A stretch of DNA of 57,318 bases. It comes from a bacterium (GTDB taxonomy: Bacteria > Chloroflexota > Dormibacteria > Aeolococcales > Aeolococcaceae). The notes below the pieces were generated by a model. The model searched no databases and was not told where the DNA came from. It was given only the letters and a program-made list of their open reading frames with translations. Of the stretch, positions 1-57,318 are shown one piece after another. Position 1 is the first letter of the stretch, and every line of letters begins with the position of its first letter. Where the stretch lies: the NCBI GenBank assembly GCA_014874355.1, contig JACWAJ010000054.1, positions 1 to 57,318 of the forward strand, in the 5' to 3' direction. The translations under genes and the position numbers were made by a program.

Positions 1-120
1 TCGGCTTCTCCGGTTCTCCCACGAGTACTGCAAGTACGCGTGGTGCGATCCTCGTGCGCCTCCTTGACCTCGGCGGCCGGTGCGGCACATCAGCGTCGCA
101 TTACTGAGACAGGCTGCTAG
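1..120. repeat. Truncated copy (right 120 bp) of the 182-bp TIR repeat; full copy at 35821-36002
   Basis: Positions 1-120 align without gaps to 35883-36002 with two mismatches (gcgatCctcg/gcgatTttcg; gtcgcAttac/gtcgcGttac); same ...GAGACAGGCTGCTAG end. Confidence 0.95.
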
Positions 121-602
121 GTTGGGTCGCTGTTCTCCGCGATCGGAACATCTGAACCGGTGAGATCCGTGGCAACAGATGAAGCCGGGGTGGGCGCGAA
201 CGCGATCTGGGACTGGGGCACAAAGATCAGTCCGACAATGGCTATCGCCATCAGTCCGGTGATTGCCTCATTGAGGATGCTCCCGGAGGCGAGCGTCAAC
301 CCGGCATAGACCACCTCTGCGATCACGATGCCGATGCGCGACGCCGGCGAGAGCCGGCCGAGTTGGACAATGAGCAGGATGAAACAGGCGCCGAGAGCCG
401 CTTGGACCAGGCTTGCGACGATCAGCCCCGTTCCGGACAAGGTGAGAGCGCCGTAGACGAGGCTGCCGCTGTTGCCGAACAGCAATCCAAGTGCCAGGGA
501 ATACAGTGCGGAATAAAGAATCAGGACGCCCTGGATGATTGCCAGACCTCGCGCCCACGCGATGGTCGAAGGGATGGTCTTCGAACTGAACTTGAAGGAC
601 AT
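117..602 (-). CDS. Small hydrophobic membrane protein of unknown function
   Basis: 161-aa ORF with several hydrophobic segments; stop codon lies inside the CTAG tip of the repeat. Confidence 0.6.
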   Translation of the reverse strand: MSFKFSSKTIPSTIAWARGLAIIQGVLILYSALYSLALGLLFGNSGSLVYGALTLSGTGLIVASLVQAALGACFILLIVQLGRLSPASRIGIVIAEVVYAGLTLASGSILNEAITGLMAIAIVGLIFVPQSQIAFAPTPASSVATDLTGSDVPIAENSDPT

Positions 603-611
603 GACAGGATC

Positions 612-1499
612 TTAGCCGGGAGTTGGCGCACCAGGGAGTGCCTCAAGTGTTGCGATGACCGCGCGGGTCAGTTGTGTCGGTGTCGACGCGCCGGAGGTGA
701 CACCTACGCGACGGACGCTGCCAAACCATGCGGGGTCGAGGTCGTCGGCCGTGTCGACAAGGAATGCCGGCTTGCCGGCGCGTTCCGAAACGACCTGGAC
801 GAGGCGCACGCTGTTGCTGCTGCGGGGACTGCCCACCACCACCACGCAGTCGACACTGGCGGCGGCGGTGACTGCGGCTTCCTGCCGTTCCTGAGTGGCG
901 CGGCAGATCTCGTTGTGGACTTCGATGTCGGGGAAGCGCGTACGTAGCCGGTTGATGATGGTCTGCGTGTCCCAGAGGGAGAGTGTGGTCTGACAGGTGA
1001 CGGCAAGGCGGGTGCCGGGCGGGAAGTCGAGCCGGTCCACTTCGTCGACGGTTTCGATGAGGGTGGTGTGTTCTGGCGCCACTCCGGTCGCGCCTTCGGG
1101 TTCGGGATGGCCGCGTTTGCCGATGTAGACGACGTGAAACCCGTCGTCGGTGAGGCTGCGGATGAGGTCGTGGGTGCGCGTTACGTCACTGCATGTGGCG
1201 TCGACGACGTTGAGGTGGCGTGCCTTCGCCGTCGCAACGATGGCGGGGGAGATGCCATGGGCGGTGAAGATGACGGTGCCGCTGCCGATCTGATCGAGTC
1301 CGGCCATCCGGTCATCGGCATCAACGAGCCTAACTCCAGACTTGGCGAGTTCATCTGTGACGTGCTCGTTGTGGACGAGATAGCCCAGCATGGCGATCGG
1401 CTCAGTTGCACCGCGCTCGGCGCTCACACGTTTCGCGAGACGTATGGCCTCAACGACACCGTGGCAGTAGCCTCGCGGCGCGATCCGGATGACTTCCAT
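612..1499 (-). CDS. ispH: 4-hydroxy-3-methylbut-2-enyl diphosphate reductase
   Basis: MEVIRIAPRGYCHGVVEAIRLAKR..., LVHNEHV, ATCSDVTRTHD, GSPRSSNS: LytB/IspH signature. Confidence 0.93.
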   Translation of the reverse strand: MEVIRIAPRGYCHGVVEAIRLAKRVSAERGATEPIAMLGYLVHNEHVTDELAKSGVRLVDADDRMAGLDQIGSGTVIFTAHGISPAIVATAKARHLNVVDATCSDVTRTHDLIRSLTDDGFHVVYIGKRGHPEPEGATGVAPEHTTLIETVDEVDRLDFPPGTRLAVTCQTTLSLWDTQTIINRLRTRFPDIEVHNEICRATQERQEAAVTAAASVDCVVVVGSPRSSNSVRLVQVVSERAGKPAFLVDTADDLDPAWFGSVRRVGVTSGASTPTQLTRAVIATLEALPGAPTPG

Positions 1500-1526
1500 G
1501 CAGCCAGTGTATGCAGGAAGGACTTC

Positions 1527-2540
1527 TCAGCGGTGACGCATTGAGACCCGCGGACGTTGCGTTCGACCGGCGAGCAGCAGCCAGGCATACACAAGGGACG
1601 CAAAGACGATGCCGATGGCGAACTTGGCCGGCGGAGGCAGTGTGCTCGGAGACACAAAGCCCTCGATGACACCGCAGCGGCGAGGGTGCCCAGCATCCAG
1701 CCGTTTACGGCCAGCGCGTAGACGGTGGGGATGCCGAGCAGGAAGCCGCCCATCACGCATCCCAAGGATGCGATGACGTTGTTGAGGATGGTCCCCCACG
1801 AGCCGGCGGCGGGGTTGGGGATGTCCTTGATCTCGCCCCGGGCGAGAAGGTCGAAGAGTGATTGCGGTATGAGCGATGCGTGGAGATCGGGCCGCATAAC
1901 CACCGCCAGATACCCGGCCAGAATGGCTGCGACGAAGATCGTCAGGCTGAGGGCGAAGTAACGCGTTCGACAAAGGCCGCCGGGCCCTCAGCACGCTCGG
2001 GTGCCTCAGGTGCCAGTGCGAGGCGTTCGACCAGCTTGCTTGCCAGGCCGCCGGCGATGCGCTGTCGTTGCACGGGATGGAGGTCGTTGCGTGCAATGTG
2101 TGCAGCGCACCGAACTCGTGGGGGCCGAGGCGCTCGATTCCAATCACCTTGCTTAAATTGCGGAGCAACGCCTCGCTCATGCCGATGGCCGACCCGTCGG
2201 TGCGAACTACCCGAAGACCAACACCGGCTTTGCCCAGCGTTCGTCCTGCCGACAGGCCTTCGGAAAGCGCCAGGTAGAGGACGTAGGCAACGATCACAGT
2301 CAGCGTGGCGGCCGTGGCCTGGAAGATCGAGCTGATGGTCGCATCCACGCTGTCCCCCGACGGGGCGAACAGGCCAAGCAGCGCACTGGTCCCAAAGAAG
2401 AGCACGACGCCAATGGGGGCAAATACGAATCCGTCGAGCAACTGGGCCATGAAGCGTGAGCCCCACCCCGCCGACTGAAACTCGATGCTGACGTTGTCGT
2501 GAGTGCGGATAGTGAAATGACCGCCGGTTTCAGCTTCCAT
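1527..2540 (-). pseudogene. RDD-family plus SpoIIM (DUF95)-like membrane protein, interrupted by three 1-nt frameshifts
   Basis: RDD-like N-terminus (GWGSRFMAQLLDGFVFAP...GRTLGKAGVGLRVVRTDGSAIG) and SpoIIM-like C-terminus (AAGSWGTILNNVIASLGCVMGGFLLGIPTVYALAVNGWMLG) lie successively in three minus frames, returning to the first for VIEGFVSPSTLPPPAKFAIG... Confidence 0.7.
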
Positions 2541-2575
2541 GACTTCCCATGATGGCGCAGGCTACGTGGTCGTCA

Positions 2576-2785
2576 TCACTCCACGACGGCGACTACCTGT
2601 CCCTCCTGGACGACGTCTCCCTCGGCCACCAGGATTGCCTTGACGGTGCCGGCCAGGGGGCTGGTTATGGGGATCTCCATCTTCATCGACTCGAGGATCA
2701 TCAATGTGTCGTCCTCGTCAACCCTCTGGCCGACCTCGCTTACGATCTTCCAGAGATTACCGACGAGTTCCGCATGGATGTCCAT
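2576..2785 (-). CDS. Stand-alone biotinyl-carrier domain (BCCP-like)
   Basis: 69 aa with biotinylation motif ESMKMEIPI and C-terminal GDVVQEGQVVAVVE. Confidence 0.85.
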   Translation of the reverse strand: MDIHAELVGNLWKIVSEVGQRVDEDDTLMILESMKMEIPITSPLAGTVKAILVAEGDVVQEGQVVAVVE

Positions 2786-2798
2786 ATCGCCGTCTCCC

Positions 2799-3581
2799 CT
2801 AAGAACCTTTGAAGCTGGGCCGGCGCTTCTCCACGAATGCGGCCACGCCTTCTTTGAAGTCGTCGCTTAGGGAAACAACCGTGAGCTGACCTTGAAGATA
2901 GCGCAGTGCGGCCTCGAAGTTCATGCCATCTGTGGCGTAAAACGCGTCGCGACCGAGGCGCATCACCAACGGACTCCACTCGGCGATCTCGCGTGCCCAG
3001 TTGAATGCTTCTTGGCGCACCACATCCGCACCAACGACACGATTGACAACGCCCCAGTCCAGAGCGGTTTTCGCGCTGATGCGCTCGCCTGTCATGAACA
3101 ACTGCATGGCGCGTTTGCGTCCGAGATTGCGCGTCACGATTGACATGATCATCATCGGCCAGACACCCACCTTGATCTCGGGGGTGCCGAATGTTGCGTG
3201 GTCGGCTGCGACCAGGAGGTCGCAGCACAGCGCCAGGCCGAACCCGCCGGCCAGCGCGTGGCCGTTGATGCAGCCGACCAATGGCTTGCCAAGCTGCTGG
3301 GTGGTTAGGAAGACATCCACGAAGAGTTCACGGGCGGCGTGACGTTCGATCTCGGATGCGGGCTCGGCAAATCCGGCGAGGTCGGCACCGGCGCAAAACG
3401 CCTTGTCGCCGGCGCCACTGAGGACGACGGCGCGGATGGCCTTGTCGTTGCGTGCGGCATCAAGGGCGGCGTGGAGATCGCGCAGCATCTGCGAGCCCAG
3501 CGGGTTGCGGTGCTCGGGATAGTTGAGGGTGATGGTGGCCACGTTATCCTCTGCGGCATAGAGAACCTCGTCGAACTTCAC
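2799..3581 (-). CDS. Enoyl-CoA hydratase/isomerase (crotonase)
   Basis: AVVLSGAGDKAFCAGADL; INGHALAGGFGLALCCDLLVAAD. Confidence 0.9.
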   Translation of the reverse strand: MKFDEVLYAAEDNVATITLNYPEHRNPLGSQMLRDLHAALDAARNDKAIRAVVLSGAGDKAFCAGADLAGFAEPASEIERHAARELFVDVFLTTQQLGKPLVGCINGHALAGGFGLALCCDLLVAADHATFGTPEIKVGVWPMMIMSIVTRNLGRKRAMQLFMTGERISAKTALDWGVVNRVVGADVVRQEAFNWAREIAEWSPLVMRLGRDAFYATDGMNFEAALRYLQGQLTVVSLSDDFKEGVAAFVEKRRPSFKGS

Positions 3582-3591
3582 GGCTGGGGCC

Positions 3592-4509
3592 TCAATCTGT
3601 ACTCATGGACCCGATCACGCCGCGCGCGAGATCGAGGTCGCCTTCGATGCCCACGAGGGCTGCGTCGAACGCTTCTTGACTCGTCAGGCGTCCCCAGATA
3701 AGTCCGAGGAATGTCGCGATGTCGAGGTCGATGACGCAGGTTGGGGAGTCGGGGATGTGGTCGAGAAGCCAACCGGAAGCCTGACCGATGTTGCTGGTCA
3801 GACCCTGACCGGCGGAGCGGGAAACCGTACGACGATCGAGGAGGCCTGGTCCACGACTGATATTGATAGCTCGCCTCTGGCCGGCGGAGCCGTCAACGTC
3901 GAAGACGATCACCGCATCAACGGGGGCGTTGAGGCTCCGGGCAACCACCTTGGGAAGGGCGGTGAGTGCTTGATCAACGGCAAAACGCGCGACGTCGCCG
4001 TCGAGATGACCGGGCCGTTCCAGGGCGCGGCGGATGTCTTGCTCGTTGGCGAAGCAGTCGATCACGCGCGTGTCGAGAAGTTCCCCCAGGGACAGGATCC
4101 CCATCGGGGTGATCGTTTCGCGTTGTAGGTCGGTTTCGGTCAGCTGTTCCAGCGAAGTTAGCCGTTGGGTGGTCACCCGACCGAATTCCAGGAGTAACTC
4201 GGCTCCCGTCAAGCCGGCATAGTGTTCAACCCACACGTCGTTGAAGGCGTCCATCTCATTGCCCTGGAGACCGGGGGCAGCCGGGTTATGGGGGAGGAGC
4301 TCGCCGTCGAGAGATCGCTCCGTGCCGGCGATGTGGGCCACCTGGTCGTGGACGGTCCAGCCCGACTTGGCGGTCGCGAGTTGCCACTGCTCCTCATCGA
4401 GGTCGTCGCAGACTGCGGCGATGTGCTGCCAGATCTCGGTGAGCAGGGCCACGGCGCGGTGGGCGGGTCCGCGGGGCGGGGTGGAGGCGGGCATACGTAC
4501 GTCTGGCAT
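3592..4509 (-). CDS. Maleylpyruvate isomerase/DinB-like family protein
   Basis: ALLTEIWQHIAAVCDDLDEEQWQLATAKSGWTVHDQVAHIAGTE resembles the mycothiol-dependent maleylpyruvate isomerase N-terminal domain. Confidence 0.7.
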   Translation of the reverse strand: MPDVRMPASTPPRGPAHRAVALLTEIWQHIAAVCDDLDEEQWQLATAKSGWTVHDQVAHIAGTERSLDGELLPHNPAAPGLQGNEMDAFNDVWVEHYAGLTGAELLLEFGRVTTQRLTSLEQLTETDLQRETITPMGILSLGELLDTRVIDCFANEQDIRRALERPGHLDGDVARFAVDQALTALPKVVARSLNAPVDAVIVFDVDGSAGQRRAINISRGPGLLDRRTVSRSAGQGLTSNIGQASGWLLDHIPDSPTCVIDLDIATFLGLIWGRLTSQEAFDAALVGIEGDLDLARGVIGSMSTD

Positions 4510-4662
4510 GGGTGGCTCCAGGTTGAACCGACGCGATTGGCTTTAGTGTCGCAATTGCCGCCGGCTCCTTGCAGCCGGTGAGGGTGGGGGCGCTCACCCC
4601 TCCGGTTTGGCGACAATGACACGGCAGTCAGACATGCGCCGGCAGATCGGAGGTTTCAGTCG

Positions 4663-6084
4663 ATGGCGAGGCAGAAGCGGAGTTGGGCGGAGCCCTATCG
4701 CATCAAGATGGTCGAGCCCATACGCATGACCACGCGCAAGCATCGTGAGAACGCAATCCGCACAGCCGGATACAACACGTTCCTGCTGCGATCCGACGAC
4801 GTCTACATCGATCTGCTCACGGATTCGGGAACGTCGGCGATGTCCGACAATCAGTGGGCGGGCCTGATGCTCGGCGACGAGGCCTATGCGGGGAGCCGGA
4901 GCTTCTATCACCTCGAGGAGGCCGTTGCCGACATCTACGGCTATCCGGAACTCGTCCCCACCCATCAGGGACGTGGCGCTGAGCACATCTTGAGCCAGAT
5001 CCTGATCAAGCCCGGAGACGTCATCCCCGGCAACATGTACTTCACGACCACGCGCTTCCATCAAGAGTACGCGGGCGGGGAATTCGTCGACATCATCATC
5101 GACGAGGCCCACGACGCCACCAGCACCCATCCGTTCAAGGGCAATGTCGATCTCGACAAGCTGCGCACCGTGATCGCTGACGCCGGCGCGGCACGCATTC
5201 CCTACATCTCGGTGGAGACCAACGTCAATATGGCGGGTGGCCAGCCGCTTTCGATGGCCAATCTCCGCGAGACCTACGCGCTCTGCCGGCAGCACGGCAT
5301 TCTGCTCATGCTCGACGCCACACGTGCGCTGGAGAACGCCTGGTTCATCCAGCAGCGCGAGCCGGGCTATGCCAAGCGGAGCGTTCGTGAGATTCTTCTG
5401 GAGATCTGCTCGTACAGCGATGGCGCCACGGTCTCGTCGAAGAAGGACAATCTCGTCAACATCGGCGGGTTCCTGGCTCTGCGCGATCCGGAACTGGCAC
5501 GTCGTGCCCGTGGTCTGCTCGTTGCCTTCGAGGGGCTCCAGACCTACGGCGGTATGTCCGGGCGCGACATGGAGGCTCTTTCGCGGGGCATCTACGAGAT
5601 GGTCGAAACCGACGACCACGTCCGCGCGCGTGTCGGGCAGGTGGAGTATCTGGGCAACAAGCTGATCGCTGCTGGGGTTCCGGTGGCGCTGCCCATCGGC
5701 GGGCATGGCGTATTCCTCAACGCGCAGGCCATGCTGCCGCACATCCCGCAGGAGCAGTTTCCGGCGCAATCCCTCGCCGCCGCTCTGTACGTCGACTCCG
5801 GGGTGCGGAGCATGGAGCGCGGGGTTGTCTCCGCAGGCCGGGATCCGAAGACTGGAGAGAACCGTCATCCCCGGCTGGAACTGGTGCGGCTGACCATCCC
5901 GCGTCGCGTGTACACCCAGGCGCATATGGACGTCGTCGCCGAGTCCGTCGAAGCGGTGTATGCGGAGCGCGACAAGATTCGCGGCTTGACGATGACCTAC
6001 GAGCCCGAGGATCTGCGCTTCTTCCAAGCGCGCTTCGAACCGGTGTCTGTAACGGAAGTCCTACCTCCCCGTTCGCGAAGCTGA
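4663..6084 (+). CDS. tpl: Beta-eliminating PLP lyase, tyrosine phenol-lyase type
   Basis: AEPYRIKMVEPIRM...YNTFLL..DVYIDLLTDSGTSAMSDNQWAGLMLGDEAYAGSRSFYHLE; NMYFTTTRFHQE; SSKKDNLVNIGGFLA; GVRSMERGVVSAGRD; LRFFQARFEPV: closer to remembered tyrosine phenol-lyase than to TnaA. Confidence 0.85.
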   Translation: MARQKRSWAEPYRIKMVEPIRMTTRKHRENAIRTAGYNTFLLRSDDVYIDLLTDSGTSAMSDNQWAGLMLGDEAYAGSRSFYHLEEAVADIYGYPELVPTHQGRGAEHILSQILIKPGDVIPGNMYFTTTRFHQEYAGGEFVDIIIDEAHDATSTHPFKGNVDLDKLRTVIADAGAARIPYISVETNVNMAGGQPLSMANLRETYALCRQHGILLMLDATRALENAWFIQQREPGYAKRSVREILLEICSYSDGATVSSKKDNLVNIGGFLALRDPELARRARGLLVAFEGLQTYGGMSGRDMEALSRGIYEMVETDDHVRARVGQVEYLGNKLIAAGVPVALPIGGHGVFLNAQAMLPHIPQEQFPAQSLAAALYVDSGVRSMERGVVSAGRDPKTGENRHPRLELVRLTIPRRVYTQAHMDVVAESVEAVYAERDKIRGLTMTYEPEDLRFFQARFEPVSVTEVLPPRSRS

Positions 6085-7390
6085 CACCCGAGCTTGCAAC
6101 TGCCACCAGCAGCATGACGTAGCTGAGGTAGTAGTAGTTGAAGAACGCCCATTTGGAGACCAGGAAAAACGTCAGCGACAACACAACAGCCTGGAGCACC
6201 AGGCCGGCCATGTCGTTGGGGCGTCCCTTCCACGCGATGAGTGCGGCAGCGGCCAGAAGCACGACGAATGGTGCGATGCCTGGGATCGTGATCCCAACAA
6301 GTTGCCAGACGTAGGCGGTCAATGTTAGGGCGTTGTACCGAGGTGGAAAGGCCATCTGGATGCCGATCACGTCGTAGATGAACTGGCCGATGCCGGTGGC
6401 CAGCGCGAATGGGAGCGCGAAGATGGCGGCACCGGCACCGGCAATGACCATCTCGATTCGAGCGCGTCGTGACCAGATGAATGCGGGGATCAACAGGATG
6501 AGCGTTGTCGGCTTTACCAGCATTGCAATGCCAAGGCAAGCCATGGCCAACCGGCGGTGAGATTGGCGTAGTGCGAGCCATCCCACCAATCCGGCCATGA
6601 CGTAGGTGTCCACCCAACTCATATGGACCATGCCGATGGTGAGCGGACAGACCAGTCCGAGAGCGAGCACGCGGTGGGCGTGCTCGCGCATGGTGCCCTG
6701 GCGGGCCAGTCCCCAGAGTGCGGCGAGGATGGCTGCGGCTGCAACTCCTCCCATAAGGCGGGCGTCGCCGAGGAATGCACCCGGAGCGGCCAGAATTGGA
6801 ACGATGGGGCCGTATTGAAAATGTCCGGCCATCTCTGCAGCCAGGTTCGGGCCCGGTTCGTAGTAGAGGAATAACGTTGGGTCATATGGGTTGCGTCCGT
6901 GAAGCAGTTCGGAGGTGGCCATGTTGAGCGACGCGAAAACGTCGATATTCAGGTGCCCCCAGTTCCAGGTGACAGATATCACTGCGCCCAGGGCCGCTAC
7001 CGTGCCTACAAGGCACGCCTGTGCGCGACGTCCTGCGGGAAGCCATGCGGCGGTGCCGGCCATCCCGATGAGCAGGAGTGTCAGGCAGACCTGAGCCCAT
7101 TGATTGACGGCGAAAGTGCCGACAAGCGAATTGGCCTTGGGATACATTGAATACGCAAGGTTGCCGAGGCCCATCGCCACGGTGAGGGCGGGCCATAACA
7201 ATCTGTGTTGATGCCAGCGTCTTTGACGTAGGGCAAATACGGAAAGACCCAGTGCGGCCAGGATGCATACCAGCGCAGTGCTGGACAGATAGCCGAACCG
7301 AAGCAGTACCCCCTCGCCAAGAATCGCCATGGCCATACCGCAGACCGCGGTGGTTGACGCGCCTGACGGAGTTGTGCTGATCCTGAACAT
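5717..7390 (-). CDS. Polytopic membrane glycosyltransferase (GT87/DUF2029-like); real C-terminus probably near 6060-6090
   Basis: Many TM segments, LVGWLALRQSHRRLAMACLGIAMLVKPTTLILLIPAFIW; residues downstream of about 6070 are Arg/Pro/Ser-rich and antisense to the lyase gene. Confidence 0.65.
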   Translation of the reverse strand: MFRISTTPSGASTTAVCGMAMAILGEGVLLRFGYLSSTALVCILAALGLSVFALRQRRWHQHRLLWPALTVAMGLGNLAYSMYPKANSLVGTFAVNQWAQVCLTLLLIGMAGTAAWLPAGRRAQACLVGTVAALGAVISVTWNWGHLNIDVFASLNMATSELLHGRNPYDPTLFLYYEPGPNLAAEMAGHFQYGPIVPILAAPGAFLGDARLMGGVAAAAILAALWGLARQGTMREHAHRVLALGLVCPLTIGMVHMSWVDTYVMAGLVGWLALRQSHRRLAMACLGIAMLVKPTTLILLIPAFIWSRRARIEMVIAGAGAAIFALPFALATGIGQFIYDVIGIQMAFPPRYNALTLTAYVWQLVGITIPGIAPFVVLLAAAALIAWKGRPNDMAGLVLQAVVLSLTFFLVSKWAFFNYYYLSYVMLLVAVASSGVSFANGEVGLPLQTPVRSALGRSADPRARRSSSSRESCRAPHTPLRRTRRRRPYAPGCTRDAGWSAAPVPAGDDGSLQSSDPGLRRQPRAPCSAPRSRRTERRRGIAPETAPAGCAAAWPAR

Positions 7391-7443
7391 GAGAAGCGAG
7401 ATGGTACCTCGGGTAACTTTCGACCCCTCCCGGCCATCGATAT

Positions 7444-8979
7444 ATGCTGCACACGATGCCTCAGTCGTCCGATAAACGTCCTGTGGCCGGTTTGGCCGCG
7501 CCGCAGCCCAAGCAAGCTCGCATAGGCGTACTGGTCGTTGCCTACAACGCCGATACCACCCTGGCGAAAGTACTGGACCGAATTCCCGCGGATTTCCGGA
7601 AGAAGATTGCCAAGGTCTATGTTTGCGACGATCACAGTCAGGATTCGACGTACCGGGTCGGCCTCGACTATCGACTAACCTCAGACCTTCCGATGGTGGT
7701 GATCCGGCACCCTCGTAATCTCGGTTACGGAGGCAATCAGAAAGCGGGATACCGTTTGGTGATTGACGGCCATCTGGACATCATCGTCCTGCTGCATGGG
7801 GACGGCCAGTATGCTCCAGAGTGCATTGCGGATCTGGTCTCTCCGCTGGAGAGGGGTGAGTGCGATGCCGTCTTTGGATCGCGGATGATGACGAAGGGCG
7901 GTGCGCGCAAAGGTGGGATGCCGCTTTACAAGTTCGCCGGCAATCGCATTTTGACGAAGTTCGAAAATAGGGCTCTGGGGATGCGTCTCAGCGAATTCCA
8001 TTCCGGGTACCGTGCATATCGCGTGCAAGCACTGGCGGAGATCCCGTTCGAGACGAACTCCGACGGGTTCAATTTCGATACCCAGATAATCATTCAACTC
8101 CATGATGCAGGCAAGAGGATCATGGAGGTACCGATCCCAACGTACTACGGAGATGAGATCTCGTATGTCAATGGGATCAAGTACGCGAAGGACATTTTTG
8201 TCGACGTTCTTCGATATCGTTTGCAAAAGCGTGGCTTTGCTTCCGGCGACCTTGGCAATGTGGGCCATGAATACACATTCAAGCCTGGCGAGACGAGTTC
8301 ACACTGGCGCATCCTCAATCAGCTACGCCGGTTACCACCATCTCGGATTCTCGATCTCGGCGTCTCGGGAGGTCGGCTCGGGCGGTTGGCTCGCGAATAC
8401 GGCCATGAGGTTACCGGGGTGGATGTCGTGGAGCCGCCTGGGGTACGTGATCGGCTGGACAATTTCTTCGTTGCCGATTTGGATCTCGGCATTCCGGCTG
8501 ATGTCGGCTCGGGTTACGACGTCGTAGTCGCGGCAGACGTACTCGAGCATGTGCGCAAGCCGGAGGAACTGCTGGTACAGATCCGGTCTTTACTATCTCC
8601 CAAGGGCGTGGTGATCGCGTCGATCCCTAACTTTGGACATTGGTATTCCCGCGGGCGCACTGCACTGGGCCTATTCGACTATGACCAGCGAGGGATCTTG
8701 GACCGCGGGCATGTGCGGTTCTTCACCCGTCGCAGCTTTCACCGTCTGGTTGCAACGGCGGGCCTGTCTGTGGTTAGAACCGAGTATGTCGGTCTGCCCC
8801 TTGACGTCCTTGCTCAAAAACAGCGGGTCGTAGCTCGTGGAGTGCGTACGATGGAGGCCATGTTGGTTGCACTCCGCCCAACGATGTTTGCGTACCAGAT
8901 CATCTTTCGCCTTGAGGCACAGCGACCTGGCGTTGTTCTTGGGGTTCCCCGGAACCAGAAAACTGAATTCCCTGCATGA
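7444..8979 (+). CDS. GT2 glycosyltransferase (dolichyl-phosphate mannosyltransferase-like) fused to a class I SAM methyltransferase
   Basis: N-term IGVLVVAYNADTTLAKVLDRIP...VCDDHSQDST..RHPRNLGYGGNQKAGY; C-term RILDLGVSGGRLGRLAREYGHEVTGVDV...VVVAADVLEHV. Confidence 0.9.
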   Translation: MLHTMPQSSDKRPVAGLAAPQPKQARIGVLVVAYNADTTLAKVLDRIPADFRKKIAKVYVCDDHSQDSTYRVGLDYRLTSDLPMVVIRHPRNLGYGGNQKAGYRLVIDGHLDIIVLLHGDGQYAPECIADLVSPLERGECDAVFGSRMMTKGGARKGGMPLYKFAGNRILTKFENRALGMRLSEFHSGYRAYRVQALAEIPFETNSDGFNFDTQIIIQLHDAGKRIMEVPIPTYYGDEISYVNGIKYAKDIFVDVLRYRLQKRGFASGDLGNVGHEYTFKPGETSSHWRILNQLRRLPPSRILDLGVSGGRLGRLAREYGHEVTGVDVVEPPGVRDRLDNFFVADLDLGIPADVGSGYDVVVAADVLEHVRKPEELLVQIRSLLSPKGVVIASIPNFGHWYSRGRTALGLFDYDQRGILDRGHVRFFTRRSFHRLVATAGLSVVRTEYVGLPLDVLAQKQRVVARGVRTMEAMLVALRPTMFAYQIIFRLEAQRPGVVLGVPRNQKTEFPA

Positions 8980-8980
8980 G

Positions 8981-9052
8981 TACCCCCGCCAGGAATCGAA
9001 CCTGGGCACATGGTTTAGGAAACCACTGCTCTATCCGCTGAGCTACGGGGGC
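8981..9052 (-). tRNA. tRNA-Arg (anticodon CCT)
   Basis: Reverse complement gcccccgtagctcagcggatagagcagtggtttcctaaaccatgtgcccaggttcgattcctggcgggggta; anticodon loop TTCCTAA, TPsiC arm present. Confidence 0.93.
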
Positions 9053-9060
9053 TAGAGAGA

Positions 9061-9084
9061 GAATAGCGAGCTGGCTCGCTATTC
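9061..9084. other. 24-nt perfect palindrome/hairpin directly upstream of tRNA-Arg
   Basis: GAATAGCGAGC-TG-GCTCGCTATTC, 11-bp perfect stem. Confidence 0.85.
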
Positions 9085-9194
9085 GACCGAGCGACGCCGC
9101 CGTAACGTATGTACGGGGGCAAGCGTAGGGAACTGGAGAAGAGAGCGTAGCAAGCGAGTCGACCGGCTGTGCTCCGTAGCCGATAATTGCGGCG

Positions 9195-9770
9195 ATGGTC
9201 GAACTCGAGCCTTCGCAAAAAGACGGTACCGCGCTGCTCGCACTCATCCGGTCTATCGACGCCACCGCCGAGCGGTGCGCGGCGCGGTGCCGGGGCAGCC
9301 GGTGCGACGATGCCGCGCACATACTGTCAGCTTCGGCGGATCGTGCCAAGCTCACGGTTGTGATCTCACTTCTGCGCTTGGCGACCGACCACCGCAATGG
9401 ACGCCGTGTCGCCGTGCGGACGGTTGCCGGGGTCCTGGCAACCACGGCACTGGTGGATGTGGCCAAGAGTCACGTCGGCCGGATGCGTCCCGCAGTGGGC
9501 GCGCCATTGAAATTCGGCGTTCGCCCGCAAACCAGCTCGTCGTTTCCTTCAGGGCACGCTGTATCGGCAGCGATGGTCGCCGTGTCGATTGCGGAGGACC
9601 GGAAGTCGTGGCGGGTTCCGCTGGCGCTCTTTGCGGCGTCGGTCGGATGGTCGCGGGTGCAGGTGGGTTTGCACCATGCCAGTGACGTTGCCGGTGGTCT
9701 CGCCATCGGGACCGTGGCCGGGTTTGCGTTGCGGCGCCTGGTACCGCTGCGGGGCAGGCGTAAACCCTAA
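9195..9770 (+). CDS. PAP2-family phosphatase
   Basis: FPSGHAVSAAMVAVS...GWSRVQVGLHHASDVAGGLAIG. Confidence 0.88.
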   Translation: MVELEPSQKDGTALLALIRSIDATAERCAARCRGSRCDDAAHILSASADRAKLTVVISLLRLATDHRNGRRVAVRTVAGVLATTALVDVAKSHVGRMRPAVGAPLKFGVRPQTSSSFPSGHAVSAAMVAVSIAEDRKSWRVPLALFAASVGWSRVQVGLHHASDVAGGLAIGTVAGFALRRLVPLRGRRKP

Positions 9771-10579
9771 TCGCGGTGCGGCAGGCCGTACAACGTACGG
9801 GCGTCGGCCAGTAGATCGAGATCGATGTCTGCGAGGACGAGGTCTTCGCCAGCCCGATCGCTGCGGGCGATAGCACCCCGAAAGGGGACCGCTACCTGGG
9901 AGCGTCCCAGTAATTGCTTGAATTGCGCTGCATCGCTGCCGGCGCATGCCCCTGCGGCATTGGCGAAAACGATGGCGATGGAGTTCTCGAAAGCGCGGGT
10001 GACACACAGCGCGTCTACATGGGTCGCCTCGGCGGCAGGCGCGTGTTTCACCTCGTTGCCCTGTAACTGCCGGCACCAGTAGGCGGGAACGGTGACAATG
10101 TCGGCACCGGCGCCGGCAAGTCCCGTCATGTGTTGGGCCGAGGTGATGTCCCAGCAGATCGCCAGGCCGACCTGCCCGAAACGGGTCGCCACCACAGTTG
10201 TGCTGTTCCCGGGGTGGCCGTGCGGCTGCTCGGTGCGCCACAAATGGGTCTTGTCGTGATGGCCCAGAACAGTTCCGGACCGATCGACGTAGTACGTCCG
10301 GTTGAGACGGGCGTCGGGTGAGCCCTCGATAATCGACCCGGTGACGATGTCGATCTTGGCCTTGCGTGCCACGTCTTGGAGTCGCTCTACCCAGGAGGCG
10401 TGGGTATCGATCATCTGTGTGGCTGCTCCGATAGGGCCGGTCAGAAAAAGCTCAGGAAAGACGATCAGTTCGGCCCCCTCGGTGGCGGCGTGGCGAGCCA
10501 CGCCGGCCGCGCGGGTCAAATTGAACTCGGGATCGTGGAGCCGGATCTCTGTCTGGGCGGCTGCGACACGGACGGCCAT
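9767..10579 (-). CDS. Carbon-nitrogen hydrolase (nitrilase superfamily)
   Basis: Catalytic-triad regions LIVFPELFLTG, YYVDRSGTVLGHHDKTHLW, VGLAICWDI. Confidence 0.9.
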   Translation of the reverse strand: MAVRVAAAQTEIRLHDPEFNLTRAAGVARHAATEGAELIVFPELFLTGPIGAATQMIDTHASWVERLQDVARKAKIDIVTGSIIEGSPDARLNRTYYVDRSGTVLGHHDKTHLWRTEQPHGHPGNSTTVVATRFGQVGLAICWDITSAQHMTGLAGAGADIVTVPAYWCRQLQGNEVKHAPAAEATHVDALCVTRAFENSIAIVFANAAGACAGSDAAQFKQLLGRSQVAVPFRGAIARSDRAGEDLVLADIDLDLLADARTLYGLPHRD

Positions 10580-10659
10580 GGTCGGGAGTCTAGGAATGTG
10601 TTCTCTGTGTGTGACGAATCCGTCTCCATCGTGTGAGTTGTCGACGGGTTCTCTGTTAG

Positions 10660-12042
10660 ATGCCTAGCTTGAAGAATGTGAGCAGACGTTCTCCGCGTTC
10701 CTTCCTTCTTGTGGCCTGCGCCATGCTTGGGGTCTTGGCGCCGGCTGTATTCGAGGCCGTGCCAGTCCGCGCGGCGCCCGTCCCTTTTGGCACGGTCTTG
10801 GTGAGCGGGCAAGATTGGGCGGGTGCATCCTCAGCATTGGGGGATCTCAACGTCTACTCCAACGGCAGTGGGTCCACCGATCGGTGGGGGCCGTACGGTC
10901 TCGAGTACGAGTGTGTTGAACTCGCTACACGCTGGGCGGCCATACGTTTTGGTGACAACCCGTGGAGTTGGAACATCTGGTACGCCTACCAGATGTGGTC
11001 GGCCGGACCGCACCTGCAGGTGCCATTCCAGCAGCTTTCCAATGGTGGCAGTGTCCCGCCGCAGTTCGGTGACATCCTGGTTTTCAGCAATACGGCCACC
11101 AATGCCACTGGCCACGTTGCGGTCGTTGCCGGCGTCGGGCCGGGCTATGTGGACATCGTGGAGCAGAACTGGAACAACTCCAATCCCACGGGGCGTGCAC
11201 GCCTGCCCATCTCGGGCACGACCATGCCCATTCGCTACGGTCTGCCGATCATTGGCTGGTTACGGGCCAGCACCGCGCCGACAGGACTTCAGGGCAACGC
11301 CGGGCCGGGGGGCTATACGCTCGATGGCTACGGATCTGTGCACCCGTTCGGTAGTGCTCCCCCGGCGGTCCAGGGTCCCTCGTGGCCGGGCTGGGATATC
11401 GCGCGTAGTGTTGCCCGTATCCCTGGACAGCCCAGCGGTTACGTGCTTGACGGATTTGGTGGCGTTCACCCGTTCGGCGCCGCAGTGTCCGCTGGTGTGA
11501 CCAGCTACTGGCCGAATTGGAACATTGCTCGCGGTATCGCGATCCGGCCTGACGGGCACAGTGGTTACGTGGTGGACGGCTGGGGCGGCATCCATCCCTT
11601 TGGTGGCGCGCCTCCGGTCGCCTTGTCCGCTTACTGGCCGGGTTGGGACATCGTTCGTGGCATCGTTCTGAGACCGGATGGCGTGAGTGGCTACACCCTG
11701 GACGGGTGGGGTGGGGTGCATCCCTTTGGCGATGCACCTGAGGTTGACGTCACCGGGTACTGGTCGGGCTGGGATATTGCTCGATCCATCACGCTTCGAA
11801 CTGACGGCATCAGTGGCTGGGTTGTTGACGGCTACAACGGCGTACATTCCTTTGGCGGCGCGCCCGCGGTGGCTTCGACCGGCTACTTCCCAGGGCAGGA
11901 TGTGGCTCGGGGTGTGATGGCGCTCGATGCGGCCGGTGGTTATACCGTCACGGCATGGGGCAATGTGCGTGCCTTTGGCGACGCCCCACCGGTTGAGGTT
12001 TCTGCGACCTTCAGTTCGGCCGTGGCGCACGGTCTGTCTTAG
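10660..12042 (+). CDS. Secreted CHAP-domain protein with six C-terminal 42-aa repeats
   Basis: Signal peptide; YECVELATRWAAIRFG...ATGHVAVVAGVGPGYVDIVEQNWN; repeats GYxxDGxGGxHPFGxA...YWPGWDIARG. Confidence 0.85.
   Translation: MPSLKNVSRRSPRSFLLVACAMLGVLAPAVFEAVPVRAAPVPFGTVLVSGQDWAGASSALGDLNVYSNGSGSTDRWGPYGLEYECVELATRWAAIRFGDNPWSWNIWYAYQMWSAGPHLQVPFQQLSNGGSVPPQFGDILVFSNTATNATGHVAVVAGVGPGYVDIVEQNWNNSNPTGRARLPISGTTMPIRYGLPIIGWLRASTAPTGLQGNAGPGGYTLDGYGSVHPFGSAPPAVQGPSWPGWDIARSVARIPGQPSGYVLDGFGGVHPFGAAVSAGVTSYWPNWNIARGIAIRPDGHSGYVVDGWGGIHPFGGAPPVALSAYWPGWDIVRGIVLRPDGVSGYTLDGWGGVHPFGDAPEVDVTGYWSGWDIARSITLRTDGISGWVVDGYNGVHSFGGAPAVASTGYFPGQDVARGVMALDAAGGYTVTAWGNVRAFGDAPPVEVSATFSSAVAHGLS
11311..12039 (+). 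repeat. Six in-frame tandem repeats, period about 126 nt
   Basis: Unit starts at 11311, 11437, 11563, 11689, 11815 and 11938. Confidence 0.9.
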
Positions 12043-12058
12043 AACGTGGGGGCGGGCG

Positions 12059-12478
12059 CTACGCCTCGTCCAATTGGCGCGCCAGCCATAGCCAGACAAG
12101 TGGCGCCATTGCCGCGATAGGCAGGCTGACGGTCAGCAGGCGACCCAGTCGATCACGGTGCTTGACCGATCCCACTAGAACGGCGCAATCCGCGGCATCG
12201 CAGAAGGCGTTTAGGCGCAGCATGGATGTGGTTGGATAGCCGGCACGTGTTTGCTCCAGGACGCTTATGCCCAGCGCCACCTGCCGGACACCGAAGAACC
12301 CGAGGATGACGCGTCCAGACGGCGTGAGGCCGGCATCGAGGCCCATGATCCCGACGATCTTGCGTTGTGCTAGCAGAACGCCGGCGCCGATGGCCACGCG
12401 ACCGGCAGCCAGGATGCCGGCCAGACGGCGGATCTGATCCGGGGAGGCAGTGAGCATTCGGCCATGATGCCACGCCAT
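12059..12478 (-). CDS. Small membrane protein of unknown function (DUF4267-like)
   Basis: RLAGILAAGRVAIGAGVLLAQRKIVGIMGLDAGLTPSGRVILGFFGVRQVALGISVL. Confidence 0.6.
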   Translation of the reverse strand: MAWHHGRMLTASPDQIRRLAGILAAGRVAIGAGVLLAQRKIVGIMGLDAGLTPSGRVILGFFGVRQVALGISVLEQTRAGYPTTSMLRLNAFCDAADCAVLVGSVKHRDRLGRLLTVSLPIAAMAPLVWLWLARQLDEA

Positions 12479-12529
12479 GTCGGCAGGACGCTATGGGTGC
12501 GCCAGTACCCTGCTAGGCTTGGCCCTCAT

Positions 12530-14426
<1,897 letters not shown>

Positions 14427-14565
14427 CCACGGCGCGATCGCGGTCTTGACAAGGGCGTCCCATTGTCCGACTTATATATAGGTCTGGCTCCGTCGACGTC
14501 CGGAAGGCCCAGGCCCAACGGTTGAGTAGCACAAACAGAGCGGCCTCACCTTGGGGACTTTGAGC

Positions 14566-14642
14566 GTCGGGAAGGGGAGATTCGAACTCCCGACCTCACG
14601 GTCCCGAACCGTGCACTCTAACCTGGCTGAGCTACTTCCCGA
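14566..14642 (-). tRNA. tRNA-Pro (anticodon CGG)
   Basis: Reverse complement tcgggaagtagctcagccaggttagagtgcacggttcgggaccgtgaggtcgggagttcgaatctccccttcccgac; anticodon loop TTCGGGA. Confidence 0.93.
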
Positions 14643-14748
14643 GGCCGCGTCATGATACCTGTCGGTCCAGTGTCCGCGGCCCGGCAGGGGGCTGGTGGCA
14701 CAATCCCAGGCGTTGACTCGGCATACTGAGTCTGGAGGTTTTCGTGCC

Positions 14749-15231
14749 ATGAGCAGCGTGAAGGTCAGCACTGAGATCGACGCTCCCGTCGAAGCCGTCT
14801 TCGCCTATGTCGACGACCATCGCAACACCACGAAGTACATGCGCGATCTGACCCAGTGGTCTCCGGTCGACGGCAAGGATCACGGCAAGGGCGCCATGTT
14901 TGAGGTCGGCCTGAAGGCCGGCCCCAAGGTTTTCGACTCCATCATCGAGATGAATGCCTGGGTCGAGAACAAGACCATCGGCTGGGTGTCGCGCGAGGGC
15001 TTCCAGCACAAGGGACGCTGGACTTTCACTGCCAAGGCCGGTGGCACCCGAGCTGCCTTCGAGATGGAATATGACCTCGGCGGCGGCATTGCCGGCAGGT
15101 TGCTTGCCCGGGCGGTCGAGCCGATCGTCCACCTGAATATCTCGAAGTCGGCCGAGACCCTCAAGGCCCAGGTCGAGAAACTGGGTTCCAAGGGCAAGGC
15201 GCGTGTCCCTGCCCGTTCCAGGAGCAGGTGA
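14749..15231 (+). CDS. SRPBCC/polyketide cyclase-like protein (start within ORF 14695-15231)
   Basis: MSSVKVSTEIDAPVEAVFAYVDDHRNTTKYM... Confidence 0.75.
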   Translation: MSSVKVSTEIDAPVEAVFAYVDDHRNTTKYMRDLTQWSPVDGKDHGKGAMFEVGLKAGPKVFDSIIEMNAWVENKTIGWVSREGFQHKGRWTFTAKAGGTRAAFEMEYDLGGGIAGRLLARAVEPIVHLNISKSAETLKAQVEKLGSKGKARVPARSRSR

Positions 15232-15243
15232 GATGGCTGCTGT

Positions 15244-16299
15244 ATGAACGTACGGCCGGCCTCGTTCCGCGATCTCGGCCGGATCGAGCAGCTCTACACG
15301 CAGGCACTGGCGGAGGGTGACCCCTACGCCAATCCACTCCACCCCGAGCGCCCGGTGCCTCAGGCATCGGCGCTGATCCGTCTCTGGTACCTGGTCTCCA
15401 AGACGCTCTCGTCGCTAATGCCCCTGTCCGAAGGTGGGGACACGCTCTACGTTGCCGAGGACAGCGTGGTCGGTGTCGTGGGTTTCGTCCAGGCGCAACC
15501 GGCGCCGGGCAAGACCCGGGCCTGGCAGATCGTGAACCTATGCACTGTGACGACGGCACTTCGCGAAGCCGCAGCCGAACACCTGCTCACGGGGTTGTGC
15601 CAGCGGGGGCAGGACGCCGGTGTGCGCCGCTTCTATGTTCGCCTGCCTCTCGATCACCCCCTGCTCACGGCCTTCGTGGCACAGGGTTTTGGTCAATACG
15701 CCACCGAACAAATCCTCTTCTCCGACTGCGACCGTATTGAAGGCGTCAGAACGGCCGGTGTGTTGCGACCTGCACGGCGTGATGACATGGACGACGTCTA
15801 CCTGCTCTATCTGCGGGTCACGCCCGCGACCGTTGCGGCGGTCGAAGCGCCTAACCGCAAAGCGTGGGAGTCGACCTTTGGCGGCGGCGCGGTCGCTCGC
15901 TTGGGCCGGGATGAAGCCAGCCATTTCATCGCGGAGCGGTCGGGTGTCCATGGCTGGGCGGCTATTCGAACTGCATCGGCGGCCCGTCCCACGGGAATGT
16001 GGCTGCTGTACGACGCCCACGACGGCCCTTCGCGGGAGGCCTTTTTGGATGCTGTCTTTGCCGAGCTTCCTGGGGGGCCGGTGTCGTGCGTGTTGCGACA
16101 CTATGATTCCGAGCTCATCCGCTCGTTGCAGCAGCGCGGCTTTGCCATCTATGGCACCCAGGTGCTGCTGGCGAAGGATCTCGCCGTCCGGGTACGACAG
16201 CGCGCTCTGCTGAGGGGAAAACGCAAGAAGCCGATTTTGGTGCCGGCCGGCTTGGCCCGCACCGTCGAGAACCTGGGTCGGAGAGAGCCATTACGATGA
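15244..16299 (+). CDS. GNAT-like acetyltransferase
   Basis: MNVRPASFRDLGRIEQLYTQALAEGDPY...LYVAEDSVVGVVGFVQAQP...IVNLCTV. Confidence 0.6.
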   Translation: MNVRPASFRDLGRIEQLYTQALAEGDPYANPLHPERPVPQASALIRLWYLVSKTLSSLMPLSEGGDTLYVAEDSVVGVVGFVQAQPAPGKTRAWQIVNLCTVTTALREAAAEHLLTGLCQRGQDAGVRRFYVRLPLDHPLLTAFVAQGFGQYATEQILFSDCDRIEGVRTAGVLRPARRDDMDDVYLLYLRVTPATVAAVEAPNRKAWESTFGGGAVARLGRDEASHFIAERSGVHGWAAIRTASAARPTGMWLLYDAHDGPSREAFLDAVFAELPGGPVSCVLRHYDSELIRSLQQRGFAIYGTQVLLAKDLAVRVRQRALLRGKRKKPILVPAGLARTVENLGRREPLR

Positions 16300-17726
16300 T
16301 TCCTTACGGACCATCCTGGCAGGAAGAACTGGCGCTTCTGTTCGAGTCGCTGCCGCCTCGAATCAGTGCCGAGGCCGAACGTCTCGCCGCCTCCCGTGGT
16401 GATCTTCTCGAAGTCATTCTCGATCTCGGGCGTCTTCCCGCGGCCCGCTTTGTCGACGGCGATGCGATTCTTGGCGACGAACAGGTGGAGTTTGCCGATC
16501 TCGAACACGTCACCGAGCGGGTTGGCGATTTTGGTGACGACAATCGCGCCGGGATCGAGCGCACCCTTCACCGGATCAGCGCCATCCGCAACCGCGCCGG
16601 CACGATTGTCGGCCTGACCTGCCGGGTGGGGCGCGCGGTTACCGGCACCGCCGACATCATCAAAGACATCGTGGTCGATTCCCGCAGCATTCTCCTGCTG
16701 GGTGCGCCGGGTATCGGCAAGACCACGATGTTGCGCGAGTGCGCCCGCATGCTCAGCGACGAGTGCGGCAAGCGCGTCGTGATCGTCGACACCTCCAACG
16801 AGATCGGCGGCGATGGCGACATACCCCATCCCGGCATTGGCCGCTCCCGGCGCATGCAGGTGGTGACGCCGCTCGAACAACACGCCGTCATGATCGAGGC
16901 GGTCGAGAACCACATGCCCGAAGTCATCGTCATCGACGAGATCGGCACGGAGGCCGAGGCGCTGGCGGCACGGACGATTGCGGAACGCGGGGTTCAGCTC
17001 GTCGCCACCGCGCATGGCAGGACGCTGGACAACCTGCTCGTCAACCCAACCCTGAACGACCTCTTGGGAGGCATCCAGAGCGTCACCCTCTCGGACGAAG
17101 AGGCGCGACGGCGAGGCACGCAGAAGAGCATCCTCGAACGCAAAGCGCCTCCGACCTTCGACGTCCTGGTGGAGATCCAAGACCGCGACCAGGTGGTGGT
17201 GCACATGCCCCTGGATGAGGTTGTCGACGAGGCGTTGCGCGGTCGCTTCAAGGCCCCCCAGATACGGGTGCGCGGCGTTGACGGTCAGGTTGTATCGCGC
17301 ATCGACACGTCCGCGGCCAAACGTCGTGGTGTATTCGAGCCGGCACCCTTTGACACGGAACGGTCCAATGTTCTCGACCGGCGCTCACGCCGGGGCACGA
17401 TCGACATCAACAACCACCCCGGCTACGGCGAGGGCTATGACGATTGGGGTGCCCATCCGCGTGCGGGGCACCCGATTTCGATCTTCCCGTATGGGGTCTC
17501 TCGACAGTACCTTGAGCAGTCGGTTCGCGAATTGCACCTGCCGGTGCGCATTCAGCATCACGTCGACGCCGCCGACATGGTGTTGACGCTCAAGAACTAC
17601 TACCGCCGCAAGGACTCGCCGGTGCGTGCTGCCGAGGCCAGTGGGATTCCCATCCAGGTGCTGCGTAGCAACACGGTCGCCCAGATCAAGGAGGCCCTGG
17701 AGCGGATGTACGGCCCGGCCGAATAA
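16296..17726 (+). CDS. R3H-domain AAA ATPase (SpoIIIAA/Ycf45-like)
   Basis: SILLLGAPGIGKTTMLRECARMLSDECGKRVVIVDTSNEIGGDGDIPHPGIGRSRRM; EVIVIDEIGTEAEA. Confidence 0.87.
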   Translation: MIPYGPSWQEELALLFESLPPRISAEAERLAASRGDLLEVILDLGRLPAARFVDGDAILGDEQVEFADLEHVTERVGDFGDDNRAGIERTLHRISAIRNRAGTIVGLTCRVGRAVTGTADIIKDIVVDSRSILLLGAPGIGKTTMLRECARMLSDECGKRVVIVDTSNEIGGDGDIPHPGIGRSRRMQVVTPLEQHAVMIEAVENHMPEVIVIDEIGTEAEALAARTIAERGVQLVATAHGRTLDNLLVNPTLNDLLGGIQSVTLSDEEARRRGTQKSILERKAPPTFDVLVEIQDRDQVVVHMPLDEVVDEALRGRFKAPQIRVRGVDGQVVSRIDTSAAKRRGVFEPAPFDTERSNVLDRRSRRGTIDINNHPGYGEGYDDWGAHPRAGHPISIFPYGVSRQYLEQSVRELHLPVRIQHHVDAADMVLTLKNYYRRKDSPVRAAEASGIPIQVLRSNTVAQIKEALERMYGPAE

Positions 17727-17793
17727 GATTCACGGCGGCGACAGCCACCAGGGTTGCGCCAAAGCCTTTTCGGCCCCTGACCAGGAGACTCTT

Positions 17794-18459
17794 GTGAGCT
17801 GGCCCGGATATTTCATCTCCTTCGAAGGGCTCGATGGAGCCGGCAAGACCACCCAGGTCGCGGCACTGGCGGCTGCTCTGCGCGCTGACGGGCATAACGC
17901 CATGATCGTCCGGCCGAGCGACACCGGAATTGGCGATCTGGTTCGCGGCTTCCTGCTGCAGTTCCAGGTGGAAGAGCCTGTCGAACCTTGGGCCGAGGCG
18001 CTCTTTTTCATTGCCTGCCGCGTCCAGTTGCTTCAGGAGACGATTGTTCCAGCCTTGCAGGCCGGGGCTGTGGTCATAGCGGATCGCTACGCCGACTCCA
18101 CCCTGGCCTACCAGGGTGGGGGCCGCGGGCTGGATCTCGAACTGCTGCGCACCCTTCACCGCGAGGCGTGCGGGGACGTATTGCCCGATCTAACCCTGCT
18201 TTTGGAATTGCCTCGGCAAGAGGCGATCCGGCGGCAGCGAGTCCAGGAACTCCCGATCGATCGCATCGAAAGCGAGGTGGAGCGTTTCCACCACGCCGTC
18301 GAGGCGACTTTCAACTCACTTGCCGAGGAGTCCCCGGAACGCTTCGTTCGCATCGACGCCCAACCGGCGGCGCTCGCAGTGTCGCAGCAGATCACTGAGG
18401 TGGTTCGCCGGCGCATCGCCGCTCGTGACAACCCGGTGGATGCGGTGGCGGCAACGTGA
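17794..18459 (+). CDS. tmk: Thymidylate kinase
   Basis: YFISFEGLDGAGKTTQVAALAAAL; VIADRYADSTLAYQGGGRGL. Confidence 0.92.
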   Translation: MSWPGYFISFEGLDGAGKTTQVAALAAALRADGHNAMIVRPSDTGIGDLVRGFLLQFQVEEPVEPWAEALFFIACRVQLLQETIVPALQAGAVVIADRYADSTLAYQGGGRGLDLELLRTLHREACGDVLPDLTLLLELPRQEAIRRQRVQELPIDRIESEVERFHHAVEATFNSLAEESPERFVRIDAQPAALAVSQQITEVVRRRIAARDNPVDAVAAT

Positions 18460-18785
18460 AGCTGGTCATTGCGATCATCCAGGCCAAGGATGCCGATGCG
18501 TGTGCTGGCGCCCTCACCTCGGCCGGTTTTGTCTGCACCCGATTCAACAGCTTCGGCGGCTTTCTCGACCGCGCCAACGTGACGCTGATGATTGGCGTCG
18601 ACGACCCGCTGGTGGAGGGTGTCCTCGATGTGCTGCGGCGCACCGGACGGCTCCGCAGTGAGGCGCTGGACGCCGCTTCATCGGCGAATGCGGTGAACGG
18701 ATCCGGTGGCCAGGGCGCTGTCGATGTCGAGGTTGGAGGCGCCACCGTCTTTGTCGTCGACATCGAACGTTTCGAGAGGATTTGA
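18456..18785 (+). CDS. darA: c-di-AMP receptor-like protein (DUF970/DarA/PstA family)
   Basis: MKLVIAIIQAKDADACAGALTSAGFVCTRFNSFGGFLDRANVTLMIGVDD...VEVGGATVFVVDIERFERI; 4-bp overlap with tmk. Confidence 0.87.
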   Translation: MKLVIAIIQAKDADACAGALTSAGFVCTRFNSFGGFLDRANVTLMIGVDDPLVEGVLDVLRRTGRLRSEALDAASSANAVNGSGGQGAVDVEVGGATVFVVDIERFERI

Positions 18786-18833
18786 GCCCGGCGTGTGCGT
18801 AACCTTGCCTGGTCCCTCTGAGTTGAAGCGACG

Positions 18834-20342
18834 ATGAGTTCGATGGATGCTCCGACCGAGGTTGCTGAGGCCGTGGTGACGGAGCCGGGTGTGGTTGCGG
18901 GCCTGGGCACTCGAGCGTTGCGCAACACGGCCATAGTGCTCACAGCTCGGGTGGCGTCTCGGGTGGTTGCGCTCATCACCATCATTGCCACCAGTCAGTT
19001 CCTGGGTGCTGACAGTTTTGGCCAGATGCAGACGGTCATCACCTATGCGGCGCTCGTCAACGTGGCCCTCGACCTTGGCTATGGCGTGCTCTACGTTCGT
19101 GACGGGTCGCGTCAACGCGAGCGTCTCGGCGAGTTCTTGAGCACCCTGCTGTCGGCCAAGGTGGTGCTCAGCATCGTCTCGTTCTTCGTCATTGCCGCGC
19201 TACTGCGAATTCCCGGTCTCGACGGGATGCTGCTGCCGGCATTTGCGTTAATGGTGACGTCGAACTACTCCAACCTGCTGCGCAGCAGCCTGTACGCATT
19301 GCAGCGCCTGGCATATGAGGCTGTGGCCATCGTGGCCGAGAGCATCCTTCTCCTGGGCCTGGCCGTGTGGGGCATCGTCAACCATCAGCCGATGGCGTTC
19401 TTCATCTGGATATACGTCATCAGTTACTCCTGCACCATCGTCTACTTCGCCATTGCGTTGCAGGCACATCACATGGTGAAGTTCCAGTGGAACTGCGATG
19501 TTGCGCTGCTACGGCGCTGGCTGCCAACCGCGCTTGCCGTGGGATTCACGTCGGTGGTCACCACGGTCTATTTCAAGGTCGACGTGCCGATCTTGCAGCA
19601 ATTCCGTTCCTATGACGAGGTGGGCTGGTACACGCTCGCCTACCGTCCCTTTGAGGCGTTGCTGTTTCTGCCGTTTACGTTGCGCAACATTGTCTTTCCC
19701 GTCCTCTCGGTGTACTTTGGAGCCCGCTCGAAACGGCTGGGCTTGGCGACGGAGAAGCTGTATCGCATCCTGTTGCTCTTCGGCTGGCCGTGTGCGGTCG
19801 GCCTGTTCATGCTGGCCGGACCCATCAACCACCTGCTGCGTCTCTATCCGCAGAGTGAGGCGGCGCTTCGAATTCTTGCCATCGGCATCGTCTTCAGTTT
19901 TATCGACAACACCTTCATCGCAGCCCTCTTGGCGATGAACCGGCAGAACCTCTTTGCGCTGGTGGCGGTGTTCGGCCTGGTATTCAATGTGATCCTCGAT
20001 TTCATTCTCATCCCCACCCATGGCTATCTGGGCGCGGCGTCGGCCACCGTCGTCACCGAAGCTGCACTTGTCGGTGCGGGGTGGTGGTGTTTGCGGCGTG
20101 AGGGGGTGCCGCTGGCGCTTCCCCGTCTGAGCTGGAAGATTCTCATGGCCGGTGCCCTCATGGGTGTGGCGCTGGTGCCGATCCGCGAGGTCCACGGCGT
20201 CTTCGTATTCGGCGACATCCTGCTGGGCGCCGTTATCTATCTCGGGCTGCTCCTCGTTCTGCGGGTCGCGGACCCCGAGGAGTGGGCCCTGTTGCGTCGT
20301 GCGGTCCATCGGCCGGGAAAGATCCCGGGTGGGGAGGCATAA
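18834..20342 (+). CDS. Polysaccharide flippase (Wzx/MOP family)
   Basis: Polytopic; GLGTRALRNTAIVLTARVASRVVALITIIATSQFLGADSFGQMQTVITYAALVNVALDLGYGVLYVRD. Confidence 0.85.
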   Translation: MSSMDAPTEVAEAVVTEPGVVAGLGTRALRNTAIVLTARVASRVVALITIIATSQFLGADSFGQMQTVITYAALVNVALDLGYGVLYVRDGSRQRERLGEFLSTLLSAKVVLSIVSFFVIAALLRIPGLDGMLLPAFALMVTSNYSNLLRSSLYALQRLAYEAVAIVAESILLLGLAVWGIVNHQPMAFFIWIYVISYSCTIVYFAIALQAHHMVKFQWNCDVALLRRWLPTALAVGFTSVVTTVYFKVDVPILQQFRSYDEVGWYTLAYRPFEALLFLPFTLRNIVFPVLSVYFGARSKRLGLATEKLYRILLLFGWPCAVGLFMLAGPINHLLRLYPQSEAALRILAIGIVFSFIDNTFIAALLAMNRQNLFALVAVFGLVFNVILDFILIPTHGYLGAASATVVTEAALVGAGWWCLRREGVPLALPRLSWKILMAGALMGVALVPIREVHGVFVFGDILLGAVIYLGLLLVLRVADPEEWALLRRAVHRPGKIPGGEA

Positions 20343-20343
20343 G

Positions 20344-21378
20344 ATGGCCGGTGAGATGCCTGCGAAGACCGTGCCTGCCCAACGTGTCGTCGATTACGAC
20401 AGCGAGGGTTACGACTACCGCGGCTTCTGGCGGGGGCGTGACTACGAGCGGTGGGCGGAAGCCCGGGTGTTGCACCGGCAGATGGCGCGACTGGGCCAGC
20501 CGGTGTGGTTTGCCGATTTCGGTGGGGGATACGGTCGCAATGCCGTGCATTACCGGCGCATTGCCGATCACTCGGTGATCGTCGACTACTCGGTTACCAA
20601 CTTGAACCGGGCCGCGGAGCTTCTGGCTGACGATATCCGTGCCGGACGGGTGCATCTCATCCGCAGCGACCTGGCGGCCCTGCCCCTGATCGACTCCGGC
20701 GTTGAGTGCGCGATGGTGGTTCGGGTACTGCATCACCTGACCGATGTCGATGCGTGTCTTGCCGAGATGGGCCGGACCGTGGCGCGCCGCTGGCTCGTGG
20801 ACGTGCCCATCAAACATCATTTACTCGGTCGCCTGCGCAGCGCACTTCACGGTCGCTACCACGAGGTGCGGAGCGCCGAGCCGCTGGTCACGGGCTCCTC
20901 CGAGTATCCGTTTTCCACCTACAACCTGTCGAACATTCGCCACCGGCTGGAGGCTGCGGGCTGGGGTACCCAACTTGTCGCCAGCGTCAACAACTTCCGC
21001 CGCTGGGATCAGGTGCTGCCGGCCTCAGCCGTGCGCGTGCTGCGCCCGGCGGTGTGTGCGCTCGAAACACTGGCGCAGGACGCTGGGCGCGGCTGGTGGG
21101 GTCCCAGTCAGTTTGTGCTGGCACGGCGCCAACGTCCCAGGCCGGCAGCGCTGCGTCCTCAGCCCGATGCACTGGCGGGGTCGATGGTTGAGTTGGCGCG
21201 GCGGCTTGCGTGTCCCGCCTGTGGCGGCGATCTGACATGGAGCACTGATGCGGCGCACTGCGCGCCGTGCGACCTCGTCTACCCGCGTCGGGGCGAGTTC
21301 TGGGATTTCCACCTTTCAACGTCCATGACGACGTCTTCGGCGGCGACGACCCGCTCCACCTTGGTGCCGACCAGGTGA
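20344..21378 (+). CDS. Class I SAM methyltransferase with C-terminal Trm112-like zinc ribbon
   Basis: VWFADFGGGYGRNAVHYRRIADHSVIVDYS...VRVLHHL; C-term LACPACGGDLTWSTDAAHCAPCDLVYPRRGEFWDF. Confidence 0.82.
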   Translation: MAGEMPAKTVPAQRVVDYDSEGYDYRGFWRGRDYERWAEARVLHRQMARLGQPVWFADFGGGYGRNAVHYRRIADHSVIVDYSVTNLNRAAELLADDIRAGRVHLIRSDLAALPLIDSGVECAMVVRVLHHLTDVDACLAEMGRTVARRWLVDVPIKHHLLGRLRSALHGRYHEVRSAEPLVTGSSEYPFSTYNLSNIRHRLEAAGWGTQLVASVNNFRRWDQVLPASAVRVLRPAVCALETLAQDAGRGWWGPSQFVLARRQRPRPAALRPQPDALAGSMVELARRLACPACGGDLTWSTDAAHCAPCDLVYPRRGEFWDFHLSTSMTTSSAATTRSTLVPTR

Positions 21379-21893
21379 ACCCGCAGCCCGGTAACCAGCG
21401 GGGTTCCCGGCTCCCAGCCTTGCGCATATAGCTGACGGGCTTCGCCCCAGGTCTTGGCCGTCTGGGTGTGGCGACCGTCGGTGAAGGCAGTCGGTCCCAG
21501 GCGGCCGGCAAACCCCAGCCGCACCTCGCCTCCGGTTCGCAGGAAGGCACGGATTTCTGCCAGTAGTAGGGGATCGGGTATTGGGGATTCCGTTGCCGTG
21601 AGTGCCTCGGCAAGGCTTGGCATTTCGCCGGACGCTGCCTGCTCGCGAACGTTGCGCCGCTGTGCTTGGCGTTCTGCGCGTTCGCGCCGTCGGCGCTCCG
21701 TGGCGATCTCGGCCATGCGGGCGCGCAATTCCTTGAGGTGACGGTCGTAGGGGGCTCGCGCCGCGAGAGTGGCGCGTTCGGCAGTTCGGAGATCGTCGAC
21801 GGTGGCGTCAAGTGAGGTGTCGTCGAGTTCTCGCAGTCGTTCTCGTGGGATGCTGTCGGGCAGCTGAGGCAGCGGTTGGGGTGCGGACTCCAT
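21279..21893 (-). CDS. Hypothetical protein with charged coiled-coil-like centre
   Basis: 204-aa ORF; convergent overlap of about 100 bp with the methyltransferase. Confidence 0.5.
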   Translation of the reverse strand: MESAPQPLPQLPDSIPRERLRELDDTSLDATVDDLRTAERATLAARAPYDRHLKELRARMAEIATERRRRERAERQAQRRNVREQAASGEMPSLAEALTATESPIPDPLLLAEIRAFLRTGGEVRLGFAGRLGPTAFTDGRHTQTAKTWGEARQLYAQGWEPGTPLVTGLRVHLVGTKVERVVAAEDVVMDVERWKSQNSPRRG

Positions 21894-21981
21894 GACTGGT
21901 CATGATGCCCGAAGCAAACCTAGAGCCGTTTGATGTATCACCCATCCACACACTGCCCTGCCACCTCGGATACTCAAGGAG

Positions 21982-22764
21982 ATGCACGTGGCCACAGTCC
22001 TCCACGATGTCGTTCGCGTCGAACGCGAAGGCGCTTCCGCCGTCATCACCATCGCGCATCCCCCGGCCAACGCCATCAGCCAGGCGGTGATGGCGGGCCT
22101 CTCGGAAGCGCTTTTAGGCGCCGAGGCCGACCCCACCTGTCGCGCTGTCATCATCACCGGCGACGGACCCAAGTTCTTTGCAGCCGGCGCGGACATCTCC
22201 GAGTTTGCCAGCCTCGGCGGTGAGGCGATCGCGCGTGGCCAGGCACTGACCCTGCAGATCGAGGCCTCCCCGTTGCCCGTGATTGCAGCCGTGAACGGTA
22301 TTGCCCTGGGCGGGGGCTGCGAGATCACGCTTGCCTGCGACATGCGTCTGGCGTCGCGCAATGCCCGCTTCGGTCAACCCGAGATCAACCTTGGCATCAT
22401 CCCCGGCTGGGGAGGTACGCAACGGCTACCGCGTCTCATCGGCAGGGCCGCGGCCATGCGGTTGCTGCTGAGCGGCGAGCATGTCGGTGCGGAGGAGGCG
22501 CTGCGGCTGGGCATAGTCGAGGATGTGGTGGCCCCGGAGGCGCTCTTGGGGCTGGCGCATGCCCGGGCGGCCAAGTTTGCCGCCACGGCACCGCTGGCGC
22601 TTGCCGCCACCAAGCGCGCGGTGGTCCAGGGGCTGGACCAGTCGCTCACCGACGGTCTCAAGGTTGAGGAGCGTGAGTTCCTTGGCGTGTTCAGAAGCGA
22701 GGATGCCATCGAGGGCGCCACGGCGTTTTTCCAGAAGCGTCCACCCGAGTGGCACGGACGTTAG
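21982..22764 (+). CDS. Enoyl-CoA hydratase
   Basis: AVIITGDGPKFFAAGADISEFA; VNGIALGGGCEITLACDMRLAS. Confidence 0.92.
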   Translation: MHVATVLHDVVRVEREGASAVITIAHPPANAISQAVMAGLSEALLGAEADPTCRAVIITGDGPKFFAAGADISEFASLGGEAIARGQALTLQIEASPLPVIAAVNGIALGGGCEITLACDMRLASRNARFGQPEINLGIIPGWGGTQRLPRLIGRAAAMRLLLSGEHVGAEEALRLGIVEDVVAPEALLGLAHARAAKFAATAPLALAATKRAVVQGLDQSLTDGLKVEEREFLGVFRSEDAIEGATAFFQKRPPEWHGR

Positions 22765-22773
22765 GAGAAAATC

Positions 22774-24960
22774 GTGGTCGCCATTCTGAGCCCAATCGCG
22801 CTTTTCGTTCTCTTCGGCTTGGCGCTCGGGGTGACGGCCCGGCGTTGGTTGCGATTGGGGTCGATGATGCGCCTGGCAAAGCGTTCCGATCCACGCTTCG
22901 ACCACGTTGGTAAACGCATCAAGGCTTTCTTCGTATATGTGCTTGGTCAGGGCCGGCTGTTACGCTGGCCATATGCGGGCGTGCTTCACGTCCTGATCTT
23001 CTGGGGTTTCCTCGTCCTGTTGACAGCGATCCTGGAGGGGATGGTCGAGGCTGCCTGGGTGTCGTTTCGTTTCAGCGACATCCACGCCAGCGGTGCGATC
23101 GCATTGTTGCAGGATGCCTTCTGGATCCTGGTGATGGCCGGTGTTGCCATGGCGATCATCAACCGGATTTTCGTGCGGCCGGCGCGTTTTCGCGGCAGCC
23201 ACGTGCGCGATGCACTGATCATCCTGATTTGGATTGCGGCGTTGCTCACCTGCATGCAGTTGAGTTTTGCGACCAAGATTGCGCAGGGCAACCCCCCAGA
23301 GGCGCTGGCGAGCTGGAGGCCGATGGCCCGCCTGCTGTCGCATCTCTTCACCCCGCTGGGTGCCGACAGCACGGCGCTTAGCGTGCTGCACGGCACCTTT
23401 TTCTGGGCGCACCTGATCTTGATATTTGGATTCCTGGTCTACCTTGGTTACAGCAAGCATCTGCACATCGTCACATCGACATTCAATGTGATATTCCGTG
23501 ACCTGTCCCCCAAAGGCCGGGCGCGACCAATCGACATCGAAGCGGTCATGGGTGCGACCGATGAGGCCGAGCAGCACTTCGGGGCCAGTGAGCTCACGCA
23601 CTTCTCGTGGAAAGACGTGCTCGATCTTTACACCTGCACTGAGTGCGGGCGTTGCCAAACTCACTGTCCGGCGTTCAACACCGGCAAGGTGTTGTCGCCC
23701 AAGACACTCATGACCGATCTTCGCGATGCCGTGTACGAAGACATGGCCGGCGGTTATGCCAAGACCACGCATACCGCGCATATCGTTTCAGCCGCCGACG
23801 CCGAAGGTAAACCCGAGGCGGGTGCTCAGGTTATGTGGGTGACGGGCGCCGACCATGGGGGCACCGCCAAGGATCTCCCGGGCCACTTCCAGCCGTCTTG
23901 GCTGTCTCCCGAGGCCGTGAGCCAGGCGGTATCGAGTGCCGGCGGTGAGGCCCGGCCGTTGATCAACGGCGTAATCGATGAGGCGACGTTGTGGGCTTGC
24001 ACCATGTGTGGTGCCTGCATGGACCAGTGCCCGGTGCTCATCGAGCATGTACCCAAGATCCTCGACATGCGGCGCCATCTGGTACTCGATCAGTCGCGAA
24101 TGCCCAAGCAGGCCGAGACGGCGCTGCGCCATATCGAGAACGTCGGCAATCCGTACGGCGTGTCCCACCAGAGCCGGGCCGACTGGGCGCTTGGCCTGGG
24201 GGTTCCGCTGGCTGCGGACAAACCCGATGTCGAGTACATCTACTGGGTCGGGTGCGCCGCATCCTTCGATGATCGGGCCAAGACCATCGCCACCGCGATG
24301 GTGAAGATTCTTCGTGCCGGGGGCATCGACTTTGCGATTCTCGGGAAAGAGGAGAAGTGCACAGGAGATCCGGCCCGGCGGATTGGCAACGAGTATCTCT
24401 TTCAGGAGCAGGCCAAACAGAACATCGATGTCCTGGACAGCCATGGCGTGCGCAAGATCATCACGGCCTGCCCGCATTGCTTCAACACGCTGTCTCATGA
24501 GTACTTGGATTTCGGCGGCAAGTACGAGGTGTTACACCACACTCAGATCATCGATATTCTGATCACCGAAGGGCGGATCAAACTCAAGCCGGCGGCTGAG
24601 ACAGAGCAGACGGTCACATATCACGACTCCTGCTACCTGGGTCGATGGAACGACATCTTTGCGCCGCCCCGGAACATTCTCAAACGCATTCCCGGCCTCA
24701 AACTGGTCGAGATGGCACGCAGTCGCAGCGAGGGGATGTGCTGCGGTGCCGGCGGGGGGCGCATGTGGATGGAGGAAGATCAGCCACGCATCAACAACCG
24801 TCGCGTCGGACAGGCGGTTGACGCCAAAGCCGACAAGGTGGCCACGGCGTGTCCGTTCTGCCTGAGCATGTTCGACGAGGGCATCGCGCAACAGAATCTG
24901 GAAGGGCGGCTCAAGGTCGACGATATTGCCGTCTATGTGGCCGAGGCATTGGTATCCTGA
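22774..24960 (+). CDS. Membrane Fe-S oxidoreductase: cytochrome b-like N-terminus, two [4Fe-4S] motifs, CCG domains (EMO/FadF-like)
   Basis: N-terminal TM helices; CTECGRCQTHCPAF; CTMCGACMDQCPVL; WVGCAASFDDRAK; CCGAGGGRMWMEE. Confidence 0.87.
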   Translation: MVAILSPIALFVLFGLALGVTARRWLRLGSMMRLAKRSDPRFDHVGKRIKAFFVYVLGQGRLLRWPYAGVLHVLIFWGFLVLLTAILEGMVEAAWVSFRFSDIHASGAIALLQDAFWILVMAGVAMAIINRIFVRPARFRGSHVRDALIILIWIAALLTCMQLSFATKIAQGNPPEALASWRPMARLLSHLFTPLGADSTALSVLHGTFFWAHLILIFGFLVYLGYSKHLHIVTSTFNVIFRDLSPKGRARPIDIEAVMGATDEAEQHFGASELTHFSWKDVLDLYTCTECGRCQTHCPAFNTGKVLSPKTLMTDLRDAVYEDMAGGYAKTTHTAHIVSAADAEGKPEAGAQVMWVTGADHGGTAKDLPGHFQPSWLSPEAVSQAVSSAGGEARPLINGVIDEATLWACTMCGACMDQCPVLIEHVPKILDMRRHLVLDQSRMPKQAETALRHIENVGNPYGVSHQSRADWALGLGVPLAADKPDVEYIYWVGCAASFDDRAKTIATAMVKILRAGGIDFAILGKEEKCTGDPARRIGNEYLFQEQAKQNIDVLDSHGVRKIITACPHCFNTLSHEYLDFGGKYEVLHHTQIIDILITEGRIKLKPAAETEQTVTYHDSCYLGRWNDIFAPPRNILKRIPGLKLVEMARSRSEGMCCGAGGGRMWMEEDQPRINNRRVGQAVDAKADKVATACPFCLSMFDEGIAQQNLEGRLKVDDIAVYVAEALVS

Positions 24961-24996
24961 CCCACCCCACCCTCTCGTACAACTGAAGGATCTTTC

Positions 24997-25419
24997 ATGA
25001 GCAATCCCGCATTCGGGCCCGAATGGGCGCAGGATTTCAAGCAGGCCGTCAACAGTTCGCCGAGCTACAAACAGGCCGCGGCGAGTTGGGAGGGCAGTGT
25101 CGGGTTGGTGGTGCTGGCCGAGCCCGACAAGAACGTGCCCAAGGACCTGGGGATCTTCCTCGACCTCTGGCATGGCGAGGCTCGCGAAGTCCGGTCCACC
25201 ACTCGCGATGATTCTGAGACGGCGCAGTACGTGATCACCGGTGCCTACTCGCGCTGGAAGCGGGTCGCCAATAAGCAACTCGATCCGATCAAGGCGATCA
25301 TGACCGGGCAGCTCAAACTGAAAGGCAACTTCCCGATGCTCGTGCGCTACACCAAGGCTTCGAAAGAGTTGGTGGAATGCACCACGCGGCTTGACGTGGA
25401 GTGGCCGGACGGCGACTGA
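24997..25419 (+). CDS. SCP2 sterol-binding-domain-like protein
   Basis: SNPAFGPEWAQDFKQAVNSSPSYKQAAASWEGSVGLVV...ITGAYSRWKRVANKQLDPIKAIMTGQLKLKGNFPMLVR. Confidence 0.7.
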   Translation: MSNPAFGPEWAQDFKQAVNSSPSYKQAAASWEGSVGLVVLAEPDKNVPKDLGIFLDLWHGEAREVRSTTRDDSETAQYVITGAYSRWKRVANKQLDPIKAIMTGQLKLKGNFPMLVRYTKASKELVECTTRLDVEWPDGD

Positions 25420-25436
25420 TCTTTTGGCGTAGCCGC

Positions 25437-26663
25437 TTATGCAGGCTCGGGCGTGCGGTGGCGCTGTGTCCAGGCCAGCCCCGCTCCGATGGCGAGCAGG
25501 GCCAGCGGGACCAAACGTCCCGGTGGGGCGGCCGCCTGGTTGCCGAGGTCGAGAGCTTCGGTGAGGCCCAGTCCGAGAATTGCGATCAGTGACACGCCAG
25601 TTGCGCGACCTGGCCAGACTGGCGCGTCGCGACGGGCTGTCCAACTGAGCCACCACACGATGGCGGGAGCCATGATTGTGAGGTCGTGCATGAGGAGGTG
25701 GGGTGAGGCCAGCAGAGAGAGCGCAGTGGCTGCGGCCAGGCATGGCTCCAGCCGCGACCTTGCAGTGCGGATGCGATGGCCCAGCCAGGCGCAGGCGACG
25801 AGTGCGAGCAGACTGAGGCATGCCGCGAGAGATTGCGCCACCGTCGTGTTGGATATCCAGGAGCCGGTGAGGCCGGTGAAACCATACATGCTGGCCAGGC
25901 TCCATGCGGTGGTCCCGTCGCGGGTTGCTGCCACGAATCCGGCCAGTCCCTCCGGTCCGACGGCGGCCAGGCTTAGGAGTCCTACAAGGGCGGCGCCAAC
26001 CACTGCGCCGGTCAGGATGCGGCGATCGCGCCAGCCCATTACGAATGCCGCCAGGCCAAGTGCGAGGTGGGGTTTGACGATGAGTGCGCTGAAAACCAGG
26101 ACTCCGGCGCCCAGGCCGCGTCGATCTCGGCGCCACAGTGCGTACGCCAGCGCCAGGCCGAGTGCATTGACGCCGTCCCACTGTGCCAGCAGCAGGAGCG
26201 CCAGGGTTGCGGGTAGTGCCAATCCCACGATTGCGCCAACCAATCGCTGTGGCATGTCTTTGGGCCCCGGTGCCGAGCGGATGACGATTGCGATCGCTGC
26301 CACCAGAAGCGCCAGTTCGATGAGGCCGGCGGTGCGGTATGCGGCGTCCAGTGGTAGGGCGGTGAGCGGTGCCGCCAGGACTGCGGCCAGCGGAGGGTTG
26401 ACAAAGGGCAGGTTGCCCTCGGTGTCGGGCGCGATCAGGCGTGTGTGCAGGTGTGCCTGGAGGGAACGGTCGTAGAGATCGGCACGATGGCCGTCGGTCC
26501 AGAGCGATGCTCCGACGTATGTCGAGGTGAAGTCGCTGCGGCCGATTTGAAGCTGGCTCGTGTGCGACCAGAGGAGGATGTAGCCCCCGAAAAGGGCGAC
26601 GCTCGCAAAGACGATGCCGGTGGCCAGCAGGCTGCGCTCTCGCTTCATGGGGTTGGCCAACAT
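25437..26663 (-). CDS. GT87/DUF2029-like membrane glycosyltransferase
   Basis: Polytopic; FTSTYVGASLWTDGHRADLYDRSLQAHLHTRLI...FVNPPLAAVLAAPLTALP. Confidence 0.75.
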   Translation of the reverse strand: MLANPMKRERSLLATGIVFASVALFGGYILLWSHTSQLQIGRSDFTSTYVGASLWTDGHRADLYDRSLQAHLHTRLIAPDTEGNLPFVNPPLAAVLAAPLTALPLDAAYRTAGLIELALLVAAIAIVIRSAPGPKDMPQRLVGAIVGLALPATLALLLLAQWDGVNALGLALAYALWRRDRRGLGAGVLVFSALIVKPHLALGLAAFVMGWRDRRILTGAVVGAALVGLLSLAAVGPEGLAGFVAATRDGTTAWSLASMYGFTGLTGSWISNTTVAQSLAACLSLLALVACAWLGHRIRTARSRLEPCLAAATALSLLASPHLLMHDLTIMAPAIVWWLSWTARRDAPVWPGRATGVSLIAILGLGLTEALDLGNQAAAPPGRLVPLALLAIGAGLAWTQRHRTPEPA

Positions 26664-26707
26664 ATCAGGGGGCCGGGCTGCCTTGCTGTCGCCCCTATAC
26701 TCGGCTC

Positions 26708-27127
26708 GTGCGGCTGCAGGGCATAGATCATGTCGGGATCGCGGTGTTGGATATCGACGCCGCAGTCGAAGCCTACACGCGCCTGATTGGCGCTCCACCG
26801 GTGCATCGGCAGGTGGTTGACGCAGATGGCGTAGAGGCGGTGATGTTCGATGCCGGCAGTTCACGCGTTGAACTGTTGGGTTCGTTGCGTGCCGATTCAG
26901 CCATCGCTCGCTTCCTTACGTTGCGAGGCAATGCGCTCCACCATGTTGCCTACGCTGTCGACGATGTCCAGGTGAGCCTTGACGAATATGCGTCGATGGG
27001 TTTGCGGTTGCTCGACACCTGCCCGCGCCTTGGCGCTGCCGGGAGCCTGGTCGCTTTCCTGCATCCGTCTGCAGGTCAGGGCGTGCTTACCGAACTCTGC
27101 CAGCCATTGGCCACCAAAGAAGGCTGA
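26708..27127 (+). CDS. mce: Methylmalonyl-CoA epimerase
   Basis: LQGIDHVGIAVLDIDAAVEAYTRLIGAPPVHRQVVDADGVEAVMFDAG..VELLGSL; NALHHVAYAVDDV. Confidence 0.9.
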   Translation: MRLQGIDHVGIAVLDIDAAVEAYTRLIGAPPVHRQVVDADGVEAVMFDAGSSRVELLGSLRADSAIARFLTLRGNALHHVAYAVDDVQVSLDEYASMGLRLLDTCPRLGAAGSLVAFLHPSAGQGVLTELCQPLATKEG

Positions 27128-28711
27128 ATGGCTACGCATCCCGAGGATTCCGGTGCCGAAACCGACAGTGGGCTGTCGCAGGCGGCGTTTTATGTCGCGG
27201 CCGATGGTGTCGATCGCGCGAGTCCGGGTGAATTTCCGTTCACTCGTGGCATTCGTGCCGAGGGCTATCGCAAGCGGCTTTGGACGATGCGCCAGTATGC
27301 CGGCTTCGGTGGCGCCGAGCAGACCAACGAACGATTCCGCTACCTGCTCGACGCCGGCCAGACCGGGCTTTCGGTCGCCTTCGATCTGCCCACCCAGATG
27401 GGCTACGACTCCGATGACCCCATTGCCGCCGGCGAGGTTGGCCGGGTGGGGGTTGCCATCGACTCGCTTGCCGACATGGAACTCCTTTTCAAGGGAATCC
27501 CGCTCGACAAGGTGACGACGTCGATGACCATCAATGCTCCGGCGGCGATTCTGCTGCTGATGTACGAACTTGCCGCCAAGCAACAGGGCATTGGCGCCAA
27601 TGAACTTGGCGGCACGATTCAGAACGACATCCTCAAGGAGTACGCGGCGCGGGGCACGTACATCTTTCCGCCACGTCCTTCGATGCGGCTCACGACCGAC
27701 ATCTTTGCTTACTGCAACGAGTACATGCCGCGCTGGAACACCATCAGCATCAGCGGCTATCACATGCGTGAAGCCGGTGCCACGGCCGTCCAGGAGGTCG
27801 CTTTCACGCTCGCCAACGGTATCGCCTATGTTCAGGCCGCACTCGACGCCGGCCTTCAGGTGGATGAATTCGCGCTGCGGCTGTCGTTCTTCTTCAACGT
27901 CGGCAACGACTTCTTCGAAGAGGTGGCCAAGTTCCGCGCTGCGCGCACTTTGTGGGCCGGGGTCATGCGGGATCGCTTTGGCGCTCACGATCCACGCAGC
28001 CAGTCGTTGCGATTCCATGCGCAGACAAGTGGCGCGACCCTGGCGGCGCAACAGCCACTCAACAATGTGGCGCGAGTAACGCTGCAGGCGCTTGCGGCCG
28101 TCCTCGGAGGGACGCAGTCGTTGCACACCAACGCTTATGACGAAGCGCTGGCGTTGCCGTCGGAACAGGCAGCCGAAATTGCGCTGCGTACGCAGCAGGT
28201 CATTGCATACGAGTCGGGTGTTGCGCGCAGCACAGATCCCCTTGGTGGTTCGTACCTTGTCGAGTCGCTGACGGAACGACTGGCCAGAGAGGCTCTGGCG
28301 TTGATGGCACGTGTAGATGAACTCGGTGGTGCAATCGCGGCTATCGAACAGGGCTTCTACCAGGAGCAGATTCAGGACTCCGCCTACTCGCAGCAGCAGC
28401 GCATCGAATCTGCGACTAGCACCGTTGTCGGTGTCAATCGATTCACGGAAACATCGCAACCTGATGTGGAGGTTCTGCGTGTAGGTGCGGAACTCGAGGC
28501 TGAGCAGGTGCGGCGGGTGCGCGCGATCAGGTCCTCCCGCGACTCGCAGCATGTCGCCGCCTTGATTGCGGCCGTTACTGAGGCTGCGCGTGGCGAAGCC
28601 AACCTATTGCCGCCGCTGCGAGAGGCGCTGGCGGCCTACGTGACGGTGGGGGAAGTGTGCAACGCACTACGCCAAGTCTTCGGGGCGTACCGGCCGGCTT
28701 CTGTGTTGTAG
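27128..28711 (+). CDS. mutA: Methylmalonyl-CoA mutase catalytic subunit (no B12-binding domain)
   Basis: [70 protein letters not shown]; ends at 527 aa without DxHxxG. Confidence 0.92.
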
Positions 28712-28738
28712 TGGTGTTCTCCCGTATGCTTGTCTGTG

Positions 28739-30316
28739 ATGACCAAACCAACTGAGAGTTCTCGCCCGTACGAGGCCGAGCGGCGGGTCAATGTGCTGCG
28801 TCAGCGACGTCGTGATGCCATCCATCGTGGCGGTGCCGCCGAGAAGGTTCAACATCCCAAGGGCAAGCTGACCGCGCGAGAACGTGTCGATCGCCTTCTC
28901 GATCCGGGCAGTTTCCACGAGATCGATCTCTTTGCGGTGCACCGCACCAGCAACTTCGGCATGGCGGAACGGCGCATTCCCGGAGACGGCGTGGTAACCG
29001 GCTGGGGCACGATCGATTCGCGGCGAGTGTTTGTCTTCAGCCATGACGCATCGGTGTTCGGCGGATCCCTTGGAGAGGTCTTCGCCGAGAAAGTGGGCAA
29101 GGTCATGGACATGGCGATGCGTAGTGGGTGTCCGATCATCGGAATCAATGATTCGGGTGGGGCGCGTATTCAGGAGGGCGTGGTCTCCCTGGCGGGATAC
29201 GCGGATATCTTCCACCGTAACGTCGCGTTGAGTGGCGTGGTGCCGCAGCTGTCGCTGATAGCCGGGCCGTGTACTGGTGGGGCGGTTTACTCGCCTGCAA
29301 TTACCGATTTCGTATTCATGGTGCGTCGTATCGGCTACATGTTCATCACCGGTCCTGATGTCGTTCGGGTTACGACGGGTGAAACGGTGACGGCCGAAAC
29401 CCTCGGCGGCGTCGACGTTCACAACCAGCGCAGCGGGGTTGCCCATTTCGATGCCAACACTGAGGACGAGGCGTTCGTCCAGGTGCGAACATTGCTCGGC
29501 TTTCTCCCCAGCAGCAATGCCGACCAGCCTCCGTGCGGACCACGCGACGACGACCCGTTGCGTGCTGACGAGGCGTTGCAGGACATCATTCCCGCCAACC
29601 CCAACCACCCCTATGACATGTGCGACTTGGTGCATCGCATCGTGGACGATGGCAACTTCTTCGAGGTCATGCCGTTCTTCGCGCAGAACATCATCGTCGG
29701 CTTTGCACGGCTGGACGGTCATCCGGTTGGCGTTATCGGCAATCAGCCGCGCATTCTTGCCGGTGCACTAAATATCGATGCTTCGGTAAAGGCTGCGCGT
29801 TTCGTGCGATTTTGCGATGCGTTCAACATCCCGCTGGTGACATTCGTCGATGTGCCAGGGTTCTTGCCGGGTACCGAGCAAGAGTACGGCGGGATCATCC
29901 GGCATGGCGCCAAACTGTTGTACGCCTACTCCGAGGCGACCGTACCCAAGCTGACCGTCATAACCCGTAAGGCTTATGGCGGGGCCTATGACGTCATGTG
30001 CAGCAAGCACATTGGAGCGGACTTCAACTTTGCCTGGCCCAGCGCCGAAATCGCCGTCATGGGGCCGCAGGGTGCCGCCGGGATCATCTTCAAACGCGAG
30101 ATTGCCCAGGCCAAGAACCCCGCGGCGCGTACCGAGGAACTCGTCACCACATACCGCGAGCAATTTGCCAACCCGTACCATGCTGCAGAGCGAGGCTACG
30201 TGGACGACGTCATCGAGCCCAAGCACACGCGCATGGTGCTCATAGAAGCGCTACGTGTTTGCTCGGAAAAACGCGTCGATCGGCCCTGCCGCAAGCACGG
30301 CAACATTCCGCTCTAG
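28739..30316 (+). CDS. pccB: Propionyl-CoA carboxylase beta / carboxyltransferase
   Basis: HPKGKLTARERVDRLLDPGSFHEID; INDSGGARIQEGVVSLAGY; FVDVPGFLPGTEQEYGGIIRHGAKLLYAYSEATVPK. Confidence 0.92.
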   Translation: MTKPTESSRPYEAERRVNVLRQRRRDAIHRGGAAEKVQHPKGKLTARERVDRLLDPGSFHEIDLFAVHRTSNFGMAERRIPGDGVVTGWGTIDSRRVFVFSHDASVFGGSLGEVFAEKVGKVMDMAMRSGCPIIGINDSGGARIQEGVVSLAGYADIFHRNVALSGVVPQLSLIAGPCTGGAVYSPAITDFVFMVRRIGYMFITGPDVVRVTTGETVTAETLGGVDVHNQRSGVAHFDANTEDEAFVQVRTLLGFLPSSNADQPPCGPRDDDPLRADEALQDIIPANPNHPYDMCDLVHRIVDDGNFFEVMPFFAQNIIVGFARLDGHPVGVIGNQPRILAGALNIDASVKAARFVRFCDAFNIPLVTFVDVPGFLPGTEQEYGGIIRHGAKLLYAYSEATVPKLTVITRKAYGGAYDVMCSKHIGADFNFAWPSAEIAVMGPQGAAGIIFKREIAQAKNPAARTEELVTTYREQFANPYHAAERGYVDDVIEPKHTRMVLIEALRVCSEKRVDRPCRKHGNIPL

Positions 30317-31422
30317 GCTGACGTCACCTGGCCGTTGCGGCCCTGAGTGTGGTGAATTGCAGGTACGACCACCGATACGATCAAGACGTGGGCCGCCGCA
30401 GCGAGCGGGATTGCCACCAGCGCTCCGATGATGCCGGCGACAGCCCCGCCCATGAGCAGGGCCAGAACCACGGCAAGCGCCGGGAGCGATACGACGCGGT
30501 TCATGACCTGTGGTAGCACGAAGTTGGCGTCGATGAGCTGAATCACGACGATGACAAGCGCCACGATGAGCGGGTAGAACGGTCCGATGGTGAACCCTAA
30601 AAGGACGGTTGGGACGGCCCCTACGAATGGTCCTATCAGTGGCACCGCGCTGGCGGTGCCTGCGAGGATGCCGAGCAGGAGGGGTCCGGGCAACCCGAGG
30701 CCCCATGCCGCAAGACCGGTGGCAACACCGACGACCACCATGTTGAATGCGGTGGCTTGCAGGTAGCCGCCCATTCGAGAACCCATCTCGGAGATGACGT
30801 CGGCGGCCAGATGCTGCTGACGTGGGTGAAAGAGATCGACGACGAACGCTTTGAGACGGTCGCTGCTCGTCAACCATAGGAAGCCCAGGAGTAGGACGAT
30901 CACGAAATCCACGACCGCGCTCAGCATGTAGCCGCCCACCGTGAGTAATATGTCCTTGGCGGTGTTGAGGGAACCGGCTACCTGGGTGCCGAGGTCTGCG
31001 CTCAGGTGTAGCGACGACTCGGCTTGCTTGAAGGCATTGCTGATGTCGTGCTGATAGCGGGGAAAACTTGCAATGAGCGCCTGCACTTCGCCAACGACAG
31101 GCGCGACCAGTACGACGACTATTCCGGCCAGCACTGCCAGTAAGAACACGTACACAACCAGGATTGCCGCTACCTTGGGGACGCGCAGCCGTTCGACACG
31201 CACCACGAGTGGTCGTATGCCCTCAGCAAATACGATGGCCACCAAGAGCAGCAGGATGGTGTCGGCGACCATGCGCAGCATGAGCGTGACGGCCAGGGCG
31301 GTGAGAATCAGGATGCCCGCAACGACCAGGGTGCGGACGGTTACCGGCCGCATTCCGGTCGTTGTGGTTGCGGGTGTGGGGGTGGGGCTGTCGCCAACCA
31401 CTTCGACAGACATGGCGGGCAA
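30313..31422 (-). CDS. AI-2E family transporter-like membrane protein
   Basis: Polytopic; GLPGPLLLGILAGTASAVPLIGPFVGAVPTVLLGF. Confidence 0.87.
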   Translation of the reverse strand: MPAMSVEVVGDSPTPTPATTTTGMRPVTVRTLVVAGILILTALAVTLMLRMVADTILLLLVAIVFAEGIRPLVVRVERLRVPKVAAILVVYVFLLAVLAGIVVVLVAPVVGEVQALIASFPRYQHDISNAFKQAESSLHLSADLGTQVAGSLNTAKDILLTVGGYMLSAVVDFVIVLLLGFLWLTSSDRLKAFVVDLFHPRQQHLAADVISEMGSRMGGYLQATAFNMVVVGVATGLAAWGLGLPGPLLLGILAGTASAVPLIGPFVGAVPTVLLGFTIGPFYPLIVALVIVVIQLIDANFVLPQVMNRVVSLPALAVVLALLMGGAVAGIIGALVAIPLAAAAHVLIVSVVVPAIHHTQGRNGQVTSA

Positions 31423-31517
31423 GCGTACCAGTCGCTGCGTTTAACACTCCCTCTTCGCGGGAGCAGTGCTGCTTTGGGGCCACCTTGAACCGACCTGCAC
31501 ACCGTAAACTCCGCGGC

Positions 31518-32693
31518 GTGAAGCTTCTTGAGTACCAGGCCAAGCAACAGTTTGCCCTAGCGGGCATCGCAATTCCTGACGGTCGGTTGGCGCGAACACC
31601 GGCGGAGGCCTCGGCCATTGCCCGAGAGTTGGGTCGGGTGGCCGTCAAGGCCCAGGTGCAAGTTGGTGGCCGTGGCAAGGCAGGCGGGATTGCCGTTGTC
31701 GACACGCCCGAGGCGGCGGAGCGCGAGGCTCGTCGCATTTTGGCTATGGAGATCAAGGGCTACCCGGTTCGATCGGTCTGGTGTGAGACCGGACTGGCCA
31801 TCGCCAACGAGTTCTACCTGGGCATCACGCTGGATCGCGAGTGCCACTCCACGGTGCTCATGTTCTCGGCCGCTGGAGGCATGGAGATCGAGCAGGTGGC
31901 GGCGGAGGCTCCCGAGAAGATCGCCAAGCTGTGGCCGGACCCGTTCATGGGGCCGCAGACCTTCCAGATCCGCCAGCTTGCCTTTGCCGCTCTGCGCAAC
32001 GCGCCGGAACTGAACTTGCCGGCCTCGTGCATTGCCGGTGCGCTTGTGCCGCTGGCCCGTTCGCTCTACGATCTGGCCGGCCATCTCGATGCGCTGACAT
32101 GCGAGATCAACCCGCTCGTGCTGACCACAGAAGGGAAGTTCGTGGCGACAGATGGCAAGCTGGAGATCGACGACAACTCGGACTTCCGGCACCAGGACCT
32201 CGCCGCACTGCTCGCCGGCGATCTGCCGGCCGGAAGTGGCGGCGATCCCTACGAGGCGGAGGCACAACGCCGCGGTCTGACCTATGTCCACCTCGACGGC
32301 TATGTGGGGTGTATCGGGAATGGCGCCGGTTTGGTCATGAACACGCTCGACCTGGTCAAGCAGCAGGGCGGTGAGCCCGCGAATTTCCTCGATGTGGGTG
32401 GGGGCGCCACCGCAGACAAGGTTCGCGATGCCCTCGACATGGTCCTGCTCGACCCACAGGTTCGCGGCGTATTCGTCAACATCTTCGGGGGCATCACCCG
32501 TTGCGACGAAGTCGCGCGAGGCATCATCGCCGCGCGGGATGCACTCAACATCAAAATGCCGCTGGTGGTGCGTATGACGGGCACGTCGGAAGAAGAGGGC
32601 CGTCGGCTGCTCCAGGAAGCTGGAATCACACCAGGGGTGAGCGCGACCGATGCGGCCATGAGAGTCGTTGCTCTCACCAAGGAGAGCAACTGA
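31518..32693 (+). CDS. sucC: Succinyl-CoA ligase beta subunit
   Basis: GTG start: [85 protein letters not shown]. Confidence 0.95.
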
Positions 32694-33586
32694 TGTCTGT
32701 ACTGCTCAACGCTGCAAGCCGGGTTCTCGTTCAGGGTATGACCGGCCGCGAGGGCGGTTTTCATACCGCCCAGATGCGCGCCTACGGCACCAATGTCGTT
32801 GCCGGCGTTTCGCCGGGCAAAGGCGGGACCGAGCGTGACGGGGTGCCGGTGTTCGACACGGTCACTGATGCCGTGGCCGCTACGGATGCCGATGTCAGCG
32901 CCATCTTCGTACCGGCGCCGTTTGCGGCTGACGCCATCATGGAGTCCGCCCTTGCGGACATCGCGCTCACGGTGTGCATCACTGAGGGCATTCCCATCCA
33001 CGACACGATCCGAGCGCGGTCGGTGGTGATGCGTGGCGGCAATCGCAGGCTGCTTGGGCCCAACTGCCCGGGGCTGGTCACGCCGGGTCAGAGCAAGGTC
33101 GGCATCATTCCCAACCACATCAGCCTTCCGGGCCCAGTTGGCGTGGTGGCGCGCAGCGGAACGCTGATGTACGAGGTGATCCAGGCGCTTTCGCAAGCCG
33201 GTCTGGGCCAGACGACCTCGGTGGGTATTGGCGGCGACCCGGTTTCGGGGCTTAGCTTCAAGGATGTACTGGAGCTTTTTGCCAAAGATCCAGCCACCCA
33301 GACGGTGGTAATGATCGGCGAGATCGGTGGCGCTTCCGAAGAAGAGGCTGCCGCGTGGATCGCCAAGACCGGCTTCGACAAGCCGGTGGTGGCATTCATA
33401 TCCGGCCGGACGGCTCCACCGGGCAAGCGCATGGGACATGCCGGCGCCATCATCAGTGGCAATACGGGTTCGGCCCAGGGCAAGATCGATGCGCTGACCG
33501 CTGCAGGTGCCGGCATCGCCGACACCATCGAAGACGTGGTGAGACTGACCTCCGGACATCTGCCGGCGGCTCCATCCGTTCGCTGA
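32693..33586 (+). CDS. sucD: Succinyl-CoA ligase alpha subunit
   Basis: [73 protein letters not shown]. Confidence 0.95.
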
Positions 33587-33604
33587 CCGAAAGGCGCGGT
33601 GGGG

Positions 33605-33943
33605 CTACGTTCCGCGAATCCTCGAATAGACGTCGTCGATCCCAAGCGCCGCCAGCAAACCGTCGTCGATGCGTCGGAGTGTTGGTTGCAACAGACGGCC
33701 TTTGAGCCGGCACTCATTGTGATTCAACTCGATGATGTTGTCACAAAGTACCCGTCCAATCAGGGGACGATCCTCTGCCGACAGCTCAACTATCGAATCT
33801 AGTGCGGGCTTTGGCTTGGTGGTAATTCTTACCCCCAAGAAGCTGGGCAGCATTGCATTCCGGGCATCCCCGGATACCACCACGTAATGGTGCGGCCCAT
33901 AACCGATATTGGCAGTCACCACGCTGCCCCGGGTGAACCTCAC
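33605..33943 (-). CDS. MazF/PemK-like toxin
   Basis: TRGSVVTANIGYGPHHYVVVSGDARNAMLPSFLGVRITTKPKP...ELSAEDRPLIGRVLCDNIIELNHNEC; 4-bp ATGA overlap with the upstream gene. Confidence 0.72.
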   Translation of the reverse strand: MRFTRGSVVTANIGYGPHHYVVVSGDARNAMLPSFLGVRITTKPKPALDSIVELSAEDRPLIGRVLCDNIIELNHNECRLKGRLLQPTLRRIDDGLLAALGIDDVYSRIRGT

Positions 33944-34251
33944 GCGTCAGCCCATGCCGCCGCCTGGCGGCGTCGATGAGTTGCGGCCGCTTTTTCATAG
34001 CCCTGTTCGTCCACGTCAGACACAAACGACTCTGCCAGGGCTGCGTAACCGGCGAGACGTTGCGCCAGACGGACCTGATGCGCTCCCAGCGATATGAGGC
34101 GGGAGGCAATGCCGGCTTCACTAAACGGGATTTCACCCAAAATCGACCTCAAGCTCTCGCGAGCCGGATTCGAAGGTGATCTCAACGCGGAGATAAGGCC
34201 CTCGGCCTCTTTGTCAAGGGGAACCTGGATGCGACGGACGGAAATGGCCAT
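33940..34251 (-). CDS. Putative antitoxin of the MazF-like module
   Basis: Small ORF directly upstream of and translationally coupled to the MazF-like gene; operator-like repeats at its start. Confidence 0.6.
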   Translation of the reverse strand: MAISVRRIQVPLDKEAEGLISALRSPSNPARESLRSILGEIPFSEAGIASRLISLGAHQVRLAQRLAGYAALAESFVSDVDEQGYEKAAATHRRRQAAAWADA

Positions 34252-34272
34252 GCACCATATTATGCACCATAT
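34250..34272 (-). promoter_or_regulatory. Tandem 11-bp operator-like repeats over the antitoxin start codon
   Basis: ATGCACCATAT-T-ATGCACCATAT (plus strand); ATATGGTGCAT-A-ATATGGTGCAT in the gene sense, second copy running into the ATG. Confidence 0.65.
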
Positions 34273-34647
34273 TTATGATTCACTCAAGTGCAACATGCCG
34301 GTTGAAAGCTGATCCCTGACGGTGGCCAGCCACTCCGACATGGCAATGCCGTCCACCATGGGAAGGTAGTTGCACTCCAAGCCGGGATAGAGAACGCGTT
34401 CGATGTCGTCCTCTCCCAGGTGCAGGGTCAGGAGATCGCTCAGTTCGGCAATCGCGGCCTGGCACACCTGGGGCTCCGCCTCTGTCTTGAAGCCGGCGAT
34501 GGCTGTGGTGGGGTCGGAGTAGTCGAGTGTCCAGTCCTGGTGGAAGTAGCCTCCGAACAGTTGGAAGAGGGTTGGGTAACGGCGCGACGCTTCAGCTACC
34601 AGGCTTTCGATGTCCGGCTTATTCATGCCGGCAAAGTCTAGGCCCAC
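34273..34647 (-). CDS. CdiI-like contact-dependent growth inhibition immunity protein
   Basis: YPTLFQLFGGYFHQDWTLDYSDPTTAIAGFKTEAEP...LSDLLTLHLGEDDIERVLYPGLECNYLP resembles the CdiI fold family (GxYFHQDW). Confidence 0.65.
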   Translation of the reverse strand: MGLDFAGMNKPDIESLVAEASRRYPTLFQLFGGYFHQDWTLDYSDPTTAIAGFKTEAEPQVCQAAIAELSDLLTLHLGEDDIERVLYPGLECNYLPMVDGIAMSEWLATVRDQLSTGMLHLSES

Positions 34648-34663
34648 ACGCTACCGTTACCCC

Positions 34664-35824
34664 ATGGATTTCGAACTCAGTTCAGAGCAGCTCAGCGTCC
34701 GCGATCTCTGCCGCGACTTTGCGCGCAACGAAATTGCCCCCAAGGCTGCCGGCTTCGACGAGACCGGCGAGTTTCCCTATGCGATCGTCGCCGGAATGGG
34801 CAAGCTCGGGCTCTTCGCCATGCGGTTTTCTGAGTCGCTCGGCGGTGCGGGTGGTGACTTCCTCTCCTACTGCCTGGCGATAGAGGAGATCGCGCGCGCC
34901 GACGCCAGTTGTGCCATCACTCTGGCCGCCGCGGTTTCTCTGGGCATTGCTCCATTCGTGGAGTTCGGCACGGCGGCACAGCAGGAACGCTGGCTGCCGG
35001 CGCTGCTTTCCGGCGAGAAGCTGTGGGCCTTTGGGCTGACCGAGCCCGAGGCGGGTTCCGACGCGGGGGGGACGCAGTCGCGGGCAAGCCGCACTGGTGC
35101 CGAATGGGTGATCAACGGGCGTAAAGCTTTCATCACCAATGCGGGAACCAACATTTCCGCAGGGGTGACGATGACTGCGGTGACCGGCGGCAGTGAAGGC
35201 CATAAGCAGATCAGCTGCTTTGCGGTGGAGCGGGGGACGCCTGGCTATACTCAGGGGCCCAAGTACCGCAAGCTTGGCTGGCACGCTTCAGATACTCGAG
35301 AGTTGCTCTTCGATGATGTTCGTGTTCCGGCTGACAATCTGGTGGGCGAGGAGGGCGGTGGCCTCCGCCAGTTCCTGCGGATCCTCGAAGGTGGCCGTGT
35401 GGGCATGGCCGCGTTATCCGTGGGGGTGGCTCAGGCGTGTCTCGACGCCAGTATTGAGTACTCGACCCAACGCCGGCAGTTCGGGCAGGCGATCGCCGGT
35501 TTCCAAGCGACCCAGTTCAAGCTCGCCGACATGGCGACCCAGATCGAGATGGCCCGTCTATTGACCCACAAGGCGGCGTGGCTCTTCGATCACGGCGGCA
35601 AGCCGGGCGTCTATGCATCGATGGCCAAACTGCACGCGTCCGAGGTCGCCACCGCCTGCGCCGGCCAGGCGGTGCAGATTCATGGAGGCTATGGCTTCAT
35701 GGAGGACTTGCCGGTGGCGCGCTACTACCGCGACGTCAAGATCAACGAGATCGGCGAGGGCACCAGCGAGGTGCAGCGCATCCTCATCGCGAGACACCTC
35801 ATCAAGCGGTTTGAGGGGGCCTAG
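34664..35824 (+). CDS. Acyl-CoA dehydrogenase
   Basis: MDFELSSEQLSVRDLCRDFARNEIAPKAAGFDETGEFP; AFGLTEPEAGSDAGGTQSRA; QIHGGYGFMEDLPVARYYRDVKINEIGEGTSEVQRILIARHL. Confidence 0.95.
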   Translation: MDFELSSEQLSVRDLCRDFARNEIAPKAAGFDETGEFPYAIVAGMGKLGLFAMRFSESLGGAGGDFLSYCLAIEEIARADASCAITLAAAVSLGIAPFVEFGTAAQQERWLPALLSGEKLWAFGLTEPEAGSDAGGTQSRASRTGAEWVINGRKAFITNAGTNISAGVTMTAVTGGSEGHKQISCFAVERGTPGYTQGPKYRKLGWHASDTRELLFDDVRVPADNLVGEEGGGLRQFLRILEGGRVGMAALSVGVAQACLDASIEYSTQRRQFGQAIAGFQATQFKLADMATQIEMARLLTHKAAWLFDHGGKPGVYASMAKLHASEVATACAGQAVQIHGGYGFMEDLPVARYYRDVKINEIGEGTSEVQRILIARHLIKRFEGA

Positions 35825-36002
35825 CAGCCTGTCTCAAGTAATGCACCACTGCTGCCTCCACTCCGAATCACCGATCTCGGCGTCGGCTTCTCCGGTTCTC
35901 CCACGAGTACTGCAAGTACGCGTGGTGCGATCTTCGTGCGCCTCCTTGACCTCGGCGGCCGGTGCGGCACATCAGCGTCGCGTTACTGAGACAGGCTGCT
36001 AG
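35821..36002. mobile_element. 182-bp MITE-like repeat with CTAG-tipped terminal inverted repeats
   Basis: Left CTAGCAGCCTGTCTCAAGTAATGC, right end reverse complement CTAGCAGCCTGTCTCAGTAACGC; central palindrome CCACGAGTACT-GCA-AGTACGCGTGG; second copy at 1-120. Confidence 0.85.
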
Positions 36003-36439
36003 GCGATACCGGGTCGCGCAGGCGGCGTGCCCGTCTTTGGGGCGCGTGTCGACGGTTGGAACGGCCCGTTACCGGTGAGTTCATTCATCGCCTGGGTAAG
36101 GCTGTTGACGATGGTCTTGAAGAACTGTTCACACATGTCCCGGGCAGGCTTGTCGTTGCCAATGTTGTAGCCGGAGAAGTTCCCCATTATCTGGATGCGG
36201 GCGTACTCGGTCCCGCTGCCTGGCGCTGTCCCCGCCGCGGTGTAGCCTCGGGTTTCGAATACGAAGTACGCCCCGGCGCCCTCACCCAGGGTGATGTTGA
36301 CGTTGACTCTGCCGTTCCAGGCGCGGTAACTCTGGGCACTGGGGAATGCCTGCTGGCAGAACCTCTCGACGGCCTTGACACAGCTAGCTGCGCTGAGCGG
36401 GACGATCACCGAACGGCTGCTCACCTGTATATAGCCCAT
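35999..36439 (-). CDS. Hypothetical protein
   Basis: 146-aa ORF, protein-like composition; stop codon supplied by the repeat tip. Confidence 0.5.
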   Translation of the reverse strand: MGYIQVSSRSVIVPLSAASCVKAVERFCQQAFPSAQSYRAWNGRVNVNITLGEGAGAYFVFETRGYTAAGTAPGSGTEYARIQIMGNFSGYNIGNDKPARDMCEQFFKTIVNSLTQAMNELTGNGPFQPSTRAPKTGTPPARPGIA

Positions 36440-36582
36440 GCCTGCGCTCCCCCTACGGAATCTGGCTCTTACTCGAGATAAGTGAATGCTCGCCTGGCAC
36501 TGCGAACAGAACCACGAGCACTAGGGACGATACCTCGCCGGACTTACCTATGGCGAGTCTGTGACTTACGATTCTGGCTGCG

Positions 36583-36615
36583 TTCCGAGCAGCCGGACCT
36601 CCGAGCTGCTCGGAA
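36583..36615 (-). terminator. Hairpin directly after the stop of ORF 36616-36888
   Basis: TTCCGAGCAGC-cggacctccga-GCTGCTCGGAA, 11-bp perfect stem; no clear U-tract. Confidence 0.5.
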
Positions 36616-36888
36616 TCAGCGACGTTGGAACACGTTCACCAGCACAATTGTGGTCGGTTTCCCCCCGATCGATGTTGGGCCTGTCACCGTCTCTGGGTCG
36701 ATGAGTGCGAAGCCTGCTGGTGAGGGCTCATTGCCGCTGAGGACCACCACGTCGCCGGTCTGCGCCTGCTCCAGTTGTGCGGAGCCGGCAAGGTCGACCG
36801 TGTGCATTCGCGTGAGCACCTCACGTCCACCGGGCGCGGGCTGCATCGCGAACAGCGCCTCCTCAAGGGCGTCGGGGCGGTTCAGCAA
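36616..36888 (-). CDS. Hypothetical protein
   Basis: 90-aa ORF followed by a hairpin. Confidence 0.4.
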   Translation of the reverse strand: MLNRPDALEEALFAMQPAPGGREVLTRMHTVDLAGSAQLEQAQTGDVVVLSGNEPSPAGFALIDPETVTGPTSIGGKPTTIVLVNVFQRR

Positions 36889-37026
36889 TCCAGAACCGAT
36901 TGCGTCTCATGGGTTGCCGCCACCATGTACTGAGGGCTCGTACTGGCTCGGTCATCCAGGCTCAGTATCGTTGTTGCGTGCGGCCAAGGGCGTGGGACAC
37001 CCTGTTATCTCGCGTAGGATCGACTC

Positions 37027-38208
37027 ATGACAGATGTAGTCGTTGTCGCCGCTGCCAGAACTCCGTTTGGCCGTCTTGGTGGAGCGCTGGCCTCCCTCAC
37101 CGCTATCGACCTTGGTGCTCGCGTGATTCGTGAGGTTCTGGAGCGTACCGGGACGCCTGCCGATGCTGTCGACCAGGTGATCATGGGGACGGTCATCGCT
37201 GCCGGCTTAGGCCAGGTGCCTGCCCGGCAGGCGGCGCTCAAAGCCGGTTTGCCTTCCGGCGTACCTTCGTTTACCGTCAACAAGGTCTGTGCCAGCGCCC
37301 TCAAGGCGGTCAATCTTGGTGCGCTCATGATTCGTGCCGGCGATGCCGAGGTCGTGGTCGCAGGTGGCATGGAGTGCATGTCGCGGGCTCCGTACCTTCT
37401 GGATGCGCATCGCTTTGGCAGCAAGTACGGCGACCGCACCGTGGTCGACGCCATCATTCGCGACGGTCTCGGGTGCCCCATCGACGGGGTACTCATGGGC
37501 GCCCACGGTTCGGACGTGGCCGCCGAGTTCGGGGTGACGCGTGAGGAGCAGGACGCCTGGGCGTACCGTTCGCAGATGCGCTATCGCGACGCCCTGGCGG
37601 CGGGCAAGTTCAGCGAAGAGATCGTCGGCGTCACCACTCCCAAAGGTGAGGTGGTGGCTGACGAGCAGCCGCGTCCCGACACCACGCTCGAGAAGCTGGT
37701 GTCGCTTCGCCCCGCCTTTGGCGAGAATTCGAGCGTCACGGCGGGCAATGCGCCTGGCATCAACGACGGCGGCAGTGCCGTCCTGCTCATGCGCGCTGAG
37801 CGTGCGAGTGCGGCCGGGCTGACCCCGCTGGGACGCCTTGTCGCCGGAGGGGAATCCGGCGCGGAGCACCCCTATCTGGCGACGGTGCCGGCCAGCGCCA
37901 TCCAGCACGCCCTGGGGAAGACCCGGGGCGAGGTCGGGGTGGGCGATCTCGAGGTCGTCGAGATCAACGAGGCCTTTGCCTCCGTTGCCATCACCAGCGC
38001 CAAGTTGCTCGGGGTCGATCCCGAGCGGGTCAATGTCAACGGCGGTGCCATTGCGGTGGGTCACCCGCTTGGCGCCAGTGGTGCGCGCATCCTGATGACC
38101 CTGCTTTACGAGCTGCGCCGTCGCGGCGGCGGGTATGGTGCCGCGGGTATTTGCAGCGGTATCGCCCAGGGTGAGGCGGCCGTCGTGCACGTCGGCAATC
38201 CTGCATAA
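37027..38208 (+). CDS. Acetyl-CoA C-acyltransferase (thiolase)
   Basis: VNKVCASALKAVNLGALMIRAGDAEVVVAGGMECMSRAPYLL; NVNGGAIAVGHPLGASGARI; AAGICSGIAQGEAAVV. Confidence 0.95.
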   Translation: MTDVVVVAAARTPFGRLGGALASLTAIDLGARVIREVLERTGTPADAVDQVIMGTVIAAGLGQVPARQAALKAGLPSGVPSFTVNKVCASALKAVNLGALMIRAGDAEVVVAGGMECMSRAPYLLDAHRFGSKYGDRTVVDAIIRDGLGCPIDGVLMGAHGSDVAAEFGVTREEQDAWAYRSQMRYRDALAAGKFSEEIVGVTTPKGEVVADEQPRPDTTLEKLVSLRPAFGENSSVTAGNAPGINDGGSAVLLMRAERASAAGLTPLGRLVAGGESGAEHPYLATVPASAIQHALGKTRGEVGVGDLEVVEINEAFASVAITSAKLLGVDPERVNVNGGAIAVGHPLGASGARILMTLLYELRRRGGGYGAAGICSGIAQGEAAVVHVGNPA

Positions 38209-38245
38209 TCTCGCCCACTTATCCTTATCTCACGGGGTACATGCC

Positions 38246-39394
38246 GTGGACGTCCGGCTCAACGAAGAACAGCAGGCGATTCAGCAGTCGGTTCGTGAGC
38301 TGGTGCGCGGCAAGATTGCACCCCGTGCCGCCGACATCGATCGCAGCGCCGAGTTTCCCTGGGACGTGGTCGACATCTTCCGCAAGCACGATCTTTTCGC
38401 CCTGCCGTTTCCACCCGAATACGGAGGGCTTTCAGGCAGTGCCTTGACACTCAATGTCGCCATCGAAGAGGTGGCAAAGGTCTGTGCCACGAGTGCCCTG
38501 ATCCTGGCGGTGCAGGCGCTGGGGTGCCATCCGATCATGCTGGGGGGGACGCCGGAACAGCAACGACGCTTCCTGCCGGCGCTGGCTTGCGGCGAGAAGC
38601 TTGCCGCCTACGCTCTGTCCGAGTCGTCGGCCGGCAGCGACCCGGCGGGGATGGAAACCAGGGCACAGCGGCGTGGGGACGAATACGTTCTGACCGGTGC
38701 CAAGAACTGGATAACCAATGGGGGAGTGGCCGACACCATCGTCGTCTTCGCCAAGACCGACCCCCGAGCCGGTTCCAAGGGCGTCAGCGCCTTTGTCCTC
38801 GACAATGCCCGGGCGTGCAAGGGGCTTACCGCGACCCTCATCCACGGCAAACTCGGGATTCGGGGGAGCAATACCGCCGAACTGCATTTCGACGATGTCG
38901 TGGTCCCGGCCGGGAACCGCCTCGGTGAGGAGGGAGACGGATTCAAGCTGGCGTTGCGAGTGCTGGATCGCTCCCGCCCCGGTGTGGCGGCACAGGCGCT
39001 CGGGATCGCCCAGGGTGCACTTGATTACGCAGCCGGCTATGCCAGAGAACGTCACCAGTTCGGCAAGGCCATTGCGGAGTTCCAGGGTATCCAATTCATG
39101 CTGGCCGACATGGACGCGCAGACAGAGGCGGCTCGTGCCATGGTCTACCATGCCTCGAACCTCATCGACATGAAGGCGCCGGGTGTCACCGCGGCCGCGG
39201 CGATCTGCAAGCTCCTGGCTTCCGACGCGGCCATGCGGGTCACCACTGATGCGGTACAGATCCTGGGCGGCTACGGATACGTGAACGAATACCCGGTGGA
39301 GCGGATGATGCGCGACGCCAAGATCACTCAGATCTACGAAGGCACGAATCAGATCCAGCGGCTCGTGATCGCCCGGTCTCTGCTCCAGGGGTAG
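38246..39394 (+). CDS. Acyl-CoA dehydrogenase
   Basis: LNEEQQAIQQSVRELVRGKIAPRAADIDRSAEFPWDV; AYALSESSAGSDPAGMETRA; LGGYGYVNEYPVERMMRDAKITQIYEGTNQIQRLVIARSLL. Confidence 0.95.
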   Translation: MDVRLNEEQQAIQQSVRELVRGKIAPRAADIDRSAEFPWDVVDIFRKHDLFALPFPPEYGGLSGSALTLNVAIEEVAKVCATSALILAVQALGCHPIMLGGTPEQQRRFLPALACGEKLAAYALSESSAGSDPAGMETRAQRRGDEYVLTGAKNWITNGGVADTIVVFAKTDPRAGSKGVSAFVLDNARACKGLTATLIHGKLGIRGSNTAELHFDDVVVPAGNRLGEEGDGFKLALRVLDRSRPGVAAQALGIAQGALDYAAGYARERHQFGKAIAEFQGIQFMLADMDAQTEAARAMVYHASNLIDMKAPGVTAAAAICKLLASDAAMRVTTDAVQILGGYGYVNEYPVERMMRDAKITQIYEGTNQIQRLVIARSLLQG

Positions 39395-39471
39395 GGGCAT
39401 CATGTCGCGCCACGGCGTCTACCACGCATCGAGTGTTTCAGTAGGGGGTACATCCCTGGTTAGATGGTGGC

Positions 39472-40149
39472 GTGGGAACCCATTCCGTGTTGCAGCATCA
39501 ACTCGATCCACCCTATCCCGAGGGGATGGAAACGGCCCTTTTCGGGATGGGCTGTTTCTGGGGGGCTGAGCGTCTCTACTGGCAGGTCCGCGGAGTTTGG
39601 GTGACTGCGGTGGGTTATGCCGGGGGCTTCAAACAGAATCCAACCTATGCCGAGGTTTGCAGCGGCCGTACCGGTCACGCCGAGGTGGTGCGGGTCGTCT
39701 TCGATCCCGTCGAGGTCACATACGGGTTGTTGTTGAAGCTTTTCTGGGAGGAGCACGATCCCACCCAGGGCAACGACAGGGGAACCCAGTACCGGAGTCT
39801 TATTGGAGTGGATCTTCCAGAAGATTCCTTTCCTATCCTATGCGACGCTGTCATGAATCGCCGGGAGCAGCGCACAGCGCGTACCGCTGAGCGTCAGGAG
39901 ATGCGGGTACGCATCCGGCAGCAGAACGGCAGGGCTACGGCGGAAGCGCCTGATCACGAGGTGGCCCGGCCGGGTCTTCATTCGCGGGGCGAGCGTCGGG
40001 TTGACATTGCTTCACGCGAAGTGACCGTCGTGCCCAGTCGGCGGTCGACCCCAGGGGCGGCGGTACGCAAGCCGGCTACTCCGGATGTGGCCCCGCCCGC
40101 GAACGTGCCCAAGGGATGGCCCGTAATCGGTCGCGACGGTATCGGCTGA
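39472..40149 (+). CDS. msrA: MsrA-like protein with atypical C-terminus
   Basis: [34 protein letters not shown]...[23 protein letters not shown]...[19 protein letters not shown]; usual YHQQYL region absent. Confidence 0.75.
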
Positions 40150-40163
40150 TCTGGCACAGCGCC

Positions 40164-41300
40164 TCAGCCGAGGCGGTGTAGCCAGCGCTCCGGTTCGCGC
40201 AGTTCCTGCGGGGTGGGTAGGTTGTGTGGCCCCTCCCACACGCGGTTGAGCGTGGAGATGCCGGCGCGTTTTGCGATGGCCACAGCAAACTGCTCGCCCG
40301 TTTCGTATTGGCGCAACTTCATGCGCATGCCGGTGGCGGCGATGACTATGCGTTCGAGCACGGAAACCTGCTTACGCCGCTCCTGGAAGGCTGTCTCCAA
40401 GCGGCCGAAATCCTCAAGGTGCTGCTCGCCGACCTGATGCATCACGAAGTTGCCGTAGCCCTCCAGCAGGCTCATGACCGCTTGGACTCGTGCCCCCAGG
40501 CGCATCTGTGTCTGAATCGTTCCCGGCAGGCCACCCACCAGAACGCGAACCGGAGTTGGCTTCGGCTTGGAACCGACCGCCGCATTCGCAGGCTGCATGA
40601 GGCCGGCCTGCATCAGCGTGCGGACCAACTCGTTGATGTGATCGCGCAGCCAGGGGTGCGACTCGAACTGCCACGCGTGGGTTAGCTCGTGGAGGATCAG
40701 CCAGCGTCGCAGGGCTACGCTCGGGACGTGCTGGGCTCGTTCAAAGAGTTCGACATTGGGTTCTACGAGGAACAGCGATGGTGTCTGTGCCGTGAGTTCG
40801 CCGGGCGGGCCCAATTGGAGCACGGGATCGTATTGCCCGAGTACTCGATGGGATAGGAACCCGAACAACTCTCCCAGGTAGCGCGACAGGGCGCGACGCT
40901 CCAGCGCGGTTGCCAGAGAATCCGGAACCTGGGCCCGTAGCCGTTCCACTGGATCGATGAGCCGTCTTGCGATGACCAGGTTGGTGTCGATGAATCCCCG
41001 CCGGTCGAGCGGCCTAAATGGCGGGAACTGCGTCAGTTCGGAGCCCAGCACTTCGGCCATCAGCGGCGCCATTTCGTGCGCGATGCGGTCGTAGCTTGCG
41101 GCACGAGCGGAGTCGTGAAGCGGGTGGCCGTGTTCTCCGCTTCGAGCATGGGCGTAGCGCCGCACCTGCTCCCAGTCGATCATGCGGTGTTCGGTCAAGC
41201 CAGGTCGTGGCTTGAGCATGACGCGTGCCGCCACGAGAGCGGCGGCGGTCATGCCGCCGATACGGGCGGCACGGCGGAGCGAACTGGAAGTTCGTTGCAT
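40164..41300 (-). CDS. Zinc-dependent metalloprotease-like protein (DUF2342 family)
   Basis: RWLILHELTHAWQFESHPWLRDHINELV; SLLEGYGNFVMHQVG; AGISTLNRVWEGPHNLPTPQELREPERWL. Confidence 0.8.
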   Translation of the reverse strand: MQRTSSSLRRAARIGGMTAAALVAARVMLKPRPGLTEHRMIDWEQVRRYAHARSGEHGHPLHDSARAASYDRIAHEMAPLMAEVLGSELTQFPPFRPLDRRGFIDTNLVIARRLIDPVERLRAQVPDSLATALERRALSRYLGELFGFLSHRVLGQYDPVLQLGPPGELTAQTPSLFLVEPNVELFERAQHVPSVALRRWLILHELTHAWQFESHPWLRDHINELVRTLMQAGLMQPANAAVGSKPKPTPVRVLVGGLPGTIQTQMRLGARVQAVMSLLEGYGNFVMHQVGEQHLEDFGRLETAFQERRKQVSVLERIVIAATGMRMKLRQYETGEQFAVAIAKRAGISTLNRVWEGPHNLPTPQELREPERWLHRLG

Positions 41301-41516
41301 AACCCCAATTCTGAACTCTGATACCCCTTGACGGGTGTCGTGAGCCGTATCAAGATATGGTAGTTCCCTGGCGGACCACCCCCATCATGTGGGATAATCG
41401 AAGCAATCAAGGTAGGTCGTGCAGCTCCTCGGGTGGGGTTCCGATTTGGGGACGTCGTTGTAGCCAACGTCGTAGCCAAGATGCAGCACCCGTCCTAGTA
41501 AGAGCGAGGAAATGTC

Positions 41517-44360
41517 GTGGATGCTTCTGTCTCCCCTCCGCCACCGAACGCCCCCCGCAAAGGGGCCGGTTCCTCGACACCTGTCAAGCCCTTGCGGCGT
41601 CAGACTGAGGCCATGGGACGGGTTGAGTTGAGCGGTTCTGGATTGGGCTTCGAGCGTCGCTGGACCACCCCGGGCGTCAATCCCTTCGACGAGGTCGAAT
41701 GGGAGCGGCGCGACGCGGTCATCGGCAACGAGAAGGGTGAGGCTGTATTCGAGCAGAAGGCCGTGGAGATGCCGGTCTTCTGGTCGCAGATGGCGACCAA
41801 TGTCGTCGTCTCGAAATACTTCCGTGGTCCTTTGGGCACGCCTCAACGTGAGACCTCGCTGCGTCAGGTGATCAGCCGGGTTGTCGATACCATCACCAAC
41901 TGGGGGCGTGAGGGCGGCTACTTCGCCACCGGTGACGACGCCGGGACCTTTCACGCTGAGCTGACCCACCTCATCCTGCATCAGAAGATGGCGTTCAACA
42001 GCCCGGTCTGGTTCAACATCGGTGTGCCAGGTGCCACCCAGCAGGCCTCGGCGTGCTTCATCAACTCCGTCGAGGACAAGATGGAGTCGATTCTCGGTCT
42101 GGCCAAGACGGAGGGGATGCTCTTCAAGTTCGGCTCCGGTACTGGCACCAACCTGTCGCCGATTCGCTCCTCGCGGGAGCAACTTGCCGGCGGCGGCATT
42201 GCGAGCGGTCCGGTTTCGTTCATGAAGGGGTTCGACGCCTTCGCGGGTGTCATCAAGTCGGGTGGCACGACGCGACGCGCGGCCAAGATGGTCATCCTCA
42301 ACGTCGATCACCCCGACATCGAAGACTTCATCACTTGCAAGGTGAGCGAGGAGAAGAAGGCCTGGGCGCTGATCGACGCCGGCTACGACGCGTCGTTCAA
42401 CGGCGAGGCGTATGCGTCGGTGTTCTTCCAGAACTCCAACAACTCGGTGCGCGTAACCGATGAGTTCATGCAGGTGGTGCTGGCGGACGGCGACTGGGAT
42501 CTTCGCGCCATCGTCGATCCGACCCGGGTTGTCAAGACGGTCAAGGCGCGCGAATTGTTGCGCCTGATGGCGGAGTCGGCCTGGCAGTGCGGCGATCCGG
42601 GGATTCAGTACGACACCACCATCAACAGTTGGCACACGTCGCCAAGTGGCGGACGCATCAATGCGAGTAACCCTTGCGCGGAATTTATGTACCTCGACGA
42701 TTCGGCGTGCAACCTGGCGTCGTTGAATCTGCTGGAGTTCTCGGCTGGAGACGGCACCTTTGACATCGACGGCTATCGCTATGCAATAGACCTCACAGTC
42801 ACCGCGCAGGAGATTCTGGTCGGCGGTTCCAGCTATCCCACCGAGGCGATCACGCGTAACAGTGAGGATTACCGGCCGCTGGGCTTGGGGTATGCCAATC
42901 TCGGGGCGCTGCTCATGTCACTGGGTGTGCCCTACGACTCCGATTCCGGTCGCGAAACCGCGGCCTGCGTCACTGCGATCATGACCGGCGAAGCCTATGT
43001 GCAGTCGGCTCGGATGGCGTGCGAAATGGGGCCGTTCAAGGGCTACGCGGCCAACCGCGAATCGATGCAGCGGGTGATTGCCAAACATCGCGATGCCGCT
43101 TACGAAATCCCCGGTGAGCATGTCGAGCCGGAGTTGCGAGACGCGGTTCGTGATGTTTGGGCCCAGGCGGTTGAATCCGGTGGCCAGTATGGCTATCGCA
43201 ATGGTCAGGTCACAGTCCTTGCGCCCACGGGAACCATAGGTTTCATGCTCGACTGTGACACCACCGGTGTCGAGCCGGACATTGCACTTGTGAAGTACAA
43301 GAAGCTGGTGGGCGGCGGGATGTTTAAGCTCGTCAACCAAACTGTGCCGCGAGCGTTGCGACGCCTCGGTTATGACGATGCGGCGGTTGCCGACATCGTT
43401 GCGTACATTGACAGCAACGACACCATCGAAGGTGCACCGGAACTGCGTGACGAGTTCCTGCCGGTTTTCGACTGCGCATTCATGCCGCAGAACGGTTCCC
43501 GTTCGATTGAGTGGCAGGGTCACGTGCGAATGATGGCCGCCGTTCAGCCATTCGTCTCGGGTGCAATTAGTAAGACGGTAAATATGCCCAACGATGCGAC
43601 TGTCGAGGACATCGAAGCGGCGTACATCGACGGCTGGAAGCTGGGACTCAAGGCGCTGGCGATCTATCGCGACGGCAGCAAGCGCGTTCAGCCGCTGTCG
43701 ACGTCGACGGGTGGCGCCACACCTGTTCCGGGCGCACAGAGCGCCGTACATACCCTGCGGCGGCGGCTGCCCAACGAGCGTCAATCGCTGACGCACCGTT
43801 TCGAGGTTGGGGGCCACGAAGGCTACATCATGATCGGCCTGTACGACGACGGCACTCCGGGTGAGATCTTCTTGCGGATGGCCAAGGAGGGCTCGACCAT
43901 CAGCGGCCTGATGGACTCGTTTGCGGTCGCGGTGTCGCTGGCATTGCAGCACGGCGTACCGCTGTCAACCCTGGTGGAGAAGTTCTCCCACACCCGGTTC
44001 GAGCCTCAGGGCTTCACCCGGAACCCGGAGATCCCAATCGCCAAGTCGATCATGGATTACATCTTCCGGTACCTGGCCTCGCGTTTCCTGCCCCAGGCGG
44101 ATCGTGATCGGCTCGGCGTCATCCGTCGCGACGACGGCTCGGGCGTCGACGCCGCCGAGGCGGCTATCGAGGCCGCCGTGAGCGGTAAGCCGGTGCCGCC
44201 GGCGCAGCTTTCACTTCCGGTGACGGGAGTCGGTGCTGCGCCAACGCTGTTCGTGAACCAGGCGGATGCGCCTGCTTGCACGGAATGCGGCAGCCTCATG
44301 GTGCGAAACGGGGCGTGCTACAAGTGCTACAACTGTGGAGCGGCGTCGGGCTGTAGTTGA
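41517..44360 (+). CDS. nrdJ: Vitamin B12-dependent (class II) ribonucleotide reductase
   Basis: FERRWTTPGVNPFDEVEWERRDAVI; HQKMAFNSPVWFNIG; NPCAEFMYLDDSACNLASLNL; C-term CTECGSLMVRNGACYKCYNCGAASGCS. Confidence 0.95.
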   Translation: MDASVSPPPPNAPRKGAGSSTPVKPLRRQTEAMGRVELSGSGLGFERRWTTPGVNPFDEVEWERRDAVIGNEKGEAVFEQKAVEMPVFWSQMATNVVVSKYFRGPLGTPQRETSLRQVISRVVDTITNWGREGGYFATGDDAGTFHAELTHLILHQKMAFNSPVWFNIGVPGATQQASACFINSVEDKMESILGLAKTEGMLFKFGSGTGTNLSPIRSSREQLAGGGIASGPVSFMKGFDAFAGVIKSGGTTRRAAKMVILNVDHPDIEDFITCKVSEEKKAWALIDAGYDASFNGEAYASVFFQNSNNSVRVTDEFMQVVLADGDWDLRAIVDPTRVVKTVKARELLRLMAESAWQCGDPGIQYDTTINSWHTSPSGGRINASNPCAEFMYLDDSACNLASLNLLEFSAGDGTFDIDGYRYAIDLTVTAQEILVGGSSYPTEAITRNSEDYRPLGLGYANLGALLMSLGVPYDSDSGRETAACVTAIMTGEAYVQSARMACEMGPFKGYAANRESMQRVIAKHRDAAYEIPGEHVEPELRDAVRDVWAQAVESGGQYGYRNGQVTVLAPTGTIGFMLDCDTTGVEPDIALVKYKKLVGGGMFKLVNQTVPRALRRLGYDDAAVADIVAYIDSNDTIEGAPELRDEFLPVFDCAFMPQNGSRSIEWQGHVRMMAAVQPFVSGAISKTVNMPNDATVEDIEAAYIDGWKLGLKALAIYRDGSKRVQPLSTSTGGATPVPGAQSAVHTLRRRLPNERQSLTHRFEVGGHEGYIMIGLYDDGTPGEIFLRMAKEGSTISGLMDSFAVAVSLALQHGVPLSTLVEKFSHTRFEPQGFTRNPEIPIAKSIMDYIFRYLASRFLPQADRDRLGVIRRDDGSGVDAAEAAIEAAVSGKPVPPAQLSLPVTGVGAAPTLFVNQADAPACTECGSLMVRNGACYKCYNCGAASGCS

Positions 44361-44583
44361 GGGGGTGGCGTGCTGCGCCAGGCGCAGGTTGACCCCTGGC
44401 TGATTGGCGGTTAGCTCCAGCCCCTGCCTCTCGCAGACGGCAATGATGTCGTCGCGGCCGCGGGGGAGGGGTGAGATACCGGGTGTGAGCCCTCCGTGGG
44501 GAATCACGCGGGGATGAGGTCCCGGGTACGAGGTGACCCTTGCCTCTGGGGGACGGCGCCCTATTGAGCAGAGCATTCCAGGC

Positions 44584-45804
44584 ATGCAAGATGACGTCTC
44601 TGCACGCCCTGATATTGGTACTGTCGCAGAGCGAAATATGACCCCTACTGCCGACCCGACTCAGAAGCGACCACTTGGAGGAGTTCTCTCCGTAGAGGGG
44701 CTGGATGCACTGCTCAGGCAGTTGCAAGATCGGGGTTACCTGGTCATCGGGCCGATCGTGCAAGACGGTGCGGTCACGTATGAGCCCATTGCGTCTCACC
44801 AAGACCTGCCTCGTGGCACTGGGGATGAGCAGAGGCCTGGGATGTATCGCTTGCGGCGTCGCGACGACGATGCGTTCTTCGGTTATGCCTCCGCTCCCGC
44901 ATCATGGAAGCGTTACCTGTTCCCTGCCCGCAGCCCGCTGTTTCGCGCTGAACGTAGCGAGGGGAGCATTCAGGTCGACGACACGCCTCCGGTGCAACCA
45001 CGCTATGCGTTCGTGGGAGTTCGCTCTTGTGAACTGGCGGCAATCGCCATCCAGAATCGCGTTTTCTTGGACTCCAACCATCCCGATTCGACATATGCGG
45101 CGAGGTCGAAGGATCTGTTTGTCGTGGCCGTGTCCTGCAGCGATCCGGCAGGGACGTGCTTCTGCCAGTCGATGGGTACCGGTCCCGAGGCGCAGGCAAT
45201 GTTCGATCTGCGACTGACGGAGCTGGTGGGTGGTTCGGAGCATCGATTTGTGGTGACGCCGGGTAGCCCCGCAGGGGAGCAGGTCTTGGCGGCGGTGCCG
45301 CACCGTCCCGCGACGCCTGCCGATGTCACCGCTGCCACTGAGGTCACGCAGAGGGCCAAGGAGCGGATGGGGCGCAGTATGGACGTCACGGATGTGCACG
45401 ATCTGCTGTTGCGCAACCGCGAGCATCCGCGCTGGAAGGATGTAGGTTCACGCTGTCTTGCCTGTGGGAACTGCACGTTCGCGTGTCCCACGTGTTTCTG
45501 CAGCGATTCCGAAGATGCAAATGAGTTGGGCACCGGTGCCGCCGTCCGTACTCGTGCCTGGGCGTCGTGTTTCGGGCTCGATTACTCCAGCATGCACGGC
45601 GGCACGATTCGAACAACTATTCCTGGCCGTTACCGCCAGTGGATGACGCATAAGTTGGCGACATGGTTTGACCAGTTCGGTACGTCGGGGTGTGCCGGCT
45701 GCGGCCGGTGTATCACGATGTGTCCCGTAGGCATAGACATCACCGAGGAAGTGAAGATGATTCAGGAGAGCGACCGCGTGAAGACCACTGGGGAAATGCA
45801 GTGA
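44584..45804 (+). CDS. [NiFe]-hydrogenase group 3b-like, 4Fe-4S beta subunit
   Basis: CLACGNCTFACPTCFCSD; CAGCGRCITMCPVGIDITEEV; first gene of the hydrogenase cluster. Confidence 0.87.
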   Translation: MQDDVSARPDIGTVAERNMTPTADPTQKRPLGGVLSVEGLDALLRQLQDRGYLVIGPIVQDGAVTYEPIASHQDLPRGTGDEQRPGMYRLRRRDDDAFFGYASAPASWKRYLFPARSPLFRAERSEGSIQVDDTPPVQPRYAFVGVRSCELAAIAIQNRVFLDSNHPDSTYAARSKDLFVVAVSCSDPAGTCFCQSMGTGPEAQAMFDLRLTELVGGSEHRFVVTPGSPAGEQVLAAVPHRPATPADVTAATEVTQRAKERMGRSMDVTDVHDLLLRNREHPRWKDVGSRCLACGNCTFACPTCFCSDSEDANELGTGAAVRTRAWASCFGLDYSSMHGGTIRTTIPGRYRQWMTHKLATWFDQFGTSGCAGCGRCITMCPVGIDITEEVKMIQESDRVKTTGEMQ

Positions 45805-46256
45805 AGACGATGCGCGAGCTGCTTGTAGAGCACCCGTTCTTCGCTGACCTCGATTCCGAGACTCTGGACCTGCTTGCGGGTTGTGCCAGAAATGAGCGTA
45901 TCGGGGCTGGGGCGCGGATCCTGCACGAGGGCGATCCGGCCAACTCCTTCTACGCAATTCGCGAGGGGAAAATTGCCCTAGGCAGCTACGTTCCCGGCCG
46001 TGGCTTTACAACGGTGTCGACGATTGGCGCCGGTGAGGTTCTCGGCTGGTCATGGCTTTTCCCGCCCTACAAGTGGCATTTCGATGCCGAGGCGCGCGAG
46101 GATGTTTCGGCACTGAGCCTTGACGGCGCTTGCCTGCGTGCGAAGTGCGATGCGGATCCCAAGTTGGGATACCACCTAAGCCAGCGCTTTGCCAAGGTGA
46201 TGGAAGCCCGTCTTGGCATCACATTGGCGCTGCTCGTCGACATTTACCACTCGTAA
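45801..46256 (+). CDS. Stand-alone cyclic nucleotide-binding (Crp-like sensor) domain protein
   Basis: LLVEHPFFADLDSETLDLLAGCARNERIGAGARILHEGDPANSFYAIREGKIAL; no HTH domain after the sensor; GTGA overlap. Confidence 0.82.
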   Translation: MKTMRELLVEHPFFADLDSETLDLLAGCARNERIGAGARILHEGDPANSFYAIREGKIALGSYVPGRGFTTVSTIGAGEVLGWSWLFPPYKWHFDAEAREDVSALSLDGACLRAKCDADPKLGYHLSQRFAKVMEARLGITLALLVDIYHS

Positions 46257-46273
46257 CGGGGGCAACTGTCAAG

Positions 46274-47101
46274 ATGCCTACAGCACCCATGATTCCGCGC
46301 GTCCATCGTGTGCGCGAACGAATCCAAGAACAAGGCGACAGCGTCACTTTGGTGATTGAACCGACCGATGGCGAGTGGAAGCCTTTCGAGTCGGGACAAT
46401 TCAACATGCTCTGGGCCTTTGGGGTCGGAGAGGTTCCGATCTCCATCAGCGGAGATCCGTCTGAACCGGGTCGCGTGTATCACACGATCCACGACGTGGG
46501 CGCGGCCACGCACGCGTTGTGCTCGCTTACCCCCGGGGAAGAACTAGGCGTGCGCGGACCCTTCGGACGACCCTGGGACGTGAATGCCGCCAAGGGACGC
46601 GACGTCGTCCTGCTGGCCGGTGGAATCGGATTGGCTCCGCTGCGGCCGGTGGTGTACGAGATGCTCGCCAGACGTGCCGAATTCGGTCATATTGCGCTCT
46701 TGGTCGGGGCTCGCACACCGGGGGATCTGCTGTTCCCCGACGAACTCAAGGCGTGGCGCGAGCGCGGCGATATCCAGGTCGAGACGACGGTTGACCGCTA
46801 TGAGCTGGGCTGGAGCGGTCACGTCGGCGTGGTGACGACGCTCATGCCTTTGGTTGCGGGCGACATGGCCCAAACCATGGGGTTTGTCTGTGGCCCTGAA
46901 ATCATGATGCGTTTTGGGGCGCGTTCCCTCATGGATCGTGGCGTGTCGGAGGACGACATCCAGGTCTCGCTGGAACGCAACATGCAGTGTGCTGTCGAGC
47001 AATGCGGGCATTGCCAGTTTGGCGAGTTCTTTGTGTGTTCTGACGGTCCGGTTTTCCGCTGGGGACGTGTTGCCCCAATGGTGGGGGTGCGTGAACTATG
47101 A
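46274..47101 (+). CDS. [NiFe]-hydrogenase FAD/NAD(P)-binding gamma subunit
   Basis: [68 protein letters not shown]. Confidence 0.9.
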
Positions 47102-47892
47102 GCGAAGCAACTAAGCCCAAACTTGCGGTATGGAAGTTCTCCTCCTGCGACGGTTGCCAACTCTCCTTGCTGGATTGCGAAGACGAGCTGTTGCAAGTTG
47201 TCGGTGCGGTTGAGGTTTCCTACTTCCTCGAAGCGTCGAGCGCGATAGCCGAAGGTCCCTACGACGTGTCGCTCGTCGAAGGCTCGATCACAACCGAGCA
47301 CGATATCGAGCGGATCAAAGAAGTTCGCCGTTTGTCGGGCATTCTGGTGAGCATTGGAGCATGTGCCACCGCGGGTGGAATCCAGGCGTTGCGCAACTTT
47401 GCCGACGTGCGTGAGTACACCTCGACCGTGTACGCGCATCCCGAATTCATCAGTACGCTGAAGACGTCGACCGGAATCGCCGACCACGTAAAGGTGGATC
47501 TCGAACTTCGCGGCTGTCCTATCGACCGTCACCAGTTGCTTGAAGTTGTGACCGCGTTGCTGTCCGGTCGCAAACCACGCGTACCCACGCATGCCGTTTG
47601 CGTCGAATGCAAGAAGCGCGGCAATGTTTGCGTGCTCACCGAGCACGGAACCCCGTGCCTCGGACCGGTGACGCAGACCGGATGCGGGGCCCTGTGCCCC
47701 TCGTTCAACCGTGGTTGCTACGGCTGCTTCGGCCCTGCCGAGAACACCAACATCGACTCGTTGACATCGGCGCTGCGTGCCACCGGCATGCAGGACCGCG
47801 ATCTGGTACGCGTATTCAGGACTTTCAACGCTTGGTCGCCTGCATTCAGGGCTGCCGGCGAGAAGGTTGCGGCGGGAGGAGTGACGCAATGA
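47098..47892 (+). CDS. [NiFe]-hydrogenase small (delta) subunit
   Basis: [41 protein letters not shown]; multiple Fe-S cysteine motifs. Confidence 0.92.
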
Positions 47893-49196
47893 CCCATCGT
47901 ATGGGCGGTACGCGTACGCTGGAGGTTGGCGCGCTGGCGCGAGTCGAAGGCGAAGGCGCGATGCATGTGAAGATCGAGGACGGCGTGGTCCGGGATGTGC
48001 AACTCGCCATCTACGAGCCGCCGCGGTTCTTCGAAGCGTTTCTCGTGGGGCGCAGCTACACCGAGCCACCCGACATCACCGCACGCATCTGCGGGATTTG
48101 CCCGATCGCGTATCAGGCGAGTTCCTGCAACGCGATAGAAAGCGTCTGCGGCGCCGAGATTCCAGATTCGATTCGCGCCTTGCGCCGGCTGCTGTATTGC
48201 GGTGAGTGGATCGAGAGCCACGTGCTCCACATCTACATGCTTCATGCGCCGGACTTCCTCGGTTTCCCGAGTGCAATCCACCTGGCCGCCAAGTTTCCTG
48301 AAGTCGTCGAGCGTGCGTTGCGCATGAAGAAACTCGGCAATGACATCGTCGAAGTGGTTGGCGGGCGTGCGATTCACCCGATCAATGTCCGTCTGGGCGG
48401 GTTCTACCGCACACCGTCCAAAGCGGAACTCAACGCGTTCACCGAGCGCCTGCTGCGGGCTCGTGACGAGGCGTTGGAGACAGTCCGGCTCGTTTCCACA
48501 TTCGAGTTCCCCGACTTCGACGGAGACTGGGAATTGGTGTCACTTGCGAGCGATGGCGAGTATCCCATCCCGGAAGGCCGCCGGCTGATCTCGGACCGAG
48601 GTCTCGACATCAGCATCGAGGATTATGGGAAGCACTTTGCGGAGACGCACGTTGCCCACGCCAATGCGTTGCATTCGCACATGCTGGAGCGTGGTCAATA
48701 CGCTGTTGGGCCGCTGGCTCGTTACAGCCTGAATGCGGACAAGCTCTCGCCGATCGCGAAGCAGATAGCCGCGGAAGTCGGGCTCGGTACAGAGTGCCGA
48801 AATCCCTTCCGTAGCATCATTGTTCGTGCCGTCGAACTCGTATACGCATACGATGAAGCCATCCGCATCATCGACTCTTACGAGCAGCCGGAGCGTCCAT
48901 TCGTCGATGTTCAGCCGCGTGCCGGAGTTGGTCATGGATGCTCTGAGGCTCCGCGGGGACTCCTGTACCACAAGTACGAGATCGATGGTCGCGGTGACAT
49001 CTTGAGCGCCCAGATCGTGCCGCCAACGGCGCAGAACCAACCTGCCATCGAAAGCGACCTCGAGGCTTTCGTTCAAGACAGATTGCACCTCGACGACCAC
49101 GAGTTGACGCATCAGTGCGAGCAGGTGATTCGGAATTACGATCCGTGCATCTCCTGCGCGACGCATTTCCTCGATCTTCACGTGGAACGAAGCTGA
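47889..49196 (+). CDS. [NiFe]-hydrogenase large (alpha) subunit
   Basis: [38 protein letters not shown] (L1); [19 protein letters not shown] (L2). Confidence 0.93.
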
Positions 49197-49687
49197 ACCG
49201 CGAACTACCTCTAATCATTGGCGTCGGCAATCCATACCGGCGCGACGATGGCGTGGGGCTGGTCGTAATCGACCAGCTCCGCGGCCGTGCGGATATCGAG
49301 GCGGATATCGTTGAGGATACGGGCGAATCGGCTTCGCTGATCGAACGCTGGACCAGTCGCCGGCTGACTGTGCTTGTCGATGCCGTGCTGACGGGCGCTG
49401 CCGCCGGGACGGTACATCGGGTTGAGTGCGATGCAGGCGAATGGGTGCGTCTACCGGATGCGCCGGTGGGGAGCAGTCATGCACTGGGTGTTGCGGAAGC
49501 TGTCGAGTTGGGGAAGGTGCTCGGTCGTTTGCCGGAGCGCCTGATCGTACTGGGTATCGAAGCAGGTGATATCACGCAGGGCGTTGGATTGTCCGAGCCG
49601 GTTGAAACTGCTGTTAGTACCGTTGTTGACAGTATCGTTGCCGAAATCGCATCGGCGAACGTGGCCCGAGCTATCATCAACCGCTGA
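49115..49687 (+). CDS. Hydrogenase maturation protease (true start probably near 49190)
   Basis: LPLIIGVGNPYRRDDGVGLVVIDQL...LIVLGIEAGDITQGVGLSEPV. Confidence 0.87.
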   Translation: MRAGDSELRSVHLLRDAFPRSSRGTKLNRELPLIIGVGNPYRRDDGVGLVVIDQLRGRADIEADIVEDTGESASLIERWTSRRLTVLVDAVLTGAAAGTVHRVECDAGEWVRLPDAPVGSSHALGVAEAVELGKVLGRLPERLIVLGIEAGDITQGVGLSEPVETAVSTVVDSIVAEIASANVARAIINR

Positions 49688-49734
49688 CATTTCTCGAATA
49701 CGTCGAGAGTTAAACACCACAAGGAGAACGTCGT

Positions 49735-50367
49735 ATGCCCGAACATCAACACTCGCATAGCATGCCTGTCGGCAAGGCTGAGGCAGCCATAGCTGAGGCT
49801 CCGCAAATTGCCGATCCGGCACCGCTGGGACTTGCCGGATTCGGACTCACGACGTTGGTGTTGAGCGTGATCAACGCCGGCTGGATATCCTCCACCGTGA
49901 AGCCGGGTGTGCTGGCGATGGCGCTCACATTCGGTGGGTTGGCACAACTGCTTGCCGGCATGTGGGAATTCCGCCGCGGTAACACATTTGCGGCGACTGC
50001 GTTCTCCTCCTTCGGCGCCTTCTGGCTCAGCTTCTACCTGCTTGTTGCAATCTTCATCCCACAGATGAAGGGAGCCACCGCGAGCGACATCAGTGGCTTC
50101 GTAGGCCTGTACCTGTTCGCGTGGGGCATCTTCACCGCCTACATGTTCATCGCCTCGGCAAAGTCGTCGCGGGTTGTTCAGGTTGTCTTTGCGCTCTTGA
50201 CCTTGACCTTCTTCATTCTTGCCGTGGGTGAGTGGGCAACCAACGAGAACATCGGACACATTGGCGGTTACGCAGGTTTGCTCACCGCTGTTGCAGCGCT
50301 CTATGGTTCGTTTGCCGGTGTGGTGAACGCGAACTTCAAGAGCCATGTAATGCCGACCGGGGGCTGA
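49735..50367 (+). CDS. GPR1/FUN34/YaaH (SatP) family acetate transporter
   Basis: ADPAPLGLAGFGLTTLVLSVINAG...GGLAQLLAGMWEFRRGNTFAATAFSSFGAFWLSF. Confidence 0.9.
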   Translation: MPEHQHSHSMPVGKAEAAIAEAPQIADPAPLGLAGFGLTTLVLSVINAGWISSTVKPGVLAMALTFGGLAQLLAGMWEFRRGNTFAATAFSSFGAFWLSFYLLVAIFIPQMKGATASDISGFVGLYLFAWGIFTAYMFIASAKSSRVVQVVFALLTLTFFILAVGEWATNENIGHIGGYAGLLTAVAALYGSFAGVVNANFKSHVMPTGG

Positions 50368-50424
50368 TCGTCTATAGGTGTGCCGGGTCAGGCGCTCGCC
50401 CCCAGGTGGCACACTTTTAGTGTT

Positions 50425-51198
50425 GTGTGCACTCTCTTGTGGGCGTGGCGTCTAGTCCCCGGCGCACCGGTTATCCTCGCCGGTAACCGGGATGAGTTGC
50501 GTACGCGGCCGGCCGATCCGCCGCAGCGGCTCAGCAGCAGTCCGCTGATCTTTGGTGGGCGTGACCGTCTGGCGGGGGGTACCTGGCTGGCGGTCGATCC
50601 AGTTCACGGACGTGTGGTGGCCGTCACCAACCGTCGTCACGAGGGGGGGATGCACCGCGATCCCGCGTTGCGTTCTCGCGGTGAGCTACCGCTACAACTC
50701 CTCGCCCAACTCGATGACGCTGCCGTTCGCTGCCACCTCGAGGCGCTGGATCCGCAGCAGTACAACCCTGTCAACATCCTCTACCTGTCCCGAGGCGCGG
50801 CCTTCTGGACGGCGTTGGATCCCCAATACGGGCGTCGTTTCGAAGTGATGGGGGAGGGCATTCACGTTCTGACGCTCTTTAACCCCGACGCTGTCAGAAG
50901 CCCCAAAGACCAGCGCCTGACGGCGATGGTGGCGGCAGTTGTCGCCAAACCGCTTACGGCTACATCCGTACTCGGCCACTTCGAAGCGGTGCTACGCGAC
51001 CATGGCCGTTCGGCGCTCGACCCCGAGGATGCCGTCTGCGTGCATACGGAGATGTACGGGACGGTGTCGAGTTCCAGCGTTGTCGTGGAGGCCGATGGGA
51101 ACGTCACGTACCGTCATGCCGAGGGCCAAGCGTGTTCCACACCATACCTACACGTCGCGATCGGGTTCCCCTCAGACGGAGAGGTCGCGACGCACTGA
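50425..51198 (+). CDS. NRDE/TANGO2-family protein
   Basis: MCTLLWAWRLVPGAPVILAGNRDELRTRPADPPQ...GGRDRLAGGTWLAVDPVHGRVVAVTNRR. Confidence 0.87.
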   Translation: MCTLLWAWRLVPGAPVILAGNRDELRTRPADPPQRLSSSPLIFGGRDRLAGGTWLAVDPVHGRVVAVTNRRHEGGMHRDPALRSRGELPLQLLAQLDDAAVRCHLEALDPQQYNPVNILYLSRGAAFWTALDPQYGRRFEVMGEGIHVLTLFNPDAVRSPKDQRLTAMVAAVVAKPLTATSVLGHFEAVLRDHGRSALDPEDAVCVHTEMYGTVSSSSVVVEADGNVTYRHAEGQACSTPYLHVAIGFPSDGEVATH

Positions 51199-51666
51199 CA
51201 GCGGCTGAGGGCCGGCCATCCGCCGTTTCTGAATGGCATCAAATTCATGCAGCAGGTCGATGCGTTGCTCCATGAGGTTCCGTCGCTGATCCGTTAGCTG
51301 GGTCAATCCGAGGTCGGCGGCTCGCAGGGTGCCGATGTCTTGCTCGATGGCCGCCCGTTCGTCCTGAACGTGGTGGATGACGTTCTTGGGGTCACGGTAG
51401 AAGCCGAACTCGATGCCTTGCTTTCGAGAGGCATGTTCGCCGAGCGCGACAATGCCTTCGCCGGGCCGGTGTGGCACTTTCGCCGCTGCTTCGGCAAAGC
51501 GCTGGCGCATGGTGGGGGTGATGACGTTCATGCGTCTGGCGCGCGTGACCACTGGCAACGACCGCAGGAACTGCCTCCCGCGGTCGAGGCGGGCGTCCAG
51601 AGACAGTGTCGGCCTACGAGCCATGGCTCCGACACTAGGCAGGCCAGACGGACAAAGCACGGACAA
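51172..51666 (-). CDS. Hypothetical protein
   Basis: 164-aa ORF with charged, coiled-coil-like composition, between convergent/divergent neighbours. Confidence 0.45.
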   Translation of the reverse strand: MSVLCPSGLPSVGAMARRPTLSLDARLDRGRQFLRSLPVVTRARRMNVITPTMRQRFAEAAAKVPHRPGEGIVALGEHASRKQGIEFGFYRDPKNVIHHVQDERAAIEQDIGTLRAADLGLTQLTDQRRNLMEQRIDLLHEFDAIQKRRMAGPQPLSVRRDLSV

Positions 51667-51691
51667 TGCCGAGCTGTCGATAATCGTTGCA

Positions 51692-52669
51692 ATGTCCGAC
51701 GCTGCGCTTGTCCTGATCTGTGGCGATGAGCCCTATCTGGTTGACGCCAGCGCGAAGGAATGGCGAACCCGTGCCGCGTCGGCGCAACTCGAAGTTGAGA
51801 TCTTCGACGCACCGACCAAACTCGAGGGACTGGCCCGGGCTCTGGCCGAGGTTCCCATGTTCGACCCTGAGCGCGTTGTCGTCCTCCGCGATCCGCCGCA
51901 ACTTGGCGTGGGCGCACGGCGCGGTGCCGACTCTGCCGAGACATTGCTGGCGGCGCTGGCGAACCGGGCGCCCACCACCGCTGTCTGCATCGTCAACCAT
52001 GCTCCTTTGGCGGCGACACATCCAATTCGTGAGGCCGTCGCCAAACTCGGAGGCGAGGTCATCGAACACCGTCGTTTGCGGGGGCGCGAGCTGCGGATGT
52101 GGCTCGAAACCGAAGCCCGCAATCGCGATCTGCGGCTTGCCGCGGCCGGCATCGAGCACCTGCTGGCCACTGTGGACCCCGACCTGGGCATGCTTGCCGG
52201 TGAACTCGACAAGCTGGCGGCATTTGCCGCGGGCAGTCCGATCGCGCACTCCGATCTAGTGCGGCTTGTGGCAGGCGACGTCCATGTGGAGATATGGAAC
52301 GTCATCGAGTGGCTGCTCGGTCCCTCACCTGGGCGTGGCGTTGCCGCGGTCGATGCGCTGCTTGCCGAGGGTCGGCCGGCGGCCTACTTGATTGCCAGCT
52401 TTGCCGGCCAGGTGCGGGATCTCGTTGCGGTGCGGGCGCTGCTCAGCGAGAAGCGCGCTACATCTGCGGCGGTTGCCTCAGCCCTTCGATTGCCCTCCTG
52501 GCGGGCCGACAGGCTCGTACGCCAGGCCCGGCGGCTGCCGGGGCGTGTCAGCGTGGGCTGGTTACGCGAGTTGCAGCAGATCGATACCGCTACGAAAGCC
52601 GGCGAGGTCGACGACGCCGAAGCGTTGCGCATCTTCGCCCGGCGTGCGGCGGCGACGCTCGCCGGATAA
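51692..52669 (+). CDS. holA: DNA polymerase III delta subunit
   Basis: ALVLICGDEPYLVDASAKEWR...FDPERVVVLRDPP...RELRMWLETEARNRDLRL; followed by rpsT. Confidence 0.87.
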   Translation: MSDAALVLICGDEPYLVDASAKEWRTRAASAQLEVEIFDAPTKLEGLARALAEVPMFDPERVVVLRDPPQLGVGARRGADSAETLLAALANRAPTTAVCIVNHAPLAATHPIREAVAKLGGEVIEHRRLRGRELRMWLETEARNRDLRLAAAGIEHLLATVDPDLGMLAGELDKLAAFAAGSPIAHSDLVRLVAGDVHVEIWNVIEWLLGPSPGRGVAAVDALLAEGRPAAYLIASFAGQVRDLVAVRALLSEKRATSAAVASALRLPSWRADRLVRQARRLPGRVSVGWLRELQQIDTATKAGEVDDAEALRIFARRAAATLAG

Positions 52670-52678
52670 CCCCGGCCG

Positions 52679-53158
52679 TCAGGACTTCTTGGTCGTACTC
52701 GTGTGTGCGGTGGCTGCCTTGGCGCCCGGCTTCGGCGCGGCCGTTGCTTTGACGCCCGGCTTCCGCGCAGCAGTTGCCTTCGCCTTGGTCGCCGGCTTCT
52801 TGGCGGCTGCCGTCTTGGCCTTGCCGGCAGTGCCCTTGCGGCCGCCGGCTGCGATGGCACGGGCCGCGCTCTGATCGGTGGCCTCGGTGTGATGCATGAT
52901 CTTGGTGGCCATTGACATCAGGCGCGACTTGCGGCGGTCGGCGTTGTTGCGATGCAGGATCCCCTTCTCCGCGGCGCGATCGAGCGCTTTGATGGCCCCC
53001 TTGAGGGTGGCCGCCATATCGAGCTCTTCGCCCTGGCCGAGAACCGCTTGCCTGGCTTTGGAGACATAGGTTCGAACCGAGGAGCGAACCGTACGATTGC
53101 GGATGCGCTTGCGTTCGCTAGCGCGGATGCTCTTGCGGGCGGAACGAGAGTTGGCCAC
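52679..53158 (-). CDS. rpsT: 30S ribosomal protein S20 with long Lys/Ala/Pro-rich C-terminal tail
   Basis: MANSRSARKSIRASERKRIRNRTVRSSVRTYVSKARQAV...IKALDRAAEKGILHRNNADRRKSRLM; tail KKPATKAKATAARKPGVKATAAPKPGAK. Confidence 0.93.
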   Translation of the reverse strand: MANSRSARKSIRASERKRIRNRTVRSSVRTYVSKARQAVLGQGEELDMAATLKGAIKALDRAAEKGILHRNNADRRKSRLMSMATKIMHHTEATDQSAARAIAAGGRKGTAGKAKTAAAKKPATKAKATAARKPGVKATAAPKPGAKAATAHTSTTKKS

Positions 53159-53264
53159 AGGTCTCCTGAACTTCGAGAAGGGGGCGTCGCCCCAGGCTTA
53201 AGTGACACCCTATGGTGCCGTCACGCCCACAGGGGCATAGATTCGGGAGTATACAAGGCAAGCG

Positions 53265-54152
53265 ATGCTCATCGTCCGTGCCCATGCCAAACTCAACCTC
53301 GGTCTCGCTGTCACGGCGCGCCGCGATGACGGCTGGCACGACATCGACAGCGTCATCGTCCCGCTCGACTGGCACGATCTCGTGGGGGTCGAACTGCATC
53401 CCGCCGGGGCGGGCTCTCTCATTGCACGCCTCCGGGTCACGGGCCCTGGCGCCGCCCTGGTACCGCCGGGCCCCGGCAACCTGGCACAGCGGGCCGCGGA
53501 AGCAGTCTTACGCCTGGTTGACGCCAGTGTCGACGTGTGGCTCGACAAGCACCTGCCGGTGGCTGCGGGGCTGGGCGGGGGCTCGGCCGATGCCGCGGCA
53601 GTGTTGCGAGCGGTTGCCACGCTTGCGATAGAGCGGGGCCTGCCGGTTGACGCTCTGGCGCTGGACCGCATCGCCGCCGAACTGGGCAGTGACGTCCCTG
53701 CCGTCATGGCATCGCGGCCGGTACGGGTTCGCGGTCGCGGGGACCAACTCTTGAGGTTTGGCGCTGTCCCACTTTTTGTTGCGGTTGCCGTGGCGGGCTC
53801 CAGTGCGACGCCGGCCACCTATGCCGAGTTGCGCCCCGATGAGATGGGTGAGACGGCGCGCATTGCGGATCTGGCGGCGGCTGTGACCAAGGGCCGGCCG
53901 GCCGACGCTCTTTGCGGCAGTGCGCTCGAGGCTGCTGCCTGCCGCGTGAACCCCGAGCTTGCGGCCTCGCTTCAGTGCTTGCGCGCAGCAACTGCACCCG
54001 TGATCTGGCACCTGACTGGCAGCGGTGGCGCGGCCTTCTCGATCACCTCCGACCCTGCCGGTGCGGCAGTGCTGGCACAACGCGCAATGGAGCTGGGCCT
54101 GCAGGCGCGCGCCTGCCATTCCGATGTTCGTTCACTGGCGGTTCGGACTTGA
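53265..54152 (+). CDS. ispE: 4-diphosphocytidyl-2-C-methyl-D-erythritol kinase
   Basis: AHAKLNLGLAVTARRDDGWHDIDSVIVPLD; LPVAAGLGGGSADAAAVLRA; LTGSGGAAFSI. Confidence 0.92.
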   Translation: MLIVRAHAKLNLGLAVTARRDDGWHDIDSVIVPLDWHDLVGVELHPAGAGSLIARLRVTGPGAALVPPGPGNLAQRAAEAVLRLVDASVDVWLDKHLPVAAGLGGGSADAAAVLRAVATLAIERGLPVDALALDRIAAELGSDVPAVMASRPVRVRGRGDQLLRFGAVPLFVAVAVAGSSATPATYAELRPDEMGETARIADLAAAVTKGRPADALCGSALEAAACRVNPELAASLQCLRAATAPVIWHLTGSGGAAFSITSDPAGAAVLAQRAMELGLQARACHSDVRSLAVRT

Positions 54153-54202
54153 CCCAGGCTCAGCTATCCTCACCGCATGGTTGTGGCTGACGGGTTACTG
54201 AT

Positions 54203-55657
54203 TTGAGTGGGCTGAATCCCCCCGCAGACCAGGACATCGTCGTGATCGGTGCCACGGGCGATCTGGCGGCCCGCAAGCTAATCCCTGCCCTGTACAACCT
54301 GAGCGTTGACGGGCTCCTGCCTCGCGGCGGGGACATCGTGGGAGTGGCACCCTCGCCCTGGGCCGACGACGTTTTTCGCGACCACGCCAAGGCCGGTGTC
54401 ACGCAGTTCTCGAGAACCGGCATATCCGAACCGGCATTTCGCGATTTTGCCAAGCGACTGCGCTACGTTTCAGCCGGTGCCAATGGCGACCTCGGGCCGC
54501 TGCGGTCGGCGCTGACGCGGGACCACCGGCTGGTCTATCTCGCGGTGCGGCCCTCGTCGCTCTACCCCTTGATCAAGGGGCTGGCCACCGCCGGTCTGGC
54601 GGAGGGAACCTCGATCGTTGCGGAGAAGCCGTTCGGCCACAATCTGGTGTCGGCTCGGGCACTCAACGTGGCTCTCCACAAGGTGGTTCCCGAGGAGCGG
54701 ATATTTCGCATAGACCACTACCTGGGCAAGGAGACCGTCCAGAACCTACTCGTCTTTCGCTTTGGCAACTCTCTATTTGAAAGGGTGTGGAACCGGGACG
54801 CCATCGCCCAAGTCGAGATCACCGTGGCGGAATCACTGGGTGTCGAGCATCGCGGGGCTTTCTACGAGGAGACCGGCGCTATCCGCGACATCGTCCAGAA
54901 CCACCTTATGCAGTTGCTCATGGTGGCGACCATGGAGCCGCCGACATCGTTTGACGCCGAGGCCATCCGCAACGAGAAGATCCAGGTGCTGCGGGCGCTG
55001 AACCCCGTCAACCCCAAGGATGTCGTGCGGGGCCAGTATTCCGGCGGCACGGTGGATGGGATGCAAGTTACCGGTTACCGCCACGAGACAGGCGTGGCCC
55101 GCGACTCGGATACCGAGACCTATGCCGCGATGCGTTTGAACATCGATTCCTGGCGCTGGTCGGGTGTGCCGTTTCTGATCCGAACCGGCAAGCGGCTCAA
55201 GGCTCGCGACACGCGCATCGTCATCGTTTTTCGCGATGCTCCGCTGCAACTCTTCCGCCAGTATGGGGTGCAGCACGTCGACAACAATCAACTGGTAGTT
55301 CACATCCAGCCCGACGAGGGCATTGCGCTGAGCTTTGTCGCCAAGCGACCGGGACCGGATGTCATGACCCAGACGGTGGGCATGAATTTCAGCTACGGGA
55401 CGTCGTTCAAATCATCGCCGCCGGAAGCCTACGAGCGTCTGCTGCACGATGCGCTCAATGCCGACCACACGCTCTTTATTCGCGAAGACGAGGTCGAGCG
55501 TGGCTGGGAAGTACTCCAGCCGGTGCTGGACAATCCTCCGCATGTGGCCATGTACAAGTCGGGAAGCTGGGGCCCGGAAGGGGCCGGCCGCATCGCCAAG
55601 CCGAGGCATTGGCATGACCCGGTGGACTTGCACCTGACGGGGGGGGGTGGGGCTTGA
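54203..55657 (+). CDS. zwf: Glucose-6-phosphate 1-dehydrogenase
   Basis: VVIGATGDLAARKLIPALYNL; FRIDHYLGKETVQNLLVFRFGN; VPFLIRTGKRLKARDTRIVIVF. Confidence 0.95.
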   Translation: MSGLNPPADQDIVVIGATGDLAARKLIPALYNLSVDGLLPRGGDIVGVAPSPWADDVFRDHAKAGVTQFSRTGISEPAFRDFAKRLRYVSAGANGDLGPLRSALTRDHRLVYLAVRPSSLYPLIKGLATAGLAEGTSIVAEKPFGHNLVSARALNVALHKVVPEERIFRIDHYLGKETVQNLLVFRFGNSLFERVWNRDAIAQVEITVAESLGVEHRGAFYEETGAIRDIVQNHLMQLLMVATMEPPTSFDAEAIRNEKIQVLRALNPVNPKDVVRGQYSGGTVDGMQVTGYRHETGVARDSDTETYAAMRLNIDSWRWSGVPFLIRTGKRLKARDTRIVIVFRDAPLQLFRQYGVQHVDNNQLVVHIQPDEGIALSFVAKRPGPDVMTQTVGMNFSYGTSFKSSPPEAYERLLHDALNADHTLFIREDEVERGWEVLQPVLDNPPHVAMYKSGSWGPEGAGRIAKPRHWHDPVDLHLTGGGGA

Positions 55658-56601
55658 AACGGCGACTTGTCGGCGTGGACATTGGCGGCACCAACATCCG
55701 TGCCGCCGTGGCGACCGGGGTGACCAGCTTTGTCGATCATGTGTCCCTCCGTACGCCTGCTGCCGATGGACCCGATGCGGTACTCGATGCCGTTTCAGAC
55801 GCGGTCTGGGCCGCCTGCCCGGGCGGGACGCCCGATGGTGTGGCGGTAGGAATTCCCGGTCCGCTCGACCCTGACACGGGAGTTGTGTTCGCGGCACCTC
55901 AACTCAAGGGATGGACCGACGTTGACGCCGCAACTCGCCTGGCCAAACTCGTGGGTTGCCACGTTGTGGTGCACAACGACGCCAGCCTTGCCGGCTACGC
56001 CGAATGGGTTGCCGGGGCCGGCAAGGGCGCTCGCCACATGATCTTCATCACGGCCAGTACCGGCATTGGTGGGGGACTGGTGGTCAATGGCGAACTCATC
56101 AGCGGTCGTGCGGGCACTGCCGGTGAGATCGGGCACATGCCGCTCGGCACCGACTACCCGGCGTGCGCGCAGGGCCACGCGGGGTGTTTGGAAGGGACGG
56201 CGTCAGGTGCGGCGATCGCTCGCCGCGCCAAGGAAGCCATTGCCCGGGGAGAAAAGACGGTGCTCGCGGCCCTCGATCTCGCCCTGGTCGATGCCGCAGC
56301 CGTGATGCGGGCCGCGCAGGCCGGCGACTCCGTGTCTTGCCGCCTCTGGCATGACGCCGGGCGTGCACTGGGTCGCGCCGTCGGTGGCCTCATCAACCTT
56401 CTGAGCCCCGAGATTGTGGTCATCGGCGGGGGATTGATAAATGCGGGGGAACTGCTCTTCGATCCGCTTCGGGCGGGGGTTGGCGAAATCGCCTTCGAGG
56501 TTCCCACCAAACAATGCCGCATCGTGCAAGCCGGTTTGGGTACCGATGCCGGCCTGGTCGGCGCCGTCGCCTGGGCAGTGCACAGTTTTGGTGAGGGTTG
56601 A
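55654..56601 (+). CDS. ROK-family glucokinase
   Basis: LVGVDIGGTNIRAAV; VVHNDASLAGYAEWVAGAGKGARHMIFITASTGIGGGLVVNGELISGRAGTAGEIGHMPL; CAQGHAGCLEG. Confidence 0.92.
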   Translation: MKRRLVGVDIGGTNIRAAVATGVTSFVDHVSLRTPAADGPDAVLDAVSDAVWAACPGGTPDGVAVGIPGPLDPDTGVVFAAPQLKGWTDVDAATRLAKLVGCHVVVHNDASLAGYAEWVAGAGKGARHMIFITASTGIGGGLVVNGELISGRAGTAGEIGHMPLGTDYPACAQGHAGCLEGTASGAAIARRAKEAIARGEKTVLAALDLALVDAAAVMRAAQAGDSVSCRLWHDAGRALGRAVGGLINLLSPEIVVIGGGLINAGELLFDPLRAGVGEIAFEVPTKQCRIVQAGLGTDAGLVGAVAWAVHSFGEG

Positions 56602-56830
56602 TAGCCGTACTGCGAACGTCGCGATTGGGCGCCAAATGTCCGCCTTCTCCTGCTGTAATGACACAGAGTCAGGGCATAAATACAAGGAGATGAGAGCGCA
56701 TAACCCATGTCCAGTGACACGGTTTCCTCCCCCTCCATTCGCCACCTGGCGAGCCCCTCTGTGTCAATAATCCTTGAGACACCTCCTCTCCTTTTATTAG
56801 CGAGCATGAGGGCGTACCAAGGAGCACACG

Positions 56831-57223
56831 ATGACAACGGAGATCTACCCGGCGCGTCCGACTTTGGAGACCAGCACAGCGCCTGACCCAGAGGTCATGG
56901 AGCGCCCCCAGCGGCGGCGTTTCACGGCGGAGTACAAGATGTCAATCGTTCGACATGCGGATGCCTGCACGCGTAAGGGGGAGGTTGGTGCACTACTGCG
57001 CCGGGAGGGCCTGTACGCCTCGGCGCTCACCGAGTGGCGACAGTAGCGCGACAGTGGCGGACTGGATGCCGATCGGAAGCGCGGACGCAAACCCACGCCT
57101 GCAGCGGTTGTCGAGAACGCCGCTCTGAAGCGCCAAGTGGCGAAGCTCACCAAGGAACTGGCTGCGACCAGGATGGTGGTGGGGATCGCCCTCGAGAGTG
57201 CAGAGCCGAGGACCACGCCGTGA
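56831..57223 (+). pseudogene. IS3-family transposase OrfA with in-frame amber codon at 57044-57046
   Basis: MERPQRRRFTAEYKMSIVRHADACTRKGEVGALLRREGLYASALTEWRQ*RDSGGLDADRKRGRKPTPAAVVENAALKRQVAKLTKELAAT. Confidence 0.82.
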
Positions 57224-57318
57224 TAGATGCATCTGTTGTGCAGTTGGCGCCCACAGTGGGGACTGCGGCTGCATGTCGAGCGTTGCACACCAGCCGCGCC
57301 GGCGTGTACCGGCGGAGA
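57220..57318 (+). CDS. IS3-family transposase OrfB, N-terminus only (runs off window)
   Basis: GTG start: VIDASVVQLAPTVGTAAACRALHTSRAGVYRR; 4-bp overlap with the orfA stop. Confidence 0.65.
   Translation, partial: MIDASVVQLAPTVGTAAACRALHTSRAGVYRRR

What the first reader, a model, noticed from the sequence alone, without database searches (positions are those of the whole stretch)
35821..36002. Small TIR element whose CTAG tips provide the stop codons of both flanking convergent genes
Seen directly: the 182-bp unit starts CTAGCAGCCTGTCTCA and ends TGAGACAGGCTGCTAG. The acyl-CoA dehydrogenase on + stops at TAG 35822-35824 inside the left tip; the hypothetical gene on - stops at TAG (cta, 35999-36001) inside the right tip. 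Deleting the unit with one CTAG leaves ...ggcCTAGgcg..., where both genes would have ended at one shared palindromic CTAG (context CCTAGG). The element may therefore insert at CTAG, duplicate it, and be neutral for both genes. In high-GC genomes CTAG is often rare in coding sequence apart from C-TAG stops, so CTAG preference alone could produce stop-codon targeting.
Basis: partly seen in the sequence, partly recalled or inferred. Interest (0 to 1): 0.8.

Follow-up and report, generated by a model that had tools for sequence, protein, structure and literature searches.

The report
MITE of an IS1182 transposon at CTAG
This is a small non-coding transposon, moved by an IS1182-type transposase, that inserts at and duplicates the four-base word CTAG; because CTAG is rare in this GC-rich genome outside non-coding DNA and "C-TAG" gene ends, insertions often land harmlessly exactly on stop codons.

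Summary
A 182-bp unit at 35821-36002 carries perfect inverted ends and a CTAG at each side. It is a MITE: 174 bp plus a duplicated 4-bp target. About 21 places in the 1.45-Mb source genome carry it, most near-identical copies at contig ends. One IS1182-family insertion sequence in the same genome (contig C32) has the same 20-nt left end, so it is the probable mobiliser. That the CTAG is a target-site duplication rests on three things: one old copy is flanked by CAAG/CAAG, 23 IS1182 elements from many phyla have CTAG on both sides, and two plasmid-borne IS1182 insertions have exact empty sites with one CTAG. CTAG is six-fold depleted here. Of 214 unoccupied CTAGs, 127 lie in genes, 59 are intergenic and 28 are C-TAG stops. 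The element almost never sits inside genes but occupies stops as often as intergenic CTAGs. Stop-codon landing is therefore real but follows from CTAG specificity, CTAG scarcity and selection; no extra stop-codon targeting is shown. The dehydrogenase stop is native; the minus-strand gene is an orphan ORF. The same-locus empty site could not be found. Verdict: new member of a known kind with an instructive target bias.

The parts
35821..35824 (.). left copy of the 4-bp target CTAG (target-site duplication); contains the TAG stop of the acyl-CoA dehydrogenase gene
   Evidence: TSD nature from the CAAG/CAAG copy and the empty sites of IS1182 relatives
35825..35998 (.). MITE proper, 174 bp, no transposase gene
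35825..35841 (+). left terminal inverted repeat CAGCCTGTCTCA plus AGTAA (12 nt perfect, then one extra A)
   Evidence: same end as the IS1182 element at C32
35983..35998 (-). right terminal inverted repeat CAGCCTGTCTCAGTAA read on the minus strand
35999..36002 (.). right copy of the 4-bp target CTAG; contains the TAG stop (cta) of the minus-strand ORF
34610..35824 (+). acyl-CoA dehydrogenase, 404 aa; C-terminal length matches relatives, so the stop is native and not a truncation
35999..36439 (-). predicted 146-aa orphan ORF ending at the right CTAG
1..120 (.). right half of another near-identical copy, cut by the contig end; its CTAG (117-120) is the stop of the minus-strand ORF 117-602
30313..30316 (.). 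unoccupied CTAG called as the shared stop of two convergent genes: a natural example of the inferred empty state

Best explanation
The unit is a miniature inverted-repeat transposable element (MITE) moved in trans by an IS1182-family DDE transposase. The transposase binds the ~16-20-nt ends (CAGCCTGTCTCAGTAA...), cuts the target with a 4-nt stagger at CTAG and leaves one CTAG at each side. CTAG is palindromic, so each copy can supply a C-TAG stop to a gene entering from its own side. A stop-to-stop CTAG shared by two convergent genes is therefore preserved for both. In this genome CTAG is six-fold depleted, and a third of the non-coding ones are C-TAG stops. CTAG-directed insertion plus loss of insertions that break genes puts many surviving copies on stop codons. 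Shown: the copies, the shared ends, the CTAG duplication in IS1182 relatives with empty sites, CTAG depletion, near-absence from genes. Inferred: trans-mobilisation by the C32 element, purifying selection, and the empty state at this exact locus.
For: About 21 places in the genome; 16 exact tips and none for the reversed control pattern. C32:1-1487 is an IS1182 element (NF033551, 365 bits) and the only match over that family's cut-off in the assembly. It starts with the same 20 nt CTAGCAGCCTGTCTCAGTAA and has CTAG at both ends. The C65 copy has the non-palindromic direct repeat CAAG/CAAG, so the 4 bp are target, not TIR. In 23 IS1182 loci from Chloroflexota, Actinobacteria, Proteobacteria, Planctomycetes and others, CTAG lies at both ends, and likewise in plasmid IS1182 elements including ISKpn6. 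Empty sites are exact with one CTAG: Roseomonas 600/600 nt identical, Bradyrhizobium full cover at 99.8% in four plasmids, checked base by base. Abutting elements share one CTAG (C11; Conexibacter). CTAG shows 235 observed versus 1419 expected; unoccupied CTAGs are 127 genic, 59 intergenic and 28 stops. Occupancy is about 6/34 at stops, 8/67 intergenic and 0-1/128 genic. Genes ending on the tips include complete-domain quinolinate phosphoribosyltransferase and an RsmB/F methyltransferase.
Against: No empty site was found for this locus, because the genus holds one genome and relatives at about 80% identity have other neighbours. Several copies have unequal 4-mers: TTAG/CTAG in C38, CTAG/CTCA in C61b and C42b. 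The C32 right end differs from the MITE tip at three of 17 positions. Beyond the ends the MITE interior does not resemble the C32 element. Twelve contig-end copies may be six copies cut in two, so site counts are uncertain.
Confidence: 0.9

Rival explanations
1. The element recognises gene ends or stop codons as such (for example through translation termination, transcription termination or a longer motif), beyond the CTAG word.
For: Stop junctions are 8 of 19 for CTAG-intact tips versus 30 of 428 CTAG directions (p 5e-5) and versus 30 of 174 non-coding CTAG directions (p 0.016). Several further copies lie 7-60 bp behind a gene end.
Against: Counted by site and with contig-end halves treated as possible pairs, 5-7 of 11 versus 28 of 87 non-coding CTAGs gives p 0.05-0.29. 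Occupancy of stops and of intergenic CTAGs does not differ (p 0.31). In IS1182 elements elsewhere most CTAG insertions are not on stops, nor are the two empty sites.
Confidence: 0.06
2. CTAG is part of the element's terminal repeat and not a duplicated target, so the tips themselves brought in the stop codons.
For: Nearly all young copies have CTAG at both ends; the word is palindromic, so repeat and TIR cannot be told apart in one copy.
Against: CAAG/CAAG direct repeat in the C65 copy; single CTAG in empty sites of two IS1182 relatives; acyl-CoA dehydrogenase relatives have C-termini of the same length.
Confidence: 0.03
3. The sequence is a conserved 3'-end regulatory hairpin (a terminator or mRNA 3' stabiliser) kept at gene ends, not a mobile element.
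For: It folds into a long hairpin on both strands (z -5.3 and -6.7) and often lies at gene ends.
Against: Copies are near-identical, have unrelated flanks, transposon-like ends shared with an IS1182 element and a 4-bp target duplication; copies also lie next to start codons (C61b, C42b).
Confidence: 0.03

Closest known systems
MITEPye1 of Paracoccus yeei (PMC11578231)
   Same: ORF-less, TIRs of ~18 bp matching IS1182-family ends, 4-bp direct repeats, long hairpin, mostly intergenic
   Different: different sequence and host; CTAG is not mentioned in the main text; 1-3 chromosomal copies versus about 20 here
IS1182 family insertion sequences (NF033551), e.g. ISPse1 (4-bp DR, PMC3281130), ISPsy36 (target GGCC, PMC8027508), ISKpn6
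   Same: same kind of ends and 4-bp duplication; CTAG at both sides of many members
   Different: they carry the transposase; some members use another 4-bp palindrome (GGCC) or replace hairpins without duplication (IS1272, PMC5678879, PMC4923244)
MITEPsy1 of Pseudomonas syringae (PMC3189936)
   Same: short MITE shown to transpose; inserts at CTAG or YTAA with a 4-nt duplication
   Different: ends related to ISPsy2 (listed there as IS5-type), not IS1182; some reported copies interrupt genes; no stop-codon bias reported in the passages read
IS630 (from memory, not checked here)
   Same: recalled preference for TA within 5'-CTAG-3'
   Different: 2-bp TA duplication and an unrelated transposase family

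Membership tests
MITE (miniature inverted-repeat transposable element) | short, no transposase gene | tested here: met
   182 bp; no transposase ORF in the unit
MITE (miniature inverted-repeat transposable element) | terminal inverted repeats | tested here: met
   perfect 16-18 nt arms
MITE (miniature inverted-repeat transposable element) | many similar copies with unrelated flanks | tested here: met
   about 21 places, 81-100% identity over the longer copies
MITE (miniature inverted-repeat transposable element) | target-site duplication | tested here: met
   CAAG/CAAG in C65; CTAG/CTAG elsewhere
MITE (miniature inverted-repeat transposable element) | autonomous partner with matching ends in the genome | tested here: met
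   IS1182 element at C32 with the same 20-nt left end
MITE (miniature inverted-repeat transposable element) | shown to transpose | not testable with these tools
   needs a transposition assay
IS1182-mobilised element with CTAG target | IS1182 relatives duplicate CTAG on insertion | tested here: met
   23 loci with CTAG on both sides; two exact empty sites
IS1182-mobilised element with CTAG target | empty site with one CTAG at this locus or another MITE locus of this genome | tested here: inconclusive
   no second genome of the genus turned up; relatives have other neighbours
element targeted to stop codons | stop codons hit more often than other non-coding CTAGs | tested here: inconclusive
   p 0.016 by junction, 0.05-0.31 by site

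The most novel reading that the evidence does not exclude
CTAG-specific IS1182 elements have evolved, or are kept, as stop-codon homing elements: in CTAG-poor GC-rich genomes the palindromic C-TAG stop is a safe harbour that leaves one or both convergent genes intact, and the lineage persists because of this target choice.
Probability: 0.12. Interest if true: 0.65.

Novelty: new member of a known kind. Interest (0 to 1): 0.36.

Why it matters
It gives a clean quantitative example of how a 4-bp target preference and genome-wide avoidance of that word together steer a transposon onto stop codons, with a palindromic duplication that keeps the stops of both convergent genes. It also shows that CTAG duplication is common across IS1182 elements of many phyla, with empty sites. 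This was not stated in the IS1182 papers read here. It lets MITE and IS ends be placed exactly.

Tried and rejected
The joined flanks of this locus in 31 family members found only the dehydrogenase half, so there is no direct empty site. The minus-strand ORF had no homologue in 100 relatives. 'Solo tips' (TIR-like 17-mers without partner at C6:49328, C6:62092, C38:7054, C6:10191, C38:19854 and C11:138) sit mostly at gene boundaries. Two are Shine-Dalgarno-like CTAGGAG before start codons. The M3-peptidase comparison was uninformative (relatives align only up to residue 607 of 613), so no claim is built on them. The Conexibacter genome gave too few copies to test stop landing. No held paper was found that states a CTAG target for IS1182.

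Full report
Observation. The sequence at 35821-36002 is exactly as described. The unit opens with CTAGCAGCCTGTCTCA and closes with its reverse complement. With the flanking GC/GC the arms are perfect over 18 nt. The acyl-CoA dehydrogenase on + (34610-35824; three Pfam domains) ends in the left CTAG. A 146-aa ORF on - (35999-36439) ends in the right one.

What it is. A DNA search of the source genome (1.45 Mb, 76 contigs, 98.8% complete) finds the unit at about 21 places. The tip occurs 25 times with up to two mismatches, and the reversed control never. Twelve near-identical copies stop at contig ends: six left halves and six right halves. The assembly broke at this repeat, and some halves may belong together. 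Complete copies have unrelated flanks. The unit carries no transposase gene and folds into a long hairpin on both strands. These are the features of a MITE.

Partner. Contig C32:1-1487 is an insertion sequence of the IS1182 family (NF033551, 365 bits). It is the only match over the family cut-off in the assembly. Its left end CTAGCAGCCTGTCTCAGTAA equals MITE tips over 20 nt, and its right end is CTAGCAGCCCGTCCCGGTAA. Mobilisation of the MITE by this transposase is an inference from the shared ends.

CTAG is a duplicated target. One old copy (C65) is flanked by CAAG on both sides as a direct repeat. CAAG is not palindromic, so the four bases are target and not part of the inverted repeat. Of the IS1182 relatives found in named genomes, 23 from many phyla have CTAG on both sides. 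So do plasmid-borne members, ISKpn6 among them. For two of these the empty site exists. Roseomonas mucosa AD1 carries the element, and NZ_CP024583 and NZ_CP034926 carry the joined 600 bases at 100% identity with a single CTAG. Bradyrhizobium 1S1 carries the element, and seven plasmids carry the joined 504 bases in full, four of them at 99.8%. Both were read base by base in one empty record each. Elements that abut share a single CTAG (C11; Conexibacter), as expected for one element inserting into the CTAG of another.

Why stop codons. In 419.5 kb of this genome CTAG occurs 235 times against 1419 expected from base composition. Of 214 CTAGs not occupied by the element, 127 lie inside genes, 59 are intergenic and 28 are C-TAG stop codons. 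Two of these 28 serve both convergent genes, for example 30313-30316 in the window. That is the state inferred for the locus before insertion. Of 19 element tips with intact CTAG, 8 are the stop of the incoming gene, against 30 of 428 CTAG directions (p 5e-5) and 30 of 174 non-coding directions (p 0.016). By site, and allowing for split copies, the excess over non-coding CTAGs is not significant (p 0.05-0.31). By contrast the near-absence from genes is strong (0-1 of 11 sites versus 127 of 214; p 8e-5 to 1e-3). CTAG choice plus loss of gene-breaking insertions is enough.

Neutrality. In relatives the dehydrogenase ends with a C-terminus of about the same length (IARHLLAPFAIE*, IARHLLRPFEVLED* against IARHLIKRFEGA*), so the stop is native. 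Other genes ending on a tip have complete C-terminal domains: quinolinate phosphoribosyltransferase at C18 and an RsmB/F-type methyltransferase at C40. The DUF58 gene at C61 may be a real truncation, because its domain match stops at 135 of 216. It was left out in the strict counts.

Limits. No second genome of the genus turned up in the searches, so this locus has no direct empty site. The minus-strand ORF is an orphan. Gene calls for the background came from a simple codon-usage caller written here. Three old copies have unequal 4-mers. The stretches used for the background were partly chosen because they hold copies, so absolute occupancies are inflated; only the comparison between classes of CTAG is meant.

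Place among known things. MITEPye1 is an IS1182-type MITE with 4-bp repeats (PMC11578231). MITEPsy1 inserts at CTAG or YTAA and has been seen to move (PMC3189936). ISPsy36, also IS1182, uses GGCC (PMC8027508). IS1272 replaces hairpins without duplication (PMC5678879, PMC4923244). The present element is a new member of this kind. The measured link between CTAG scarcity and stop-codon landing is the interesting part.

Noticed in passing
C6:49328, C6:62092, C38:7054, C38:19854, C6:10191 (loci L077, L073, L078, L085, L082); C11:138 (L083): Single TIR-like 17-mers (CTAGnAGCCTGTCTCAG, up to 2 mismatches) without a partner, mostly at gene boundaries; at C6:62092 the CTAG is the stop of a 613-aa peptidase-like gene, and at C6:49328 and C11:138 the inner TGA is the stop of an alanine-racemase-like and a trehalose-phosphate-synthase-like gene (names from reading the sequences, not searched). 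Remnant, chance or target preference was not settled.
   Followed up: partly
L053, L059 (genome G093); L207, L210: A second CTAG/TTAG-bounded MITE family in the same class, with ends (T/C)TAGCAGGCTGCTGAAAAAG that resemble those of IS1182-like elements L207 and L210; its core is 72% identical to the core of this MITE.
   Followed up: partly
L222 (NZ_OQ821139.1): ISKpn6 next to blaKPC-3 has CTAG at both ends, like the other IS1182 elements.
   Followed up: no
L015 (C61b), L018 (C42b): Two older copies have CTAG on one side and CTCA on the other, and on the CTAG side the neighbouring gene is called to start at the CTAG (CTAGATG, CTAGTG).
   Followed up: no
L134 (contig CALDJX010000210.1), left end of its IS1182 element: A TIR-like sequence lies outside the element (GGACACGCTG-CTAG-GAGCGTGTCC), as if two tips abut.
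   Followed up: no
window 30313-30316: One CTAG is called as the stop of two convergent genes with no element inserted.
   Followed up: yes
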